Origin: Myxococcales bacterium
GTDB lineage: Bacteria; Myxococcota; Myxococcia; Myxococcales; Anaeromyxobacteraceae
Assembly: GCA_021806645.1 (NCBI GenBank)
Contig: JAJZQX010000014.1
Coordinates: 1-64,000 of the forward strand
Length of the DNA stretch: 64,000 nt
Reading direction: 5' to 3'
Shown here: positions 1 through 64,000 of the stretch, in pieces
Numbering within the stretch: the stretch's first letter is position 1
Layout of the letters: each line of letters begins with the position of its first letter
The notes under the pieces: model-generated
Seen by the model: the letters and a program-made list of their open reading frames with translations, nothing else
Told to the model about the DNA's origin: nothing
Databases searched by the model: none
Translations under genes and position numbers: made by a program

Positions 1-2
1 CG

Positions 3-599
3 CTGCGCGTGCCGCTCCGCTGCGTGGCGCGCCTGGCGGTGGGCGAGACCCGGGTGGAAGGCCACACCGAGGACGTGGGCGCGCGCGGCTGCCGGGTCGT
101 GACCGCCTTCCGGATCGAGCCGAACACACTGGTCCGGCTCGCGCTCGACGGGTCCGGCGCCGCCGCGACGCTCCGGGTCGAGGCGCGCGTGGTCTGGAGC
201 GCCGCCAACGGCGCCTGGCACCAGGGGCTCTCCTACCTGGTTGACGACCATCCGGCCGCCGACGGCTGGTTCGACGCCCTGGCCGCGGCCCGGCCGGAGC
301 TGCTCTTCTTCGACCGTGTCCCCGATCGAGTCCCCGTCGCGGCGCGGGTCTACGTGGCGGCGTCGCAGCCCGGGCCCATCAGCGACGACGAGGCGGCCGT
401 GCTCCTGGTCGCCTGCACGGAGGCGACGGTGGCCGACCTGCGCGAGCGGCTCGGCGCCGACTGGCCGCGGGCCCAGCACGCCCTCTTCGCCCTGCTGACC
501 CGCGGCCTGATCACGCTCGATCCGTCCGATGCCGGTGGTCCGGACGGGTGGCGGTCGCACCTCGGCGGGTCGAGCCCCGGGCCACAGCGCCCGAACTGA
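3..599 (+). CDS. PilZ-like domain protein (5' end open at window edge)
   Basis: The first in-frame start codon is a GTG at base 9, but the frame is still open at base 3, so the true start probably lies outside the window. The first ~85 residues read like a PilZ beta-barrel: an R-rich opening, a 'D-x-G-x-x-G' type turn near residues 22-27, and alternating hydrophobic strands ending in a G-L-S segment. PilZ domains bind cyclic di-GMP, but I cannot see the full RxxxR and D/NxSxxG pair, so binding is unproven. The C-terminal ~110 residues are unassigned. It ends 6 bases before the convergent gene at 606. Confidence 0.55.
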   Translation: MRVPLRCVARLAVGETRVEGHTEDVGARGCRVVTAFRIEPNTLVRLALDGSGAAATLRVEARVVWSAANGAWHQGLSYLVDDHPAADGWFDALAAARPELLFFDRVPDRVPVAARVYVAASQPGPISDDEAAVLLVACTEATVADLRERLGADWPRAQHALFALLTRGLITLDPSDAGGPDGWRSHLGGSSPGPQRPN

Positions 600-605
600 C
601 GAAGC

Positions 606-1055
606 CTACTCGAGGTAGGTCCGGATGGCGGCGGCGGCCTGCGCCTGGCTCCCTGGCCAGAGGTAGGCCGGCCCGGAGAGGTAGGCCGCCAGGCCATGCT
701 CGCCGTCGATGGGGCAGCGCGCCCGGGCCTGGACGGCGTAGGCCTCGGCCTCCCAGCGCAGGCGCCAGCCGGGACGCAGCAGGTAGCTCACCCAGAACCA
801 GGCCGGGTGGGCGGCCTGCTGGCGAACGTGGACCAGCTCGTGGCCGATGCCGTACCCGGTCTGCTGCGATGCCTTCAGGAAGACGTGCCGCCCCAGGGTG
901 ATCCCGCCGGCCGGCATCCAGTCCGGGAGCGTGTGGAGCACGTGGTCCGGCGTGGCCGCGCCGGACGGCACCGGGGCCGGCACCGGGGCCGGCGACAGGG
1001 CCACGGCGACCGCCACGGCCACGACGACGGCGGCGCTGGCGATCCTCCATCCCAT
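606..1055 (-). CDS. small exported protein with HELVH zinc-protease-like motif
   Basis: 149 residues. The N-terminus (residues 4-20) is a hydrophobic Ala/Val stretch followed by a Pro-Ala-Val repeat, consistent with a signal peptide or anchor. Residues 72-76 are H-E-L-V-H followed by V-R-Q-Q, the pattern of DUF4157-type and other small HExxH proteins; a distal Glu (E-A-E-A-Y, about residue 107) could be the third zinc ligand. Proteolytic activity is inferred only. I chose the ATG at 1055 because the hydrophobic segment begins directly after it. A TACCTT box lies exactly 6 bases upstream, so this may be a leaderless gene. Confidence 0.6.
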   Translation of the reverse strand: MGWRIASAAVVVAVAVAVALSPAPVPAPVPSGAATPDHVLHTLPDWMPAGGITLGRHVFLKASQQTGYGIGHELVHVRQQAAHPAWFWVSYLLRPGWRLRWEAEAYAVQARARCPIDGEHGLAAYLSGPAYLWPGSQAQAAAAIRTYLE

Positions 1056-1061
1056 GGCGCC

Positions 1062-1067
1062 AAGGTA
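1062..1067 (-). promoter_or_regulatory. TANNNT -10 box (leaderless type)
   Basis: TACCTT on the minus strand, separated by 6 bases (GGCGCC) from the ATG at 1055. This spacing would place the transcript start at the start codon. No convincing -35 hexamer is visible. The remainder of the 1056-1305 divergent gap shows nothing else that I can name. Confidence 0.4.
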
Positions 1068-1305
1068 CTCCGATTCCCGGCTCACACCACCCGGCCGCTG
1101 CGGCTCGTGGCCGAGCACCCGGCCATCGAGGTGCGGCTCGGCCACCGGCGCTGAGCCGGCGGCTCCACCACTTCGGCGTCTCGCTCCACGCCCTGGCTCG
1201 ACCCCCTGCCGGGCTCGTCCGCCCGGGGCCCTCCACGATCGCGCGACCCCAAGTCGCCGTACGGTCCGTGACCGACCGGTGACACCGGGGACGGAGACCG
1301 TGGGG

Positions 1306-2973
1306 ATGAGAGTCCTCCTGGTCCAGCCGCGGTCGCCGATCACCTACTGGAGCTACGAGCAGAGCCTGCCCTTCATCGGGAAGTCGGCCATGCTGCCGCC
1401 GCTGGGGCTGATCACGCTGGCGGCGCACCTGCCGGAGCGCTGGGAGCTGCGGCTGCGCGACCTGAACCTGGCCCCGCTCGCCGACGCCGACCTGGCGTGG
1501 GCCGAGGCGGTGCTCCTCACCGGGATGCTGGTGCAGGCCGACTCGATGCACGAGGTGCTCCGCCGGGCCCGGGCCATGGGCCGGCGCACGGTGGTGGGCG
1601 GCCCGGCCGCGACCGGCTCGCCGGAACTCTTCGAGGAGGCCGACCACCTCTTCCTCGGCGAGGCGGAAGGCCGGCTCGAGCTGCTGGTCCGGACCCTGGA
1701 GGCGCCGGGGGCGGCGCCGCCGCTGCGGCTCTCGCCCGGAGGCCAGGAGCGGCCCGACCTGGCGCTGGCGCGGATCCCCCGCTTCGACCTGCTCGAGGTG
1801 GGCCGCTACGCCAACCTGGCCCTGCAGTACTCGCGGGGCTGCCCGTTTCACTGCGAGTTTTGTGACATCGTCGAGCTGTACGGCAACGTCCCCCGCGTCA
1901 AGAGCCCGGAGCAGGTGGTGGCCGAGCTCGACGCGGTCCACGCCCGCGGCGCCCGCGGCACGCTCTTCTTCGTGGACGACAACTTCGTCGGCAACCGGCG
2001 CGAGGTGGCCCGCCTGCTCCCTGTGCTGCAGGCCTGGCAGGAGCGGCACGGGTTCCCGTTCGACTTCCTCACCGAGGCGAGCGTGGACCTCGCCATCCAC
2101 CCGCCGCTGGTCGCGAGCATGGTGGCGGCCGGTTTCTCGGCCGTCTTCCTCGGGATCGAGACCCCGTCCAGCCTGGCGCTCAGCCAGGCCGGGAAGACCC
2201 AGAACCTGCGCATGCCGCAGGAGCGCGCCGTCGAGCTGCTCACCCGCGCCGGGCTGGAGGTCTTCGCCGGCTTCATCGTCGGGTTCGACAGTGACGGCCC
2301 CGAGATCTTCGACCGGCAGCTCCGGTTCATCTCCAGCCTCGCCATCCCGCGCGCCATGGTGGGGCTGCTGACCGCCATCCCCGGCACCAGGCTCTGGCGA
2401 CGGCTAGATGAGCAGGGGCGGCTGCGCCTCGACCAGCCGGCCCAGGGCGACCAGTTCACCCGCCCCAACTTCGAGCCGGCCATGGACGAGCGGACCCTGC
2501 TGCTCGGCTACCGGCGCCTGCTGGCGGCGCTCTACGACGCCGACGGCTACTACCGCCGCTGTGCCACCCACCTGGACCAGACGGTCTTCCGGCCCGGCGT
2601 GGTCGTCTGCGGCTCGGCCGCCGCCGGGGCCATGGCGCTGGTGCGGGCCATCTGGGGGATCGGCCTGCGCGGGCCGCGCCGGGCCCACTTCTGGCGGCTG
2701 CTCCTGGGGGCGCTACACCGAGGACGGACCGCGATCGCGCGGGCGGTCACGCTCGCCATCGTCGGCGAGAGCCTGATCCGGTACACGCAGGAGGTGGTCC
2801 TGCCCCGCCTCGACCGGGCCATCGCCGCGCTCGCGCCGGCCCGGCAGACCGGTACGGTCGGATGGGCGACCACCGCCGTGGCGGGTCGGGTGGATGAGCC
2901 ATTCGCCGTTGCTGCGGTCGCAGCCATCAGGTCCGCAGCTCGACCGGAGGGCTCGACGCGGCCTGTCCCCTGA
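1306..2973 (+). CDS. B12-binding domain / radical SAM protein (DUF4070 type)
   Basis: 555 residues. The N-terminal ~150 residues have the Rossmann-like cobalamin-binding arrangement ('VLLVQP' opening, a G-G-P-A-A turn). The radical SAM cluster motif is C179-xxx-C183-xx-C186, preceded by Y-S-R-G. The following G-N-V-P-R-V-K-S-P-E-Q stretch and the C-terminal region match the DUF4070 subgroup of B12 radical SAM enzymes, which includes hopanoid C-3 methylase HpnR. The substrate is unknown; a methyl transfer to an unactivated carbon is the family expectation, and no hopanoid genes are adjacent. The ATG at 1306 was chosen because the cobalamin fold begins there. The 3' end overlaps the convergent small gene by 47 bases. 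Confidence 0.82.
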   Translation: MRVLLVQPRSPITYWSYEQSLPFIGKSAMLPPLGLITLAAHLPERWELRLRDLNLAPLADADLAWAEAVLLTGMLVQADSMHEVLRRARAMGRRTVVGGPAATGSPELFEEADHLFLGEAEGRLELLVRTLEAPGAAPPLRLSPGGQERPDLALARIPRFDLLEVGRYANLALQYSRGCPFHCEFCDIVELYGNVPRVKSPEQVVAELDAVHARGARGTLFFVDDNFVGNRREVARLLPVLQAWQERHGFPFDFLTEASVDLAIHPPLVASMVAAGFSAVFLGIETPSSLALSQAGKTQNLRMPQERAVELLTRAGLEVFAGFIVGFDSDGPEIFDRQLRFISSLAIPRAMVGLLTAIPGTRLWRRLDEQGRLRLDQPAQGDQFTRPNFEPAMDERTLLLGYRRLLAALYDADGYYRRCATHLDQTVFRPGVVVCGSAAAGAMALVRAIWGIGLRGPRRAHFWRLLLGALHRGRTAIARAVTLAIVGESLIRYTQEVVLPRLDRAIAALAPARQTGTVGWATTAVAGRVDEPFAVAAVAAIRSAARPEGSTRPVP

Positions 2974-3088
2974 GCGCGGTGTCGAACATGAAGCCGCCCA
3001 GCAGGGCCAGGAAGGTGGCCAGCACCACCACCACCGGGAGCGGGCTGCGGCGGGACCTGACGCGATCGAAGCTCGGGACGTAAGCCAT
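2927..3088 (-). CDS. 53-residue single-span membrane protein
   Basis: The ATG at 3088 has a GAGGA ribosome site about 9 bases upstream. Residues 1-16 are basic, residues 17-36 form one hydrophobic helix ending F-L-A-L-L-G-G, and residues 37-53 form a short hydrophilic tail. It lies 83 bases downstream of the ECF sigma gene on the same strand, so it could be the last gene of that unit. It resembles the other small protein (3848-4039) in size and in its L-L-G-G helix end. The function is unknown; a sigma-associated membrane peptide is an inference. Confidence 0.55.
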   Translation of the reverse strand: MAYVPSFDRVRSRRSPLPVVVVLATFLALLGGFMFDTALRGQAASSPPVELRT

Positions 3089-3171
3089 GTGGTCGGTCCT
3101 CCTCGGGAGGCCGGCCGTCGTGGCCGCGACGCCTCCCGAGGGCCAGAACCGGCTCGCCGTGAGATGTGACG

Positions 3172-3792
3172 TCACCGACTGGACAGCAGGCCGCGCGCCC
3201 GGGCGCCCCTGGCCAGCTTCTCCCGGAGCCGCTCGAAGCGCTTGCGCAGCGCGGCACGCGCGGTGACGTCATCCTCCTCGCCCATGGCCACGGCCACGGC
3301 CACCTCCCGCCAGGAGAGCTCGCGATCGACACGGAGCACGAGCAGCGACTGCTCGTCGGGGGTCAGGCCGGCGCGAAGCTGCTCCAGGTCGTCCTGCCGC
3401 CGGTCCAGGTCGCGCCGCCCCGACGACATCACCGCCGCGGCGAGCGTCGAGGCCACGCTGCTCGGAAGCTTCCGCCGCCGGCGGTGCCACGGATCACGGA
3501 AGATCCGGCTGGCGGCGTTCCAGGCCACCCGGTAGGCCCAGGCGCGGGCGCTGGCCCGCCCCTCCCACGTGGGAAGGCCTCGCCAGGCGTTCTCGGCGAA
3601 GACGGCGAAGCAGTCCTCGGCCTCCTCGGGATCCTTGAGGACGGCGCGAAGGTAGCCGAGAATCTGGGGCCCGTAGCCCTGGATCACGGCCGTGGCTGCC
3701 GCCTCGAAGTCGCCCCGGGCCACGGCCTCGGCGACCCGGTCCTCGACCTCCCGGTCCCGGCTGGCGTCCCGCCCCGCCCTCGCGGCGGTCAT
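3172..3792 (-). CDS. ECF-type RNA polymerase sigma factor
   Basis: 206 residues, the normal size for an extracytoplasmic-function sigma factor. Residues ~30-105 form region 2, with a 'P-E-E-A-E-D-C-F' helix and an A-W-A-Y-R-V-A-W-N segment like the -10-binding helix. Residues ~135-200 form region 4, with 'L-T-P-D-E-Q-S-L-L-V-L-R' and the helix-turn-helix 'S-W-R-E-V-A'. A basic linker (R-R-R-R-K) separates the two. No recognisable anti-sigma gene is adjacent; instead two tiny single-span proteins flank it on the same strand. Its target promoters are not evident. Confidence 0.85.
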   Translation of the reverse strand: MTAARAGRDASRDREVEDRVAEAVARGDFEAAATAVIQGYGPQILGYLRAVLKDPEEAEDCFAVFAENAWRGLPTWEGRASARAWAYRVAWNAASRIFRDPWHRRRRKLPSSVASTLAAAVMSSGRRDLDRRQDDLEQLRAGLTPDEQSLLVLRVDRELSWREVAVAVAMGEEDDVTARAALRKRFERLREKLARGARARGLLSSR

Positions 3793-3847
3793 CGGGCGGC
3801 CCGCCCGACAGGTGCCGCCGGCAGGTCACGCCCCGCGGGCCGGGCGG

Positions 3848-4039
3848 TCAGGCCGGCGTGGCGTGAGACCGCTCGACGCGGACCAGCCGGCCGTCGGGGC
3901 CGGCGTCGCTCGGCAGCAGGCGCTTGCTCGCCTGCAGCGCGGCGCCACCGAGCAGGACCAGGCTCACCATGACCGCGAGCAGCCACTGGAGGACGCGCCA
4001 TCGCAGCCACCTCCACTCGTGCACGTCGATGGGGATCAT
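3848..4039 (-). CDS. 63-residue single-span membrane protein upstream of the ECF sigma gene
   Basis: The ATG at 4039 is preceded by a strong GGAGGTG ribosome site 5 bases away, which is the best evidence that this is a real gene. The N-terminus is Trp/Arg-rich (residues 8-19), one helix spans roughly residues 15-35 and ends L-V-L-L-G-G, and the tail is polar. It lies 55 bases upstream of the sigma gene. The sigma-proximal position suggests an anti-sigma-like or sensor role, but it is far smaller than known anti-sigma factors and lacks a ZAS motif, so this is speculative. Confidence 0.6.
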   Translation of the reverse strand: MIPIDVHEWRWLRWRVLQWLLAVMVSLVLLGGAALQASKRLLPSDAGPDGRLVRVERSHATPA

Positions 4040-4214
4040 GACAGCACCTCCGGCTGCGTTTGAGAACCACCCGGACGCCGGCTGTGACGACCTCCTTGCA
4101 TCCCGGGTCGGTCCCGCCGATGGAGGCAGCCAGATGGTGGGATGGCGAAACGCGCCGCGTGCTTCGCGCCGAACCCGGACCGCCGTGTGGCCGGGGACGC
4201 CGCGGCGGTGCCAC

Positions 4215-4223
4215 TGCTATAAG
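4215..4223 (+). promoter_or_regulatory. extended -10 promoter candidate for the glucan synthase gene
   Basis: TGC followed by TATAAG (4218-4223) fits an extended -10 element; no -35 hexamer is apparent. It would start a transcript near 4230, about 85 bases before the first usable GTG. The rest of the 4040-4313 gap contains the ribosome sites of both flanking genes and no further recognisable element. Confidence 0.4.
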
Positions 4224-4313
4224 GACCGTGAGAGCCAGCACCTCCATCGCCCCAGATGACGCGCTGACATCCCTCGGGGAGGTTGCCTGTTCGGTCCGTC
4301 GAAGCTCGACTCG

Positions 4314-7300
4314 GTGCTGCTGGGCGGGACGCGTGGCGGCAGGGCGGCCCCGGAGCGGCCGCTCCGGGACGAGCTCCTCAGCGTGGAGCGGCTCGACGAG
4401 CGGGCCCGCTCGCTGGCGGCCCGCTTCACGGTGGACCCGTCTCGCCGCGCGTCGCGGAGCGTCTTCCCCCGCTTCGACGACAACGTCCGGGTCCTGCGCG
4501 TGGCCTACCGCACCCTGGCCGACGACGTGCGCCGCGGCGAGTTCGTGACGGCCGCGGCCGAGTGGATCCTCGACAACTACCACCTGGTGGCCACCGAGAT
4601 CCGGGACGTCCGGCAGAACCTGCCGCGCGGCTACTACCGCGAGCTGCCCAAGCTGGCCGGGCGGGAGCAGGCCGGGACGGCCCGCGTCTACGCGCTGGCG
4701 GTCGAGCTGATCCGCCACAGCGACAGCCGCCTCGACCGCGCCCAGCTGGTGCGCTGGCTGGACGCCTTCCAGGCCGTCGCGCCGCTCACCATCGGGGAGC
4801 TCTGGGCCTGGCCGAGCATGCTGAAGCTGGCGCTGGTCGAGAACCTGCGCCGGCTCGCCGACGAGACCCTGGCCGCCCACTCGGCCCGCCGCGCCGCCGA
4901 CGCCTACGTGGCGCGGATCGACGCGGCCGGCAGGCGCCCGACCGCGCCGCTGCCGGGCCGGCTGCACCCGGCGCTGGTGGTGCAGCTCCTCCAGCGCGTC
5001 CGCGAGTACGGGCCGCGCCTGGCGACGGTCCGGGGCGGCCTCGACGCCCACCTGGCGGCCCGGCAGGCCACCGCCGACGAGACGGTCCGCGCCGAGCACC
5101 AGCGCGAGGCGGCCGCCCAGGTCTCGGTCGCCAACGTCATCACCAGCCTGCGGCTCTGCTCCGCGCTCGACTGGACCAAGTACGTAGAGTCGGTGAGCCT
5201 GGTCGAGCGGGTCCTCCAGCGTGATCCGGCCGGCGTGCACGGGCGCATGGAGTTCCTCTCGCGCGATCGCTACCGGCAGGCGGTCGAGGAGCTGGCCGAC
5301 CGGACCGGGGAGGCCCAGGTGCGCGTCGCCCTGCGCGCCGTCGAGAGCGCCCGGCTGGCGGCCGAGACCGAGGGGACGGCCGCCCGCGCCGCGCACGTCG
5401 GAGACCACCTGATCGGCAAGGGGCGCCGCGAGCTCGAGGCCGACGTGGCCTGGCGACCCAGGGCCGGGCAGCGGCTGCGCCGGTTCGCGTTCGCGCACGC
5501 CACGCCGGCCTACCTCGGCTCGATCGTGCTCACCACCGCGGCGCTGGCCGGAGCCGGGGCCGCCTATGCCCGCCACGCCGGCGCCTCCACCTGGATGCTG
5601 GTGGGCGTGACGCTCCTGCTGCTCCTGCCCGCCAGCGAGGTGGCCAGCGCGGCGATCCAGCGGCTGGTGGCCCACTTCGTGCCGCCGCGGCGGCTGCCGC
5701 GCCTCGACCTCTCGGACGGCGTCCCCGAGGAGTCGCGGACCCTGGTGGTGGTGCCGACCCTGCTCACCGGCGTCGAGGGGGTCGAGCGGCAGCTCGAGCA
5801 CCTCGAGGTGCTGGCGCTCGGGAACCTCGACCCTCACGTCCACTTCGCCATCCTGGGCGACTTCGCCGACGCCACCGCCCGCGACATGCCCGGCGACGCC
5901 GCCATCCTGGCCGCCGCCAGGAGCGGGATCGAGGCGCTCAACGCGCGGCTCGGCGAGGGCCGGGGCGACCGCTTCTTCCTGCTCCACCGCGCCCGTCAGT
6001 GGAACGAGGGCGAGGGCGCCTGGATGGGCTGGGAGCGGAAGCGGGGGAAGCTGGAGGAGCTGAACCGGCTCCTGCGCGGCGCCACCGACACCAGCTACGA
6101 CGTGCAGGTCGGCGAGCTGGGCATCCTGCCGCAGATTCGCTACTGCATCACGCTCGACTCCGACACCCGCCTCCCCCGCGACGGGGCCAGGAAGCTGGTC
6201 GGCGTCATCTCCCACCCGCTCAACCGCCCCCACCTGGACCCGCGCTCCGGCCGCGTCACCGAGGGCTACGGCATCCTGCAGCCGCGGGTCAGCGTCACCA
6301 CCGCCAGCGCCGCCGGGTCGCCCTTCGCGCGGATCTTCGCCGGCCACACCGGCGTGGACCCGTACACCACGGCGGTCTCCGACACCTACCAGGACCTCTT
6401 CGGCGAGGGCAGCTTCACCGGCAAGGGGCTCTACGACGTGGACGCCTTCACGGCCGCGCTGAATGGGCGCGTCCCCGACAACACGCTCCTCTCGCACGAC
6501 CTCTTCGAGGGGCTCCACGCCCGCACCGGCTTGGTGACCGACATCGAGGTGGTGGACGACTACCCGTCCAGCGTGCTGGCCCACGCCCGCCGCCAGCACC
6601 GCTGGACGCGCGGCGACTGGCAGATCCTCGGCTGGCTCTTCCCGTTCGTGGCCACGCGCGCCGGCTGGGCGCGCAACCGGCTTCCCCTCATCGCCCGCTG
6701 GAAGATCCTCGACAACCTGCGGCGCACGCAGGTGGCGCCGGCGACGCTGCTCCTGCTCTTCCTGGCCTGGACCGTGCTGCCGGGCCGCCCCGCCGTCTGG
6801 ACCGTCGCCATCCTCTCCTCGCTCGCCTTCCCGCTCCTCCTGGTCGGGCTGGAGGCCCTGGCCGGGCCGAGGCCGCGCCAGCAGGTGCGGGCCTTCTTGC
6901 GGGTGGTCGGCGAGGACGGGGTGGGCGCGGTGACGCGCGTGGTGCTGCAGCTCGCCTTCCTCGCCAACCAGGCCTGGGTCATGGCCCACGCCATCGCGAT
7001 CACCGCGGTCCGGCTCGCCATCACGCGGCGTCGCCTGCTCGAGTGGGAGACCGCCGCCGCCAGCGCGGCGCGTGGCATGGGGCTCGAGCGCGGGACGGGC
7101 GCCCGGTCGTTCCTGGTCGCGATGGTGGCCAGCCCCACCATCGCCCTGGCCGGCGCGCTCCTCGTCCTCGCGCTTCGCCCCGGGGCGCTGGTGGCGGCGG
7201 CGCCCGCGCTGCTGCTCTGGGCGCTGGCGCCGCTCATCGCCTACCGGCTCTCGCAGCCGATGGCGGAGCGGAACCTCGAGCTCGGCCCGGAGGACCGGGC

Positions 7301-10300
7301 CTTCCTCCTCGGCGTGGCCCGCAGGACCTGGACCTGGTTCGAGGCGTACATGGGTCCGGACGACCACTTCCTCCCCGCCGACAACATCCAGGAGGCGCCC
7401 GCCTCCGTGGCGCACCGGACCTCGCCCACCAACATCGGCATGGGGCTGCTCTCGACGCTGGCGGCGCACGACCTCGGCCTGATCCAGGCCGGAGAGCTGA
7501 TCGAGCGGATCGACGCCACCCTGACCACCATGGAGGGGCTGGAGCGGATCGAGGGGCACCTGTTCAACTGGTACGACACGGTGAGCCTGGCGCCGCTCGC
7601 GCCGCGGTACGTCTCGACCGTGGACAGCGGCAACCTGGCCGGCGCGCTCATCGCGCTCGCCGGGGGGCTGCGCCAGCTCGGGCGGGCGCCGACGCCGGGG
7701 GCGGCCGGGCCGGTCGAGGCGGGCGGAGCGCTGGAGGCGCTGGCGCGGCGCGCCGAGGCGTTCGCGGGCGGCATGAACTTCCGCTTCCTCTACGACCCGC
7801 AGCGGAACCTCCTGGCCATCGGGTACCGGGCCGCCGACGCGGAGGGGCCGGGGCGGCTCGATCCCGCCCACTACGACCTGCTGGCCTCGGAGGCGCGGCT
7901 GGCCAGCTTCGTCGGCATCGCCAAGGGAGACCTCCCCGAGAAGCACTGGTTCCACCTGGGACGGACCGTCACCAGCGTGCACGGCAACCCGACGCTCCTC
8001 TCCTGGAGCGCGACCCTCTTCGAGTACCTCATGCCGCTGCTGGTGATGCGCAGCTATCCCGACACGCTGCTCGACGAGAGCTGCCGGATGGCGGTGCGCC
8101 GGCAGCGGGACTACGCCCGGGAGCGCGGCGTGCCGTGGGGCATCTCGGAGTGCGCCTACGACCTGGTCGATCACCTCGGCAACTACCAGTACAAGGCGTT
8201 CGGCGTGCCCGGGCTGGGCATGAAGCGGGGGCTGGCCGACGAGCTGGTGGTGGCGCCCTACGCCACCGCGCTGGCCGCGCTGGTCCACCCCACCGGCGCG
8301 GCGGCCAACCTGCGCCGCCTGGCGCGGGACGGCCTGCTCGGCGCGCACGGCTTCTACGAGTCCATCGACTACACCCCCCGGCGACCCGAGGAGTCCGGGG
8401 CCGATTCCGTGGAGCCCGGCCGCACCCGCGGCGTGGTGGTGCGCAGCTACTTCGCGCACCACCAGGGGATGACCCTCACGGCCCTGGCCGGGGCGCTCAC
8501 CGGCCTGCGCATGGTCGAGCGCTTCCACTCCGACCCGCGCGTGCAGGCGACCGAGCTGCTCCTCCAGGAGCGGGTGCCGCGCCACGCCGAGATCGTCAAG
8601 CCCCGCCCCGACGAGGTGGCGCGCGTCGCCACGCCGGTGCCGCCGGCGGCGGCCCGCCGCTTCCGCTCGCCGCACACCGCCTTCCCCCACGCGCAGTTCC
8701 TGTCGAACGGCCACTACACCGCGGTGGTCACCAACGCGGGGGGCGGCGCCAGCTCCTGCCGCGGGCGGGCCGTCACCAGGTGGCGCCAGGACGCCACCCG
8801 GGACTCCGGGGGCCAGTACCTCTACCTGCGCGACGTCCGGAACGGGCGGGTCTGGTCCGCGACGCATCATCCGACCGGGAGGGACGCCCAGGACGACGTG
8901 GTCACCTTCACCATGGAGAAGGCGACCTTCCAGCGGAAGTACGACGACATCGGGACGCGGCTCGACCTCGCGGTCTCGCCCGAGGACGACGTCGAGGTGC
9001 GCCGGCTCGAGGTGACCAACCACGGGGAGCGGACCCGTGAGCTGGAGATCACCAGCTACGCCGAGATCGTCCTGGCGCCCAACGCCGACGACCTGGCCCA
9101 CCCGGCCTTCGGCAAGCTCTTCGTGGAGTCCGAGTACCTGGCCGAGAGCAACGCCATGCTCTGCCGGCGGCGGCCCCGGGCCGAGGACGACGCCGAGCTC
9201 TTCGCGGTGCACGTCATCGCCCAGGAGGGCCGGACCCAGGGCCCGGTGGAGTGGGAGGGCGATCGCCGCCGGTTCCTCGGCCGGGGCCGGGGGCCGGAGG
9301 ATCCGCAGGCGCTCGACGGGCGGCCGCTCTCCGGCACCACCGGCGCCCTGCTCGATCCGATCGTGAGCCTGCGGCAGCGCGTCCGGCTGGCGCCCGGGGG
9401 CGTGGTGAGGATCTCCTTCGCGACCGGGATGGCCTCGAGCCGCGAGACGGCCCTGGCGCTGGCGCAGCGCTACCATGACCCGGCCGCCACGGCGCGGACC
9501 TTCGCGCTCGCCTTCGCGCACGCCCGGAGCCGGCTGCACCACCTCGACATCACCGGCGAGGAGGCCCTCCTGTTCGAGCGGCTCGCCTCGCGCGTGCTCT
9601 ACGCCGACGCCTCGCTGCGCGCCGGGCCCGAGCTGCTGGCCCGGAACACGCTGGGCCAGGAAGGGCTCTGGGCCCACGGCGTCTCCGGCGACCTTCCGGT
9701 CCTGCTGGTGCGCATCGTGGCCGACACCAACCTGGCGCTGGTCCGCCAGGTCCTGAAGGCCCAGGAGTACTGGCGGCTGAAGGGGCTGGTCGCCGACGTG
9801 GTGATCCTGAACGAGCAGCCGGTCGGCTACTTCGACGAGGTGCATGCCCAGCTGGCGGCCCTCCTCGACGACGGGCCCTGGCGGGCCTGGAAGCACCGGC
9901 CGGGCGGCGCCTACCTGCTGCGTGGAGACCGGATGGCCGAGGCCGAGCGGCTCCTCCTCTGCGGCGTGGCGCGCGCGGTGCTTGGCGGCGACGGCGGCTC
10001 CCTCGCGCAGCAGCTCGATCGGCCCGAGCCGGCCTCGCCGGAGCCGGCCCCGCTGGAGCTTGCCCGCCGCGCCAGGTCGGCCAAGGCGTGGGCCCCGATC
10101 CCGCCGCCCGAGCCGCCGCCGCTGCTCCTCGCCAACCGGCTCGGCGGCTTCGCCGACGGCGGGCGGGAGTACGTCATCGTCCTCGAGGGGGACCAGGAGA
10201 CGCCCCTGCCCTGGGCCAACGTCATCGCCAGCGCCACCTTCGGGACGGTGGTGACGGCCTCGGGAGCCTCCTTCACCTGGTCGGAGAACAGCCGCGAGAA

Positions 10301-12530
10301 CCGGCTCACGCCGTTCGCCAACGACCCGGTCGCCGACCCGACCTCGGAGGCGCTGCTGGTCCGCGACGACGACACCGGCGAGGCCTGGTCGCCGACCCCG
10401 GGGCCGCTTCCCCGCGATCGCGCCAGCGGCCGCTTCGTGATCCGGCACGGGGCCGGGGTGACCCGCTTCGAGCGCGCCGTGAACGGCCTCCGCCACGCTC
10501 TCGAGATCTTCGTCGACGCGGCCGACCCGGTGAAGTTCTCGCGGCTGACGCTGACCAACGAGAGCGAGCACCCGCGGCACCTCTCCCTCTTCGCCTACAC
10601 CGAGTGGGTCCTGGGGCCGCCGCAGGCCGGCCAGAACCAGCACGTGGTGACGCAGCAGGACGCCGTCACCGGCGCGGTCCTCGCCACCAACTCCTGGAGC
10701 CACGAGTTCTCGGGCCGCGTGGCCTTCGCCCACGCCAGCGAGCCCTTGCGGTCCGCCACCGGCGACCGCACCGCCTTCCTCGGCCGCAACGGCTCGCTGG
10801 CCAGGCCGGCGGCGCTCGGGCAGGAGGCGCTCTCGGGCCGCTTCGGGGCCGGGCTCGATCCCTGCGCGGCCCTGCAGGTGGCGCTGCGCCTCGAGCCGGG
10901 CGAGGCCCGGCAGGTCGTCTTCCTGGTCGGCGAGGGGCGAGACCTGGGCCACGTCCGGGAGCTGGTCCAGCGCCACGGCCCACTCGAGGCGGCCGAGGCC
11001 GCGCTCGCGGCCGTCCGGCGCGGCTGGGACGACACGCTCGGCGCGGTGCAGGTCCGGACGCCCGACGACTCCTTCGACGTCCTCATGAACCGCTGGCTGC
11101 TCTACCAGGACCTGGGCTGCCGCCTCTGGGCCCGCACCGGGTACCACCAGCCGGGCGGCGCCTTCGGCTTCCGCGATCAGCTGCAGGACGCCATGGCGCT
11201 GGCCATGGCGCGTCCGGAGCTGCTGCGCCAGCACCTGCTTCGCGCGGCCTCGCGGCAGTTCCGCGAAGGGGACGTCCAGCACTGGTGGCACCCGCCCAGC
11301 GGCCGGGGGACGCGCACCCGCTGCTCCGACGACCTGCTCTGGCTGCCGTTCGCGGCGGCCCACTACGTCCGGACCACGGGGGACACCGGGGTCTTCGACG
11401 AGCCGGTCCAGTTCCTCGAGGCCGAGCCGCTAGCGCCCGGCGAACAGGACTCGTACGCGCAGCCCCGCGCCTCGACCGAGGTGGAGCCGCTGTTCGAGCA
11501 CTGCCTGCGCGCCATCGACCGCGGCCTCACCTCGGGAGCCCACGGCCTGCCGCTGATGGGGAGCGGGGACTGGAACGACGGGATGAACCGGGTCGGGCGG
11601 GAGGGGCGGGGCGAGAGCGCCTGGCTCGGCTTCTTCCTCCATGCCGTCCTCTCCGAGTTCGCGCCGCTCTGCGCCGCGCGCGGCCAGGCGGCGCGGGCCA
11701 GCCGCTACCAGGCCGAGGCGATCCGGCTGGCGGCCGCGCTGGAGCGGACCTGGGACGGGGAGTGGTACCGGCGCGGCTACTACGACGACGGCTCGCCGCT
11801 CGGCTCGGCGCAGAACGACGAGTGCGCCATCGACTCGATCGCCCAGTCCTGGGCGGTGCTCTCCGGCGTGGCCCCGCCGCGGCTGGCCGACCGCGCCATG
11901 GACTCGGTCCGGACGCACCTGGTCCGGCGCGGGGCCAAGGTGGTGCTGCTGCTCACGCCGCCGTTCGATCGCTCGGCGCAGGCCCCCGGCTACATCAAGG
12001 GCTATCCGCCCGGCGTGCGGGAGAACGGCGGCCAGTACACCCACGCGGCCGCCTGGATCGTCATGGCGCTGGCCCGGCTGGGGAGCGGCGACGAGGCCCT
12101 CGAGCTGTTCCACATGTTGAACCCGGTGAACCACACCCGCACCGACCCGGGCGTGGCGCGCTACCAGGGTGAGCCCTACGTCGTCGCCGGGGACGTCAGC
12201 GCCCATTCCGAGCACGTCGGGCGCGTCGGCTGGACCTGGTACACCGGTGCGGCGGGCTGGCTCTACCGGGCCGGGCTGGAGAGCATCCTCGGCCTGCGGC
12301 GCCGCGGCCAGGCCTTCGAGCTCGATCCCTGCATCCCGGCCGCCTGGCCCGAGTTCGCCATCGACTGGCGCTTCGGCCGGACCCGGTACGAGATCCAGGT
12401 GACCAACCCCGAGCACCGCTCCCGCGGCGTCGGGTCGGCCCGGCTGGACGGCGCGGTGGTCGATCCGCGGGCCATCCCCCTGGTAGACGACGGGGCGGTC
12501 CACGCGGTGCGTGTCGTGATGGGCGGCTGA
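4314..12530 (+). CDS. ndvB: cyclic beta-1,2-glucan synthase (GT84 + GH94), NdvB/ChvB family
   Basis: 2738 residues, close to the usual ~2800. Order of parts: N-terminal region, membrane helices (~395-450), glycosyltransferase domain (~475-790) with T-L-D-S-D-T near 612 and Q-H-R-W-T-R-G-D-W near 758, a second helix cluster (~800-980), a glucoamylase-like domain (~995-1480, with P-T-N-I-G-M-G), then GH94 phosphorylase-like sandwich and barrel regions ending with D-W-N-D-G-M-N near 2419. The enzyme polymerises UDP-glucose at the inner membrane and controls chain length and cyclisation through the GH94 part. No ndvA exporter is nearby. Start oddity: the GGGGAGG at 4276-4282 is 31 bases from the GTG at 4314; an in-frame CTG at 4287 is better spaced. 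Confidence 0.93.
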
Positions 12531-12575
12531 GGTCCGCCGCGACCGGGAGGTTCCTCTCCGGCGACCCGGCGTCTC

Positions 12576-13580
12576 CTACGCCGAGGTCGGCCGCTGCGGC
12601 CGCTTGAAGATCCGGAACAGGAGCCAGAGGCTCGGCAGGAGCACCGTCGCCCCGGCCGCGAGCGCGCCCAGCAGCAGCACCAGGGTCCGCTCGGGCGCCG
12701 CCGCGGAGGCCAGCGTCACGTCGGGGACCACCAGGTAAGGGTACTGCGCCGCGCCCCAGCCCGCCACGATGAGCGACGCCTGCGCCGCCGCCAGGAAGCG
12801 GGCCAGGCGGTAGCGGCGGACCAGGAGGGCGGCGAAGGCGCCGCTGGCCGCCGCGCTGGTGACCAGGTGGAGCGGGATCGACCAGGGGCGGACGGTCAGC
12901 CCCTCGAAGACCAGGGGTGCCTCGCGCGCCGAGAGCGCCGCGGCGGCCGCCGCCGCCAGGAAGGTGGCCACGCCGGCCCCCACTGCCCGCCGCCGGAAGT
13001 CCTCCTGCAACTCCCCCTCCGCCTCCACCGTCAGGTAGACGGCGGCGAGGAAGGCGAAGAGCGCCGCCGCCAGGAGGCCAGTCGAGATGGTGAAGGGCGT
13101 TAGCCAGGCCAGCGGCGGCGAGATCGGGACGCCGTCGGCCGCCACCCTGAGCCGCCCGGAGGCGAGCGCCCCCACCACCGTGCCCAGGGTGAGCGGCGCG
13201 ACCACGCTCGACGCCGAGAAGACCAGCCCCCAGCGCGCCTGGGTGGCGTCCCGGCCGGCGTAGGCGCGGAAGGCGAAGGCCGAGCCGCGCAGCACGATGC
13301 CGAAGAGGAGCAGCGTCAGCGGCACGAAGAGCGTGGTGGAGACGGCCGCGAAAGCGGTGGGGAAGCCGGTGAAGAGCACCACCACCACCAGGATGAGCCA
13401 GACGTGGTTGGCCTCCCAGATCGGGCCGATGGCGCGCTCCACCAGCACGCGCTGGCCCGCCTTGCGGGGTCCGGAGGCCAGCAGGTCCCAGATGCCACCG
13501 CCGAAGTCCGCGCCGCCGAGGAGCGCGTAGATGACCAGCGACGCCAGCATCGCCAGCCCCGTGGCCGTCGCCAGGGTCAT
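12576..13580 (-). CDS. cydB: cytochrome bd ubiquinol oxidase subunit II
   Basis: 334 residues with about eight to nine hydrophobic helices. It opens with the family hallmark 'Y-A-L-L-G-G-A-D-F-G-G-G-I-W-D-L' and then 'I-G-P-I-W-E-A-N-H-V-W-L', both conserved in CydB. With CydA it reduces O2 using quinol at the inner membrane. Its ATG overlaps the cydA stop by 4 bases (ATGA), showing translational coupling. No cydX or cydDC is visible beside it. The 45-base gap to the convergent glucan synthase end has no clear terminator. Confidence 0.92.
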   Translation of the reverse strand: MTLATATGLAMLASLVIYALLGGADFGGGIWDLLASGPRKAGQRVLVERAIGPIWEANHVWLILVVVVLFTGFPTAFAAVSTTLFVPLTLLLFGIVLRGSAFAFRAYAGRDATQARWGLVFSASSVVAPLTLGTVVGALASGRLRVAADGVPISPPLAWLTPFTISTGLLAAALFAFLAAVYLTVEAEGELQEDFRRRAVGAGVATFLAAAAAAALSAREAPLVFEGLTVRPWSIPLHLVTSAAASGAFAALLVRRYRLARFLAAAQASLIVAGWGAAQYPYLVVPDVTLASAAAPERTLVLLLGALAAGATVLLPSLWLLFRIFKRPQRPTSA

Positions 13581-14896
13581 GACCGCACCTCCGGCGCGCG
13601 GCCCGGCGCCGTCTGGCGGAACTGCCGGCGGAGCAGGGTGGCGGTGACCGCGCCGAGGAGGACGTAGAGCGCGGCGAAGCCGGCCAGCAGGACCCAGACG
13701 TTGCCAATGGGGGTGACCGCCTCCGCGGTGCGCTGCACCCCCCACACGGTGAAGGGCTGGCGCCCCCACTCGGTCACCAGCCAGCCCGCCTCAAGGGCCA
13801 TGAAGCCGGCCGGGCCAGCGGCGGCCAGGGCGGTGAGCAGCCAGCGCTGGGTCGGCAGGGCGCGCCGGCGCCACCACAGGAACGTCACCGTCAGGCCGAG
13901 CGCCGCCAGCGCCGAGCCCAGCGCCACCATGACCTCGAAGGCCAGGTGCACCTTGAGCGGGTCGGGCCAGCGGTCGCGCGGGAAGTCGAGGAGCCCGCGC
14001 ACCTCCGCGTCCGGGTCGTGGAAGGCCAGCAGCGAGAGGCCGGCGGGGAGCTCGACGGCCCAGGGCGTGGTCGCGCTGGCCGCGTCCGGCAGGCCGCCGA
14101 TCCTCAGCGGGGCCCGCCGGGTGGTCTCGAAGAGCCCCTCCAGCGCGGCCAGCTTGACCGGCTGGGTGACGGCGATGCGCCGGGCCGAGAGGTCGCCCGA
14201 GAGCGGCTGGAGGAGCGCGGCCACCACCGCCAGCGGGAGCGCGGTGGAGAGGGCGGCGCGGTGGAAGGCGTCGGCCGGGGCGCGGCGCAGGTAGAACGCG
14301 TGCACCCCCACCACGGCGAAGGCGGTGGCGGCGTAGGACGACACCAGCACGTGGAGCACCTGCTCCATCCACCCGGCTGGGAACATCGCCGCCACGGGAT
14401 CGACGTTGGTGGCCCGGCCCGCCAGCAGGTCGAAGCCGGCCGGGTGGTTCATCCAGGCGTTGGCGAGCGTGACGAAGAGGGCGCTCAGCGCGCCCGAGAA
14501 CGCCACCAGCACGGCGGCGGCGAGGTGCAGGCGCGGGGAGACCCGCTCCCGGCCATACAGGTAGATGCCGAGGAAGATGGCCTCGGCGAAGAAGGCGAAG
14601 CCCTCGAGCGAGAAGGGCATCCCGATGATGGGGCCGGCGAAGGCCATGAAGCGGGGCCATAGCAGCCCGAGCTCGAAGGAGATGACGGTGCCCGACACCG
14701 CCCCGACCGCGAAGAGGATGGAGACCCCCTTGGCCCAGCGGCGGGCCAGGTCGAGGTAGGCGGGGTCGCCGGTCCGCCGCCAGCGGAGCTCGGCCTGCAC
14801 CATGAGGAGCGGCATGCCCACGCCGATCGCCGCGAAGACGATGTGGAAGGCGAGGCTCATCCCGAAGAGCCACCGCGCGGCCAGCAGGTTGGTCAT
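13577..14896 (-). CDS. cydA: cytochrome bd ubiquinol oxidase subunit I
   Basis: 439 residues, the short form of CydA. Key features are H18 in the first helix (a heme b595/d ligand position), 'S-F-E-L-G-L-L-W-P' around the conserved Glu, 'G-F-A-F-F-A-E-A-I-F-L-G-I-Y' in helix 3, and a G-R-Q-P-F segment where most members have G-R-Q-P-W. The quinol-binding Q loop appears short, as in the short-loop and cyanide-insensitive branch. It is the first gene of a two-gene cydAB unit. High-affinity oxygen use fits a microaerobic or facultatively anaerobic host. Confidence 0.92.
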   Translation of the reverse strand: MTNLLAARWLFGMSLAFHIVFAAIGVGMPLLMVQAELRWRRTGDPAYLDLARRWAKGVSILFAVGAVSGTVISFELGLLWPRFMAFAGPIIGMPFSLEGFAFFAEAIFLGIYLYGRERVSPRLHLAAAVLVAFSGALSALFVTLANAWMNHPAGFDLLAGRATNVDPVAAMFPAGWMEQVLHVLVSSYAATAFAVVGVHAFYLRRAPADAFHRAALSTALPLAVVAALLQPLSGDLSARRIAVTQPVKLAALEGLFETTRRAPLRIGGLPDAASATTPWAVELPAGLSLLAFHDPDAEVRGLLDFPRDRWPDPLKVHLAFEVMVALGSALAALGLTVTFLWWRRRALPTQRWLLTALAAAGPAGFMALEAGWLVTEWGRQPFTVWGVQRTAEAVTPIGNVWVLLAGFAALYVLLGAVTATLLRRQFRQTAPGRAPEVRS

Positions 14897-14924
14897 GTGG
14901 CGTCCATCCGCTCCGGGCGGCGCG

Positions 14925-15455
14925 CTACGCCGGCGCCGGGCGCCCCAGCTTCATCACGGCGCGCTGCTCCCGGTACTGGCGCCGCACCCACAGGTACTCG
15001 TCGTTGGTTAGCACCAGCTCCCGCGAGATCTCGCGGATGACCTCCTCCTCGGCTCCGGTGATCTCGTCGTCGGCCGCCGAGACGGCGAAGAGGCTCTGCA
15101 GGACGGCGATCTTCTCGTCGTGCGAGGCGAGGTCGCGCAGCTCCCGGGCGGCCAGGAAGTTCTCGGTGGCACCGGTGAGCTGGTTCTGCTCCCGGGCCAG
15201 GAGCGCCACCGCCGCCGCCTGCTCCGGCGGCAGGCGGCCCCAGGTGACCAGCTCGCGCGTCATGCGCGCCAGCTCGGCGTCGCTCACCCGGAAGTCGACG
15301 TTGGCGACGCGCGCCAGCAGGAAGGCGAAGAGGGCCAGGTACCGCGCCCGCTCGGGCCCGAGGGCCTGCAGCGGGCGCATCAGCGCCTCGATGGGATCCG
15401 GGTCGCCGGCGTGGCCGTCGGCCGGCGCCAGCCCGAGCCAGGTGAGCAGCGACAT
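14925..15455 (-). CDS. TerB-like (tellurite resistance B family) cytoplasmic protein
   Basis: 176 residues, all helical by appearance, with no signal or membrane segment. The C-terminal half carries the acidic TerB signature: 'H-D-E-K-I-A-V-L-Q-S-L-F-A-V-S-A-A-D-D-E-I-T-G-A-E-E' positions ~111-137, with two Asp/Glu clusters that in the family coordinate metal. The biochemical role of TerB-like proteins is poorly defined. An AGGGGG ribosome site sits just upstream of the ATG at 15455. It lies 28 bases upstream of cydA on the same strand and could be co-transcribed with it. Confidence 0.65.
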   Translation of the reverse strand: MSLLTWLGLAPADGHAGDPDPIEALMRPLQALGPERARYLALFAFLLARVANVDFRVSDAELARMTRELVTWGRLPPEQAAAVALLAREQNQLTGATENFLAARELRDLASHDEKIAVLQSLFAVSAADDEITGAEEEVIREISRELVLTNDEYLWVRRQYREQRAVMKLGRPAPA

Positions 15456-15562
15456 GCCCCCTGGATAACCGGATCGCGCACCACGGTCGAGCCAAAAGAT
15501 CCGGCTGGGCCGTCCGGTGACCGGGGCGGCCGAAGGGTGGGGTGAACCACGCCTGGTTCGGC

Positions 15563-15568
15563 TAGATT
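15563..15568 (+). promoter_or_regulatory. TANNNT -10 box (leaderless type)
   Basis: TAGATT lies 6 bases (ggtccc) before the GTG at 15575, so transcription would begin at or next to the start codon. There is no Shine-Dalgarno sequence between the box and the GTG. Confidence 0.5.
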
Positions 15569-15574
15569 GGTCCC

Positions 15575-16873
15575 GTGCTTCTCGAACTCTCCGTCATCCT
15601 GGTGCTCATCGCCCTGAACGGGATCTTCGCCGGCGCCGAGATCTCGATCATCTCCGTGCGGAAGGGCCGTCTCCTCCAGCTCGTCGAGGAGGGACGGGCC
15701 GGCGCACGGGCGGTCCAGGCCCTGCGGGACGCTCCGGAGCGTTTCCTGGCGACCGTCCAGGTCGGCATCACCGTGGTGGGCGCCACGGCGGCGGCCTTCA
15801 GCGGTGCGTCCATCGCCGCCCGCCTGGCGCATGCGCTGGAGTCGCTCGGCTGGGCCGCGGAGAGCGCCGAAGAGGCGGCCCTGGCCGTGGTCATCGCGGT
15901 CCTCTCCTACCTGTCCCTCATCTTCGGCGAACTGGTGCCGAAGTCGCTCGCGCTGCGGGCCGGAGAGACCTACGCCCTGCTCGCCGCCCGGCCGCTCCAG
16001 GCGCTGGCCTGGCTCGGCCGGCCGCTCGTCTGGTTTCTCACCGCGAGCTCCAACCTGGTCCTGAAGCCCTTCGGGGATGCGACCTCCTTCACCGAGGCGC
16101 GCCACTCGACGGAGGAACTCCAGCAGCTCGTGGAGGAGGCCGCCTCCTCCGGCTCGCTCGACGCCCGCAGCGGCGAGATCGCGGCTCGGGCGCTCGATTT
16201 CGGAGACTTGACCGCCGCGGCCGTGATGGTGCCGCGGAACCACGTCGTCGCCGTTCCGCGCAATGCCGGCCAGGGCGAGCTGAGGAAGATCGTGTTGGGA
16301 GCGCGCTTCTCGCGAATGCCCGTCTTCGACGGGACGCTGGACAACATCGTCGGCTACATCACGATGCGCGACGTCCTCGCCCGCACCTGGGAGCGGGAAG
16401 AGGTCGTCCTGGCCGACATCCTCAGGCCGGCGTTCTTCGTCCCCGAGACGACCGGCGCGGGACGGTTGCTGCAGGAGATGCAGCGGCGGCGGGTCCCCCT
16501 GGCCATCGTCGTGGACGAGCACGGTGGCATGGCCGGGCTCATCACGCTGGAGGACCTCGTCGAGGAGCTCCTGGGGGACCTGGCGAGCGAGGACGAGCGT
16601 TCCGACAGCCCCCTGCGCGTCGAGCCCGACGGGAGCGCGCTGGTCAGGGGAGCGACGGCCATCCGTGACGTCAACCGGGAGCTCGGGCTGGAGCTGCCCG
16701 AGGGAGATGGGTGGACCACGATCGCGGGGCTTTGCATCGCCCTGGCCGGCGGCATTCCACCGCAGGGCACGCTCCTGGAATCAGGCGACCAGACCCTGGA
16801 GATCGTCGAGGCGAGCACACGCGCCATCGGCCTCGTTCGCTTGAGGCACCGGGTGCCCGCCGCGCCCACGTAG
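15575..16873 (+). CDS. CNNM/CorC-HlyC family membrane protein with CBS pair
   Basis: 432 residues. The N-terminal ~185 residues form the DUF21 (CNNM) transmembrane domain with 'G-I-F-A-G-A-E-I-S-I-I-S' and 'F-G-E-L-V-P-K-S-L-A'. A CBS pair follows (~200-330, with 'V-D-E-H-G-G-M-A-G-L-I-T-L-E-D-L-V-E-E' at its end), then a CorC_HlyC C-terminal domain (~340-425). Family members are linked to Mg2+/Co2+ efflux or tolerance; the name 'hemolysin' is historical. The start is a GTG with no ribosome site but with a -10 box 6 bases upstream. Confidence 0.85.
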   Translation: MLLELSVILVLIALNGIFAGAEISIISVRKGRLLQLVEEGRAGARAVQALRDAPERFLATVQVGITVVGATAAAFSGASIAARLAHALESLGWAAESAEEAALAVVIAVLSYLSLIFGELVPKSLALRAGETYALLAARPLQALAWLGRPLVWFLTASSNLVLKPFGDATSFTEARHSTEELQQLVEEAASSGSLDARSGEIAARALDFGDLTAAAVMVPRNHVVAVPRNAGQGELRKIVLGARFSRMPVFDGTLDNIVGYITMRDVLARTWEREEVVLADILRPAFFVPETTGAGRLLQEMQRRRVPLAIVVDEHGGMAGLITLEDLVEELLGDLASEDERSDSPLRVEPDGSALVRGATAIRDVNRELGLELPEGDGWTTIAGLCIALAGGIPPQGTLLESGDQTLEIVEASTRAIGLVRLRHRVPAAPT

Positions 16874-17067
16874 CTCCCGTGCACGCCGGCTCGCTCGGCC
16901 GGACCAACCGCGGCCGACGGCGGTGGCGTCGAAGTGACGGGCCTTCGAGAGCGCCCGGGCGTTGGAGCCGGGCATGTGGAGGGCGCCGCGCCGGGGGCGT
17001 GGGGCTGGCATGGGTGGGCCTCCCCGATGTGACCTGGCGCCGCATGGTAGCCCGCCCCCGTTTCTCC

Positions 17068-17073
17068 TAGAAT
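17068..17073 (+). promoter_or_regulatory. -10 box for serC
   Basis: TAGAAT matches the sigma-70 -10 consensus at 5 of 6 bases; the -35 is weak. It overlaps the upstream in-frame ATG at 17072, so a transcript starting near 17080 could not use that ATG. This supports the GTG at 17108 as the serC start. The 16874-17067 gap otherwise contains only GC-rich imperfect hairpins. Confidence 0.4.
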
Positions 17074-17107
17074 GCCGCTCCTCCACTCCTCACCCTCGAG
17101 GTGTCCC

Positions 17108-18235
17108 GTGAACCGCGTGAAGAACTTCAACGCCGGCCCCGCCGCGCTCCCCCTCCCCGCGCTGGAGCGCGCCCGCGAGGAGTTCCTCGACTTCGCCAGG
17201 AGCGGCATGTCGGTGATGGAGCACAGCCACCGCGGCAAGGAGTACGAGGCCTGCCACGACGAGGCCATCGCGCTGCTGAAGGAGCTGCTGGCCGTCCCCG
17301 ACACCCACGAGGTGCTCTTCGTGCAGGGCGGCGCCTCGCAGCTCTTCGCGCAGATCCCCATGAACCTGGTGCCGAAGGGCGGGAGCGCCGACTACGTGGT
17401 GACCGGCGCCTGGAGCGAGAAGGCGGTCGCCGAGGCCAGGCTGGCCACCGCCATGCTGGGCGGCGCGGTCCGGGTGGCATGCACCACCGGCACCGGCGAG
17501 GGCAAGGAGAAGAGCTACGTCCGCGCCCCAGCCCCCGGCGAGGTGAAGGCGGCCGACGGCGCCGCCTACCTGCACCTCACCTCCAACGAGACCATCCACG
17601 GCGTCGAGTTCGACGTGGACGCCTCGCGCGCCTTCCCCGGCACCGGCGCGGTGCCGCTCATCGCCGACATGTCGAGCGACTTCCTCTGGAAGAAGATCGA
17701 CGTCTCCAAGTTCGGCCTGGTCTACGCCGGCGCCCAGAAGAACATCGGCCCCTCGGGCGTGGTGGTGATGGTGGTGTCGAAGGCGCTCGTCGAGCAGGGG
17801 CGCAAGGACATCCCCAAGATCTTCCAGTTCCGCACCCCGGCCGAGAACAAGTCGCTCTACAACACGCCGCCCACCTTCGGCATCTACATGATCCGGAACG
17901 TGCTCAGCTGGCTGAAGGGGCTGGGTGGCCTCCCCGCCATGGAGGCGCGCAACCGCAAGAAGGCGGGCGTGCTCTACGGCGCCATCGACGCCAACCCGGC
18001 CTTCTACAAGTGCCCGGTCGAGAAGCAGAGCCGATCGGTGATGAACGTGGTCTTCCGGCTGCCCGGCGAGGCGGACGAGGAGCGGTTCGTGAAGGAGGCC
18101 AAGGCCAGGGGGATGGTGGGCCTCAAGGGCCACCGCTCGGTCGGCGGCATCCGCGTCTCCGCCTACAACGCCGTGGAGCCGGCCTGGATCGACGAGCTGG
18201 CGGCCTTCATGGGCGAGTTCGCCAGGAAGGGGTAG
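17108..18235 (+). CDS. serC: phosphoserine aminotransferase
   Basis: 375 residues, a PLP enzyme that converts 3-phosphohydroxypyruvate and glutamate to phosphoserine (serine and pyridoxine routes). It begins with the family opening '[12 protein letters not shown]'; '[10 protein letters not shown]' and 'G-G-A-S-Q-L-F' are substrate/PLP-phosphate segments. The Schiff-base lysine is K211 in '[11 protein letters not shown]'. The GTG at 17108 was chosen because GAGG (17098-17101) is spaced 6 bases from it. The thioesterase gene starts 12 bases after the stop, so the two are probably co-transcribed. Confidence 0.93.
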
Positions 18236-18247
18236 CAGCGGGCGGCC

Positions 18248-18985
18248 GTGGAGAACACCCGCGTCACCTTCACGGTCCACGGCTTCGACGCCGACGCCTT
18301 CGGCCTGCTCTCGGCGGCGGCGCTGGCCGGCTACCTGCAGGAGGCGGCCGGGCGCTCGGCCGACGCCCTCGGCTTCGGCATGAGCCACCTCGGCGAGCGC
18401 GGACTGGCCTGGGTGCTGGCGCGCCAGCAGGTGGTGCTCGATGCCCCCATCCGCACCGGTGACTCGCTCACCGTCGAGACCTGGCCGTCCGGCCTCGATC
18501 GGATCTGGGCGCTGCGCGACTTCCGCCTCTGGCGCGACGGCGTCGAGGTGGGGCGGGCGCTCACCTCCTGGCTGGTGATGGAGCTGGCCACGCGGCGGCC
18601 GCGGCGGCCCGACCGGATCCTCCCGCCCGAGCGCCACGCCCAGACCGGGCACGTCCTGCCGCTCCCCGCCGCGCCGGTCCCGGCGCCGGGGACGCCGGCG
18701 CTGGAGCGGCGCTTCCAGGTCCGCTTCGCCGACATCGACGCCGTCCGGCACGTCACCAACGCCAGCTACATCGGCTGGGCCATGGAGGCGATCGACGAGC
18801 CGGCCTGGCAGGCGCGGCGGCTGGCGACGCTCGACGTGCAGTTCCTGGCCGAGACCACCCACGGTCACACCGTCCTCTCGCGCTCCGCGCCCGACGGAGA
18901 GGGCGCCCGGCTCCACGCGGTGGTGCGCGAGGAGGACGGCAAGGAGCTGGCGCGGGGCCGGACCACCTGGGTGGCGCGGGAGTGA
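18248..18985 (+). CDS. acyl-ACP thioesterase family protein (double hotdog)
   Basis: 245 residues from a GTG start. Two hotdog repeats are visible: residues ~5-125 ('L-S-A-A-A-L-A-G-Y-L-Q-E-A-A-G-R-S-A' and 'G-D-S-L-T-V-E-T-W-P-S-G') and ~155-245 ('V-R-F-A-D-I-D-A-V-R-H-V-T-N-A-S-Y-I'). The N-A-S-Y segment carries the Asn of the FatA/FatB catalytic network. The enzyme would release free fatty acids from acyl carrier protein in the cytoplasm. It follows serC by 12 bases; the functional link is not obvious and may only reflect co-transcription. Confidence 0.8.
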   Translation: MENTRVTFTVHGFDADAFGLLSAAALAGYLQEAAGRSADALGFGMSHLGERGLAWVLARQQVVLDAPIRTGDSLTVETWPSGLDRIWALRDFRLWRDGVEVGRALTSWLVMELATRRPRRPDRILPPERHAQTGHVLPLPAAPVPAPGTPALERRFQVRFADIDAVRHVTNASYIGWAMEAIDEPAWQARRLATLDVQFLAETTHGHTVLSRSAPDGEGARLHAVVREEDGKELARGRTTWVARE

Positions 18986-19000
18986 GCCGCATGGGCCTGG

Positions 19001-19034
19001 CGCCGGTCCGCCCGCTCCAGCGAGCGGACCGGCG
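19001..19034. terminator. hairpin between convergent genes (no U-tract)
   Basis: A perfect 11-base inverted repeat (cgccggtccgc / gcggaccggcg) with a 12-base loop sits in the 60-base space between the thioesterase stop and the lipoprotein stop. Its position fits a two-way transcription end. Neither side has a T-run, so an intrinsic mechanism is uncertain; it may instead protect RNA 3' ends. Confidence 0.45.
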
Positions 19035-19045
19035 AGGCCGCCGAC

Positions 19046-20302
19046 CTACTGCTTGGTGAGCGTGAAGGTGCCGGTCCCGCCCGTGCTCCTCGTGAAGTTT
19101 GCCACCAGCGTACCGGTGCCCAGCGTCGCCGTCCCGGAGAAGGAGAGCGTGCCGTAGCTGTCGGTCAGGTCGAAGGACAGGGACACCGACGTCCCGGAGA
19201 TGGTTCCCGAGGCCGTCCCGGCAACCCCCGACTCCGTCGTCATCAGCGCGCAGGTCGCGTTGTCCCTGATCTCGATGCCCGACCCGTTGGAGGTTCCCGA
19301 GAAGGAGTCCCCGGTCTGCACCAGGTCCAGCGAGAAGGCGCCGCCGTCGGAGAAGGAGCAGCCGTTGGACCCCGTCCCGGACCAGGCCCACGAGCCGACC
19401 CACGAGCCGGTCAGCGGCGCGGCCGGATCGACGACCAGCGTGGTGTTCGCGCACGACGAGGCGCCGGCGAGATCTACCGCGCAGACCCCGAACGAGTAGG
19501 TCCCCTCCTTGGCTGGAGTCCCCGTCACGTTTCCGTTCAGGTCGACGACCATGCCGATCGGCGGGGCCCCGGTCATGAACGAATCGGACTGGTAGTGGTA
19601 GGGCGGTGTCCCGCCCGTCGTCGAGCCGGTGGTGACGAATGGAATCGAGGCGTGGACCCCCTTCTGCGCATGCGGCGAGAGTGTCGCCAGCGGGGTGAAG
19701 CGCAGGTTGCTTCCGCTGGGCGCGACCGTCGAAGTGGAGTTGTTGCCCGTCGAATCCGCGTTGCTGATGACCACGGTGGCGATGGCGCTGAAGGCATAAC
19801 CCGGCAGGGCCAGGGTCACCGTGTAGGTGCCATTCGGGAGCCCGGTGAAGGCGTAGTTCCCGGCAGCGTCGGTGAAGACCGAACCGGTCGCGGCGCCGTT
19901 CAGGGTGACCATCACGTCCTTCGTCACTACTCCGCTCACCGCGCCGGAGAGACCGTAGGTCGCCGCCGCCGTGACCGTGGCGGCGAACCCGACGGAGGGG
20001 TGGCCCGAGCCGTTCACGATCACCGCGACGCTCCGCGGGACGAAGGTGTACCCGGCCAGGGAGGGCGTCACGGTGTAGCTTCCGTTGGGCAACGCCGCGA
20101 ACCGGTAGCTGCCGGATGCGCCCGTGGTGGTGGTCGCCGTGGCCGCACCGCTGAGCGTCATCGTGACGCTGGCGGCGCCGGAGACGGTGCCACCGATGTC
20201 GAAGCTGGTGGCGATGGGTGTCGAGCCGCCGCCGCACGCAAACAGCGAGGACATCAGGCCCAACAGGGGGATCAGGGAGAGGTGTCGCCTCGCGAAGGAC
20301 AT
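19046..20302 (-). CDS. lipoprotein with carboxypeptidase-regulatory-like repeats
   Basis: 418 residues. The N-terminus has a signal helix and a lipobox ending S-L-F-A-C near residue 23, predicting an outer-membrane or surface lipoprotein. Two repeats of ~75 residues follow (~35-110 and ~115-190), each with an 'F-T-D/G-A-x-G-x-Y-x-F-x-x-L-P-N-G-x-Y-T-V-T' core, the carboxypeptidase-regulatory-like beta-sandwich. Residues ~205-290 look like a putative Ig-like domain (G-G-T-P-P-Y-x-Y, 'I-G-M-V-V-D-L-N-G-N-V-T-G-T-P'), and ~295-418 is a Ser/Thr/Gly-rich beta domain. The Ser/Thr/Gly-rich composition differs from its neighbours. A structural or adhesion role is an inference. The 20303-20543 gap upstream shows no clear promoter. 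Confidence 0.75.
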   Translation of the reverse strand: MSFARRHLSLIPLLGLMSSLFACGGGSTPIATSFDIGGTVSGAASVTMTLSGAATATTTTGASGSYRFAALPNGSYTVTPSLAGYTFVPRSVAVIVNGSGHPSVGFAATVTAAATYGLSGAVSGVVTKDVMVTLNGAATGSVFTDAAGNYAFTGLPNGTYTVTLALPGYAFSAIATVVISNADSTGNNSTSTVAPSGSNLRFTPLATLSPHAQKGVHASIPFVTTGSTTGGTPPYHYQSDSFMTGAPPIGMVVDLNGNVTGTPAKEGTYSFGVCAVDLAGASSCANTTLVVDPAAPLTGSWVGSWAWSGTGSNGCSFSDGGAFSLDLVQTGDSFSGTSNGSGIEIRDNATCALMTTESGVAGTASGTISGTSVSLSFDLTDSYGTLSFSGTATLGTGTLVANFTRSTGGTGTFTLTKQ

Positions 20303-20543
20303 GTGTTCACTCGAATCCGCGGCCGCGCAGGTTGGAGATCATGGGCCGCAGGGTGCCACTTTAGGCGGTTGATCCCGAGCGACCTGCGCCTCCGGCCCTT
20401 ACGCCCCAGATGGGACGGACCGGATCCCGCTCTGGCGTCTCCAGGAGTCCCGCGGTCAGTGGACGGGGGATGGACAGAACTCGCCACCGGGTGATCCCCG
20501 AGCGACTGGCCGATGTCACGGCCGTCGGGATCGCCCCGCCGGG

Positions 20544-20888
20544 CTACCCTGGCGGCCAGCCCATCTGCCGCCCGCCCAGCACGTGCAGGTGGACGTGGAA
20601 GACCACCTGCCCGCCGTCGCGGTTGGTGTTGAACGAGGCGCGCCAGCCCTTCTCGGCGACGCCGCCGGCCCTGGCCACCTCGGCCGCCACCCGTAGCAGG
20701 TGGCCCACCAGCGGCTCGTCGGCGGCGGTCAGCTCGTTGAGCGTGGTGAGGTGGCGGCGCGGGATGACCAGGGCGTGGAAGGGAGCCTGCGGGTTGATGT
20801 CCGCGAAGGCGACGCACTGGTCGTCGTCGTGGAGCAGCCTGGCCGGGATCTGGCCCGAGGCGATCTTGCAGAAGGGGCAGTCGGACAT
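20544..20888 (-). CDS. HIT family nucleotide hydrolase (HinT-like)
   Basis: 114 residues. It starts M-S-D-C-P-F-C-K-I, the usual HinT opening with a possible zinc pair, and carries the histidine triad H-V-H-L-H-V-L-G-G at the end. HinT proteins hydrolyse adenosine 5'-phosphoramidates and related adducts in the cytoplasm. A TAACGT box lies 6 bases before the ATG with no ribosome site, so it is probably leaderless. It is transcribed away from the oligopeptidase gene. Confidence 0.9.
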   Translation of the reverse strand: MSDCPFCKIASGQIPARLLHDDDQCVAFADINPQAPFHALVIPRRHLTTLNELTAADEPLVGHLLRVAAEVARAGGVAEKGWRASFNTNRDGGQVVFHVHLHVLGGRQMGWPPG

Positions 20889-20894
20889 CGAGCG

Positions 20895-20900
20895 ACGTTA
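20895..20900 (-). promoter_or_regulatory. TANNNT -10 box (leaderless type) for the HIT gene
   Basis: TAACGT on the minus strand ends 6 bases before the ATG at 20888. No ribosome site lies between them. Confidence 0.45.
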
Positions 20901-20938
20901 CCACCGGCGCGGGCCGGTCGTCGCGACGCGACCTCCGC

Positions 20939-20944
20939 TATGAT
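20939..20944 (+). promoter_or_regulatory. -10 box for the prolyl oligopeptidase gene
   Basis: TATGAT matches the -10 consensus at 5 of 6 bases; the -35 is poor. It overlaps the upstream in-frame ATG at 20941, supporting the ATG at 20973, which also has AAGGAG 6 bases upstream. Confidence 0.4.
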
Positions 20945-20972
20945 GCGCCGGCCTCGCCTCCAAGGAGCACCC

Positions 20973-23147
20973 ATGCACCGGCTCGCCCTCGCCGCCGTCC
21001 TCGCGCTGACCGCCGTCCCGGCCGCCGCCGCAACGCCGCCGGCCACGCCTGCAACGGCCACCGCGCCAGCCGCGACGCCCGCCTCGACCAACGCCATGAC
21101 CACGACCAGCCCCGCAGTCACCGCGCCGACCCCGGCCGATCCCTTCCTCTGGCTGGAGGAGGTGCAGGGGGAGAAGGCGCTGGCCTGGGCCCGGGCCCGC
21201 AACGCCGAGAGCGCCAGGGTGCTCGACGCCTCGCCTGGCTTCGCGAAGCTGGAGCGGCGGCTCCTCGCCATCCTCGACGCCAAGGAGCGCATCCCCTTCG
21301 TCGAGAAGCTGGGGCGCTGGTACTACAACTTCTGGAAGGACGCGGCCAACCCGCGCGGCCTGTGGCGCCGCACCACGCTCGCGGAGTACCGCAAGCCCAG
21401 GCCGGCCTGGGTGACGGTGCTCGACCTCGACGCGCTGGGCGCGGCCGAGAAGGAGAACTGGGTCTGGCACGGGGCCAGCTGCCTCAAGCCGGCCTACCGG
21501 CGCTGCATGGTCCGGCTCTCGCGCGGCGGCGCCGACGCCTCGGTGGAGCGGGAGTTCGACCTGGAGACCCGGTCCTTCGTGCCCAACGGCTTCACGCTCC
21601 CCGAGGCCAAGAGCGTGGTGGCCTGGCGCGACGCCGACACCCTCTACGTCGGCACCGACTTCGGCCCCGGCTCGCTCACCAGCTCCGGCTACCCGCGTAT
21701 GGCCCGGCGCTGGAAGCGCGGCACGCCGCTCTCGCAGGCCGAGCTGGTGTACGAGGGGAAGCCCGACGACATGTCGGTGACGGCGTGGCGCGACCAGACC
21801 CGGGGATTCGAGCGCGACTTCGTGCAGCGCGCCATCACCTTCTACACCAACGAGCTCTACCTGCTGGGGAGCGGCGCGCCGGTGAAGCTGGACAAGCCCG
21901 ACAGCGCCGAGGCCAGCGTCTTCCGCGAGTGGCTCTTCCTGCAGCTGCGCGACGACTGGACCGTGGGCGGCCGCACCTGGCCGTCGGGCGCGCTGCTGGC
22001 CATCCAGCTGGAGAAGTTCCTCGGCGGCGACCGGCGCTTCGACCTGCTCTTCGAGCCGGGCGAGCGCACCTCGCTGGCCGACTTCTCGCCGACCCGCCAC
22101 CACGTGCTGGTCAACGAGCTCGACAACGTGCGCAACCGCGTCTACCGGCTCACCCCGGGCGCCGGCGGCTGGAGGCGCGAGCCGCTGCGGGGAACTCCCG
22201 AGTTCACCACCGTGGGCGTCACCCCGGTGGACGCCGACGAGAGCGACGACTACTTCATGACCACCTCCGGCTACCTGACCCCGTCGAGCCTGCTGCTCGG
22301 CGGCGCCGGCCGCGCCGCTCCGGTGAAGCTGAAACAGCTCCCCGGCCTCTTCGACGCCAGTGGGCTCGCGGTGAGCCAGCACCAGGCGATCTCGGCCGAC
22401 GGCACCCGCATCCCGTACTTCCAGGTGGCGCGCGCCGGCCTGGCGCTCGACGGCCGGAACCCCACGCTCCTCTACGGCTACGGCGGCTTCGAGATCTCGC
22501 TGCTCCCCGGCTACAGCGGCACGGTCGGCGCCGCCTGGCTGGAGAAGGGAGGCGTCTTCGTGGTGGCCAACATCCGCGGCGGCGGCGAGTTCGGGCCGCG
22601 CTGGCACCAGGCCGCCCTCAAGGCCAAGCGGCCGCGGGCCTACGAGGACTTCATCGCGGTGGCGGAGGACCTGGTCCGCCGCAAGGTGACCAGCCCCGCC
22701 AGGCTCGGCACGCAAGGGGGGAGCAACGGCGGCCTGCTCATGGGGAACATGCTGGTGCGCCGTCCCGACCTCTTCGGCGCCATCGTCTGCCAGGTGCCGC
22801 TGCTCGACATGCGCCGCTACCACGTGCTGCTGGCCGGGGCGAGCTGGATGGGCGAGTACGGCAACCCCGACGACCCGGCCGAGTGGGCCTTCATCGAGGG
22901 CTTCTCGCCCTACCACCAGGTCAAGGCCGGGACCAGCTACCCACCCACGCTGCTCATGACCTCGACGCGCGACGACCGCGTCCACCCCGGCCACGCCCGC
23001 AAGATGATGGCGAGGCTGCTGGAGGCGAAGCAGCCGGTCCTCTACTACGAGAACATCGAGGGTGGCCACGGCGGCGCCGCCGACAACAGGCAGGCGGCCC
23101 ACATGGCCGCGCTCAGCTACACCTTCCTCTGGCAGAAGCTGAAGTAG
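20973..23147 (+). CDS. prolyl oligopeptidase (S9A serine peptidase), exported
   Basis: 724 residues. Residues 1-20 form a signal peptide (A-L-A-A-V-L-A-L-T-A-V-P-A-A-A-A), followed by a Thr/Ala/Pro linker to ~55. The beta-propeller domain begins at 'D-P-F-L-W-L-E-E-V' and runs to ~480; the alpha/beta-hydrolase domain follows. The catalytic Ser is S584 in G-G-S-N-G-G, the Asp is in R-D-D-R-V-H-P (667/668) and the His is H699 in E-G-G-H-G-G. It would cleave short proline-containing peptides in the periplasm or outside. AAGGAG at 20962-20967 fixes the start. Confidence 0.9.
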   Translation: MHRLALAAVLALTAVPAAAATPPATPATATAPAATPASTNAMTTTSPAVTAPTPADPFLWLEEVQGEKALAWARARNAESARVLDASPGFAKLERRLLAILDAKERIPFVEKLGRWYYNFWKDAANPRGLWRRTTLAEYRKPRPAWVTVLDLDALGAAEKENWVWHGASCLKPAYRRCMVRLSRGGADASVEREFDLETRSFVPNGFTLPEAKSVVAWRDADTLYVGTDFGPGSLTSSGYPRMARRWKRGTPLSQAELVYEGKPDDMSVTAWRDQTRGFERDFVQRAITFYTNELYLLGSGAPVKLDKPDSAEASVFREWLFLQLRDDWTVGGRTWPSGALLAIQLEKFLGGDRRFDLLFEPGERTSLADFSPTRHHVLVNELDNVRNRVYRLTPGAGGWRREPLRGTPEFTTVGVTPVDADESDDYFMTTSGYLTPSSLLLGGAGRAAPVKLKQLPGLFDASGLAVSQHQAISADGTRIPYFQVARAGLALDGRNPTLLYGYGGFEISLLPGYSGTVGAAWLEKGGVFVVANIRGGGEFGPRWHQAALKAKRPRAYEDFIAVAEDLVRRKVTSPARLGTQGGSNGGLLMGNMLVRRPDLFGAIVCQVPLLDMRRYHVLLAGASWMGEYGNPDDPAEWAFIEGFSPYHQVKAGTSYPPTLLMTSTRDDRVHPGHARKMMARLLEAKQPVLYYENIEGGHGGAADNRQAAHMAALSYTFLWQKLK

Positions 23148-23192
23148 GACGCGGCTGGAAGAGCTTGCGCGTGTCGGGCGGGGCGGATCCCC

Positions 23193-23218
23193 TGCCCCAC
23201 CGCTCGCATGGTGGGGCA
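23193..23218 (+). repeat. 9-base perfect inverted repeat between POP and AstA-like genes
   Basis: TGCCCCACC and GGTGGGGCA flank an 8-base loop. It begins 46 bases after the oligopeptidase stop and ends 17 bases before the next ATG. It could be a terminator without a U-tract or an operator over the promoter of the next gene. Confidence 0.45.
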
Positions 23219-23234
23219 TGGTACTCCTTGTCCC

Positions 23235-24266
23235 ATGCTCCTCCTGCGAGACGCCCAGCTGAGCGACCTCAAGGGGCTGGCGGCGCTGGCCGCCGAGCTC
23301 GACTCGGTCAACCTGCCCGACGACCCGCGCGCGCTCGGCCAGATCGTCGGCCGGTCGGTGCGCAGCTTCACCGGCCGCATCGAGGATCCGCTGGACCGCG
23401 CCTACGTCTTCGTGGCGGAGGCGCCGCGCACCGGCCGGCTGGTGGGCACCTCGATGGTGATCGCCAAGCACGGGACGCACGAATCGCCCTGCACGTTCTT
23501 CACGGTGTCGGAGAAGGAGCACTACTCCTCCTCGCTCGACCGCCACTTCCGGCACACCATCCTCTCGCTCGGGTACCACTTCGACGGGCCGACCGAGATC
23601 GGCGGGCTGGTGGTGCGCCCCGAGACGCGCCGCGGCGCCGAGAAGGCGGGGAAGCAGCTCTCCTTCGTCCGCTTCCTCTACATGGCGATGCACCCGGGCC
23701 GTTTTCGCGACACGGTGCTGGCCGAGCTGATGGGACCGCTCACCCCCGGCGGCAAGAGCGCCTTCTGGGAGGCCTTCGGCCGCGGCTTCACCGGCCTCGA
23801 CTACCAGGCCGCCGACAGGCTCTCGCGTGAGAACAAGGAGTTCATCCAGCAGCTCTTCCCGCCCTTCGACGTCTACGCCAGCCTGCTGCCGCTGGCGGCG
23901 CGCCGCACGCTTGGCGTGGTGGGGCAGAAGGCCAGGCCGGTGCAGGCGATGCTCACGCGGCTCGGCTTCAGGTTCGTCAACCGCATCGACCCCTTCGACG
24001 GCGGGCCGCACTACGAGGCCCCGCTGGCGGGCATCCCGCTGGTGAAGGCCTACCGGACCGCCACGCTGGAGGAGGCCCCGCTGCGCGGCGACGCGCCCGG
24101 GCGGCTGGTGGCGCGGACGCTGGCGCGCGGCCCGAGCCGCTTCCGCGCGGTGCGGACTCCGGCCCGGCTCACCGCCGGCCGGCTGGCGCTGCCGGCCGAG
24201 GCGACGCGGCTGCTCGGCGCGCGGCCCGGCGAGACCCTCCACCTCGTCCCATTCGACCAGGCGTGA
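23235..24266 (+). CDS. arginine N-succinyltransferase-like protein (AstA family)
   Basis: 343 residues, the normal AstA length (~340). It opens with a GNAT-like first strand ('L-L-L-R-D-A-Q-L-S-D-L-K-G-L'), and contains 'E-I-G-G-L-V-V-R-P-E-T-R' and 'F-D-G-G-P-H-Y-E-A-P', segments typical of the AstA group. AstA transfers succinyl from succinyl-CoA to arginine in the AST catabolic route. None of astB, astC, astD or astE is nearby, so the true acceptor may differ. The ATG at 23235 was preferred over the upstream GTG because the conserved region starts there. Confidence 0.75.
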   Translation: MLLLRDAQLSDLKGLAALAAELDSVNLPDDPRALGQIVGRSVRSFTGRIEDPLDRAYVFVAEAPRTGRLVGTSMVIAKHGTHESPCTFFTVSEKEHYSSSLDRHFRHTILSLGYHFDGPTEIGGLVVRPETRRGAEKAGKQLSFVRFLYMAMHPGRFRDTVLAELMGPLTPGGKSAFWEAFGRGFTGLDYQAADRLSRENKEFIQQLFPPFDVYASLLPLAARRTLGVVGQKARPVQAMLTRLGFRFVNRIDPFDGGPHYEAPLAGIPLVKAYRTATLEEAPLRGDAPGRLVARTLARGPSRFRAVRTPARLTAGRLALPAEATRLLGARPGETLHLVPFDQA

Positions 24267-24369
24267 TCGGGAACAGCCAGTTCGTGGCGGCCGGCGACTC
24301 GTTCGCCGTCTCGCCGTGGCGCCGCCGCTCCGGTAGCTGGCCTGGCTGGGACTTTCGGGCCCGGGCGCG

Positions 24370-24375
24370 TACCCT
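24370..24375 (+). promoter_or_regulatory. TANNNT -10 box (leaderless type)
   Basis: TACCCT lies 6 bases (gtcgcc) before the ATG at 24382; no ribosome site intervenes. Confidence 0.4.
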
Positions 24376-24381
24376 GTCGCC

Positions 24382-25188
24382 ATGAAGCTGGTCGCGATCG
24401 TCCGGGCGCCTGAGCGGATCGAGGAGGCGGCGGCGGCCCTCGCCGTGGCGACCGGCCTGACCCTCGCGGAGAGCCGGATGCGGCTGGCGCCCGAACCACC
24501 GGCGCTCCTGGCGCGGCTCGAGGCGAGCCCGGCGGAGGGGCTGGTCGCCTCGCTGCGAAAGGCTGGCCTCTCGGCTCTCGCCATCGACGCCAAGGTCCCG
24601 ACCGACGCCGACCGCACCATCGCGCTCCGGGTCGCCTTCGCCCCGGAGGGGATCACCATCGCGCCGCGCGCCGGGGAGGTGATGGCGCTGGCCTGGTCCG
24701 ACCTCCTGGCGGTGCTGCGCGGCTCGCGCGAGTCGCGCACCGAGGCGGACCGGACCGAGAAGTCGAAGACGCTCTCGGTCGGCATGGCCGTCGCCACCGG
24801 CGGCCTGATCATGACGCGCACCTCGAGCAGGACGGTCCACTCCTCCGACTCCTCGTTCCAGCAGGTGATCCTCCTCTACGCCCGCGACGGGCGCTCGGCG
24901 GCGCTCGTCGAGGGACAGGTCGACTTCTCCTGCCTCGGCGCCGACCTCCAGCCGTCCAGCACCGCCAACATGAACACGCTGGGCCGGCGCTTCCGCGAGC
25001 AGGCCAGGGGCGCCTTCCACGACGACCGCCTGCTCCGGCTGGGCCGCCGGCCGCTGCCGTTCGTGGCCGGGAACGAGACCCGCTCCGCGACCTCGGCCAT
25101 GGTCGTGACCCGTCGCGACACCACGGCCTCGCTCGACGTCCTGGCCGAGGTGATGCGACAGGCGGCCGCCCAGGCGTTGCTTCCGTGA
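24382..25188 (+). CDS. conserved-looking protein of unknown function
   Basis: 268 residues. I do not recognise a family. The N-terminal ~60 residues (V-A-I-V-R-A-P-E-R, then 'V-A-T-G-L-T-L-A-E-S-R-M-R-L') look like a small alpha/beta unit. The middle contains a run of Ser/Thr (R-T-V-H-S-S-D-S-S) between two beta-rich stretches. No signal peptide and no convincing membrane helix is present. Codon use is as in its neighbours. A -10 box 6 bases before the ATG supports the start. Confidence 0.6.
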   Translation: MKLVAIVRAPERIEEAAAALAVATGLTLAESRMRLAPEPPALLARLEASPAEGLVASLRKAGLSALAIDAKVPTDADRTIALRVAFAPEGITIAPRAGEVMALAWSDLLAVLRGSRESRTEADRTEKSKTLSVGMAVATGGLIMTRTSSRTVHSSDSSFQQVILLYARDGRSAALVEGQVDFSCLGADLQPSSTANMNTLGRRFREQARGAFHDDRLLRLGRRPLPFVAGNETRSATSAMVVTRRDTTASLDVLAEVMRQAAAQALLP

Positions 25189-25225
25189 TGGCGCGGTCGC
25201 GCCGTCGTCGCGACCCTGGGTCTGG

Positions 25226-25231
25226 TAGGCT
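25226..25231 (+). promoter_or_regulatory. TANNNT -10 box (leaderless type)
   Basis: TAGGCT lies 8 bases before the ATG at 25240, with no ribosome site between. Confidence 0.35.
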
Positions 25232-25239
25232 CCGCCGAC

Positions 25240-25815
25240 ATGGCGCTCGACGATCGCTCCCCTTCCGCCGGACACTTCACCCGCTGGGCCGTCATGCTGG
25301 CGCTGCCGCTGGTCCTCTCGGCGGCCGCCATGCCGTGGGTGCTGGAGCGGCTCCGCACCGAGCGCCGCGCGCTGGCGCCCACCCTTCCCCGCGCCGAGCC
25401 GGACGGCGCCGCGTTGCCGGCCGCCGCGACCGAGCCGCCGCGCCATCCCGAGGCGCCCAGCACCGCCGAGATCGAGGAGGCCCGGTCGGCCGAGATCGAG
25501 GCCGGGCGGCTCCAGCATCGGAACCTGGCGGGCGCGGTGACCTTCTCGCCGCGCGGGGCCAGCACGACGGCGGAGGGCGAGCGGGTGGCGCCGTTCCAGG
25601 GCTTCGGCCTCTCGATCGAGTCTACGCCGCCCGGCGCCGCCGTGCGCGTGGACGGGCGCGACGTGGGGGAGACGCCCATCGTGACCACCGTCGATTGCGC
25701 GCCGGGGGGGGAGGTCGAGGTGCGGGTGGAGAAGAAGGGGCTCCGCCCGGTGCGGCGCGCCGTCCGTTGCCGGGCCGATGCGCTGCTCGAGCTGTCGATC
25801 GCCCTGGCGCGGTGA
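25240..25815 (+). CDS. PEGA-domain membrane-anchored protein
   Basis: 191 residues. One N-terminal hydrophobic helix (~16-32) is followed by a Pro/Ala/Glu-rich linker (~45-120). The C-terminal ~70 residues are a PEGA domain: 'L-S-I-E-S-T-P-P-G-A-A-V-R-V-D-G-R-D-V-G-E-T-P'. PEGA domains are thought to be surface or periplasmic beta modules; the partner is unknown. The protein would sit in the periplasm on a single anchor. It converges with the M24 peptidase gene, 14 bases apart. Confidence 0.72.
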   Translation: MALDDRSPSAGHFTRWAVMLALPLVLSAAAMPWVLERLRTERRALAPTLPRAEPDGAALPAAATEPPRHPEAPSTAEIEEARSAEIEAGRLQHRNLAGAVTFSPRGASTTAEGERVAPFQGFGLSIESTPPGAAVRVDGRDVGETPIVTTVDCAPGGEVEVRVEKKGLRPVRRAVRCRADALLELSIALAR

Positions 25816-25829
25816 CGCGGGCGGGCTCC

Positions 25830-26999
25830 CTACCCCGCCACCAGCAGGTCGTCGGCCAGGTCGCTGAGCCGCTCGCCGCCGCCCTCGCCCACCGCGAAGG
25901 TGTTCTCGATCCCGACCGCCCCCAGGCCCGGGAAGACGAACTTCGGCTCGACGGCGAAGGTCATGCCGAGCTGCACCGGCGCGTCGAAGCCCGGCGCCAG
26001 GACCGGCACCTCGTCGAGCTCGAGGCCGATCCCGTGGCCGACGAAGCGGGCCTGCGCGCCCGGCGGGCCCATGAACCGGTCGCCGAGGCCGGCGCTCTCG
26101 GCGCGCTCCCTCGCCATCGTGAAGAGCCGGCTCGGCACCGCGCCGGGCCTGAGGGCGGCCGCCACCTCGTCCTGGATGGCCCGGGCCACGTCGAAGGCGC
26201 GCCGCAGCTCCGGCGCCAGCGTGCCGCAGACGGCGATGCGGGTCATGTCGGTGAGGTAGCCGCCCAGGTTTGCGGTGTAGTCGATGAGCACCGGCACGTC
26301 CCGGCCGATCGGCTCGACCGAGGCGCCCAGCGGCGACGACGCAGAGAGGCCGCGGCCGGTGACCGGACCGTCGAAGTAGCTGGGCGCGCTGGCGGCGCCC
26401 CCGGCGACGGCCAGCCCCATGAAGAACTCCTGGTTGAACCCGCGCACCCGCGGGCTCCCCTCGTTGCCGGCCCGGCGCATCCGCACCTCGAGCTCGGCGG
26501 CCACGTCCACCTCGCGCAGCCCGGGCCGGAGCCACGACGGCACGTCGCGGATGACCGCGGAGAGGAGGCGGGCGGTGTCGCGCATCCGCGCCAGCTCCCA
26601 CGGCGACTTCACGCTCCGCAGCTCGCGCACCATCATCGAGACGTCGGTCCACTCGACGCCGGGCAGCGCCCGGGTCCAGAACTGCTGCACCGCCACCGGC
26701 ACCACGTCGAGCGTCAGGCCGAGGCGCCGCGCGCCGCCGGTGAGGCCGGCCAGCTCCTTCGAGGGCGGGAAGGGCATGACGCGGCCGAGCGGGCTCTCGG
26801 CCCGGGCTCGCTCCTGGCTCTTGCGCACCAGCAGCGCCGGCTCGCCCTCGACCGGCACCCAGAGGGCCGCGTTCTGGCGCGTGCCCGAGAGCCAGAGGAC
26901 GTCGACGGCCTGCAGGAGCAGCGCCCCCTCGAGCCCGCGGGCGGCGAGCGCCTCGCGGAGGGCGGCAACACGGCGGGTGCACTCGGCGGCTGGGGTCAT
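25830..26999 (-). CDS. M24 family metallopeptidase (Xaa-Pro aminopeptidase-like)
   Basis: 389 residues. The N-terminal creatinase-like domain spans ~1-140 and the pita-bread catalytic domain ~150-385. Metal-ligand regions are visible: 'V-L-I-D-Y-T-A-N-L-G-G-Y-L-T-D-M-T-R' (both Asp ligands), 'G-H-G-I-G-L-E-L-D-E' (His), 'A-V-E-P-K' (Glu) and 'V-G-I-E-N-T' (Glu). Such enzymes remove an N-terminal residue preceding proline, in the cytoplasm. Substrate assignment between PepP, PepQ and other members is not possible here. A TACGGAT stretch 6-13 bases upstream may be its promoter. Confidence 0.85.
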   Translation of the reverse strand: MTPAAECTRRVAALREALAARGLEGALLLQAVDVLWLSGTRQNAALWVPVEGEPALLVRKSQERARAESPLGRVMPFPPSKELAGLTGGARRLGLTLDVVPVAVQQFWTRALPGVEWTDVSMMVRELRSVKSPWELARMRDTARLLSAVIRDVPSWLRPGLREVDVAAELEVRMRRAGNEGSPRVRGFNQEFFMGLAVAGGAASAPSYFDGPVTGRGLSASSPLGASVEPIGRDVPVLIDYTANLGGYLTDMTRIAVCGTLAPELRRAFDVARAIQDEVAAALRPGAVPSRLFTMARERAESAGLGDRFMGPPGAQARFVGHGIGLELDEVPVLAPGFDAPVQLGMTFAVEPKFVFPGLGAVGIENTFAVGEGGGERLSDLADDLLVAG

Positions 27000-27077
27000 G
27001 GCCCCATCCGTACCACGACCCGACCGTCCTCCGGACCAGGTTCGTCAGATCCGGATCGACGCCCGCCGCCGGCGCCG

Positions 27078-28682
27078 TCACCCCTCCATGATCCCGGCTT
27101 GCCGGAGGGCCTCCTCGACCTCCCTGGTCCCGAACGGCTTGAGGAGGAAGGCTGACGGTGGCGTCTCGCGGAAGCGCTCGACGAGAACGTTCTCCGCCCA
27201 GCCCGAGCTCAGGATCACCCGGACCCCAGGGTCGATGCGGCGCATCTCCAGGAACGCCGCGTGACCGTCCATCACCGGCATGGTGAGGTCCATGAGCACA
27301 CCGGCGACCCGGTCGCGGTTGGACCGGTAGGTCCCCAGCGCGGTCTGGCCGTCGCCCGCCTCCAGGACGAGGAAGCCGAGTCGCTCGAGCAAGGCCTTGC
27401 AGCTGCGTCGCACCAGGGCTTCGTCGTCCACCAGCAGCAGCATCCCCCTCGCCCGGGCCGGCCGTGGCGGCGGGTCCTTCGGGCGGTCCGCCTCGGCCGG
27501 TTGGCTGGTCGCCGGGAAGTAGACGGTGACGGTGGTCCCGGCCCCGGGCTGGCTGCGGATGCGGATCCCACCCCGGTGCGCCTTGAGGATGCCGCGCAAC
27601 GCCGAGAGCCCGAGTCCGCGCCCCGCCTGCTTGGTGGTGAAGAAGGGGTCGAAGATCCGGGATAGGACTCCTTCGCTCATGCCACACCCGCTGTCCCGGA
27701 CCTCCAGCGTCAGGTAGCGCCCGGGAGGGAGCGCCTGGCCGGGCAGCTCGCGGCGCAGGGCCTCGTCGTCGACGTCCACCACGCCGGTGCGAAGGTCGAT
27801 GGTGCCGTCGGCGTCGCCGATGGCCTCGCTCGCGTTGGTGACGAGGTTCATGACCACCTGCTGCACCTGGGCCCGGTCCCCGAGGAACGCCGGCATGCCC
27901 TCGGGCAGCCGGCAGGACATCAGGACCCGCTTCGAGACCGAGATCGCCAGGAGCTCCGTAATCTCGCGGACCGACCGGTTCAGGTCCATGGGCCGCACCA
28001 GGAACGTGCCGTGACCGCCGTAGGCGAGCAGCTGGCGGGTCAGGTCCGCGGCCTTGTTCACCGCCCGTTCGGCCAGGACCAGGTGCTCGGCGGCCCGATG
28101 GCCCGCCGGCAGCTCCGCGCCGGCTAGGGCGACGTGCCCCCGGACGGCGGTGAGCAGGTTGTTGAAGTCATGGGCGATGCCGCTGGCCAGTACGCCCAGC
28201 GACTCCAGCTTCTGGGCCTGCCGCATCGACTCCTCGTCGCGACGTCGCTCGGTGATGTCGCGCCACACCACCTGGAGGAGCGGCGTGTCGCCCACCTGGA
28301 TGGGGGTGAGGAGGACCTCGACCGGGAAGTCCTTTCGGTGCGGGCTCCGATGGATCCACTCGAAGCGGTTGCTGCCCAGCCGCACGGCGGCGGCGATCAG
28401 CTCGTTGGCCTTCTCGAAGGACTCGCGCCCGTCCTCCTGGAGGCGCGGCGACAGCGCCGATGGGTGGAGGGCCCTCAACTCCTCGCGCGTGCATCGGAGC
28501 AGGTCGAGCGCGGCCTGGTTGTACTCGACGAACTGGTTGGTGTGGGTGTCGAGCAGCAGGATGGCGTCGGCACTGCGCTCGAACAGGAGCCGGTAGCGGC
28601 CGTCTCCGTCGTCGAGGATCTCACCCCCGCCGCCATGGCCTGCTGGCGGTGCGTCGCCCGTGTTCGATCGCTCTTCCGGCAT
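27078..28682 (-). CDS. cytoplasmic hybrid sensor histidine kinase (PAS-HisKA-HATPase-receiver)
   Basis: 534 residues with no membrane helix. PAS domain ~30-148; dimerisation helix with phospho-His H171 in 'G-I-A-H-D-F-N-N-L-L'; ATPase domain ~215-400 with an N box near 'N-L-V-T-N-A-S-E-A-I', 'D-S-G-C-G-M' and 'G-R-G-L-G-L'; receiver ~412-534 with phospho-Asp about D465 in 'L-M-D-L-T-M-P'. The H-D-F-N-N type is common in hybrid kinases. The ATG at 28682 was chosen over an upstream GTG (28754) because GAGGA lies 8 bases before it. No partner regulator is adjacent. Confidence 0.88.
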   Translation of the reverse strand: MPEERSNTGDAPPAGHGGGGEILDDGDGRYRLLFERSADAILLLDTHTNQFVEYNQAALDLLRCTREELRALHPSALSPRLQEDGRESFEKANELIAAAVRLGSNRFEWIHRSPHRKDFPVEVLLTPIQVGDTPLLQVVWRDITERRRDEESMRQAQKLESLGVLASGIAHDFNNLLTAVRGHVALAGAELPAGHRAAEHLVLAERAVNKAADLTRQLLAYGGHGTFLVRPMDLNRSVREITELLAISVSKRVLMSCRLPEGMPAFLGDRAQVQQVVMNLVTNASEAIGDADGTIDLRTGVVDVDDEALRRELPGQALPPGRYLTLEVRDSGCGMSEGVLSRIFDPFFTTKQAGRGLGLSALRGILKAHRGGIRIRSQPGAGTTVTVYFPATSQPAEADRPKDPPPRPARARGMLLLVDDEALVRRSCKALLERLGFLVLEAGDGQTALGTYRSNRDRVAGVLMDLTMPVMDGHAAFLEMRRIDPGVRVILSSGWAENVLVERFRETPPSAFLLKPFGTREVEEALRQAGIMEG

Positions 28683-28807
28683 CTCAGGTGTCCTCTCGCC
28701 CGCCACGTGCGCCCTCGACTCACTACTTGGCACCTTGGCCTGGGGGGCGTCCACCGCACGCCGGTGGAGGCGCGGCGGCCAGCGACGCGGCGCGGCTAGG
28801 ATGGCAC

Positions 28808-28823
28808 GGCGCGTCGTCGCGCC
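28808..28823. repeat. small hairpin in the kinase/unknown-gene intergenic region
   Basis: GGCGCG and CGCGCC flank a TCGT loop inside the 230-base divergent gap 28683-28912. The role is unknown; nothing else in the gap stands out apart from the ribosome sites of the two flanking genes. Confidence 0.3.
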
Positions 28824-28912
28824 ATGCCGCGGTGCGTGGTTGTGGAGAGCGGTCGGGGGCTGTACGAGCGGGCCGGGAAGGTGTCAACTTCCGCCTCCCA
28901 CCGGAGCACGCC

Positions 28913-29398
28913 ATGAGCAAGAGACCCTGGTCATTCGATCCGCCGTCCGACCTGCGCCTGCGCCCCCGCGCGCAGCCGGCTCGCGCCGATGGCCCCGAGA
29001 TGAGCGACGTCATCGAGCGCGCTGCCCGCGTGCCCGACGGCCTCGCGCTCCTCCGCGGTGCGCCGCTCGAGACCGCCGCCATCCTGCTCGGCGTCGCGCC
29101 ACCGGCCATCGAGCGCGCCCGCGCCTCGCTGCAGGAGCCGGGCGTCCTCGCCAGTGCCGCGGCCCTCCTGGCCAGCGCCGAGGCCAGCTGGCGCAGCGCG
29201 GCCACGCCGCCTCCGCGTCCGCCCAGCCCGCGCGATCCGGAGCAGCTCATCGAGGCCGCGCGGCAGCGTGCCGACGGCCTGGCCCTGCTCCTCTCGGCGT
29301 CGCCCGAGGCGGCGGCCATCACCTTCGGCGTCCACCCCGACCTGGTCCACGGCGCGCGCGCGGTGGCGGCACGGCGCGCGGCACCGCGGCGCAACTGA
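28913..29398 (+). CDS. unknown protein with a two-fold internal repeat
   Basis: 161 residues; I do not recognise a family. The ATG at 28913 is preceded by GGAG 7 bases away. Residues 32-73 and 111-152 are repeats: about 20 of 42 positions are identical, including D-G-L-A-L-L, the A-A-I core, the G-V-x-P turn and a closing A-R-A. Each copy looks like a small two- or three-helix unit, joined by an Ala/Pro-rich linker (~80-108). The N-terminal 30 residues are basic and Pro-rich. The lyase-like gene follows directly, 9 bases after the stop. Confidence 0.6.
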   Translation: MSKRPWSFDPPSDLRLRPRAQPARADGPEMSDVIERAARVPDGLALLRGAPLETAAILLGVAPPAIERARASLQEPGVLASAAALLASAEASWRSAATPPPRPPSPRDPEQLIEAARQRADGLALLLSASPEAAAITFGVHPDLVHGARAVAARRAAPRRN

Positions 29399-29407
29399 GT
29401 GGCAGCC

Positions 29408-30409
29408 ATGGCGACCTCCACTCGCGTTCGAACCTCCCTGCCCGAGTCGGTCGTGGTCTGCGAGTGCTGGGCTCGTGACGGGCTGCAGTCGATGCCGGTG
29501 CTGGTCCCGACCGAGCGGAAGATCGAGCTGATCGATCGCATCACCGCGGCGGGGTTCAAGAAGGTGGAGGTGACCTCCTTCTCGAACCCGAAGCTCCTGC
29601 CGCAGTTCGCCGACGCCGTGGAGGTGCTGCGCGGCATCCGCCGGCGCCCCGGGGTCTCCCACGTCGTCCTCATGCCCAACGAGCGTGGCTTCGACCGGCT
29701 CGAGACCTGCCAGCGGGAGGGCTACGGCGCCGAGGAGATCATCCTCATGATCTCCTCGAGCGAGAAGCACAACCTGCTCAACTTCCGCATGTCGCACCGC
29801 GACGCCATGGCCGAGCACGCCCGCGTCATGCGGCGGGCCCACGCGCTCGGGATCAGGATCATCGGCTGCGCCGGGACGGTCTACGGCTGCCCTGTGGGCG
29901 GCGACGTCCCGTACCGCCACGTGGCGAAGGTGGTGCGCTTCTACCTGGAGGAGGGGGCGCAGACCATCATGCTCGGCGACACCACCGGCATGGCCAACCC
30001 CATCCAGGTGCGCCAGCGCATCGCCGAGCTCCGCTCCGACTTCCCCGGCGCCGAGTTCATCGCCCACTTCCACGACACGCGCGGCACCGGGGTGGTCAAC
30101 TCGATCGCCGCGCTCGAGCAGGGGCTCCGCCACGTCGACTCGTCGCTCGGCGCCATCGGCGGCCAGCCCGCCACCGGCGCCGCCAAGTACTCGGCCGGCT
30201 TCACCGGCAACGCCTGCAGCGAGGACCTGGTGGCGCTGCTCGAGGAGATGGGGGTCCGGACCGGCGTGGACGTCGAGGCGATGCTCGAGGCCGGGCGCCG
30301 CGCCGAGGAGGTGCTCGGCCAGCGGCTCCGCTCCAACGTCATCCGCGCCGGGGCCGTCATTCACACCGAGTCGTCGCCGGCCAAGGAGACCGGCGCGGCC
30401 GCGCGCTGA
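29408..30409 (+). CDS. HMG-CoA lyase-like DRE-TIM enzyme (atypical)
   Basis: 333 residues. The TIM-barrel opening 'W-A-R-D-G-L-Q' (R23, D24) and 'F-H-D-T-R-G' carry the usual metal and substrate residues of the HMG-CoA lyase branch. The family signature loop normally reads G-G-C-P-Y-A with a catalytic Cys; here it reads G-G-Q-P-A-T-G, so that Cys is missing. The nearest Cys is in 'G-N-A-C-S-E-D'. The reaction may therefore differ from HMG-CoA cleavage, such as another aldol or Claisen-type reaction. A GTG at 29399 is an alternative start. Confidence 0.75.
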   Translation: MATSTRVRTSLPESVVVCECWARDGLQSMPVLVPTERKIELIDRITAAGFKKVEVTSFSNPKLLPQFADAVEVLRGIRRRPGVSHVVLMPNERGFDRLETCQREGYGAEEIILMISSSEKHNLLNFRMSHRDAMAEHARVMRRAHALGIRIIGCAGTVYGCPVGGDVPYRHVAKVVRFYLEEGAQTIMLGDTTGMANPIQVRQRIAELRSDFPGAEFIAHFHDTRGTGVVNSIAALEQGLRHVDSSLGAIGGQPATGAAKYSAGFTGNACSEDLVALLEEMGVRTGVDVEAMLEAGRRAEEVLGQRLRSNVIRAGAVIHTESSPAKETGAAAR

Positions 30410-30431
30410 GGCCCAGCCCGGGGACCGATCC

Positions 30432-31367
30432 ATGAACTACCGCACGCTCGGGTCCAGCGACCTTCGGGTCTCCGAGATCGCCCTCGGTTCCTGGCTCACC
30501 TTCGGCGTCGGTGTCGAGCGCGCCGCCGCCGTGGCCTGCGTGGCCGCCGCCCTCGACGCCGGGATCAACTTCATCGACACCGCCAACGTCTACGGGCGCG
30601 GTGCCGCCGAGAGCTTCCTGGGCGAGGTGCTGGCCACCCTGCCGCGTCACCGCTACGTCCTCGCCACCAAGGTCTTCTTCCCCATGTCGGAGACCGATCG
30701 CGGCCTCTCCGCCGCCCAGATCCGCAAGCAGCTCGACGACTCGCTGCGGCGGCTGCGGGTCGAGCACGTGGACCTCTACCAGTGTCACCGCTACGATCAG
30801 GCCACGCCGCTCGAGGAGACCATGGCGGCGCTCGACGCCGCGGTGCACCAGGGGAAGGTGCGCTGGCTGGGCTTCTCGGAGTGGACCCCGGAACAGGTCC
30901 GTGCCGCCCTGGCGTTGCCCGGCAGCCGCTTCGTCTCCTCCCAGCCACAGTACTCGCTGCTCTGGCGCGCCCCGGAAGCGGAGCTCTTCCCGCTCTGCGC
31001 CGCCGAGGGCATCGGCCAGATCGTCTGGTCGCCGCTGCGCCAGGGGATCCTCTCGGGCAAGTACCGTCCCGGCGCGGCGCCTCCGCGCGACTCGCGCGCC
31101 GCCAGCCCGGCCATGAACGCCTTCCTGGCCGACAAGCTGGACGACGGCCTGCTCACGCGGGTCCAGCGGCTCCGCCCCATCGCCGAGGAGCTCGGGCTGA
31201 CGCCAGCCCAGCTCGCCCTGGCCTGGGTGCTGCGCCGCCCCGAGGTGACCTCGGCCATCATCGGCGCCTCCCGGCCCGAGCAGGTCCGCGAGAACGCCGC
31301 CGCCTCGGGCCTGCGGCTCGAGGCCGGGACCGTGGCCCGCGTGGAGGCGGCGCTGGCTCCGCCCTGA
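30432..31367 (+). CDS. aldo/keto reductase
   Basis: 311 residues, a TIM barrel using NADPH. The catalytic tetrad is D49 and Y54 ('F-I-D-T-A-N-V-Y-G'), K80 ('A-T-K-V-F-F') and H119 ('Y-Q-C-H-R-Y-D'). The C-terminal 'I-I-G-A-S-R-P-E-Q-V-R-E-N' binds the cofactor 2'-phosphate. It resembles the voltage-gated K+ channel beta-subunit/YghZ-type branch, with an 'L-x-x-L-x-x-E-H-V-D-L-Y' helix. The substrate cannot be named. It starts 22 bases after the lyase-like gene and is probably co-transcribed. Confidence 0.88.
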   Translation: MNYRTLGSSDLRVSEIALGSWLTFGVGVERAAAVACVAAALDAGINFIDTANVYGRGAAESFLGEVLATLPRHRYVLATKVFFPMSETDRGLSAAQIRKQLDDSLRRLRVEHVDLYQCHRYDQATPLEETMAALDAAVHQGKVRWLGFSEWTPEQVRAALALPGSRFVSSQPQYSLLWRAPEAELFPLCAAEGIGQIVWSPLRQGILSGKYRPGAAPPRDSRAASPAMNAFLADKLDDGLLTRVQRLRPIAEELGLTPAQLALAWVLRRPEVTSAIIGASRPEQVRENAAASGLRLEAGTVARVEAALAPP

Positions 31368-31377
31368 CGGAGGGGTG

Positions 31378-32187
31378 CTACTTGGCCCGCCGCTTCGGCT
31401 TGAGGTACACGGCGGCGGCGCGCTCCAGCACCCGGAAGGCGAACGACTCGGTCAGGTAGAGGTGGACCTTGTCCTTGTCGTGACCGGCGTAGCCGACCGA
31501 CAGGTCCTGTCCCACGCTGAGCTGGAAGTCGCCGCCACGGTGCGACAGCAGCACCGCGCCGTCGATGGCCGGGGCCAGCACCATGGGCCCGTCGAGGAAG
31601 TGCTCGACCCGCTCGCGGATGGGATTCCCGTCCTCGGCCGCCTGGGCCAGCTTCGAGTAGCTGTCCGGTCCGAGGGCCAGGGCATATGGACCGTTGATGC
31701 CCGCGCGCCGCAGCGTCTCCACCGCGTCCCCCACCGTCGAGGGGTAGTCGGCGTAATCATCGGGGATGGCCACGGGCGCATGCGGACTGCCGGGGATGAT
31801 CCCTTCCATGCCACCGGCCTTGAACCCGTTGAAGATGGCGGTGTCCTCGGCGAGCGCCGTCTTCTCGGCGGCGCGGACCACCGCCGGGAGGTCCAGCATG
31901 GCGCCGCGTGAGGCGCCGTCGAGCACCATGATGGGCAGCTCGAACGGCACCCGGATCTCGACCAGGGGCAGCACGACCCGGAGGCCCCACGGCACGCCGA
32001 GGGCGCCATCGGGCCGGAGGACCAGCTCACCGGTGTTGACCGCGGCGTAGGCCCAACCATGCGGACCATCGAGATCGACCAGCTTTCGTCCGGCCAAATC
32101 GAGGCGAAGGACCCGCCTGGCCTCCTCGTCGATCTGTCTCCAGGCCTCCGGTGTGATGGGTGCGATCTCGCGCTTGAGGAGGTCCAT
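31378..32187 (-). CDS. encapsulin shell protein (family 1, HK97 fold)
   Basis: 269 residues, the expected length for a T=1 encapsulin. The N-terminus 'L-L-K-R-E-I-A-P-I-T-P-E-A-W-R-Q-I-D-E-E' is the typical inner-surface helix; the 'F-N-G' and 'G-I-I-P-G-S' segments and the C-terminal 'E-S-F-A-F-R-V' are also family features. The protein self-assembles into a nanocompartment that holds cargo bearing a C-terminal targeting peptide. It begins 3 bases after the ferritin-like cargo gene, which defines this as an iron-storage encapsulin. Confidence 0.93.
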   Translation of the reverse strand: MDLLKREIAPITPEAWRQIDEEARRVLRLDLAGRKLVDLDGPHGWAYAAVNTGELVLRPDGALGVPWGLRVVLPLVEIRVPFELPIMVLDGASRGAMLDLPAVVRAAEKTALAEDTAIFNGFKAGGMEGIIPGSPHAPVAIPDDYADYPSTVGDAVETLRRAGINGPYALALGPDSYSKLAQAAEDGNPIRERVEHFLDGPMVLAPAIDGAVLLSHRGGDFQLSVGQDLSVGYAGHDKDKVHLYLTESFAFRVLERAAAVYLKPKRRAK

Positions 32188-32190
32188 GGC

Positions 32191-32553
32191 TCACGCTCCC
32201 TTCATGCCGGCGATGCCGAGGGTCCCGGTCCGGGGAACGGCCGGGCCGCCAGCGGCGGCACCCTTCTCGATCTCGGTGATGGGCCGCTCGCTGAAGAGGT
32301 AGGTCTTCATCGTCTCCCCGAAGTGGCCGTTGTGACGGCGCACCCACTCCATGAGCATGGTGGCGTGCTCGATCTCCTCGTTCTTGTTGTGCAGGAGCAC
32401 CGCCTTGAGCTGGGGATCGTTACAGACGTCGGCGCGCTGCTGGTACGAGTCGATGGCCTGCAGCTCCTCCATCAGGCTGATGAGCGCCCGGTGCATCTCG
32501 CGGGTCTCGCCCGAAAGGGACTGGGCCGGTTCCTGGGTCGTGTCACTGGTCAT
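32191..32553 (-). CDS. encapsulated ferritin-like cargo protein
   Basis: 120 residues. One long helical pair carries the half-ferroxidase residues E30, Y37, E60 and H63, which line up with E32, Y39, E62 and H65 of the known Rhodospirillum EncFtn; two subunits make one diiron site. The tail after ~100 is Gly/Ala-rich and ends T-L-G-I-A-G-M-K-G-A, matching an encapsulation peptide (L-G-I-x-S-L-K-like). It would oxidise Fe2+ inside the shell. GGAGGAGG, 5 bases before the ATG at 32553, decides the start over the upstream ATG at 32580. Confidence 0.9.
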   Translation of the reverse strand: MTSDTTQEPAQSLSGETREMHRALISLMEELQAIDSYQQRADVCNDPQLKAVLLHNKNEEIEHATMLMEWVRRHNGHFGETMKTYLFSERPITEIEKGAAAGGPAVPRTGTLGIAGMKGA

Positions 32554-32669
32554 GTCGTCCTCCTCCGCCGTCCCATCCATACAAATGCCGGCCCAATCCG
32601 CGCCCGGCGAAGGCGGGCCGTATCACCTGGCAGGCGAGTATCGCGATTCACTTCTTGCCGGCGCTGGCC

Positions 32670-32685
32670 CGTTCGCGAACGTTCG
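32670..32685. promoter_or_regulatory. overlapping palindromes upstream of the encapsulin operon
   Basis: CGTTCGCGAACG (32670-32681) and CGAACGTTCG (32676-32685) are perfect palindromes that share half-sites, forming a 16-base block about 117 bases before the cargo ATG. This could be an operator for an iron or stress regulator, or part of the 3' region of the flavin reductase. The rest of the 32554-32740 gap shows no clear promoter. Confidence 0.3.
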
Positions 32686-32740
32686 GGAGCGGGCGCCGTG
32701 GCCGACCGAGCGGGAGGTGCCGGCACCCCGAGCGGGCCGC

Positions 32741-33304
32741 TCAGTGCTTCGCGGTGGTCCTGATCCAGGCCGTGAAGGCTGCCGCGAACTTTCCCAGGAA
32801 GGCGCGCGTGTCCGGGTTGGTGAGCCTGCCCTGGTCGTCGAGCAGGCCGGCCACGCCGCCGACGTAAGCCTCCGGTTGCTGCAGCACGGGCACGTCGAGG
32901 AAGACCAGGGACTGACGCAGGTGGTGGTTCGCGCCGAAGCCGCCCAGGGCGCCAGGCGACACGCTCACGACGGCTCCCGGCTTGCCGCTCCAGGCGTTCT
33001 TCCCGTACGGGCGGGAGCCGACGTCGATGGCGTTCTTGAGGGCGCCCGGGACCGACCGGTTGTACTCTGGGGTCACGAAGAGTACGGCGTCGGCGCCCCG
33101 GATCCGCTCGCGGAAGGCGGTCCAAGCCGGAGGCGGGATGGCCGCGTCGTCGTCCTGGTTGTAGAGCGGAAGCCCCCCGATCTCGACGATCTCCAGCTTC
33201 ATCGCGGGCGCCGCGACCTCGGCGATGGCGAGCGCGATCTTGCGGCTGAAGGACTCCTTGCGAAGGCTCCCCACCAACACGGCGACATCCAGCGGCCTGG
33301 GCAT
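32741..33304 (-). CDS. NADPH-dependent FMN reductase family protein
   Basis: 187 residues, flavodoxin fold. 'V-G-S-L-R-K-E-S-F-S-R' binds FMN phosphate, 'T-P-E-Y-N-R-S-V-P-G-A-L-K-N-A-I-D' is the family core motif, and 'G-G-F-G-A' lies in the isoalloxazine loop. It reduces flavin, quinone, azo or metal substrates in the cytoplasm. It lies on the same strand 187 bases upstream of the encapsulin operon, so reduced flavin for iron release is a possible link, though unproven. Confidence 0.88.
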   Translation of the reverse strand: MPRPLDVAVLVGSLRKESFSRKIALAIAEVAAPAMKLEIVEIGGLPLYNQDDDAAIPPPAWTAFRERIRGADAVLFVTPEYNRSVPGALKNAIDVGSRPYGKNAWSGKPGAVVSVSPGALGGFGANHHLRQSLVFLDVPVLQQPEAYVGGVAGLLDDQGRLTNPDTRAFLGKFAAAFTAWIRTTAKH

Positions 33305-33450
33305 GACCGTTCCCCTTTCCCGGCGTGACTGCGAAAGCCCTTATCGCGGCGGCAGGCCGAGTGCTTGGCGAGACCCATCCAGAGGCCTTCGGCCCCCTTC
33401 CGGAGGCTCCGGCCGTTCCGGCAGCCAATCGGGCGGGTCCGCTGGACGCT

Positions 33451-34695
33451 CTAGACCTTCTGGAGCGCCTGCTCCAGGTCGTCGGCCAGGTCGGCCGGGT
33501 CCTCCAGCCCCACCGAGAGCCGGATCATCGACTGGCTGAAGCCGGCCTGGAGCTTCTGCTCCGGGGTCATGTCGGCGTGGGTCATCGACCACGGGTGCTC
33601 GACCAGCGTCTCGATCCCGCCCAGGCTCACCGCCAGCCGCATGTGCCGGACCGCGTCCAGCACCCGGTAGGCCTCGGCCTCGCCGCCCCGCACGTCGAAG
33701 CTCACCAGGCTGCCGGCCCCGGTGCACTGCTGCTTCCAGAGCGCCACCTGCCGCGCCCCCATCTCCGGCAGCCCCGGGTAGTAGACCCGCTTCACCTTCG
33801 GGTGCGTCCTGAGCAGCTCCACCAGCCGCACCGTGTTGGCCTGCTGCTTCTCCATGCGGAGCTGGAGCGTGCCGAGCGAGCGGTGGATTAGCCAGGCCGT
33901 GTCGGGGTCGGACATCGAGCCGAGGATGGTGCGGGTGGCGCGCACCGCGCTGATGATCGAGGCGCTCCCCATGGCCAGCCCGGCCACCAGGTCCGAGTGG
34001 CCGCCGAAGAACTTGGTGGCCGAGTAGAGCACCACGTCGGCCCCGTGGCGGAGCGGCTGCGAGAAGATGGGCCCGAGGAAGGTGTTGTCGATCAGCACCA
34101 GCACCCGCCGTTCCGGCGTGGAGAGCCGGTCGGCCACGCGCCGCGCCGCCGGCATGTCGCACAGCTCCATGGTCGGGTTGGCGGGCGACTCGATGAAGAT
34201 CATCCGCGTCGAGGTGTGGGCCGCGGCCAGCGCGGCCAGGGCCACCTCGTCGGCGCCGGACGGGAACGGCACCGTCTGGATCCCGAACTCGGGCAGCAGC
34301 TTGCGGAAGAGGTACTCGGTGCCGCCGTAGATCGGGTCGGAGAAGAGGATGGTGTCGCCCGGGCGCAGCAGCGTGAGACAGGTGCTCGAGATGGCCCCCA
34401 TGCCGGAGGAGAAGAGCGCCGCCGCCTCGGCGCCGTCCCAGGCCGTCACCCGGTCCTCGAGGATCTCGCTGTTGGGGTTGTTGACGCGCGTGTAGATGAG
34501 CGCCGGGCTCTCCCCCTGCTCGCGTGGGCGCAGGCCATAGGCCAGCTCGAAGGCCCGCTTGCCGTCCATCGCCTTCTTGAAGATGAAGGTGGAGGTCCGG
34601 AAGACCGGCGGCACCGCCGCCCCTTCCGAGCGCTGCGGGTCGTACCCCTTCTCGAAGATGAGCGTCTGCGGCGACGGCGTGCGGCGTTCGGACAT
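33451..34695 (-). CDS. transsulfuration-family PLP enzyme (cystathionine gamma-synthase / methionine gamma-lyase type)
   Basis: 414 residues. PLP lysine is K228 in 'Y-S-A-T-K-F-F-G-G-H-S-D'. 'Y-T-R-V-N-N-P' (about 69-75), 'F-S-S-G-M-G-A-I' and 'E-S-P-A-N-P-T' are the phosphate and ring-stacking segments. Sequence alone does not separate cystathionine gamma-synthase, cystathionine gamma-lyase, methionine gamma-lyase and O-acetylhomoserine sulfhydrylase. The N-terminal insertion (~46-66, 'F-E-L-A-Y-G-L-R-P-R-E-Q-G-E') is longer than in MetB. AGGAGAGG upstream supports the ATG at 34695. The 34696-34845 gap has nothing evident. Confidence 0.85.
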   Translation of the reverse strand: MSERRTPSPQTLIFEKGYDPQRSEGAAVPPVFRTSTFIFKKAMDGKRAFELAYGLRPREQGESPALIYTRVNNPNSEILEDRVTAWDGAEAAALFSSGMGAISSTCLTLLRPGDTILFSDPIYGGTEYLFRKLLPEFGIQTVPFPSGADEVALAALAAAHTSTRMIFIESPANPTMELCDMPAARRVADRLSTPERRVLVLIDNTFLGPIFSQPLRHGADVVLYSATKFFGGHSDLVAGLAMGSASIISAVRATRTILGSMSDPDTAWLIHRSLGTLQLRMEKQQANTVRLVELLRTHPKVKRVYYPGLPEMGARQVALWKQQCTGAGSLVSFDVRGGEAEAYRVLDAVRHMRLAVSLGGIETLVEHPWSMTHADMTPEQKLQAGFSQSMIRLSVGLEDPADLADDLEQALQKV

Positions 34696-34845
34696 GGTGG
34701 GCCTCTCCTGGGCGCCATCCTGCGTCCGGCGCCGCCGCGGCGATAGGCCCGCGCCGGGGGGCGCGTCGAGTCCTCCGCGTGAACGGAGCCTTCCGTGCGA
34801 GCGGCGCCGGCGGCGGCACCTCCGCCCGGACGGCGGACGGCGGCG

Positions 34846-35661
34846 CTAAGGCTCCAGCACCGTCCCGGCGCTCCCCGGCTCCAGCACGGCGCGGGCCAGG
34901 TCTCCGGGCGCGAGCTTGCCGATGACGACCACGCTCCGAGCCCCGCCGGAGAGGATGGCGAACGACTCCTCCAGCTTCGGGATCATCCCGCCGGAGATGG
35001 TGCCGTCCTTCACCAGCCGCCCGAAGGCCTCGCGGTCGATGCGCGGCAGGCGGCTCGACGGGTCCTTCACGTCGCGCAGCACCCCTGGGGTCGAGGTGAC
35101 CAGCACCAGCGCGTCGGCCTCGAGCGCGCCGGCCAGCTGGCTCGCCACCGTGTCGCCGTTGATGTTGAGCACCTGCCCGTTCCGGTCGCAGCCGAGGCAG
35201 GCGATGACCGGCACGTAGCGCCGCTCGAATAGGTCGCCGAGCAGCGGCAGGTTGAAGCCGGTCACGTCGCCGACCAGGCCGAGATCGACCGGGTCCGGCC
35301 CGGCCCCCTGCATCACCCGGGGCGGGCGGCGCACCGCCTGCACCATGTGGCCCGAGGCCCCGTGCAGCCCGACCGGCATCACGCCGCGCGTCAGCAGCCG
35401 GGCGCAGAGGTCGACGTTGAGCTGGCCGGCCAGCACGTACTTCATCACGTCGAGGGTGGCCGGGTCGGTGTAGCGCCGCCCGGCGATCATCCGCGTCTCC
35501 AGCCCGAGCGTCCTCTGCAGCGCGCTGGCCTGCGGCCCGCCGCCGTGGACGATCACCACCCGGTGCCAGCCGTCCACCAGGGTGCGCAGGTCGGCGGCGA
35601 TGAGGTCGAGCTCGGGGGACTGGACGATCTCCCCGCCCAGCTTGACGACGATGGTCTTCAT
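34846..35661 (-). CDS. argB: acetylglutamate kinase
   Basis: 271 residues, amino acid kinase fold. 'V-V-K-L-G-G-E' (ATP phosphate), 'V-I-V-H-G-G-G-P-Q-A' (substrate), 'N-I-N-G-D-T-V-A-S-Q-L-A' (acetylglutamate) and 'I-S-G-G-M-I-P-K-L' are all present. It phosphorylates N-acetylglutamate in the arginine pathway. The ATG overlaps the argC stop by 4 bases, so the two are translationally coupled. The form is slightly short, and no N-terminal arginine-sensing helix is seen, which suggests it may not be arginine-inhibited (inference). Confidence 0.92.
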   Translation of the reverse strand: MKTIVVKLGGEIVQSPELDLIAADLRTLVDGWHRVVIVHGGGPQASALQRTLGLETRMIAGRRYTDPATLDVMKYVLAGQLNVDLCARLLTRGVMPVGLHGASGHMVQAVRRPPRVMQGAGPDPVDLGLVGDVTGFNLPLLGDLFERRYVPVIACLGCDRNGQVLNINGDTVASQLAGALEADALVLVTSTPGVLRDVKDPSSRLPRIDREAFGRLVKDGTISGGMIPKLEESFAILSGGARSVVVIGKLAPGDLARAVLEPGSAGTVLEP

Positions 35662-36722
35662 GGCGGCCACGGCCCCGGATCGGCCAGCGAGGCCCGCTCG
35701 TCGAGCCCGAGCATCAGGTTCATGTTCTGGATGGCCTGCCCGGCGCCACCCTTGACGAGGTTGTCGAGCGCGCCGAAGAGCGTGACGGTCCGCGCGCCCC
35801 GGTGGGCGGCGCCGGCCACCAGCCCCACCTCGGCGTGGTTGGAGCCGGAGACCGCCGCCACCTCGGGCAGCCGCCTCCTCGGCACCCGGACGAACGGCTC
35901 CCCGGCGTAGGCGTCGCGGTAGAGCGCCTCGAGCCGCTCCTGGGTCCACGCCTCCGGGAGCTCCATGAAGGCGGTGGCGAGGATGCCGCGCGCCAGCGGC
36001 GCCGAGACCGGGACGAAGCGGAGCTGCAGGTCACGCGCCCCGGCCTGGGCCAGCGTCTCCACGATCTCGGGGACGTGCTGGTGCTCCAGCGGCTTGTAGC
36101 TCTTCAGGTTGCCGGCGCGGACCGGGTGGTGCGTGCCGGCCGACGGCGCCACGCCCGAGCCGGAGGAGCCGGTGATCCCCTGCACGTGGACCAGGCCGGT
36201 GAGCAGCCCGGCGCGGGCCAGCGGCAGGAGCGTGAGCTCGACGGCGGTGGCGAAGCAGCCGGGCGAGGCGACGAGGCGGGCGGTGCGAAGGCGGGCGCGG
36301 TTCAGCTCGGGCAGGCCGTAGACGAAGTCGGCGAGGAGCGAAGGGCACGGGTGCACGTGCCTGTACCAGCGCTCGTAGGCCTGAACCTCCTTCAACCGGA
36401 AGTCGCCGCTCATGTCCACGATCTTCACCCCGGGGAGGGCCGCCAGCTCCGGCACCTTGGCCGCCGCCACCGTGTGCGGCAGGCCGAGCAGCACCACGTC
36501 GACGTCGCGCGCCGCCTCGGCCGGCGAGATCCCCTCGAAGCACAGCTCGGTCACCTGCTCCAGGGCCGGGTCGGCCGCCGAGAGCGGCTCGCCGACGAAG
36601 TCGACCGAGGCCACGCGGACCAGCTCGACGTCGGGGTGGATGAGGAGCCGCCGGATCAGCTCGGCCCCGCCGTACCCGGAGCCGCCGACCACCGCGGCCC
36701 GGTAGCGCTTGCCCGTTGCCAT
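35658..36722 (-). CDS. argC: N-acetyl-gamma-glutamyl-phosphate reductase
   Basis: 354 residues. The NADP-binding opening is 'V-V-G-G-S-G-Y-G-G-A-E-L-I-R'; the catalytic Cys is in 'V-A-S-P-G-C-F-A-T-A'; the catalytic His lies in the 'H-H-P-V-R-A' to 'H-Q-H-V-P-E-I' region. It reduces the ArgB product to the semialdehyde. The ATG at 36722 was preferred to a GTG 9 bases upstream because a TATAAG box ends 8 bases before it. The divergent M20 gene starts 26 bases away, so the two share one small promoter region. Confidence 0.92.
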   Translation of the reverse strand: MATGKRYRAAVVGGSGYGGAELIRRLLIHPDVELVRVASVDFVGEPLSAADPALEQVTELCFEGISPAEAARDVDVVLLGLPHTVAAAKVPELAALPGVKIVDMSGDFRLKEVQAYERWYRHVHPCPSLLADFVYGLPELNRARLRTARLVASPGCFATAVELTLLPLARAGLLTGLVHVQGITGSSGSGVAPSAGTHHPVRAGNLKSYKPLEHQHVPEIVETLAQAGARDLQLRFVPVSAPLARGILATAFMELPEAWTQERLEALYRDAYAGEPFVRVPRRRLPEVAAVSGSNHAEVGLVAGAAHRGARTVTLFGALDNLVKGGAGQAIQNMNLMLGLDERASLADPGPWPP

Positions 36723-36730
36723 GGAAGGCA

Positions 36731-36738
36731 CTTATACC
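36731..36738. promoter_or_regulatory. overlapping divergent -10 boxes for argC and the M20 peptidase
   Basis: On the minus strand, TATAAG (36731-36736) ends 8 bases before the argC ATG. On the plus strand, TATACC (36733-36738) ends 10 bases before the M20 ATG at 36749. The two boxes overlap, so the two genes would compete for polymerase and be short-leadered. Confidence 0.4.
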
Positions 36739-36748
36739 GGGTCCCGTC

Positions 36749-37906
36749 ATGCAGGGCACTTTCGCATCCGTCTCCCAGTCGCTCGCCTGGCTCGACCTGC
36801 AGCGCGGGGCGCTGGAGGGGCTGGTGGCCGAGCTGGTCCGGCTCGACTCCCACACCGGCGACGCCTCCGGCGTCGAGCGGGTGGTGGAGCTCCTGGAGCC
36901 GGTGCTCGGCGAGCTGGGGCTCGTCACCGAGCGGATCGCCGCGCCGCCCTTCGGGCCGCACCTCGCCTTCCGTGGCCCATGCCCCGGCGCGCCGGTCTTC
37001 CTGGTCGGCCACACCGACACCGTCTTCCCGCCCGGCAGCTTCTCCGGCTGGCGCGTCGAGGGCGATCACGGCCACGGGCCGGGCGCCTTCGACATGAAGG
37101 GCGGGCTGGCGGTGATGCTCTTCGGCCTGGCCGCCGCCCACCGCGCCGGGCTCCTCGACCGCGTGCCGCTGGCGGGCCTGCTGGTCTCCGACGAGGAGGT
37201 CGGTTCGCCGTCCTCGCAGCCGCACCTGCGGCGGCTGGCCGCCGGGGCCCGTGCCGCGCTGGTCTTCGAGTCGGGGCGCGCCGGCGACCTGCTGGTGACG
37301 CGGCGCAAGGGGACGGCGGCGGTCCGCGTCGTCGGCCACGGCGTCGCCGCCCACGCCGGCAACGAGCACGAGAAGGGCAGGAACGCCATCTGGGCGCTGG
37401 CCCGCTTCGTGGACGGCGCGCAGCGGCTCACCGAGCAGGAGCGGGGCGTCACCGTCAGCGTCGGCACCATCCGCGGCGGCAGCTCCAAGAACACCGTGCC
37501 CGAGTGGGCCGAGTGCGAGGTGGACCTGCGCTTCCTCTCCGACGCCGACGGCGAGCGGGTGGTCGAGGCGCTGCGCGCCGCCTGCGTCGCGGCGGCGATC
37601 GAGGGGACCCGGCTCGAGCTCGAGCGGACCTCGTGGCGCTCGCCGCTGACACGGACGCCGGCGGCGGCGGCGCTGGCGGAGGCCTACGGCGCCTGCCAGC
37701 GGCAGAGCGGCCTTGGCGCCGGCGAGGCGCCGCTCGCCGGTGGCGGCTCCGACGCCTGCACCACCGGCGCCATGGGCATCCCCTCCATCGACGGGCTCGG
37801 GCCGCGCGGCGCCGGCTTCCACACCAGCGAGGAGCGGGTCGAGCTCGGCTCGCTGGTCCCGAAGGCGCAGGCGTTCTTGCGGTACCTGGCCGGCGTCGCC
37901 AGCTGA
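36749..37906 (+). CDS. M20 family metallopeptidase (carboxypeptidase G2-like)
   Basis: 385 residues. Zinc site residues: 'V-G-H-T-D-T-V-F-P' (His, Asp), 'G-A-F-D-M-K-G-G-L' (bridging Asp), 'S-D-E-E-V-G-S' (catalytic and ligand Glu), 'E-S-G-R' and 'F-H-T-S-E-E' (His). The dimerisation/lid domain spans ~185-295. The layout is that of glutamate carboxypeptidase G2. Because it is divergent from argCB, a role as an acetylornithine or acetyl-amino-acid deacetylase (ArgE-like) is possible. I cannot choose between these from sequence. Confidence 0.83.
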   Translation: MQGTFASVSQSLAWLDLQRGALEGLVAELVRLDSHTGDASGVERVVELLEPVLGELGLVTERIAAPPFGPHLAFRGPCPGAPVFLVGHTDTVFPPGSFSGWRVEGDHGHGPGAFDMKGGLAVMLFGLAAAHRAGLLDRVPLAGLLVSDEEVGSPSSQPHLRRLAAGARAALVFESGRAGDLLVTRRKGTAAVRVVGHGVAAHAGNEHEKGRNAIWALARFVDGAQRLTEQERGVTVSVGTIRGGSSKNTVPEWAECEVDLRFLSDADGERVVEALRAACVAAAIEGTRLELERTSWRSPLTRTPAAAALAEAYGACQRQSGLGAGEAPLAGGGSDACTTGAMGIPSIDGLGPRGAGFHTSEERVELGSLVPKAQAFLRYLAGVAS

Positions 37907-37943
37907 CCGCCCGCGGCCATGGCGGCACGGCGGTGGGGCGGTC

Positions 37944-38915
37944 TCACGGCTCGACGCGAGCGCGCCCCCAGCAGGCCAGGATCCGCCGCCCGGCCTCGGC
38001 CCGGGCCGGCTCGTCGCCGTCTTCCCAGGTCGCCAGCGTGAAGCGCGATGACCGGGCCGGCGACTGGCCGAAGGACGGATCGACCGGCACCCAGGCCTCG
38101 CCCACCCGCACCTCGGCCCAGGCGTGCCACGACCAGGCCGCGCCCGACCAGGCCACCCCGACGGCGGTGCGTCCGCGCCAGCCCGCGGCGCGAGCGAGGG
38201 CCAGCCAGGCCGCCGCCTGCTCCCGGCAGGAGGGGCCTTCGGCGCGCGGCGCCGGGAGCGTGGTGGGAGCCGCCGCGGCCGGCCGGTCGCGCGCCACGCC
38301 GCAGAACCGCTCCGCCCGCGCCGGCTCGGCCGGGCCGTCCACCTCGACGCCGAAGAGGCGCGGTGGCCGCCCCGGCACCGCCGCGCCCGGATCGCGCACG
38401 AACCGGGTCCGCTGGCCGGGTAGCTCGACCTCGTCGGCGAAGCCATCGGCGCCCTGGCGCACCCACTCCGGCTCTCGCCCGAGGTCGATCCGGAGCCGGG
38501 TCCCGTCGCGGCGCCCGCAGGCGCGCAGCGGCGCGCCGCTCAGCTCGTCGGCCACCTCGACGCACGCCCCGGACGCCCGCTCCAGGCGGGCCGCCAGGAC
38601 CGGCTCGACCAGGAGCGCCGGCACCGCGCCAGCCGCGAGCGTCACCTCGCGCTCCGCGCCACCCTCGGTGACGCGCGCCGGCCCGAGCGCGCGCCCACCG
38701 GCGTCCACGCGCACCTCCACCCGCCGCTCCAGCAGCCCGCCGCCCGCCTCGGCTGGCAGCCGCTGGCTCGACTCCCAGTTGACGGCGCAGTTCGCCTCAC
38801 CGCAGCGGAGCTCGAGGGTCACCTTCCCGATCCGCTCGCCCGCCAGCTCCATCCGGTAGGCGGCGCGCCCCTGCGGCAGCGCGGTGAGCGCCAGCGCCAG
38901 CAGCGCGCCGGTCAC
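37944..38915 (-). CDS. exported transglutaminase-like superfamily protein
   Basis: 323 residues from a GTG that overlaps the DedA stop by 4 bases (GTGA), so it is coupled to DedA. Residues 1-18 form a short signal peptide. The C-terminal ~110 residues carry the papain-like triad of the superfamily: Cys in 'P-S-C-R-E-Q-A-A', His in 'W-S-W-H-A-W-A-E-V' and Asp in 'V-P-V-D-P-S-F-G'. The middle ~25-220 is beta-rich and unassigned. Bacterial members are usually peptidases or unknown; the substrate is not known. It would act in the periplasm. Confidence 0.72.
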   Translation of the reverse strand: MTGALLALALTALPQGRAAYRMELAGERIGKVTLELRCGEANCAVNWESSQRLPAEAGGGLLERRVEVRVDAGGRALGPARVTEGGAEREVTLAAGAVPALLVEPVLAARLERASGACVEVADELSGAPLRACGRRDGTRLRIDLGREPEWVRQGADGFADEVELPGQRTRFVRDPGAAVPGRPPRLFGVEVDGPAEPARAERFCGVARDRPAAAAPTTLPAPRAEGPSCREQAAAWLALARAAGWRGRTAVGVAWSGAAWSWHAWAEVRVGEAWVPVDPSFGQSPARSSRFTLATWEDGDEPARAEAGRRILACWGRARVEP

Positions 38916-39541
38916 GGCCTCCGGCTCCGCCGCTTCCAGAGGGCGCGCGCCAGCAGGGCGAGCAGGATCACGCCGATCACCGCGCCGGCCAGCTTCGTGT
39001 ACCGGTCCACCAGCGCCACCAGCTCGTCGAGGTTCCTGGCCACCAGCGCGCCGGCCGCCAGCAGCAAGCCGTTCCAGACGGCCGCCGAGATCCCGCCGAG
39101 GAGGAGCGCCCGCTTCACCGGGACCCCCGAGGCGCCGGCGGCGAGAAAGATGAAGCCGCGCACGCCCGGGAAGAAGCGGTTGAGGATGAGGAGCCAGAAG
39201 CCCCAGCGCCGGTAGGTCGCCTCGAACCGGGCCAGCTTGGCGGGGCTGAGGAGGCGGGCCGCCATGGGGCTGTGCTCCAGCCGCTGCCCCAGCCAGACCC
39301 CGGCCCGATGGTCCACCCACGCTCCGAAGACGGCCCCCGCGGTGACGGCGACGAAGACCGCCGGCCAGGAGAGGTCACCGTGCACCGCGTACCAGGCCCC
39401 CAGCACCACCAGCAGGTCGCCCGGGAAGGGCGGGAAGAGGTACTCGACGAACGCCGCCCCGAAGAGCAGCAGCGGGGCCCAGGGGCCGGTTGAAGTGACG
39501 GCGCGGTGGAGCGCGCTGGTCAGTTCCGGGAGCGATGGCAC
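38912..39541 (-). CDS. DedA family membrane protein
   Basis: 209 residues, about five to six hydrophobic segments. The family motif 'E-Y-L-F-P-P-F-P-G-D-L-L-V-V-L-G' (about 33-48) and 'L-N-R-F-F-P-G-V-R-G-F' (F-x-R-F-x-P-G-x-R type) are clear. DedA proteins act at the inner membrane, and some flip undecaprenyl phosphate or phosphatidylethanolamine, helping envelope stability. The start is a GTG with a TAGCAT box 6 bases before it. It is divergent from the GT87 gene, whose own box is 24 bases away. Confidence 0.85.
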   Translation of the reverse strand: MPSLPELTSALHRAVTSTGPWAPLLLFGAAFVEYLFPPFPGDLLVVLGAWYAVHGDLSWPAVFVAVTAGAVFGAWVDHRAGVWLGQRLEHSPMAARLLSPAKLARFEATYRRWGFWLLILNRFFPGVRGFIFLAAGASGVPVKRALLLGGISAAVWNGLLLAAGALVARNLDELVALVDRYTKLAGAVIGVILLALLARALWKRRSRRP

Positions 39542-39547
39542 CGGGCC

Positions 39548-39553
39548 ATGCTA
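39548..39553 (-). promoter_or_regulatory. TANNNT -10 box (leaderless type) for the DedA gene
   Basis: TAGCAT on the minus strand ends 6 bases before the GTG at 39541. Confidence 0.4.
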
Positions 39554-39576
39554 CCCCGGCCCTCGGTGGTGCGTGC

Positions 39577-39582
39577 TACCGT
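39577..39582 (+). promoter_or_regulatory. TANNNT -10 box (leaderless type) for the GT87 gene
   Basis: TACCGT ends 8 bases before the GTG at 39591, with no ribosome site between them. Confidence 0.35.
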
Positions 39583-39590
39583 CGCCACGC

Positions 39591-40757
39591 GTGACCGCAC
39601 CCGTCCGCCGCCGTGTCCGCCTCGCCGTCGCCGCCCTCTGCCTGCTCTGGCTGGTGCTGGGGCTCGCCAACGTGGCCCGGGGCCTCGGCGCGGTGGGGCC
39701 GGACTACTGGCGCTGGGCCTTCGCCCACCAGAGCTACAGCGACCTGCTCACCCTCTACTCGCCGCGCTACCTGGGCGGCGCCCACCCGGTCCCCTACCTC
39801 CAGGACCGGATCGAGTACCCGCCGGTCCTCGGCCTCGTGCTCTGGCTGCCGAGCTTCCTGCCGGGCGGGCCGGCCACCTACCTGCTGGCCTCGGCGATCT
39901 TCCTGGCCGGCTGCCTCGGGCTCGCGCTCTGGGCCCTGGCCCGCCTGCCGGATGCGAAACCGTGGTGGCTGGCGGCCACGCCGGCCCTCGGCTACTACGC
40001 CTTCCTCAACTGGGATCTGCTCCCCATCGCGCTCATCGCCTGCTCGCTGCTGGCGCTCAGGCGCGGCCGCGTCGCCGGCTCCGGCGCGCTGGCCGCCCTC
40101 GGCACCGCCGCCAAGCTCTTCCCGGCGGCGCTGGTCCCGGCCGCCTTCGGCGCGCTGGCGGCCGCCGGCCCACGGCCGTTCGGCCGCTGGGCCATCACCG
40201 CCGCCGCGCTGCTGCTGGCGATCAACCTGCCGCTGGCCCTCTTCGCCTTCGACGGCTGGAGCTGGTTCTTCAGCTTCAACGCCGCCCGCGGCGCCGAGAA
40301 CTCGGTCTGGCACGCCCTGGGAGGCCCCTCCGGACGCTGGCTCGATCTCGCCTCGCTCGGCCCGGTGGCGCTGGTCGGCCTCGGCGCGCTCCTGGGAGCG
40401 TGGCGCTGCGCCAGGCGCGGCGGTGACGGCGCGCGCGCGGTCCGGCTCGGCACCGCGCTGGTGCTGGTGACCTGGATCGCGCTCAACAAGGTCTGGAGCC
40501 CGCAGTACGCGCTCTACGGCTTCCTGGCCGGGGCCCTGGTGGCGGCGCCGGGCTGGCTCTTCGCCGCCCTCACCGTGGTCTCCATCGCCGACTACCATCT
40601 CGAGTTCGAGGTGCGGGCTCGCGACTGGGCGCCGTGGTTCGTGGAGACGCTGGTGAAGCCGGGCGAGCTGCTCCGTACCGGGCTCTGGCTGGCGCTGGCC
40701 GCCTGGAGCGGCGCAGCGCTATGGCGGGAGCTGGAACGCCCCGCGCCGGGTCAGTAG
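39591..40757 (+). CDS. GT87-family polyprenyl-phosphate glycosyltransferase-like membrane protein
   Basis: 388 residues, about ten hydrophobic segments (DUF2029/GT87 layout). The first extracytoplasmic loop carries 'D-Y-W-R-W-A-F-A' and 'Y-S-P-R-Y-L-G-G', then 'I-E-Y-P-P-V-L', where the conserved Y-P-P of the family lies. Members use polyprenyl-phosphate-mannose or similar donors to decorate lipids or glycans in the periplasm. The start is a GTG with a -10 box 8 bases upstream. The stop overlaps the convergent tamB stop by 7 bases. Confidence 0.75.
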   Translation: MTAPVRRRVRLAVAALCLLWLVLGLANVARGLGAVGPDYWRWAFAHQSYSDLLTLYSPRYLGGAHPVPYLQDRIEYPPVLGLVLWLPSFLPGGPATYLLASAIFLAGCLGLALWALARLPDAKPWWLAATPALGYYAFLNWDLLPIALIACSLLALRRGRVAGSGALAALGTAAKLFPAALVPAAFGALAAAGPRPFGRWAITAAALLLAINLPLALFAFDGWSWFFSFNAARGAENSVWHALGGPSGRWLDLASLGPVALVGLGALLGAWRCARRGGDGARAVRLGTALVLVTWIALNKVWSPQYALYGFLAGALVAAPGWLFAALTVVSIADYHLEFEVRARDWAPWFVETLVKPGELLRTGLWLALAAWSGAALWRELERPAPGQ

Positions 40758-43700
40758 TCCTTCTGCCAGACGAGCGAGGCGCCGCCGGCGCCCGCGCTGC
40801 CGTAGCGCGACTCCAGGGTCCAGCGCGGCGTGAGGTGGTACTGCACCCGGACCTCGTCGGCGTTCTCCCCCTTCTCCGGCCTGGCATCGAAGCGGCGGAC
40901 GTAGTTGACGCGGATCCGGCTGGTGAGCTGCTTGCCGGCGGTCACCGAGCTGGAGTCGAGCGTGAGCGAGTCGAGCGGCATCTTCTCGCCGAGCTGCTCC
41001 TCGAAGACCCTGTTGGCCACCACCATGGCCGCCGCCATGCCGGCATCCTGCGCCTTGAAGGCCGGCCCCTGCGTCCCGCCCACGTTCATCTCGGCCCGCC
41101 CCGTGACGATCAGCATGGCCAGCGTCGCCTCGTCGAGCGGCGGCTCCGAGGTGAGCCGGAGGCTGGGCGCCTCGATGGTGCCGCCGACGGTGGCGTGGAT
41201 CATGGTGCCGGCGGCCTCGTGGTCGGCGGCGAGGTCGAGCTGCGCCTCGCCGAGCGGCCCTCCGGAGAAGGCGACGTGCCCCCGGACCACATTGAAGAGC
41301 CGGCCGGCGATCGGCTCGAAGGTGCCCTGGACGGCGTCGATCGTGCCGGCGACCAGGAGCGGCGAGGCGGTCACCTCCCAGGTCGAGTCGGTCCGCAGCT
41401 CGACGTGGACGCGCGGATCGTCGCTCTTGACCAGCAACTCCTCCGAGCGCACCCGGATGCTCACCGTCAGCGCCGGCCCGGCCGCCGCCGGCGGCGCTGG
41501 CGTGCTCCCCGGGCTGCCATCCGGGTTGGTGACCGCGGCCGGCTCCGGCGGCCCGCCGATGACGATGTCGGCCCGGCCCTCCAGCGGCTGCAGGTCGCGC
41601 GGCGCCTTGCGCGGCAGCCGGATGGTGGCGCCGCGCTCGACCGTCACCACCGCCTCCAGCCGCCCTTGGTGCCAGCTCCCGCCCAGCCCGGCTCGCGCGT
41701 CGATGGTGGCGACCTCCATGCCGGCCCGGGACAGGGTGAAGCTGGTGGCCGAGAGCGAGCCGCCCAGCCGAGCCTCGGCCTCGCCGAGCCCTTCCAGCGC
41801 CAGGTCCCCTTCCAGCCGGCCGGCACCGCGCCGGACCGAGAGCCCCTTCACCCGGACCGCCTCTCGCTCGAACCGGGCCTCGAAGACGATGCCGGTGAAG
41901 CGCCCCAGGCCAGGCAGCGTCACCATCCCGTCGGCCATGGTGAGCGACCCGACGACCTGAGGCTCCCGCGCGCTGCCGCTCACCGTCAGCTCGGTCTCCA
42001 CCTGGCCGGTCGCGGCCCGCAGCTTCCCGGGCAGGAGCGACGGCAGGAAGGCCACGCCCAGCTCGTGTCCCGTCACGGCCATCCGGAGCGGCGCCGATGC
42101 CAGCGACGACGCCGTCGTCCAGGTCCCCGGGACGGCACCGAGCGTGCCGTCGAGGCGGAGCGTGCCACCGCCGGACGGCGCCAGGGTGAGGTCGAACCGG
42201 GTGGCGTCGCCCACGGTCCGCGCCGTCCCCTTCAGGTCACCGAGCGGCAGCCCGCCACGCGTCAAGCCGGTGGCGTCGAGCGCCAGGGTCCCCCGCGGGG
42301 CCGCCAGCGTCCCGGCCAGCTCCAGCGTCATCGCCACCTGCCCGGCCAGCGACTCCTTGATCCCCGGCGAGCCGGGCAGCACCAGCTTCGGGATCACCGC
42401 GCTGAGCGTCAGCGGCGCGCGCCGCTGGACCTCGGCGCGGCCCAGCTCCTCGACCGGCGCGGCGAGCGCGGCGCTGAGCCGAAGCGCTGGAGCCCCGCCG
42501 CTCTCCAGCTCCGCCGTGACGGTGGTCCGCGCCGGCTCGAGCGTGAAGGTGGCGCGACCGCTGACCGCCGGGTAGCCGGACAAGGCCACGTTGGCCAGCG
42601 TCACCGAGCCGCCGCCCCGGGGTGCCGCGGGCGTTCCGCGGAGCGTCGCCTCGCCTCCGAGCCGCCCCGTGAGCCCTGGCGGCAACCCGCCCTTCCCCGC
42701 CAGGGAGGCCAGCTCGGTGTCGGGCAGCTCGAGGCGGGCGAACCAGGCGGCGTCGCCCAGCCGGCCCAAGGTCCGGCCCGGATGCGCGAGCAGCGCGCCC
42801 TGATCGAACGGGAGCTCGGCGCTCGCCCGCGCCAGGGCGCTCTCCGCCAGGAGCAACTCCGCGGAGGCCCGCAACGTGGGGCCCGTCCCCTCCAGCGTGG
42901 CGGTGAGCGTGAGCGGCGCCACGTCGGCCCAGTGGCCTTCGGTCACCGCCGCGTTCGCCGCGAGCCTCGGCGCGCCGGCCGTGCCGGCCAGCGTGAGCTC
43001 GCCGGCGAACCGCCCCTCCACGGCGAGGTCGATCTGAAGTGCCTTCAGCAGGGGCTGGAGCGGCCAGCCTCCGGCGGCGACCCGGCCGGTGGCCCCCAGG
43101 CTGGGCCGGGCGCCGTCCAGGGGCCACGGCAGGTCGGCCGAGAGGTCCAGCGTCCCGCCCTCGGTCCGCCGGAGCGCGGCGTCGAGCTGGACGCGTCCGG
43201 TCTGGCGTCGCCACGCCAGCTCGGCCGTCACCGCCAAACCGGACAGCGACGCCAGGGCGCCCTCGGCGACCTCGACCTTCGCGGCGAGCGTCCGCCGCGC
43301 GGCCGTGCCGGCGAGGCGGAGGGTCCCGTCGCCTCGCCCCGACAGCCCGAGCGACGCTGGCAGCAACCCCCGTGGCAGCCCGGCGAGGTCGAGTGCGCTC
43401 ATCTCGAGCTGGGCGTCGGCCGTGCCGTCGGCGCGGAAACCGCCGGAGAGCACGATCCGCTGGACTCCGGACTCGAGCTCCGCACGGTCCACGTGCGGCC
43501 CGTCGAAGGTGACGGTCGCGGGTGCCACCAGAGTCCAGGCCTGCCCGGCCAGCCCGAGCTCGAGCCGCGTGACCGACGCGCCCAGCCAGCCTGGCGAGAG
43601 GGTCGCGGCGCTCCGCGCGGTGACGGTGGCGCCGCCGAGCAGGCCGAGCCCGGCCGAGACCTCCAGGTCCACCGCCGCGCCGGTGAGCTTCAGCTCGGCT

Positions 43701-45097
43701 CGCCCGTCCGTCAGCGGCGTCCCGGCCACCTCGCAGCGCGGGGACCGGAGCGCCAGCGTCGCCTCGGGCGTGGCCGCCGTGCCGGCCAGCGTCAGGCTGG
43801 CCTCGGCCTGCCCGGTGAGTGCCGGGAGCGTCACGCCCAGCAGCGCCTCCACCGCCGGCCCGGCGGCGGAGAGCTCGGAGGCCGTGAGCTGGAAGGCGCC
43901 ACTCCTGGCACCGGCGTCGCGCCATCGCCCCTCGCCCCGAAGCGAGAGGCCGGGAAGCGTCACGTCGAGCCGATCGACCGTGAGGTGGCCGCGGCTGACC
44001 TGCCCAGCCGCCGGGACGGGCCAGGTGAGCGCCCCGCGCCCGGTGACGCTGACCTGCCCACGCGGCGCCCGGGAGAGGACCCGGGACGGGTCGAGCTGGT
44101 CGAGCGCGGCGTCGAAGCCGACCGAGCGCGGCGACCCGCGCCCGAGCCAGAGGGCCAGCGCCACGCGCCCGCCGCCGCGAGCGCCGTCGGGCGCGGTCAG
44201 CTCGGCCGCCGCCGTGAGCTTCTTCCCGTCCGACTCCGCGTAGAGCCGCCCCTCGAGATCGAGGCCCGTGACCGGCCGGCCAGCCATCGCCGCCAGGTCC
44301 TTCTCCGCCAGCGCCAGGCGCGACGCCGCCGCCCGGAACGTCTCACGCTCCCAGTCCCACTCCCCGAACGCCTCCAGCCGGCTTCGCGCGGCGCCGAGCG
44401 AGAGGAGCGGCACGCGGAGCCGGCTACCCTCGATGCGCGCCGCGAGCTTGAGGTCGAGCGGCCCCTCCAGCGGCACCTCCACCTTGCCGGCCAGCGTCAG
44501 CCCCGCGGCGATGCCGGCCGCACCGAGCGTCCCCGACCCGTCGAGCTCGAGGCCGCTCGCCTTGAGCCAGGTCCGCTCCCGGTCGCCTCGCCAGATCACG
44601 GCGCCGTCGTGCAGGCCGAGCCGGGCCACCCGGATGGTCCAGCCGTTCCAGGGATCGCCGATGGACCGGCCCTGGGCGTCGACCGGGCCGATGGGGGTGA
44701 AGGCGGCCGCGATGGTGAGCCCGGCCTTGGCGTCCGGCTCGAGCCAGACCTCGGGCCGGTCCAGATCCAGCTCGACCCGGACCGACCTCAGCGCCCATCC
44801 GCCCAGCTCGACGCGGGCTCGGGCTCGGGCCACCCGGATCACCGGATGGCCGGCCGGATCGACCACCAGCAGGTCGCTCATGTCCACGTCGCCGCCCGGC
44901 CTGATGGTCAGCGAGCCGACGGTGAGCCGCCCCGCCACCACGCCGTCGAGCGCGCCGGTCAGCCAGCCGGCCACCAGCCGCGACCCCGGCCCGGTCACGG
45001 CCACCCAGCCGCTGGCAGCGACGAACACGCCGGCCGCGGCGACCAGCCCGAGCAGGGCCAGGCCCATGGTGCGCAGGAGCTGGCCGGCCCGGCTCAT
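40751..45097 (-). CDS. tamB: TamB-like (DUF490) envelope assembly protein
   Basis: 1448 residues with one N-terminal anchor helix (~12-31) and a very long repetitive beta region (alternating 'G-x-L-x-L-x-G-T' units). The C-terminal ~350 residues match the TamB domain, with 'G-x-x-x-I-x-G-T-I-D-A-V-Q-G-T-F-E', 'G-R-L-F-N-V-V-R-G-H-V-A-F-S-G' and the terminal 'Y-x-L-T-P-R-W-T-L-E-S-R-Y-G'. Such proteins form hydrophobic grooves bridging inner and outer membranes for outer-membrane protein assembly or phospholipid transport. It starts 2 bases after the Omp85 stop, so the two are one operon. Confidence 0.88.
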   Translation of the reverse strand: MSRAGQLLRTMGLALLGLVAAAGVFVAASGWVAVTGPGSRLVAGWLTGALDGVVAGRLTVGSLTIRPGGDVDMSDLLVVDPAGHPVIRVARARARVELGGWALRSVRVELDLDRPEVWLEPDAKAGLTIAAAFTPIGPVDAQGRSIGDPWNGWTIRVARLGLHDGAVIWRGDRERTWLKASGLELDGSGTLGAAGIAAGLTLAGKVEVPLEGPLDLKLAARIEGSRLRVPLLSLGAARSRLEAFGEWDWERETFRAAASRLALAEKDLAAMAGRPVTGLDLEGRLYAESDGKKLTAAAELTAPDGARGGGRVALALWLGRGSPRSVGFDAALDQLDPSRVLSRAPRGQVSVTGRGALTWPVPAAGQVSRGHLTVDRLDVTLPGLSLRGEGRWRDAGARSGAFQLTASELSAAGPAVEALLGVTLPALTGQAEASLTLAGTAATPEATLALRSPRCEVAGTPLTDGRAELKLTGAAVDLEVSAGLGLLGGATVTARSAATLSPGWLGASVTRLELGLAGQAWTLVAPATVTFDGPHVDRAELESGVQRIVLSGGFRADGTADAQLEMSALDLAGLPRGLLPASLGLSGRGDGTLRLAGTAARRTLAAKVEVAEGALASLSGLAVTAELAWRRQTGRVQLDAALRRTEGGTLDLSADLPWPLDGARPSLGATGRVAAGGWPLQPLLKALQIDLAVEGRFAGELTLAGTAGAPRLAANAAVTEGHWADVAPLTLTATLEGTGPTLRASAELLLAESALARASAELPFDQGALLAHPGRTLGRLGDAAWFARLELPDTELASLAGKGGLPPGLTGRLGGEATLRGTPAAPRGGGSVTLANVALSGYPAVSGRATFTLEPARTTVTAELESGGAPALRLSAALAAPVEELGRAEVQRRAPLTLSAVIPKLVLPGSPGIKESLAGQVAMTLELAGTLAAPRGTLALDATGLTRGGLPLGDLKGTARTVGDATRFDLTLAPSGGGTLRLDGTLGAVPGTWTTASSLASAPLRMAVTGHELGVAFLPSLLPGKLRAATGQVETELTVSGSAREPQVVGSLTMADGMVTLPGLGRFTGIVFEARFEREAVRVKGLSVRRGAGRLEGDLALEGLGEAEARLGGSLSATSFTLSRAGMEVATIDARAGLGGSWHQGRLEAVVTVERGATIRLPRKAPRDLQPLEGRADIVIGGPPEPAAVTNPDGSPGSTPAPPAAAGPALTVSIRVRSEELLVKSDDPRVHVELRTDSTWEVTASPLLVAGTIDAVQGTFEPIAGRLFNVVRGHVAFSGGPLGEAQLDLAADHEAAGTMIHATVGGTIEAPSLRLTSEPPLDEATLAMLIVTGRAEMNVGGTQGPAFKAQDAGMAAAMVVANRVFEEQLGEKMPLDSLTLDSSSVTAGKQLTSRIRVNYVRRFDARPEKGENADEVRVQYHLTPRWTLESRYGSAGAGGASLVWQKDY

Positions 45098-45099
45098 GC

Positions 45100-47052
45100 T
45101 CAGTAGGCCTCGCCGAGGGAGAGGTGGAAGGCCAGCATCGGCTCGCGGTGGTTGGAGGGGCCCGGGACCGCCGGGAAGCGGTTGGAGAAGGAGGTGTGGG
45201 GCCCGAGGTCGGTGGGGAGCCGGAGGCCGACATCGAGGCGGACCGGTCCGAACGGCGTCTTGTAGCGCAGGCCGAGGCCGGCCGAGGGCTGGAGGGCCGA
45301 GAGCGTGAGCGCGCGCAGCCACTCCCGCGAGTTGCCGGAGGCCTCCGAGACGTTCCCGACGTCGACGAAGACGACGCCCCCGAGCGACACGCCCAGCTGC
45401 CGGCGGACCTCGATCGAGGCCTCGACCAGGCCGTTGCCGCCGGTCGGAACCCAGCGGCCATCCTGGAAGGCCATGGGGGAGAGCCGCTGGTTGCCGTAAC
45501 CTCGGACCGAGTTCGATCCACCCGAGGTGAGGAGGGCGATGATGGAGGCGGGGCCGGACTCCTTGAGGGGCACCAGTCCACCCACGCGGACCCGTCCCGC
45601 CAGCACGGTCCGCCAGCCGAGCGGGACGTAGGCGCTCACCTCGGGTGACACCCGGACGTAGCGATAGCCGTAGGGGCCGACCCGGAAGCCCTCCTGCAAG
45701 GTCAACCCGACCACCACGCCCCGGCGGGGGGCGACCGGGTCGTCGCGTCCGTCCCAGGCGATCCGCTGCTCCAGGTAGGAGAGGAGGCAGATCCGGCTCA
45801 CGTTGCAGCTCTGCAGCTGCGGCGGGACCAGGCCGTTGGACGGGTCGTATCCGGCGTCGAGCCAGTAGTTCTCGAGGTTGTAGGAGGGCAGGAAGGTCCA
45901 GCGAGTCGCGAGCTGCAGCGGCGTCCCCACGCGTGTCCGCACGGCCCAGTAGGAGTAGCTCTGCTCGATGGAGCGCTCGCCACCCAGCCTGAGCGCGAGG
46001 TCGACCCTCCGGCCAAGGGCGCCGGGCTGCTCCATGGTCGCGGTCACCGCGCCCACCAGACCTTCCCGGCTGGCGCGGACGGGCGTGGGGATCCAGGCGT
46101 AGCCGGCCCGCGTCTCGACCTGCAGCTTGCGCAGGTCGCCGAGGAAGTTGCGGTTGGTCCAGCTGGCCAGGGCCTGCGCCTCCCAGCGCGCGCTCTGGAA
46201 GGCGATCCCCGGCCCGGCCTTCAGCGTCTGGAACGGCGCCTCCTGGACGTTCACCACCACCGGCACCACGCCGCGCTCGAGCTCGGGGAGCCCGGTGGAG
46301 ACGCGGGCGCCGGCGAAGACCCCGAGGTTGAAGACGCGGGCCTGGGCGTGGGCCAGGGCGCGCTCGTCGAAGAGGGCCCCGGGCACGACCTCCCTGGTGA
46401 CCTGGTCTACCACCTTGCGGGACGGCACCTTCACCGTCCCGGCCACCTCCACCGGCCCGAACCTGAGGCGCGGGCCGGGCGCGACGGTGTAGGTGACCTC
46501 GACCTGCTCCAGGCCGGGGAGGACGTGCGCGTGCTGGGTCACCACGGCCAGCGCCCAGCCGGTGGAGCGGAGCGCGCCGAGCAGCTGGGTCCGCATGGCG
46601 TCGTAAGCCTCGACGGTGAACGCGGCGCCGACCTTGAGGGCGGGGCGCCGCATGGCGCGGGCCGCCTCGGGCGCCGCCTCCAGCCCCACCGTGGTCAGCC
46701 GGGTCACCCGCGCCAGCGGCCCCTCGTTCACCACGAAGCGGACCCGCACCCGCCCTTCGCCGTCGGCGGTCACCCTTGGCTCGAGCACCTCGGTGCGGTA
46801 ACGCCCACGCTCCCTGTAGAAGGCGGCGATGCGGTCCCGGTCCTCGGCCAGCTCGTCGCGGTCGAGCCTGGCCACGTCGCAGCTGATGAAGCAGCTGGAG
46901 GGGTGGGTGGCCAACTTGTCGGCCAGCTCGGAGCGGTCCACGTTCCGGACGCCGCGCAGCTCCACCGCCGTGACCACCGGCTGGTCGGGCGTCCCGCGGG
47001 CCGTGAGACAGCCGGCGGCGGCGAGCAGGAACAGCGGCGCGCATCGTCTCAT
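45100..47052 (-). CDS. tamA: Omp85 (BamA/TamA-like) outer-membrane protein with POTRA domains
   Basis: 650 residues. Residues 1-15 are a signal segment ending L-A-A-A-G-C, which is close to a lipobox, an unusual feature for an Omp85 protein. Two to three POTRA domains span ~25-270, including 'V-E-L-R-G-V-R-N-V-D-R-S-E-L' and 'F-G-P-V-E-V-A-G-T-V-K-V-P'. The 16-strand surface-antigen barrel follows, with 'G-G-S-N-S-V-R-G-Y-G' (VRGY/F motif) about 525 and 'V-F-V-D-V-G-N-V' near 570. Adjacency to tamB (2 bases) indicates TamA rather than BamA. The start ATG has a distant GGAGG. Confidence 0.86.
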   Translation of the reverse strand: MRRCAPLFLLAAAGCLTARGTPDQPVVTAVELRGVRNVDRSELADKLATHPSSCFISCDVARLDRDELAEDRDRIAAFYRERGRYRTEVLEPRVTADGEGRVRVRFVVNEGPLARVTRLTTVGLEAAPEAARAMRRPALKVGAAFTVEAYDAMRTQLLGALRSTGWALAVVTQHAHVLPGLEQVEVTYTVAPGPRLRFGPVEVAGTVKVPSRKVVDQVTREVVPGALFDERALAHAQARVFNLGVFAGARVSTGLPELERGVVPVVVNVQEAPFQTLKAGPGIAFQSARWEAQALASWTNRNFLGDLRKLQVETRAGYAWIPTPVRASREGLVGAVTATMEQPGALGRRVDLALRLGGERSIEQSYSYWAVRTRVGTPLQLATRWTFLPSYNLENYWLDAGYDPSNGLVPPQLQSCNVSRICLLSYLEQRIAWDGRDDPVAPRRGVVVGLTLQEGFRVGPYGYRYVRVSPEVSAYVPLGWRTVLAGRVRVGGLVPLKESGPASIIALLTSGGSNSVRGYGNQRLSPMAFQDGRWVPTGGNGLVEASIEVRRQLGVSLGGVVFVDVGNVSEASGNSREWLRALTLSALQPSAGLGLRYKTPFGPVRLDVGLRLPTDLGPHTSFSNRFPAVPGPSNHREPMLAFHLSLGEAY

Positions 47053-47134
47053 CGCGGCATGATGCCACGCCCTCCAGCGGCCCGTGCTCCCGCGCCGTGG
47101 GGTCGCCCCTTCGTGTGGGGGGCGCCCTTCGGGC

Positions 47135-47893
47135 TCAGCGGTCCGGCGAGGAGAGGAGCAGGCCGAGGTGGGCCTTCTCCCAGTCGCGCGACCGCTGGTG
47201 ATCGGCGTAGGCGCGCTCGCGGCGCCGGAACTCGGCGCCGTGGATGACGCGCCGGCCGTTCCGCTCGTGGACCGGAACCACCTGGTGGAGCATCTCGTGG
47301 AAGACCACCGCCGCCACGTAGAACTCCGGCACGCCGCGGCGGTCGAGGGTCGGGTGGATCCGGATGACCCGGGCGTCGTGCAGGTAGACACCGGTCTTGA
47401 CGGTGCGCCGGCGCCGGCCTGGCCGCACCGCCCCCCACCCGATGCGCGCCCCGACGGCGCCGCCGAACTCGCTGGCGTTGAGCCGGTCGAAGATCGCGGC
47501 CAGGTCGTGGACCCGTCCGCGCGGCTGCAGCGGCCCCACCCGCGGCGCGCCGATCCGATCGCGCTGGTCGCGGACGAACCGGTCGATGCGCCGGCTGGCC
47601 TCGCGTCGCCGGGCCGCGGCGCCGCGCGTCGTGCCGGCGAAGGCCGCCAGCGCCTCGACCACGTCGCCGGGCGCCTCGAGGAACATGTGGTGGACGCGGA
47701 AGTGGAGGCCGCCACCAGCGCGCCGGAAGGAGACCATGGTGGAGCGGTTGTCGTGGACGGTGAGCTTGACCGGCTCGCCCAGCTGCCCGGCCATGTCGTC
47801 GGCGATCCGGCGCGCCACCGCCACGCGCGCCTCCCGGCCGAGGTGGCGGCCGTCGAAGAGCGGGAGCTGCCGGAACATCTCGCGCGTGGCCAT
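47135..47893 (-). CDS. SprT-like zinc metalloprotein
   Basis: 252 residues. The metal motif is H-E-M-L-H-Q-V ('V-V-F-H-E-M-L-H') followed about 20 residues later by 'H-G-A-E-F-R-R-R-E' with a third His, the SprT layout. The N-terminal ~120 residues ('L-F-D-G-R-H-L-G-R-E-A-R-V-A' and a basic, Arg-rich stretch) are unassigned. SprT/SprTN-type proteins are nucleic-acid-linked proteases or metal-binding proteins; function here is inferred. The ATG at 47893 is the first ATG; a GTG at 47980 would add 29 residues. Confidence 0.72.
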   Translation of the reverse strand: MATREMFRQLPLFDGRHLGREARVAVARRIADDMAGQLGEPVKLTVHDNRSTMVSFRRAGGGLHFRVHHMFLEAPGDVVEALAAFAGTTRGAAARRREASRRIDRFVRDQRDRIGAPRVGPLQPRGRVHDLAAIFDRLNASEFGGAVGARIGWGAVRPGRRRRTVKTGVYLHDARVIRIHPTLDRRGVPEFYVAAVVFHEMLHQVVPVHERNGRRVIHGAEFRRRERAYADHQRSRDWEKAHLGLLLSSPDR

Positions 47894-47979
47894 GGGCGTG
47901 GCCCCATGGTGGTCGGCGGCGTGGTCGGCGGTCAAGACCAGTGCCACTCCCCGGTAGGCATCTTGCCTGGGGTGGGGCA

Positions 47980-49434
47980 CTAGCCGTTCTCTTCCTCGGC
48001 GAGCAGGCGGGCCACCCGCGCCGGCTCGACGCGGAGGTGGAGCATCCGCTCCTGGCTGTAGGTCACCGCCCCTGGGGCCGCGCCGCGTCCCTTGCGGACG
48101 TACTTGGCCCGGGTGCAGGCCACCTCCACCTGCGGCTCGCCGCGGGCGTCGGAGAAGTGGGCGGCCAGGTGGGCCGCGTCCAGGACCGACTCCTGGTCCG
48201 CCTCCGGGCCGGCCAGCCGTATGACCACGTGCGCGCCGGGCTGCCCGCGGGCGTGGAGCCAGAGGTCGTTGCCGCGCGCCACCCGCCTCGTGAGCTGGTC
48301 GTTCTCCGCGGCGCCGCGCCCCACCAGCAGCGCCAGCCCGGCCAGCGAGCGGAAGGTCCGGTAGGGCGGCAGCGGCTCGTCACGGTGGCGGCGCGGCCTG
48401 GCCGCCGACCGCGGGCCGGCCGCCAGCCGCCTGGCCTCGCGCTCGACGGCCGGCAGCGCCTCCAGCGGCTCGACGTCGACCCGGGCCAGCAGCGCCTCCA
48501 CCGCCGCCAGCCGCGCCCGCACCTCGGCGGTGCGCGCCTCGACGCGCGCCGCGCTCTCGACGATCCGCTTGAAGCGCTTGTAGCAGCGCTCCATGTTCTG
48601 GCGCGGGGTGAGCGCCGGGTCGAGCGCGATGCGCACCTCGGCCGGCCCCGCCTCGGTCCACTCGGTCAGCGTCACCTGGCTGGCGCCTCGGGCCACGGCG
48701 TGGAGGTTGGCCTTGAGCAGGTCGCCGGTCCGCCGGTCCGCCTCGGCCGCGGGAACGCGGGCCGCCTCGCCGGCGAGCTTCTCCAGCGCCCGCCTCGACC
48801 GGGCCACCGAGGCGCGCAGCGGCTCCCGCAGGCGGCGGCGCGCCTCGGCGAGGGTCCGCTCCGCCTCGACCGCCGCGTAGCGCCGCTCGATGGCGAGGGA
48901 CCACGGGAAGGGGGCACCGGCCACCGGCTCGAGGCGCGAGGCCCGGCGCTCGCCGGCCGGTGACGGCGTCGGCGGGGTCCAGGGCTGGCCGGGGGCGAGC
49001 CGTCGCCCCGGGGAGACGGCGCGCGACGCCATGAAGCGGACCACGCCGCCGGCGTCTACGAGGAGGAGGTTGCCGTGGCGCCCGGTCAGCTCGGCCTTGA
49101 GCTCCTGCGGACCGGAGGCCCGCTCGAAGCGCAGCGTCACCACCCGGTCGCCGGCCTGCAGCGTGAGCGCCTCGAGCCGGGTCCCCTCCAGCGCCTGCCG
49201 GAGCGGCGCCTGCCAGGCGAAGGGGCTGTCGGGCTGCGGCGGGCGGGCGGCGACGACGTGCAGCCGTGTCACCTCCGGCTCGGCGCAGAGGAGGAGGAAC
49301 ACGTTTCCGCCGCGCCCGTGCAGCTCCAGCGTGAGGGCGTGCTCGGCGTGGACGCGCACGGCGTCCACGCGGGCGCCGCGGAGCGCCTGCAACTCCGCCA
49401 CCACCAGCTCCAGCTCGAGCGCCGTCAACGACAT
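47980..49434 (-). CDS. NFACT family protein (Rqc2/RqcH-like)
   Basis: 484 residues. NFACT-N domain ~1-160 ('L-E-L-E-L-V-V-A-E-L-Q', a 'G-R-H-G-N-L-L-L-V-D' segment), two coiled-coil arms ~185-320, and the NFACT-R domain ~360-465 with 'N-D-Q-L-T-R-R-V-A-R-G-N-D-L-W-L-H-A-R-G' and 'P-G-A-H-V-V-I-R'. The family binds stalled 50S subunits and adds C-terminal Ala tails; in bacteria it is RqcH. No FbpA-type surface domain is seen. It starts 9 bases downstream of the terminator's T-run, so it does not continue the micro-gene transcript. Confidence 0.85.
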   Translation of the reverse strand: MSLTALELELVVAELQALRGARVDAVRVHAEHALTLELHGRGGNVFLLLCAEPEVTRLHVVAARPPQPDSPFAWQAPLRQALEGTRLEALTLQAGDRVVTLRFERASGPQELKAELTGRHGNLLLVDAGGVVRFMASRAVSPGRRLAPGQPWTPPTPSPAGERRASRLEPVAGAPFPWSLAIERRYAAVEAERTLAEARRRLREPLRASVARSRRALEKLAGEAARVPAAEADRRTGDLLKANLHAVARGASQVTLTEWTEAGPAEVRIALDPALTPRQNMERCYKRFKRIVESAARVEARTAEVRARLAAVEALLARVDVEPLEALPAVEREARRLAAGPRSAARPRRHRDEPLPPYRTFRSLAGLALLVGRGAAENDQLTRRVARGNDLWLHARGQPGAHVVIRLAGPEADQESVLDAAHLAAHFSDARGEPQVEVACTRAKYVRKGRGAAPGAVTYSQERMLHLRVEPARVARLLAEEENG

Positions 49435-49443
49435 GCGGCTCCC

Positions 49444-49473
49444 AAAAAGCTGCGGCCGCCCGAAGGCGGCCGC
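49444..49473 (-). terminator. intrinsic terminator with UUCG loop, after the lysine-rich micro-gene
   Basis: On the minus strand, GCGGCCGCC, loop TTCG and GGCGGCCGC form a perfect 9-base stem (49452-49473), followed by AGC and a T5 run (49444-49448). This is the clearest intrinsic terminator in the window. It separates the micro-gene from the NFACT gene. Confidence 0.85.
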
Positions 49474-49500
49474 GGCACCACTCTGCTGCTGAATCCGAAG

Positions 49501-49566
49501 TTACTTCTTCTTCTTGGCGGTCTTCTTCTTCGCAACCTTCTTCACGGCCTTCTTCTTGGCAGCCAT
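49501..49566 (-). CDS. 21-residue lysine-rich micropeptide
   Basis: The ORF has 12 lysines of 21 residues. After M-A-A it reads K3, A-V, K2, V-A, K3, T-A, K4. All lysines use AAG. A GGAGG (49572-49576) lies 5 bases before the ATG inside a longer GAGGAGGGA. The gene has its own promoter (49629-49657) and intrinsic terminator (49444-49473), so it is a single-gene unit of about 175 bases. It looks like the tail of a histone-H1-like protein, which suggests binding to DNA, RNA or anionic lipid. No such family is confirmed; it could alternatively be a small RNA that carries an ORF. Confidence 0.7.
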   Translation of the reverse strand: MAAKKKAVKKVAKKKTAKKKK

Positions 49567-49628
49567 AGTTCCCTCCTCGGAACGTCCATTCACTTCAAGA
49601 ACCACTCACGAATGGACAATGTGCCCGC

Positions 49629-49657
49629 ACGTTACAAAGCGGGATCGATCCCGTCAA
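49629..49657 (-). promoter_or_regulatory. promoter of the lysine-rich micro-gene, with palindromic spacer
   Basis: On the minus strand TTGACG (49652-49657) and TAACGT (49629-49634) are separated by exactly 17 bases. The spacer contains a perfect 14-base palindrome CGGGATCGATCCCG (49640-49653) that touches the -35 box, a good candidate operator. The -10 is a weak match (3 of 6), so strength is uncertain. The rest of the 49658-49775 gap holds nothing else recognisable. Confidence 0.55.
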
Positions 49658-49775
49658 GGAAGCCGCAGCGAAAATCGATCACTCCGATCCATGCTCCCCC
49701 CAGCACGATCCGGACGGGTACAGCGCCAGCGGGGGGCCGACTTTCACGGACGGTGATCGGATCGCGTGGTCGCCC

Positions 49776-50753
49776 TCACCGAGCGTGCGCGTGATGGTCC
49801 ACGCCGAGCAGCGCCGCGCCCACCACGCCGGCGTCGTCGCCGAGCTCGGCGCGCCGCACCTCGAAGTCGCGCCGGGCCGCTCGCAGCACGCGATCCGCGA
49901 GGTGCGCGCGCACGATCCGCTCGAGGTTGGCGCAGCCGAGCAGCACGCCGCCGCCGAGCACGAGCCGCAGCGGGTTGAGCAGCGTGACCAGGTTGGCGCA
50001 GGCGGTGCCGATGAGCTCGCCGACCTCGGCCCAGAGCTCCTGGGCATACGGGTCGCCGGCGGCGTAGGCCGCCTCCACCGCCGAGGCCGAGAGCTTGGCC
50101 GCGTCGCCGCCCACCGCCGCCAGCACCGCGCCGGCCTTCCCCTCGGCGGCCTCCTCGCGCAGCCGGGCCGCCAGGTTCATCCCGCCCGCGTAGGCCTCCA
50201 GGCAGCCCCACTCCCCGCAGCCGCAGCGCCTGGGGACGGCACCACGCGGCGCCACCTTGATGTGCCCGAGCTCCCCGGCCACGCCGCGCCCGCCCTCGTG
50301 GAGCCTGGCGCCGAGGATGAGGCCGGAACCGATGCCCGAGCCGACGAAGACCAGAACCACGTCGTCTACCCCGCGGGCGGCCCCGAAGCGCCGCTCGCCC
50401 CACGCCGCGGCGGAGAGATCGTTGACCACCCGCACCTCCAGCCCGAGCGCGGCGCGGAGGGTCTCGCCGAGCGGAACGTCGCGCCAGCCGAGGTTGGGCG
50501 CGTTGATGACGGTGCCGGTGGCGCCGAGGCACTGGCCGGCCACGCCGACGCCGGCGCTTGCCAGCGCCCCCGGCTCGACGCCCGCGGCGCGGGCCGCCTC
50601 GCGCACCGCGGTGGCGATCGACGCCACCACCACCGCCGGCGTCCGATCGGTGTGCGCCAGCCTGTGGGCCGCCACCACGGCGCCGCTGGTCGGATCGACC
50701 AGCGCGGCGCGCGCGTTGGTCCCACCGAGGTCGACGCCCAGGGCGAGCTTCAC
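49776..50753 (-). CDS. ROK family sugar kinase (glucokinase-like)
   Basis: 325 residues. 'G-V-D-L-G-G-T-N-A-R-A' is the ATP phosphate loop; 'I-N-A-P-N-L-G-W' and 'G-E-L-G-H' hold the catalytic and sugar residues, and 'C-G-C-G-E-W-G-C-L-E-A-Y' is the ROK zinc motif. No N-terminal helix-turn-helix is present, so it is a kinase rather than a ROK repressor. It begins with GTG 2 bases after the phosphomutase stop and supplies hexose-6-phosphate, matching the following step in the operon. Confidence 0.9.
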   Translation of the reverse strand: MKLALGVDLGGTNARAALVDPTSGAVVAAHRLAHTDRTPAVVVASIATAVREAARAAGVEPGALASAGVGVAGQCLGATGTVINAPNLGWRDVPLGETLRAALGLEVRVVNDLSAAAWGERRFGAARGVDDVVLVFVGSGIGSGLILGARLHEGGRGVAGELGHIKVAPRGAVPRRCGCGEWGCLEAYAGGMNLAARLREEAAEGKAGAVLAAVGGDAAKLSASAVEAAYAAGDPYAQELWAEVGELIGTACANLVTLLNPLRLVLGGGVLLGCANLERIVRAHLADRVLRAARRDFEVRRAELGDDAGVVGAALLGVDHHAHAR

Positions 50754-50755
50754 CG

Positions 50756-52126
50756 TCAGCCCCCCCCGAGGTCCTTCATGATGGCCGCCACCCGGTCCTC
50801 GACCAGCTTCCGGATCTCCACCAGCCGCGACTCGGTGACGGCCTCGAAGCGGAGCACCAGGATGGGCTGCGTGTTGGAGGCGCGCACCAGCCCCCAGCCG
50901 TCGGGGAAGACCACCCGCACGCCGTCTACGGTGATCGCCTGGTACCCCTTCTTGAAGAACTCCTGGGCCCGGCGCACCACCTCGAACTTGATCTCCTCGG
51001 GGCAGTCCACCCGCAGCTCCGGGGTGCTGAAGGTCTTGGGTACGTCGGCCAGCAGCGCCGACATGGGCTGCTCGGTGCGGGTCAGCAGCTCCACCAGGCG
51101 CGCCGAGGAGTAGATGCCGTCGTCGAAGCCGAGCCAGCGGTTGGCGAAGAAGACGTGGCCGCTCATCTCGCCGGCCAGCTCGGCGTGCTCCTCCTTCATC
51201 TTGGCCTTGATGAGCGAGTGACCGGCCTTCCACATGATGCCGCGGCCGCCGTTCTTCTCGATGTCGTCGTAGAGCGTGAAGGAGCACTTCACCTCGGCGA
51301 CGATGGTGGCGCCAGGCACCTCGGCGAGGATGGCGCGGGAGAAGAGGATCAGGAGCTGGTCGCCCCAGAGCACCCGCCCCTGCTCGTCCACCGCGCCCAC
51401 GCGGTCCGAGTCACCGTCGTAGGCGATGCCGGCGTCGGCGTGCGTCTCCAGCACCTTGCGCTTGAGCGGCTCGAGGTTCTTCTCCACCGTCGGGTCGGGG
51501 TGGTGGTTGGGAAAGCGGCCGTCCGGCTCGAGGAAGAGCGGTACCACCTCGACGCCGAGCCGCTCGAAGATGGGCACGGCGATGCCGCCGGTGCCGTTGC
51601 CGGCGTCGATCACCACCTTCAGCTTGCGGCGCCCGAGCCTGAGGTTCCTGGCCACGTAGTCCTGGTAGGGCGTGACGATGTCGTGCCTCGTCACCTTCCC
51701 GTGCCCGGTGGCGAACTCGCCCTTCTGGACCATCCGCAGGATCTCCTGGATGGCCTCGCCGTAGAGCGTGGTCGGGCCCACGCCGATCTTCATGCCGTTG
51801 TAGTCGGGCGGGTTGTGCGAGCCGGTGATCATGCAGAGCCCGTCCACCGGGAGCATCTGCGCCGCGAAGTAGACCAGCGGCGTCGGCACCACGCCCAGGT
51901 CCACGACGTCGCAGCCGGTGGCGGTGAGCCCGGCCACCGCCTGGCGGTGGAAGGCCGGGCTGGAGAGCCGCACGTCGCGCCCCAGCACCACGGTCGTGCC
52001 GCCGGCGGCGCGGACCCGGGTGCCGAGCGCGCGCGCCACCAGCCCCACGGTCTCCTCGGTCAGGTCGACTCCCGCCACGCCGCGGATGTCGTACTCGCGG
52101 AAGACGACCGGGTTGACGGTACCCAT
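50756..52126 (-). CDS. algC: phosphomannomutase / phosphoglucomutase
   Basis: 456 residues, alpha-D-phosphohexomutase family. Phosphoserine is S103 in 'T-G-S-H-N-P-P-D-Y-N-G'; the Mg site is 'D-G-D-S-D-R'; the sugar loop is 'G-E-M-S-G-H'; the C-terminal phosphate loop is 'R-A-S-N-T-Q-P-I'. It converts mannose-6-P or glucose-6-P to the 1-phosphate. Sitting 2 bases downstream of manC, it feeds GDP-mannose synthesis; the gene symbol follows the dual-specific AlgC/ManB type. Confidence 0.9.
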   Translation of the reverse strand: MGTVNPVVFREYDIRGVAGVDLTEETVGLVARALGTRVRAAGGTTVVLGRDVRLSSPAFHRQAVAGLTATGCDVVDLGVVPTPLVYFAAQMLPVDGLCMITGSHNPPDYNGMKIGVGPTTLYGEAIQEILRMVQKGEFATGHGKVTRHDIVTPYQDYVARNLRLGRRKLKVVIDAGNGTGGIAVPIFERLGVEVVPLFLEPDGRFPNHHPDPTVEKNLEPLKRKVLETHADAGIAYDGDSDRVGAVDEQGRVLWGDQLLILFSRAILAEVPGATIVAEVKCSFTLYDDIEKNGGRGIMWKAGHSLIKAKMKEEHAELAGEMSGHVFFANRWLGFDDGIYSSARLVELLTRTEQPMSALLADVPKTFSTPELRVDCPEEIKFEVVRRAQEFFKKGYQAITVDGVRVVFPDGWGLVRASNTQPILVLRFEAVTESRLVEIRKLVEDRVAAIMKDLGGG

Positions 52127-52128
52127 GG

Positions 52129-53211
52129 CTAGAGCACCTCGTCGCGGCCGCGCCGCGCCAGCTCGTCGACCGCCTTGCGGACGTCCTGCGCCCGGTCCTT
52201 GCGGCAGACCAGGATGGCGTCGCCGGCGTCGATCACCACCACGCCGTCGAGCCCGACCACCGCCACCGGCCGCGTCCTGGTGGCGATGACCACGTTGTCG
52301 TGGCCGTCGATGACCAGCGCGTCACCCTCCGCCACGTTGCCGAGGTGGTCGGTCTGGCGGACCTCGGGAAGCGCCGCGAAGCTGCCCACGTCGCTCCAGC
52401 CGAAGTCGGCCGGCACCACCACGATCTTCTGGCTCTTCTCCATGACGCCGTAGTCGATGGAGATGGAGGGGCAGTCGGGGAAGACGCGGGCCAGCGTCTT
52501 CTTGTAGCCGGGCGTGCCGAGCGACTGCTGGATGGCGTCGAGCTGCTCGCCCAGCACCGGCATGGCGCGCCGGATCTCGTCGAGGATGACGTCGGCGCGG
52601 AAGACGAAGATGCCGGAGTTCCAGAGGTAGTGGCCGTCGGCGAGGTAGCGGGCCGCGGTCACCACGTCCGGCTTCTCGACGAACCGCTCCACCTTGTGGG
52701 CGTGGTTGCGCCCCTTGGCCTTGCCGGGCAGCTTGGCGCCCACCTTGAGGTAGCCGTAGCCGGTCTCCGGCGCGTGTGGCCGGATGCCGATGGTGACGAT
52801 GTGCCCTAGCGCCGCCAGCCGCGCCGCCCCGGCGATGGCCTCGCGGAAGGCCTCGGGGCGGGCGATGTGGTGGTCGGACGGCAGCATGGCGACGAGGCCC
52901 TGCTTCTGGCGGGCCGCCACGTGGAGCGCGGCCAGCCCGACGCACGGGGCGGTGTTCCTGGCGCACGGCTCGACGATGAAGTTCCTGGCCGGCAGCTCCT
53001 TCAACAGCTTCTTCGCGGCGACGGCGTGGGCCGGCCCGCAGACCACGTAGGTGTCGGCGGCCCTGGCCAGCGGCGGCAGGCGGCGGACGGTGGCGGCGAG
53101 CAGCGGCTGGTCGCCGGCCAGCGCGAGGAACTGCTTCGGCCTGGCCCGACGCGAGAGCGGCCAGAAGCGCGTCCCCGAACCGCCCGCCATGATCACCGGA
53201 AAGATCTTCAT
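52129..53211 (-). CDS. manC: mannose-1-phosphate guanylyltransferase
   Basis: 360 residues, the single-function length; the C-terminal isomerase half of bifunctional ManC/AlgA is absent. '[16 protein letters not shown]' is the nucleotide signature, '[10 protein letters not shown]' the metal-binding region, 'F-V-E-K-P-D' the sugar loop. It makes GDP-mannose from Man-1-P and GTP. The ATG overlaps the NUDIX stop by 4 bases and the algC gene starts 2 bases after its stop, so the operon is tightly coupled. Confidence 0.92.
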
Positions 53212-53798
53212 CTTCCGCTCCAGACCTCGATCAGCTCGGAGAGGACCCGGGCGGTGGCGCCCCAGATCGTCCGGCCTTCGACCTCGTAGAAGTGAACGTC
53301 CACGTCGAGCCCGTAGAAGGTGCGGTTCTGCGTGCGATGGACCCCCGGCGCCACCAGCGCCGGGATGGGGACGTGCCAGATCGCCTCCACCTCGCGCGGC
53401 GCCGCCGCGTATGGGAACGGATATGGCACCGAAGCCACCCATGGCGTCAAGCGGAACGCGGACTGGAGCACCACCGTCTCGGAGAGCCGCCCCAGCACGC
53501 GCGCCGTGGCCGGGTCGAGCCCCACTTCCTCCCGCGCCTCGCGCAGCGCGGCGTCGAGCGAGGCTTCGCCCGGGTCTACCCGTCCCCCGGGGAAGCTCAC
53601 CTGCCCGGCGTGGTGACGCAGGTCGGAGTGGCGCAGCGTCAACAGCACGCTCGGCACCCCCTGCTCCTCGTGGAGCGGCACCAGCACGGAGGCCTCGCCG
53701 AAGCCGCCCGCCGGCCAGTGCTCCCGCGGGATCCGCCCGACCGGTGACGGGCCCGGCGGACGGGCCGCCAGCGCGGCCTGCAGCGACTCGAGCGTCAT
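53208..53798 (-). CDS. NUDIX hydrolase (CoA pyrophosphatase-like)
   Basis: 196 residues. The NUDIX box is '[24 protein letters not shown]' positions ~94-117, and the preceding 'H-H-A-G-Q-V-S-F-P' (L-L-T-x-R-x-x-x-x-x-x-x-x-G-Q-x-x-F-P) is the CoA-pyrophosphatase UPF0035 motif. It would cleave CoA or similar nucleotide diphosphates in the cytoplasm. Its ATG overlaps the uppP stop by 4 bases, and its stop overlaps the manC start. Confidence 0.85.
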
Positions 53799-54628
53799 GA
53801 CGCCGGGAGCACCCCGACGGCGATGAGGACGGCGATGGAGACGGCGGCGACCAGCCGCCAGGCGATGAAGAGGTAGGTCTTGCGCGTGCGCAGCCAGCCG
53901 AGCAGCCAGCCGATGACCAGGTAGCCGGCGGCGAAGGAGACCAGCGTGGCCACGGCGGTGGCCAACTGCCAGTCGGGGCGGCCGCGGAGCATGGGCAACT
54001 CCTTCCAGAGCTTGTAGGCCCCGGCGCCGAGGATGATGGGGACCGAGAGGAGGAAGCTGAAGCGGGCGGCCGCCTCGCGCGTGAAGCCGAGCAGCATCCC
54101 CATGGTGAGGGTGGTGCCGGAGCGGGAGGAGCCGGGGACGAGCGCCAGGGCCTGCGCCAGCCCGACCAGCACCGCGTCCTTGACCCCCACGGACTCGACG
54201 GCTCGGACGTGGCGCGCCAGCCGCTCGGCGATGAGGAGAACGACACCGAGGAAGACGAGCGACGCGGCGATGACCCAGTTGCCGAGCGCCTCGATCCGGT
54301 GCTCGAAGAGCTTGCCCAGAACCGCCGCCGGTATGGTGCCGAGGACGATGAGCCAGCCGAGCCGGGCCTCCGGCGTGGCCAGCGGCGTCCCCTTCCCGAG
54401 CGCCAGCAACGAGCCCCGCAGGATCCGCCAGAGGTCGTGGCGGAAGTAGAGGACCACCGCCAGCGCCGTGCCCGACTGGATGACGGCGACGAAGGCGCGG
54501 AAGTGCGGCTCGTCGAGCGACTGGCCCATCAGCTCGCCGAAGACCAGCAGGTGGGCGGTGGAGGAGACGGGGAGGAACTCGGTGGCGGCCTGCACCAGCC
54601 CGAGGAAGATGGCGGAGAGGATCGACAT
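53795..54628 (-). CDS. uppP: undecaprenyl-diphosphatase
   Basis: 277 residues with about eight membrane helices. The two catalytic motifs are '[13 protein letters not shown]' (E17) and 'P-G-S-S-R-S-G-T-T'. It removes phosphate from undecaprenyl diphosphate so that the carrier can be reused for peptidoglycan and O-antigen. It opens the operon uppP-nudL-manC-algC-ROK. A TAGGTT box lies 9 bases upstream of the ATG. Resistance to bacitracin is a known family effect. Confidence 0.93.
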
Positions 54629-54637
54629 GCGGGGCGG

Positions 54638-54643
54638 AACCTA
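54638..54643 (-). promoter_or_regulatory. TANNNT -10 box (short-leader type) for uppP
   Basis: TAGGTT on the minus strand ends 9 bases before the ATG at 54628. No ribosome site lies between. Confidence 0.4.
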
Positions 54644-54725
54644 CCCGAGGGGCGGGCGGGGGACAAATCGGCGGGAGGGTTCGGTGCCGAACGTGAAGCG
54701 GAGCGAATCCCATTCGCCGCCCGCC

Positions 54726-55313
54726 CTACCTCCCCGCCGCCCTCAGCGCCTCCTCCACGAAGTCGAGCCGATCGTTGCCGATGAAGAGCTGGTCCCCCAC
54801 GAAGCACGCCGGCGCGCCGAAGGCGCCGCGGTCAATGGCGTCCTGCGTCTGCTTCACCAGCGCCTCCTTGTAGCTGGGAGCCGCGGCCACCAGCGCCGCG
54901 CCGTCCAGCCCGGCCTCGGTGGCGACCGCGGCCAGCACCTCTGGGTTGGTGATGTCGCGGCCATCCGCCCAGGCCGCCCGGTAGACGGCGTGGCTGAAGG
55001 GCACCAGCTTGCCCACCGCCTCGCAGGCCAGCGCGGTGCGCAGCGCCAGCATGGGCGAGAAGGGGAACGGCTCCGGGCGCCGCAGCGGCACGTTGAGCCT
55101 TCGCGCCCACCGTTCGAGATCGAGCCAGAGGTGGCGCCCCTTGGCCGGCAGGTCGAGCGGCGAGCTGTTCCCGGTCGCCTTGAAGACGCCGCCCAGCAGG
55201 AACGGCCGCCACCGCAGCGTGGCGCCGGTGCGCGCCGCCAGCGCCTCGACGCGGGTAGAGGCGAGGTAGCTGTAGGGCGAGACGAAGTCGTAGAAGAACT
55301 CGAGGGTGGCCAT
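54726..55313 (-). CDS. 2-hydroxychromene-2-carboxylate isomerase family (DsbA/GST kappa fold)
   Basis: 195 residues. The opening 'F-F-Y-D-F-V-S-P-Y-S-Y-L-A-S' holds the catalytic Ser of the HCCA/GST kappa group, where DsbA has a Cys. 'G-A-F-G-A-P-A-C-F-V-G' contains the cis-Pro loop. 'F-I-G-N-D-R-L-D-F-V-E' is the usual end. It would isomerise an aromatic degradation intermediate with glutathione, although no aromatic pathway is nearby. It starts 2 bases after ahcY, so co-transcription is likely. Confidence 0.85.
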   Translation of the reverse strand: MATLEFFYDFVSPYSYLASTRVEALAARTGATLRWRPFLLGGVFKATGNSSPLDLPAKGRHLWLDLERWARRLNVPLRRPEPFPFSPMLALRTALACEAVGKLVPFSHAVYRAAWADGRDITNPEVLAAVATEAGLDGAALVAAAPSYKEALVKQTQDAIDRGAFGAPACFVGDQLFIGNDRLDFVEEALRAAGR

Positions 55314-55315
55314 GG

Positions 55316-56770
55316 CTAGTACCGGTAGCTGTCCGGCTTGAACGGCCCGTCGGGCGAGATGGCGAGGTACTCGGCCTGCTTCGGCGTCAGCCGGGTCAGC
55401 CGAGCGCCGAGCTGGCCGAGGTGGAGCGCCGCCACCTTCTCGTCGAGGTGCTTGGGCAGCGTGTAGACCTTCTTCTGGTAGGCCTTCCGGTTCACCGCCA
55501 GCTCGATCTGGGCCAGCGACTGGTTGGTGAACGAGTTGGACATCACGAAGGAGGGGTGGCCGGTGGCGCAGCCGAGGTTGAGGAGCCGCCCCTCGGCCAG
55601 CACCAGCACGCGGTGGCCGTCGGGGAAGACGAAGGCGTCGTACTGCGGCTTGATGTTGAGCCGCGTCGTCGCCTTCTTCAGGCCGGCCATGTCGATCTCG
55701 TTGTCGAAGTGGCCGATGTTCCCGACGATGGCGCAGTCCTTCATCTTCTTCATGTGGTCGACGGTGAGCACGTCGAGGTTGCCGGTGGCGGTGACGAAGA
55801 CGTCGCCCTTGGCGACCACGTCCTCTACCCGGACCACCTGGTAGCCCTCCATCGACGCCTGCAGCGCGTTGATGGGGTCGATCTCGGTCACCACCACGCG
55901 GGCCCCCTGCCCGCGCAGCGCCTGGGCGCAGCCCTTGCCCACGTCGCCGTAGCCGAGCACCACGCAGAGCTTGCCGGCCAGCATCACGTCGGTGGCGCGG
56001 TTGAGGCCGTCCACCAGCGAGTGGCGGCAGCCGTAGAGGTTGTCGAACTTCGACTTGGTCACCGAGTCGTTGACGTTGATGGCGGGGAAGAGCAGCTGCC
56101 CCTTCTTCTCCATCTCGTAGAGCCGGTGGACGCCGGTGGTGGTCTCCTCGGAGACGCCGGCGCAGGCGGCGGCCACCCTGGTCCAGCGCTTCGGCGTGGC
56201 CTTGAGCGTCCGCGCCAGGAGCTTGAGGATGACGGCGTACTCCTCCGAGTCGGCGGGGCCGGCCCTGGGCACCTTGCCGGCCGCCTCGAACTCGACGCCC
56301 TTGTGGATGAGCAGGGTGGCGTCTCCGCCGTCGTCGACGATCTGGGTCGGCCCGAGGCCGTGGCCGAAGTCGAGGGCGCGATCCGTGCACTCCCAGTACT
56401 CCTGCAGCGTCTCGCCCTTCCAGGCGAAGACCGGCACGCCGGACGGCGCCTTCACCGTGCCGGTGGGACCGACCACGATGGCGGCGGCGGCGTGGTCCTG
56501 GGTCGAGAAGATGTTGCAGGAGGCCCAGCGCACCTTGGCGCCGAGCGCCACCAGCGTCTCGATGAGCACGCCGGTCTGGATGGTCATGTGGAGCGAGCCG
56601 GTGATGCGCTGCCCCTTGAGCGGCTTCTTCTTGCCGTACTCCTTCCGGATGGCCATCAGGCCGGGCATCTCCTTCTCGGCCAGCTCGAGCTCCTTGCGCC
56701 CCCAGTCGGCGAGAGAGAGGTCCTTCACCAGGTGCTCGAGCTTCGCGGCGGGCTTCTTCGTGGCGGCCAT
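55316..56770 (-). CDS. ahcY: adenosylhomocysteinase
   Basis: 484 residues. '[12 protein letters not shown]' (substrate), '[11 protein letters not shown]' (NAD) and '[17 protein letters not shown]' with the C-terminal 'K-P-D-S-Y-R-Y' confirm the family. It splits S-adenosylhomocysteine to adenosine and homocysteine, removing the inhibitor produced by methyltransferases. An AAGGAG site precedes the ATG. It lies 31 bases downstream of the ArsR-methyltransferase regulator in the same direction. Confidence 0.95.
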
Positions 56771-56801
56771 GCGGGCTTCTCCTTGTGGTTCCAGCTTCGG
56801 T

Positions 56802-57785
56802 CTAGCGGCGTGGCCCGGCGGGCTGCCGGGCGGTGGCGATGAAGAGGGCGGGGCCGCGCGCGCCGGCTTCCGGCGGCAACGGGCGGACCGCCGGCGCGGT
56901 GAGACCGGCGGCGGCGAAGGCGCGGGCCAGGTCGTCGGGGGCGAAGCCGAGCCGGGCCTGGCCGAGCCGGCGGGCGAACGCCTCGTCGCCGTGGCGGGCG
57001 AGATCCACCACCACCAGGCGGCCGCCGGCCTTGAGGATGCGCGCCGCCTCGGCCAGCACCGGCGCCACCTCGGACACGTAGGTGAGCACCAGCACCAGCA
57101 GGGCCGCGTCGCAGCTCCCCGACGGGAGCGGCAGCGCCTCCAGCCCGGCCCGGTGCAGCTCCACGTTGTCGAACGGCTCCAGCCGGCGGCGCGCCGCGCG
57201 CAGCATGGCGGCCGACTGGTCCACGCCGATCAGCCTGGCGACGTGGGGGGCCAGCGCCGCGGAGAGCGTGCCGGCGCCGCAGCCGAGATCTGCCACGGTC
57301 AGGTCGGGCGGCAGCAGGCCGAGCAGCGCCTCGCGCTCGAAGCGGTGGCCGTAGGCCTCGGCGCGCAGCGCCTCCCACTCCTGGGCCGCGCCGGCGAAGA
57401 ACTCCTCGGCCCCCTCGCGCCGGGCCCGCAGCCGGGCCTCCAGCCGGACCTCGTCCTGCTCCGCCGCCGCCCACCCGTCGGTCTCGGCGCGGGCCAGCTT
57501 CCAGAGCCGGCGCGCCCCGGCGCCGGCCGAGTCGGAGAAGCGGTAGAAGCTGGCGGTCCCCTGCCGCCGCGAGGCGAGCCAGCCGGAGCCGGAGAGCGTC
57601 TTCAGGTGGCGCGAGACCGTGGACTGCGGCAGCCGCAGCACGTCGCAGAGCTCCTGCACCGAAAGCTCCTCGCGCTCCAGCACCCGCAGCAGCCGGAGCC
57701 TGGTCTCGTCGGCGAGCCCGTCCATCCAGCCCAGCAGGGCGACGTGGCGGCGGGCGGCTGTGGAGGTGGAGGTGGCGGCGTTCAT
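56802..57785 (-). CDS. ArsR-type regulator fused to a SAM-dependent methyltransferase domain (SahR-like)
   Basis: 327 residues. Residues ~18-90 form a winged helix ('[13 protein letters not shown]', '[12 protein letters not shown]'). Residues ~145-320 form a class I methyltransferase fold with motif I 'V-A-D-L-G-C-G-A-G' and 'I-G-V-D-Q-S'. An ArsR-methyltransferase fusion beside ahcY is the architecture of SahR, an SAH-responsive repressor of SAM-cycle genes in other Deltaproteobacteria. The perfect inverted repeat over its own promoter supports autoregulation. SAH sensing by the methyltransferase domain is inferred. Confidence 0.85.
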
Positions 57786-57788
57786 CGC

Positions 57789-57832
57789 TATATCCGGGTG
57801 GACGGATATAACGATCGCGGTCAGAAGGTCAA
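57789..57832 (-). promoter_or_regulatory. promoter and operator of sahR-ahcY
   Basis: A perfect inverted repeat TATATCC-N8-GGATATA lies at 57789-57810. On the minus strand, TTGACC (57827-57832) and TATATC (57805-57810) are separated by 16 bases, so the -10 box is one half-site of the repeat. Binding would block the promoter directly. The other half-site ends 3 bases before the ATG at 57785. Confidence 0.65.
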
Positions 57833-57931
57833 GCCGGCCCTGGCCGTCCAGGTCGGCACGAGCAGTCGAGAGCTGCCGGTGAGCGGCGCGATCTCGTCGC
57901 GCCAGGTGACGAGCCGGCCGACTCCCCCTTC

Positions 57932-57957
57932 CGCGATTCCCGACGTCGGGAATCGCG
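57932..57957. repeat. perfect 26-base palindrome between metK and sahR
   Basis: The two 13-base arms (CGCGATTCCCGAC and its complement) meet with no loop. It is 146 bases upstream of the sahR ATG and about 105 bases beyond the metK stop. No T-run flanks it, so it is more likely a protein site than an intrinsic terminator. The rest of this gap (57833-57931) shows nothing else. Confidence 0.6.
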
Positions 57958-58040
57958 AAAGAGGGACCACGCCCGGGTGCGTCTCGGAAAAGCTCGCAGC
58001 CGCCCGCTGGGGCGACGCCGGGGGTGCATGGGTTGGGTGA

Positions 58041-58064
58041 AGCCGGTTACTGGCGCGACCGGCT
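58041..58064 (-). terminator. weak hairpin at the metK stop
   Basis: AGCCGGT and ACCGGCT flank a 10-base loop and overlap the metK stop codon. It has no T-run, so it is only a possible transcription or RNA-end signal. Confidence 0.3.
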
Positions 58065-59211
58065 ACTTCAGCCCAGCCACGGCCGCCAGCTCCTCGGCCC
58101 GGTCGGTCCGCTCCCAGGTGAAGCTCTTCTCGGTCCGGCCGAAGTGGCCGTAGGCGGCGGTCTTCTCGTAGATGGGCCGGCGCAGGTCGAGCCCCTCCAT
58201 GATCTCCCGCGGCGTCAGCCTGAACACCTTGCGGACGGCCATGGCGATCTTCGCCTCGTCCACCTGGGCGGTGCCGAAGGTCTCGACCAGCACCGAGACC
58301 GGCTCGGCGACGCCGATGGCGTAGGCCACCTGCACCTCGCAGCGCGAGGCCAGCCTGGCCGCCACCACGTTCTTGGCGATGTAGCGCCCCATGTAGGCGG
58401 CCGAGCGGTCCACCTTGGACGGGTCCTTGCCGGAGAAGGCGCCGCCGCCGTGGCGGCCCATGCCGCCGTAGGTGTCGACGATGATCTTCCGGCCGGTCAG
58501 GCCGGTGTCGCCCATGGGGCCGCCGATGACGAAGCGGCCGGTCGGGTTGATGTAGTACTTGGTCTTCCTGTCGAGCAGCCGGGCAGGCAGCGACTTCTTG
58601 ATCACCAGCTCGCGGACCGCCTCGTGCAGCTTCTTGTTCGAGACCTCCTCGGAATGCTGGGTCGAGACCACCACGGTGTCGATGCGGGCGACCCGGCCGC
58701 CGCGGTACTCCACCGTGACCTGGCTCTTGCCGTCGGGGCGGAGGAAGTCGAGCCCGCCCTTGCGGACCTTGGCGAGCTGCTTGGTGACGGCGTGGGCGTA
58801 CTGGATGGGCGCCGGCATCAGCTCGGGCGTCTCGTTGCAGGCGTAGCCGAACATCATGCCCTGGTCGCCGGCCCCGCCGGTGTCCACTCCCTGGGCGATG
58901 TCGGGGGACTGCTGGTCCACCGCCACCAGCACCGCGCAGCTGAAGGCGTCAAAGCCCATCGAGCCGTCGGTGTAGCCGATCTTGCGGACCGTCTCGCGGG
59001 CCAGCCGCGGGTAGTCGAGCCGCGCGCTGGTGGTGATCTCGCCCGCCAGCATGACGTAGCCGGTCTTGAGCAGGGTCTCGCAGGCCACCCGCCCCTTGGG
59101 ATCCTGGGCCAGGACCGCGTCGAGGACGGCGTCGGAGATCTGGTCGGCCATCTTGTCGGGATGGCCCTCGGTGACGGACTCCGAGGTGAAAAGGTAATCG
59201 GTCGCTGACAT
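58063..59211 (-). CDS. metK: S-adenosylmethionine synthetase
   Basis: 382 residues. '[11 protein letters not shown]' (ATP/methionine), '[11 protein letters not shown]' and '[19 protein letters not shown]' (the two signature loops) are intact. It makes SAM from methionine and ATP. It has its own promoter (59244-59273) and an AGGGAG site before the ATG. The TATATCC repeat seen at sahR is absent upstream, so metK may not share that control. Confidence 0.95.
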
Positions 59212-59243
59212 GTGCGGCTCCCTGGAAGGCTCGAAAGGGCCGC

Positions 59244-59273
59244 AACCTAGGCGCCCCCGAGCGTGGCTGTCAA
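59244..59273 (-). promoter_or_regulatory. sigma-70-type promoter of metK
   Basis: A perfect TTGACA (59268-59273) and TAGGTT (59244-59249) are separated by 18 bases. A transcript would start near 59237, giving a ~26-base leader. The 115-base gap to the ptsI stop holds only a T-less 7-base hairpin (59295-59312) besides this; no SAM riboswitch is evident. Confidence 0.6.
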
Positions 59274-59326
59274 CATGGCGGAGGGCTTGCCGCGCCTCCG
59301 CCGCAGCGGAGGGGAGGGCGGCGGGT

Positions 59327-61117
59327 TCAGCCCGGGACCGACCCGGCCCGGGAGTCGTGCTCCATGAGCGCGCCGAAGCGCCGGATCATCTCGTCGCGCA
59401 CCTCGCGCTCGATGTCGTCGGCCTGGGTCAGCGCCAGCATGCGCGCCACCAGCGCCCGCCCGTCCTCGGCCCGCGCCGCCCGCACCACCCGCTTCACCAG
59501 CGGGATGGAGGGGCCGTTCATCGACAGCTCGTTGACGCCCAGTCCGAGCAGCACCAGGGCGTTGAGCGGCTCGCCCGCCATCTCGCCGCACATCGAGACC
59601 GGGATGCCGGCCTCGCGTCCGGCGTCGCAGACCTGCTTCAGGAGCCGCAGCACCGAGAGGTGGAGCGGCCGGTAGAGGTAGGCGACGTCCTTGTTCTGGC
59701 GGTCGATGCCGATGGTGTACTGGATCAGGTCGTTGGTGCCGATGCTGAAGAAGTCCACCTCGCGCGCCAGCCGGTCGGCGATGAGGGCGGCGCTGGGCAG
59801 CTCGATCATGATCCCCACCGGCGGCAGCGGGTGGTCGAACCCCTCGCGCGCCAGCTCGTCGCGGACGTCGTTGAGCACCTGGCGCGCCGCCCGCAGCTCG
59901 GCGATGCCCGAGATCATGGGGAACATGAGCCGGAGCCGGCCGTGGACCGAGGCCCGCAGCAGCGCCCGCAGCTGGCTGCGGAACATGTCGGGCTGGCGCA
60001 GGCAGTAGCGGATGGCCCGCAGCCCCATGGCCGGGTTCTCGGCGTGGGCCTTCAGGCCGGCCGGCAGCTTGTCGCCGCCCAGGTCAAAGGTGCGGATGGT
60101 GACCGGGCGCGGCGCCAGCGCCTCCAGCACGCGCCGGTAGTCCTGGTAGTGCTCCTCCTCGGTCGGCAGCCGGTCGCGCTGCAGGTAGAGGAACTCGGTC
60201 CGGTAGAGCCCCACCGCCTCGCCGCCGTGGTTGAGCAGGCTGGGGACCTCCTCGGCGAACTCGATGTTGCCGGCCAGCTTGACGGTGGCGCCGTCCAGGG
60301 TGGTGGCCGGCAGCTCGCGGGTGCGCAGCAGCTCGCGCTCGTGGACCAGGAACCGCTCGCGCGCCGCCTCGTAGTCGGCCCGCTCGGCCGGCGTCGGACC
60401 GATGATCACCACGCCCTGCGTGCCGTCTACGATGATCCAGTCGCCCTTGTCGGCCAGCGTGGTGATGCGGCCCAGCGCCACCACCGCCGGCACCTCCAGG
60501 GCGCGCGCCACGATGGCGGTGTGGCTGGTCTTGGCGCCGGAGTCGGTGACGAAGGCCCCGACCTTGCGCTCGTGGAGCAGCAGCGCGGTGTCGGCCGGGG
60601 TCAGGTCGTGGGCCACGATGATGGCCCCCTCCGGCGGCAGCTCCTCGACGTCCACCTGCTGGCCGAGCAGGTTCTTGATGATCCGCTCGCCCACGTAGTC
60701 GACGTCGGCGCGGCGCTCCTTGAAGTACTCGTCGGCGTCGGCGGCGAAGGCCCCCTTGATCTTCCGGACCGCCCGCTTGATCGACCACTCGGCGTTGAGC
60801 CGCTCGTCGCGGATCAGCTTGTGCACCTCGAGGACCAGCATCTCGTCCTTGAGCATGAGCCGGTGGATGTCGATGATGGCGGTGTGCTCGCTGGCGCCGG
60901 TACCCTCGGTGGCGGTGACCTTCTGGCGGACCTCCTCGAGCTGCCGGTCGGAGATCTCCAGCGCCACCCGGAAGCGGGCCAGCTCCGGCTCGATCTCGTC
61001 GGGGCCGAGCCGTCGCTTGGGCGTCCGCACCTTGCGCCGGTCCACCGGCCAGCAGCGCCCGATGGCGATGCCGGGCGAGGCGCCTATGCCGTTCAAGGTG
61101 GTGGTGCCAGTCGCCAT
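59327..61117 (-). CDS. ptsI: PTS enzyme I (PEP-protein phosphotransferase)
   Basis: 596 residues, a standard EI without an N-terminal GAF domain. The swivelling domain holds the phospho-His H199 in '[15 protein letters not shown]'. The PEP-binding barrel holds 'G-L-Y-R-T-E-F-L-Y', 'T-F-D-L-G-G-D-K' and 'S-M-C-G-E-M-A-G' (catalytic Cys). It moves phosphate from PEP to HPr. It is the last gene of the rapZ-PTS unit and starts 14 bases after the HPr stop. Confidence 0.93.
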
Positions 61118-61131
61118 GGGGTGCCCGCGTG

Positions 61132-61404
61132 CTAGCGCTCTCCGAAGCCGGCCTCGATCAGCTTGCCGAACGCCGACATGGCCGACTCGGCGTCCTCACC
61201 TTCGCACACCACCGTCAGCTTCGAGCCGCGCGCCGCCGCCAGGGTGAGGACCCCCATGATGCTCTTGGCGTTGACGGATGTCCCGTCCTTCACGATCTGG
61301 ACCTCGCAGACGTGCCGGTTGGCGATCTGCACCAGCTGCGAGGCCGGCCGGGCGTGGAGCCCGAGGGCGTTGACGATGCTGAAGGTCTTCTCCAGGCGCG
61401 GCAT
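61132..61404 (-). CDS. ptsH: HPr phosphocarrier protein
   Basis: 90 residues. Phospho-His is H17 in 'N-A-L-G-L-H-A-R-P-A', and S48 in 'N-A-K-S-I-M-G-V-L-T-L' matches the regulatory Ser46 of HPr kinase targets. It relays phosphate from EI to the IIA and IIB proteins. Two starts compete: ATG at 61404, and a TTG 6 bases upstream (61410) that sits at a better distance from GGGAGG. I used the ATG because it is a stronger start codon. Confidence 0.9.
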   Translation of the reverse strand: MPRLEKTFSIVNALGLHARPASQLVQIANRHVCEVQIVKDGTSVNAKSIMGVLTLAAARGSKLTVVCEGEDAESAMSAFGKLIEAGFGER

Positions 61405-61410
61405 GGCCAA

Positions 61411-62178
61411 CTAGAACCTCCCGTCCCAGCCGGTCACGGCCGCCACGATGGTCCCGAGCAGCGCCACCAGGTAGGTGGCCGGGAAGAGCGGAGCGCCCCT
61501 GGAGAGCGCCACGTAGCCGGCGCCCGCCGCCGTGGCCACCACCAGCACCGCCGCGGCCTCGCTCCCGTCCGCCACGCCCCCGGCCCGCAGCGCCACCGCC
61601 GCCGCGGCCGCCCCGCAGAGCGCCACCCCGGCCGCCCGGAGCCGGTCGGCCAGGCGCGGCAGCGCCAGCCTGGCGATGAGGCCGACCACGGCGTCGCCCT
61701 GCCGGTAGCCGGCGCGGAAGAGCAGGGCGCGCAGCCCGAAGTGGACGAGGTTGTAGGACAGCACGGCCGCCACCACCGCCGGCCAGCCGGCCACCAGCGC
61801 GCCCAGGGCCGCCATGGCGCCGAAGAAGGGGCGCAGCGCCGTCCAGAAGAAGCCGTCGCCGACCGCCGCCAGCGGCCCCTGCAGCGTCGCCTTGTAGGAG
61901 AGCGGCGCCGCCCCCGGCTCCTCGCCGGCGGCCACCAGCTCCTCGTGGTGGATGGCGCCGCCGAGGATGGCGGCCGTCATGTACGGGTGGCAGTTGAAGA
62001 AGCCGAGGTGACGGGCCAGCGCCTCCTCCCGCCTGGCCGGATCGGCGTAGAGCGCGTCGAGGGCCGGCTCGATGGCGTAGGCGAAGCCGAGGTTCTGCAT
62101 GCCGCGCCGGTTCCAGGCCGCCTGCAGGAAGAGGCAGCGCCAGAAGACGTGGGCCCTGGTCCGGAAGCGGATGGTCAC
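61411..62178 (-). CDS. PTS mannose-family IID component
   Basis: 255 residues. It starts with GTG overlapping the IIC stop by 4 bases (GTGA). The soluble part has 'N-R-R-G-M-Q-N-L-G-F-A-Y-A-I-E-P-A-L' and 'H-L-G-F-F-N-C-H-P-Y-M', both typical of EIID-Man; 'L-Q-G-P-L-A-A-V-G-D-G-F-F-W' is another family core. Membrane segments fill the C-terminal third. Together with IIC it forms the membrane sugar channel. Confidence 0.87.
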   Translation of the reverse strand: MTIRFRTRAHVFWRCLFLQAAWNRRGMQNLGFAYAIEPALDALYADPARREEALARHLGFFNCHPYMTAAILGGAIHHEELVAAGEEPGAAPLSYKATLQGPLAAVGDGFFWTALRPFFGAMAALGALVAGWPAVVAAVLSYNLVHFGLRALLFRAGYRQGDAVVGLIARLALPRLADRLRAAGVALCGAAAAAVALRAGGVADGSEAAAVLVVATAAGAGYVALSRGAPLFPATYLVALLGTIVAAVTGWDGRF

Positions 62179-62870
62179 GGCGTCACCCGCAGTCCCAGCC
62201 CGATGAGCAGGGCCACCGCGGCGCTGACGCCGAAGATGGCGCCGGCGCGCCGCGCGCGCAGCGCCTTGGCCCCGGCGGCGCAGGCCAGCCCGCCGAAGGC
62301 CCACCAGCCGATGCTAAGCGGGCCGTCGAGGGACGGCGCGGCCTGCAGCAGCCGGACCGCCAGCCGGGCGGCCACCCAGGCCCCGGCCGGCGCCAGCAGC
62401 GCGGCGATGGCGAAGGGCATGGCCAGCCCGGCCAGGTTGAGCCGGACGGCGGCGTGGGGGTGGTGGCGGCGCAGCGTCTCCTCGGCGAAGAGCGCCAGCC
62501 GCTCGTTGGCCACCTCGACGAAGCGATCGGCGCGGCGGCCCAGCAGCGCCAGCGGCGCCCCGGCCAGCAGGGCCAGCACCGCGGTGGCCGGCGTCACGCC
62601 GGTGCCGAGCGCCTGGCCGGCCAGCACCGCGCCGCCCGCCACCACCACCGTGCCGAGCGCCTCGTGGACCGGCAGGGCCGCGCCGAGGTTGACCGCGCCG
62701 AGCCAGAGCAGCTCCAGCGGCGCCGCCACCGCCAGGCCGCCGGCCAGGTCGCCCAGCGCCAGCCCGGTGAGCGGGGCCAGCGCGATGGGGCGGGAGAGCA
62801 TGGCCTGGAGGAAGCCCTTGCGCTCCACGGCGGCCAGGCCGGCCACGATGCCGAGCAGGAGGTAGCCCAC
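62175..62870 (-). CDS. PTS mannose-family IIC component
   Basis: 231 residues, about seven hydrophobic segments. 'V-E-R-K-G-F-L-Q-A-M-L-S-R-P-I' and 'L-E-L-L-W-L-G-A-V-N-L-G-A-A-L-P' are family landmarks. It starts with GTG just after the IIB gene. It is somewhat shorter than the ~260 residues of enteric IIC-Man. Sugar specificity cannot be inferred. Confidence 0.83.
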   Translation of the reverse strand: MGYLLLGIVAGLAAVERKGFLQAMLSRPIALAPLTGLALGDLAGGLAVAAPLELLWLGAVNLGAALPVHEALGTVVVAGGAVLAGQALGTGVTPATAVLALLAGAPLALLGRRADRFVEVANERLALFAEETLRRHHPHAAVRLNLAGLAMPFAIAALLAPAGAWVAARLAVRLLQAAPSLDGPLSIGWWAFGGLACAAGAKALRARRAGAIFGVSAAVALLIGLGLRVTP

Positions 62871-62888
62871 GGTGGCCGGGAGTGTAGC

Positions 62889-63383
62889 CTATCGGGCGGC
62901 GGCGTACCGGCGCTTGAGCTCGTCCAGCCCGTACGGCGGGTCCGTGGGGATGGCCTGGGCCTCGACGGTGAAGCCGGCCGCCGCCAGGGCCTCCAGCGCC
63001 TCCAGCTCCTCGGCGGTCAGGAAGACCGAGGGGGTGACGGGGCGGCGCCCCATGGCGAAGTGGATGTTGCCGAGATTGACCCGGGGCGCCCGCGCCGGCG
63101 TCAGCCCGCGCGTGGTCGCCTCCACCAGCCCGGCCACGTCTCGCACCAGCACCAGCACCACGGCCGGCGAGGCGGCCAGCGCGGCGAAGTCGACCGCGGC
63201 CATACGCAGGATGCGGGCCGGTGTCTCGCACGGGACGCAGAGCGTCATGGCGGCGCGGGCCAGCGGGCTCCCTGCCGCGTCGTCGTCGGCCACCACCACC
63301 TCGGTGGCCTTGAGGACCGGCATCCAGGCCTCGAGCACCTGCCCGTGCAGCAGCCGGTTGTCGACGCGAACGAGGGGGATCAC
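62889..63383 (-). CDS. PTS mannose/fructose/sorbose IIB component
   Basis: 164 residues. The phospho-His is H13 in 'V-D-N-R-L-L-H-G-Q-V', the exact family motif. It transfers phosphate from IIA to the sugar. It lies 18 bases upstream of IIC and 13 bases downstream of IIA, completing a set. Confidence 0.9.
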   Translation of the reverse strand: MIPLVRVDNRLLHGQVLEAWMPVLKATEVVVADDDAAGSPLARAAMTLCVPCETPARILRMAAVDFAALAASPAVVLVLVRDVAGLVEATTRGLTPARAPRVNLGNIHFAMGRRPVTPSVFLTAEELEALEALAAAGFTVEAQAIPTDPPYGLDELKRRYAAAR

Positions 63384-63396
63384 CGGGCGCTCGGGA

Positions 63397-63810
63397 TCAG
63401 CGGGTCGACTGGGCCCGGGCGCGCAGCAACGCGCTGGCCAGTGTGATGTTCTTCTGCCCGTGCGCCGTCGCCAGCTCGGCGGCCGCGGCCAGCCCGCTGC
63501 CGCGGCTGGTGGCCAGCTTCATCAGCATGGGGAGGTTGACCCCGGTGACCACCTCGATCTGCTCGTCGAGGAAGGTGAGCGCCAGGTTGGCGGGCGTGCC
63601 GCCGAACATGTCTGTCAGCACCAGCACCCCCTCGCCGTCCGCCCCCACCTTGTGGATGGCGGTGGCGAGGCGCGCCCGCGCCTCCTCGACCGGGCTGGAG
63701 GAGTCGATGGAGACGGAGGCCGAGCCGGCCACCGGTCCGACGATGCTCTCGGCCGTGCGGAGCAGCTCCGCGGCCAGCTGCCCGTGCGTGGCGACGACTA
63801 GTCCAACCAT
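63397..63810 (-). CDS. PTS mannose-family IIA component
   Basis: 137 residues. The phospho-His is H9 in 'V-V-A-T-H-G-Q-L-A', and 'L-T-D-M-F-G-G-T-P-A-N' is the second family block. It accepts phosphate from HPr. It is encoded directly downstream of rapZ (14 bases). Confidence 0.92.
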   Translation of the reverse strand: MVGLVVATHGQLAAELLRTAESIVGPVAGSASVSIDSSSPVEEARARLATAIHKVGADGEGVLVLTDMFGGTPANLALTFLDEQIEVVTGVNLPMLMKLATSRGSGLAAAAELATAHGQKNITLASALLRARAQSTR

Positions 63811-63824
63811 GGCGGAGCGGGAAC

Positions 63825-64000
63825 CTACTCCTTCTCGATGTCCCGATGCCAGAGGCGGACCGCCTGGCCGGCCGCCTCGAGCCGCCGGGCCAGTTCGCCG
63901 GCGATGGCCACGGAGCGGTGCTTGCCGCCGGTGCAGCCGATGGCGATGGTCAGGTAGCTCTTCCCTTCGGCCTTGTAGCGGGGCAGCAGGAAGCCACCGA
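63825..64000 (-). CDS. rapZ: RNase adapter protein RapZ, C-terminal part (runs off window)
   Basis: Only the last ~58 residues are in the window. They contain '[18 protein letters not shown]' and end 'W-H-R-D-I-E-K-E'. This is the highly conserved RapZ (YvcJ) C-terminus, a GTP/ATP-binding adapter linked to glmS regulation and cell wall precursor control. RapZ beside PTS genes is a widespread arrangement. In related genomes HPr kinase often lies just upstream. Confidence 0.92.

Follow-up and report, generated by a model that had tools for sequence, protein, structure and literature searches.

A very short lysine-rich gene preceding an RqcH-family gene across Myxococcia, with a putative histone-tail-like product

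A 21-codon lysine-rich open reading frame (ORF) in the stretch of Myxococcales DNA analyzed here (64,000 nucleotides, hereafter the window) is almost certainly a real gene. Lysine-rich ORFs of this kind precede a gene of the NFACT/RqcH family in most assessable genomes of the class, and the gene in the window is probably the shortest member of a family of histone-tail-like proteins predicted to bind nucleic acids. Its product would probably be a free polycationic tail, similar to histone H1 or Hc2, that binds DNA or RNA.

Organization of the transcription unit

In this work, we found the following features at the locus (coordinates are those of the window):

49652–49657, minus strand: −35-like box TTGACG; the family members read have TTGACG or TTGCNN here
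49640–49653, no strand assigned: perfect 14-bp palindrome CGGGATCGATCCCG, not conserved and probably a chance occurrence
49629–49634, minus strand: −10-like box TAACGT, 17 nt after the −35-like box
49584–49617, minus strand: hairpin of the 5′ leader with an 8-bp stem (GTCCATTC/GAATGGAC)
49571–49578, minus strand: strong ribosome binding site GAGGAGGG
49501–49566, minus strand: lysine-rich ORF of 21 codons, product MAAKKKAVKKVAKKKTAKKKK, with 12 lysines among 21 residues
49444–49473, minus strand: intrinsic terminator with a 9-bp all-GC stem (49473–49452), a UUCG loop, and a T5 run (49448–49444)
47980–49434, minus strand: gene for a 484-aa NFACT/RqcH-family protein, with read-through as its probable mode of transcription

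A preliminary description of this DNA had named the ORF, its ribosome site, the TTGACG-N17-TAACGT promoter, the palindrome, and the UUCG terminator with T5. Every one of these items is present, but the 8-bp hairpin of the 5′ leader and the downstream gene had been overlooked. The unit had also been called free-standing, which does not hold, since the NFACT/RqcH gene comes next in nearly all relatives.

The lysines of MAAKKKAVKKVAKKKTAKKKK are grouped as runs of three, two, three, and four, and the net charge is about +12 at 21 aa. The ORF is the only one in the window that starts with ATG, has at least 15 codons, and contains at least 40% lysine; 40 first-order Markov random copies of the window contained none. 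The terminator is similarly singular: no other perfect stem of 8 bp or more in the window leads into a T-run. A DNA search of the same genome returned further lysine-rich matches on contigs 27, 6, and 22. The contig 27 matches, rather than being further copies of the gene, form the tail of a longer protein (L002:1295-1558), whose lysine/alanine-rich C-terminus (AKKAVKKAAKQAGKKKPAKK...) resembles a PhaF-type tail.

The promoter boxes are less distinctive. The −10-like box matches TATAAT at only three of six positions and is weak, and a consensus scan reported no sigma-70 promoter at the unit. In relatives, the −10-like box is mostly TAACGT, TAACCT, TAATCT, or TAGTCT, at a spacing of 17–18 nt. 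Regulation through the promoter palindrome, as proposed in the preliminary description, found no support: the window contains 18 perfect 14-bp palindromes including CGGGATCGATCCCG, which is not beyond chance, and the corresponding position reads CGGGATCGATCTCA in the closest relative (G002), CGGGATCGATCCGG in G001, and CGGGATCGATCTCG in G003, such that the palindrome is lost even within the genus. We therefore rejected it as an operator.

The arms of the leader hairpin pair in all nine distinct sequences from two genera (the genus of the window and one other), in which they are nearly invariant, while the loop differs in length by up to about 17 nt. Covariation is almost nil, as seven of the eight pairs never vary. 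Such change in loop length would fit an RNA stem better than an operator of fixed spacing, and our guess is that the hairpin protects the 5′ end. Its sequence differs among genera, and outside these two the ribosome site has different candidate hairpins nearby; over 35 leaders, the folding z-score averaged −1.2. In addition, GAGGAGGG lies largely within the loop of a possible GTTCC/GGAAC hairpin (49583–49568) that is nearly invariant in two genera.

Conservation in the family and the class

The family of the window includes Anaeromyxobacter (A. oryzae, A. soli, and several metagenome bins). In all 20 assessable members, NFACT is preceded by an in-frame lysine-rich ORF of 21–42 aa that has an ATG start and a ribosome site, and promoter boxes and a terminator are likewise found at the locus. 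The length differences are all in frame, and no member combines a broken frame with a retained hairpin. The window and its closest relative have identical ORF DNA within a 301-nt region that is 89% identical. The codon-substitution analysis proposed in the preliminary description also favored a conserved frame: for pooled family pairs, pS was 0.38, pN 0.22, and pN/pS 0.57, or 0.84 when Lys–Lys columns were left out, all rough values because low-complexity sequences align uncertainly. The latter value indicates little constraint beyond the lysines. Selection would thus appear to act more on the lysines and the reading frame than on which spacer residues are used, in line with a low-complexity polycation.

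At the class level, a lysine-rich ORF of 21–99 aa was found within 790 nt upstream of NFACT in 96 of 121 assessable genomes, by a finder that selects on lysine content, so that the label "lysine-rich" partly reflects the method. The method does not account for how often an ORF with a start codon and a ribosome site recurs at the same place. By family, the ORF was found in 20/20 genomes of f1 (that of the window), 66/84 of f4 (the largest, Myxococcaceae-like), 7/7 of f7, 1/1 each of f2 and f8, 1/5 of f3, 0/2 of f6, and 0/1 of f10; the 790-nt scan detected none in the other 18 genomes of f4. The Myxococcus xanthus form has 79 aa, those of Corallococcus species 67–75 aa, and that of Archangium lansinium 66 aa. 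NFACT loci from Nitrospira, Planctomycetota, and other groups, about 50 in all, had no such ORF.

These patterns leave a practically negligible chance that the ORF is a random frame without function. Its great shortness and low complexity are what one would expect of such a frame, but the absence of similar ORFs from the random copies, and above all the conservation across 96 genomes, rule this out.

Three more genomes have the ORF outside the scan range, namely, G145 (just beyond it) and G091 and G093 (about 3 kb from NFACT). In the latter two, the small unit and NFACT are separated by a long ORF on the other strand, and the unit is complete, with promoter boxes, a ribosome site, the ORF, and the terminator all retained. 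In G040 (69% complete) and G031 (97% complete), for which we found no NFACT gene, similar lysine-rich ORFs of 26 and 27 aa stand alone with promoter-like boxes and GGAGGAG sites:

L031:1451-1531 and L281 from 784 (family f9): stand-alone 26-/27-aa lysine-rich ORFs in the two genomes that yielded no NFACT gene

Judged by likeness alone, these two may be orthologs of the ORF in the window. G095 has no lysine-rich ORF before NFACT; a 37-aa Arg/Lys-rich ORF, MPAKKGNRSKKSLKRRATAKRAVLKRRRLRSRKSKGR, with a ribosome site starts at 1511 on the minus strand of its locus L257. Matches to the class pattern in L255, L277, L280, and L282 were set aside as the lysine/alanine-rich N-terminal tails of a separate, longer protein family (about 100–110 aa) with the conserved motif NAAF.KP..P..ELA.VVG, which we presume to be reminiscent of SWIB-domain proteins.

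The neighboring NFACT/RqcH gene

The neighbor has domains NFACT_N (166 bits) and NFACT-R_1 (44 bits), both above the Pfam cut-offs, and aligns with Bacillus subtilis RqcH at both ends (E 7e-45) with an unaligned middle region; the NCBIfam RqcH models scored below their cut-offs. At 484 aa it is shorter than RqcH, the Rqc2 homolog (about 570 aa), but it shares the NFACT-N and NFACT-R domains and a D–R pair that aligns with D97/R98 of B. subtilis RqcH, which are needed for the selection of tRNA-Ala (PMC8373112). RqcH extends stalled chains on 50S subunits with alanine tails, an activity that is putative for the neighbor. Its N-terminal residues (M/V-S-L) are invariant across 14 aligned relatives. 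The ROK kinase gene upstream of the unit was found in the same place in just 3 of the 15 relatives tested, for which the loci extend no further than about 1.5 kb upstream; the small gene and NFACT remain neighbors, whereas the gene ahead of them varies.

The start of NFACT at 49434 is 9 nt after the T-run, which leaves no room for a promoter of its own between terminator and gene; NFACT is thus probably the second gene of the unit, at a low level. Under a loose search, a terminator-like hairpin with a T-run was found between the ORF and NFACT in 81 of 88 genomes, a count that takes in two doubtful-looking cases (G045 and G047), and in 65 the T-run ends within 27 nt of the NFACT start. This arrangement suggests that NFACT is expressed by read-through of the terminator, a known route to very different levels for two adjacent genes. 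Co-transcription of the two genes with NFACT at a low level therefore appears likely. A promoter for NFACT inside the small gene is possible.

Composition and likeness to known polycations

The 96 orthologs consist almost only of K, R, A, T, P, V, S, and G, with 27–57% lysine and at most one residue of F/W/Y/C/H/L/I/N/Q or internal M. They share with Hc2 (PF07382, chlamydial HctB) the character of a lysine/alanine-rich low-complexity chain without a folded domain. Hc2 also varies in length, through lysine-rich repeats, and the range of 165–237 aa given for it (PMC2848022) is 8–11 times the length of the 21-aa form. In a search with the PF07382 model, which lysine-rich low-complexity sequences match through composition alone, a 67-aa ortholog scored 20.2 bits and an 86-aa ortholog 31.9 bits (E 1.8e-7); none of the forms tested reached the cut-off of 40 bits, and the 21-aa form had no match to it and no significant one to any other family. 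We therefore did not assign the gene to Hc2. To our knowledge, Hc2 has no link to NFACT.

The C-terminal tails of AlgP and PhaF, with the KPAA repeats of Pseudomonas, are another likeness. They are disordered, Lys-Pro/Ala-rich polycations as is the product of the small gene, but they belong to larger proteins, whereas the small gene encodes nothing but the tail. Peptides of KPAA repeats bind DNA in vitro (PMC9239181). For a histone-H1-like lysine-rich protein of myxobacteria, nothing specific was found in the literature.

Codon choice is strongly biased. The lysine codons of the small ORFs comprise 1537 AAG and 4 AAA, vs. 490 AAG and 17 AAA in the NFACT genes of the same group (Fisher p about 1e-7, which is overstated because the sequences are related and some genomes occur twice in the NFACT set). 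Iterated AAA is described as cutting output more than iterated AAG in Escherichia coli (PMC4363877). The small gene thus looks built for efficient translation, which argues against a designed stall.

Proposed function and alternative explanations

We propose that the product is a short disordered polycation, in which lysine runs are separated by Ala/Val/Thr pairs and which would neutralize and bridge nucleic acids (DNA, or RNA including ribosomes) by loose binding without sequence specificity. The preliminary description had likewise considered a nucleic-acid-binding peptide, and this is a plausible product of the 21-codon ORF; binding to DNA in particular is what its charge alone would predict. 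The strong ribosome site, short transcript, hairpin leader, and strong terminator would allow synthesis at a high level, and leakage of the same promoter past the terminator would supply a low level of the NFACT/RqcH protein.

The layout also invites a regulatory reading. Amino-acid leader peptides of the trp and his type have a promoter, a short ORF rich in one residue, a terminator, and the downstream gene in this order. The order is the same here, with NFACT beginning just past the terminator in most relatives, but the downstream gene is not one of lysine biosynthesis. As a leader peptide or attenuator, translation of the ORF would govern the passage of the polymerase into NFACT. We consider this quite unlikely, and give no better chance to the variant in which the leader senses charged tRNA-Lys or the slow translation of a polybasic chain. 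No mutually exclusive antiterminator was found: the longest upstream complement to the 5′ arm of the terminator is 6–8 nt including G–U pairs, none of them convincing, and the predicted minimum-energy fold contains the terminator in 19 of 20 leaders. Orthologs reach 99 aa, and the preferred codon is the one that stalls less. Nor is the association with NFACT obligate, given the persistence of the unit in G091 and G093 and the similar units in G031 and G040. The lack of a visible antiterminator, together with units that lie away from NFACT or in genomes with no detectable NFACT gene, makes a pure leader role unlikely.

A closer tie to RqcH has somewhat more appeal, although it too seems rather unlikely. 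The small protein would then be a ribosome-associated basic peptide that binds the large subunit or tRNA, and its part in ribosome-associated quality control, as a helper or as a substrate, is given the same low chance. The RqcH relationship of the neighbor, with its aligned D–R pair, and the retention of the gene pair beside a changing upstream gene are consistent with this; the similar units of G031 and G040, for which no NFACT gene was detected, and Nitrospira NFACT relatives that lack the peptide, are not, and adjacency alone is no proof of joint function. That the peptide works with RqcH as a single functional unit throughout Myxococcia, with a polycation acting on ribosomes or nascent chains and its synthesis coupled to the RqcH level, is likewise unlikely in our judgment. 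We regard it as very improbable that the locus encodes a small RNA, either dual-function or purely regulatory, to which the ORF is only incidental. The short predicted transcript, the conserved 5′ hairpin, and the terminator would suit such an RNA, but the frame is kept in all family members, with synonymous change and in-frame length change, and the sequence of the leader hairpin differs between genera. The preliminary description had considered a dual-function RNA, and we found no separate RNA element: no Rfam family scored above threshold, and identity with Xoo2 (RF02241) was rejected at 27.9 bits vs. a gathering threshold of 45. The only other Xoo2 match among the relatives, in the best-scoring one (L066), is the end of an unrelated gene.

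Implications

With the free polycationic tail that we favor as its product, the gene would be a histone-tail-like one so short that annotation tends to pass over genes of its size, and it has relatives throughout the class. Its constant position ahead of an RqcH-family gene opens two questions to testing, namely, the role of free polycations in bacterial cells and the means by which the amount of a ribosome-rescue factor is controlled. Culturable Myxococcus and Anaeromyxobacter could serve as hosts for both.
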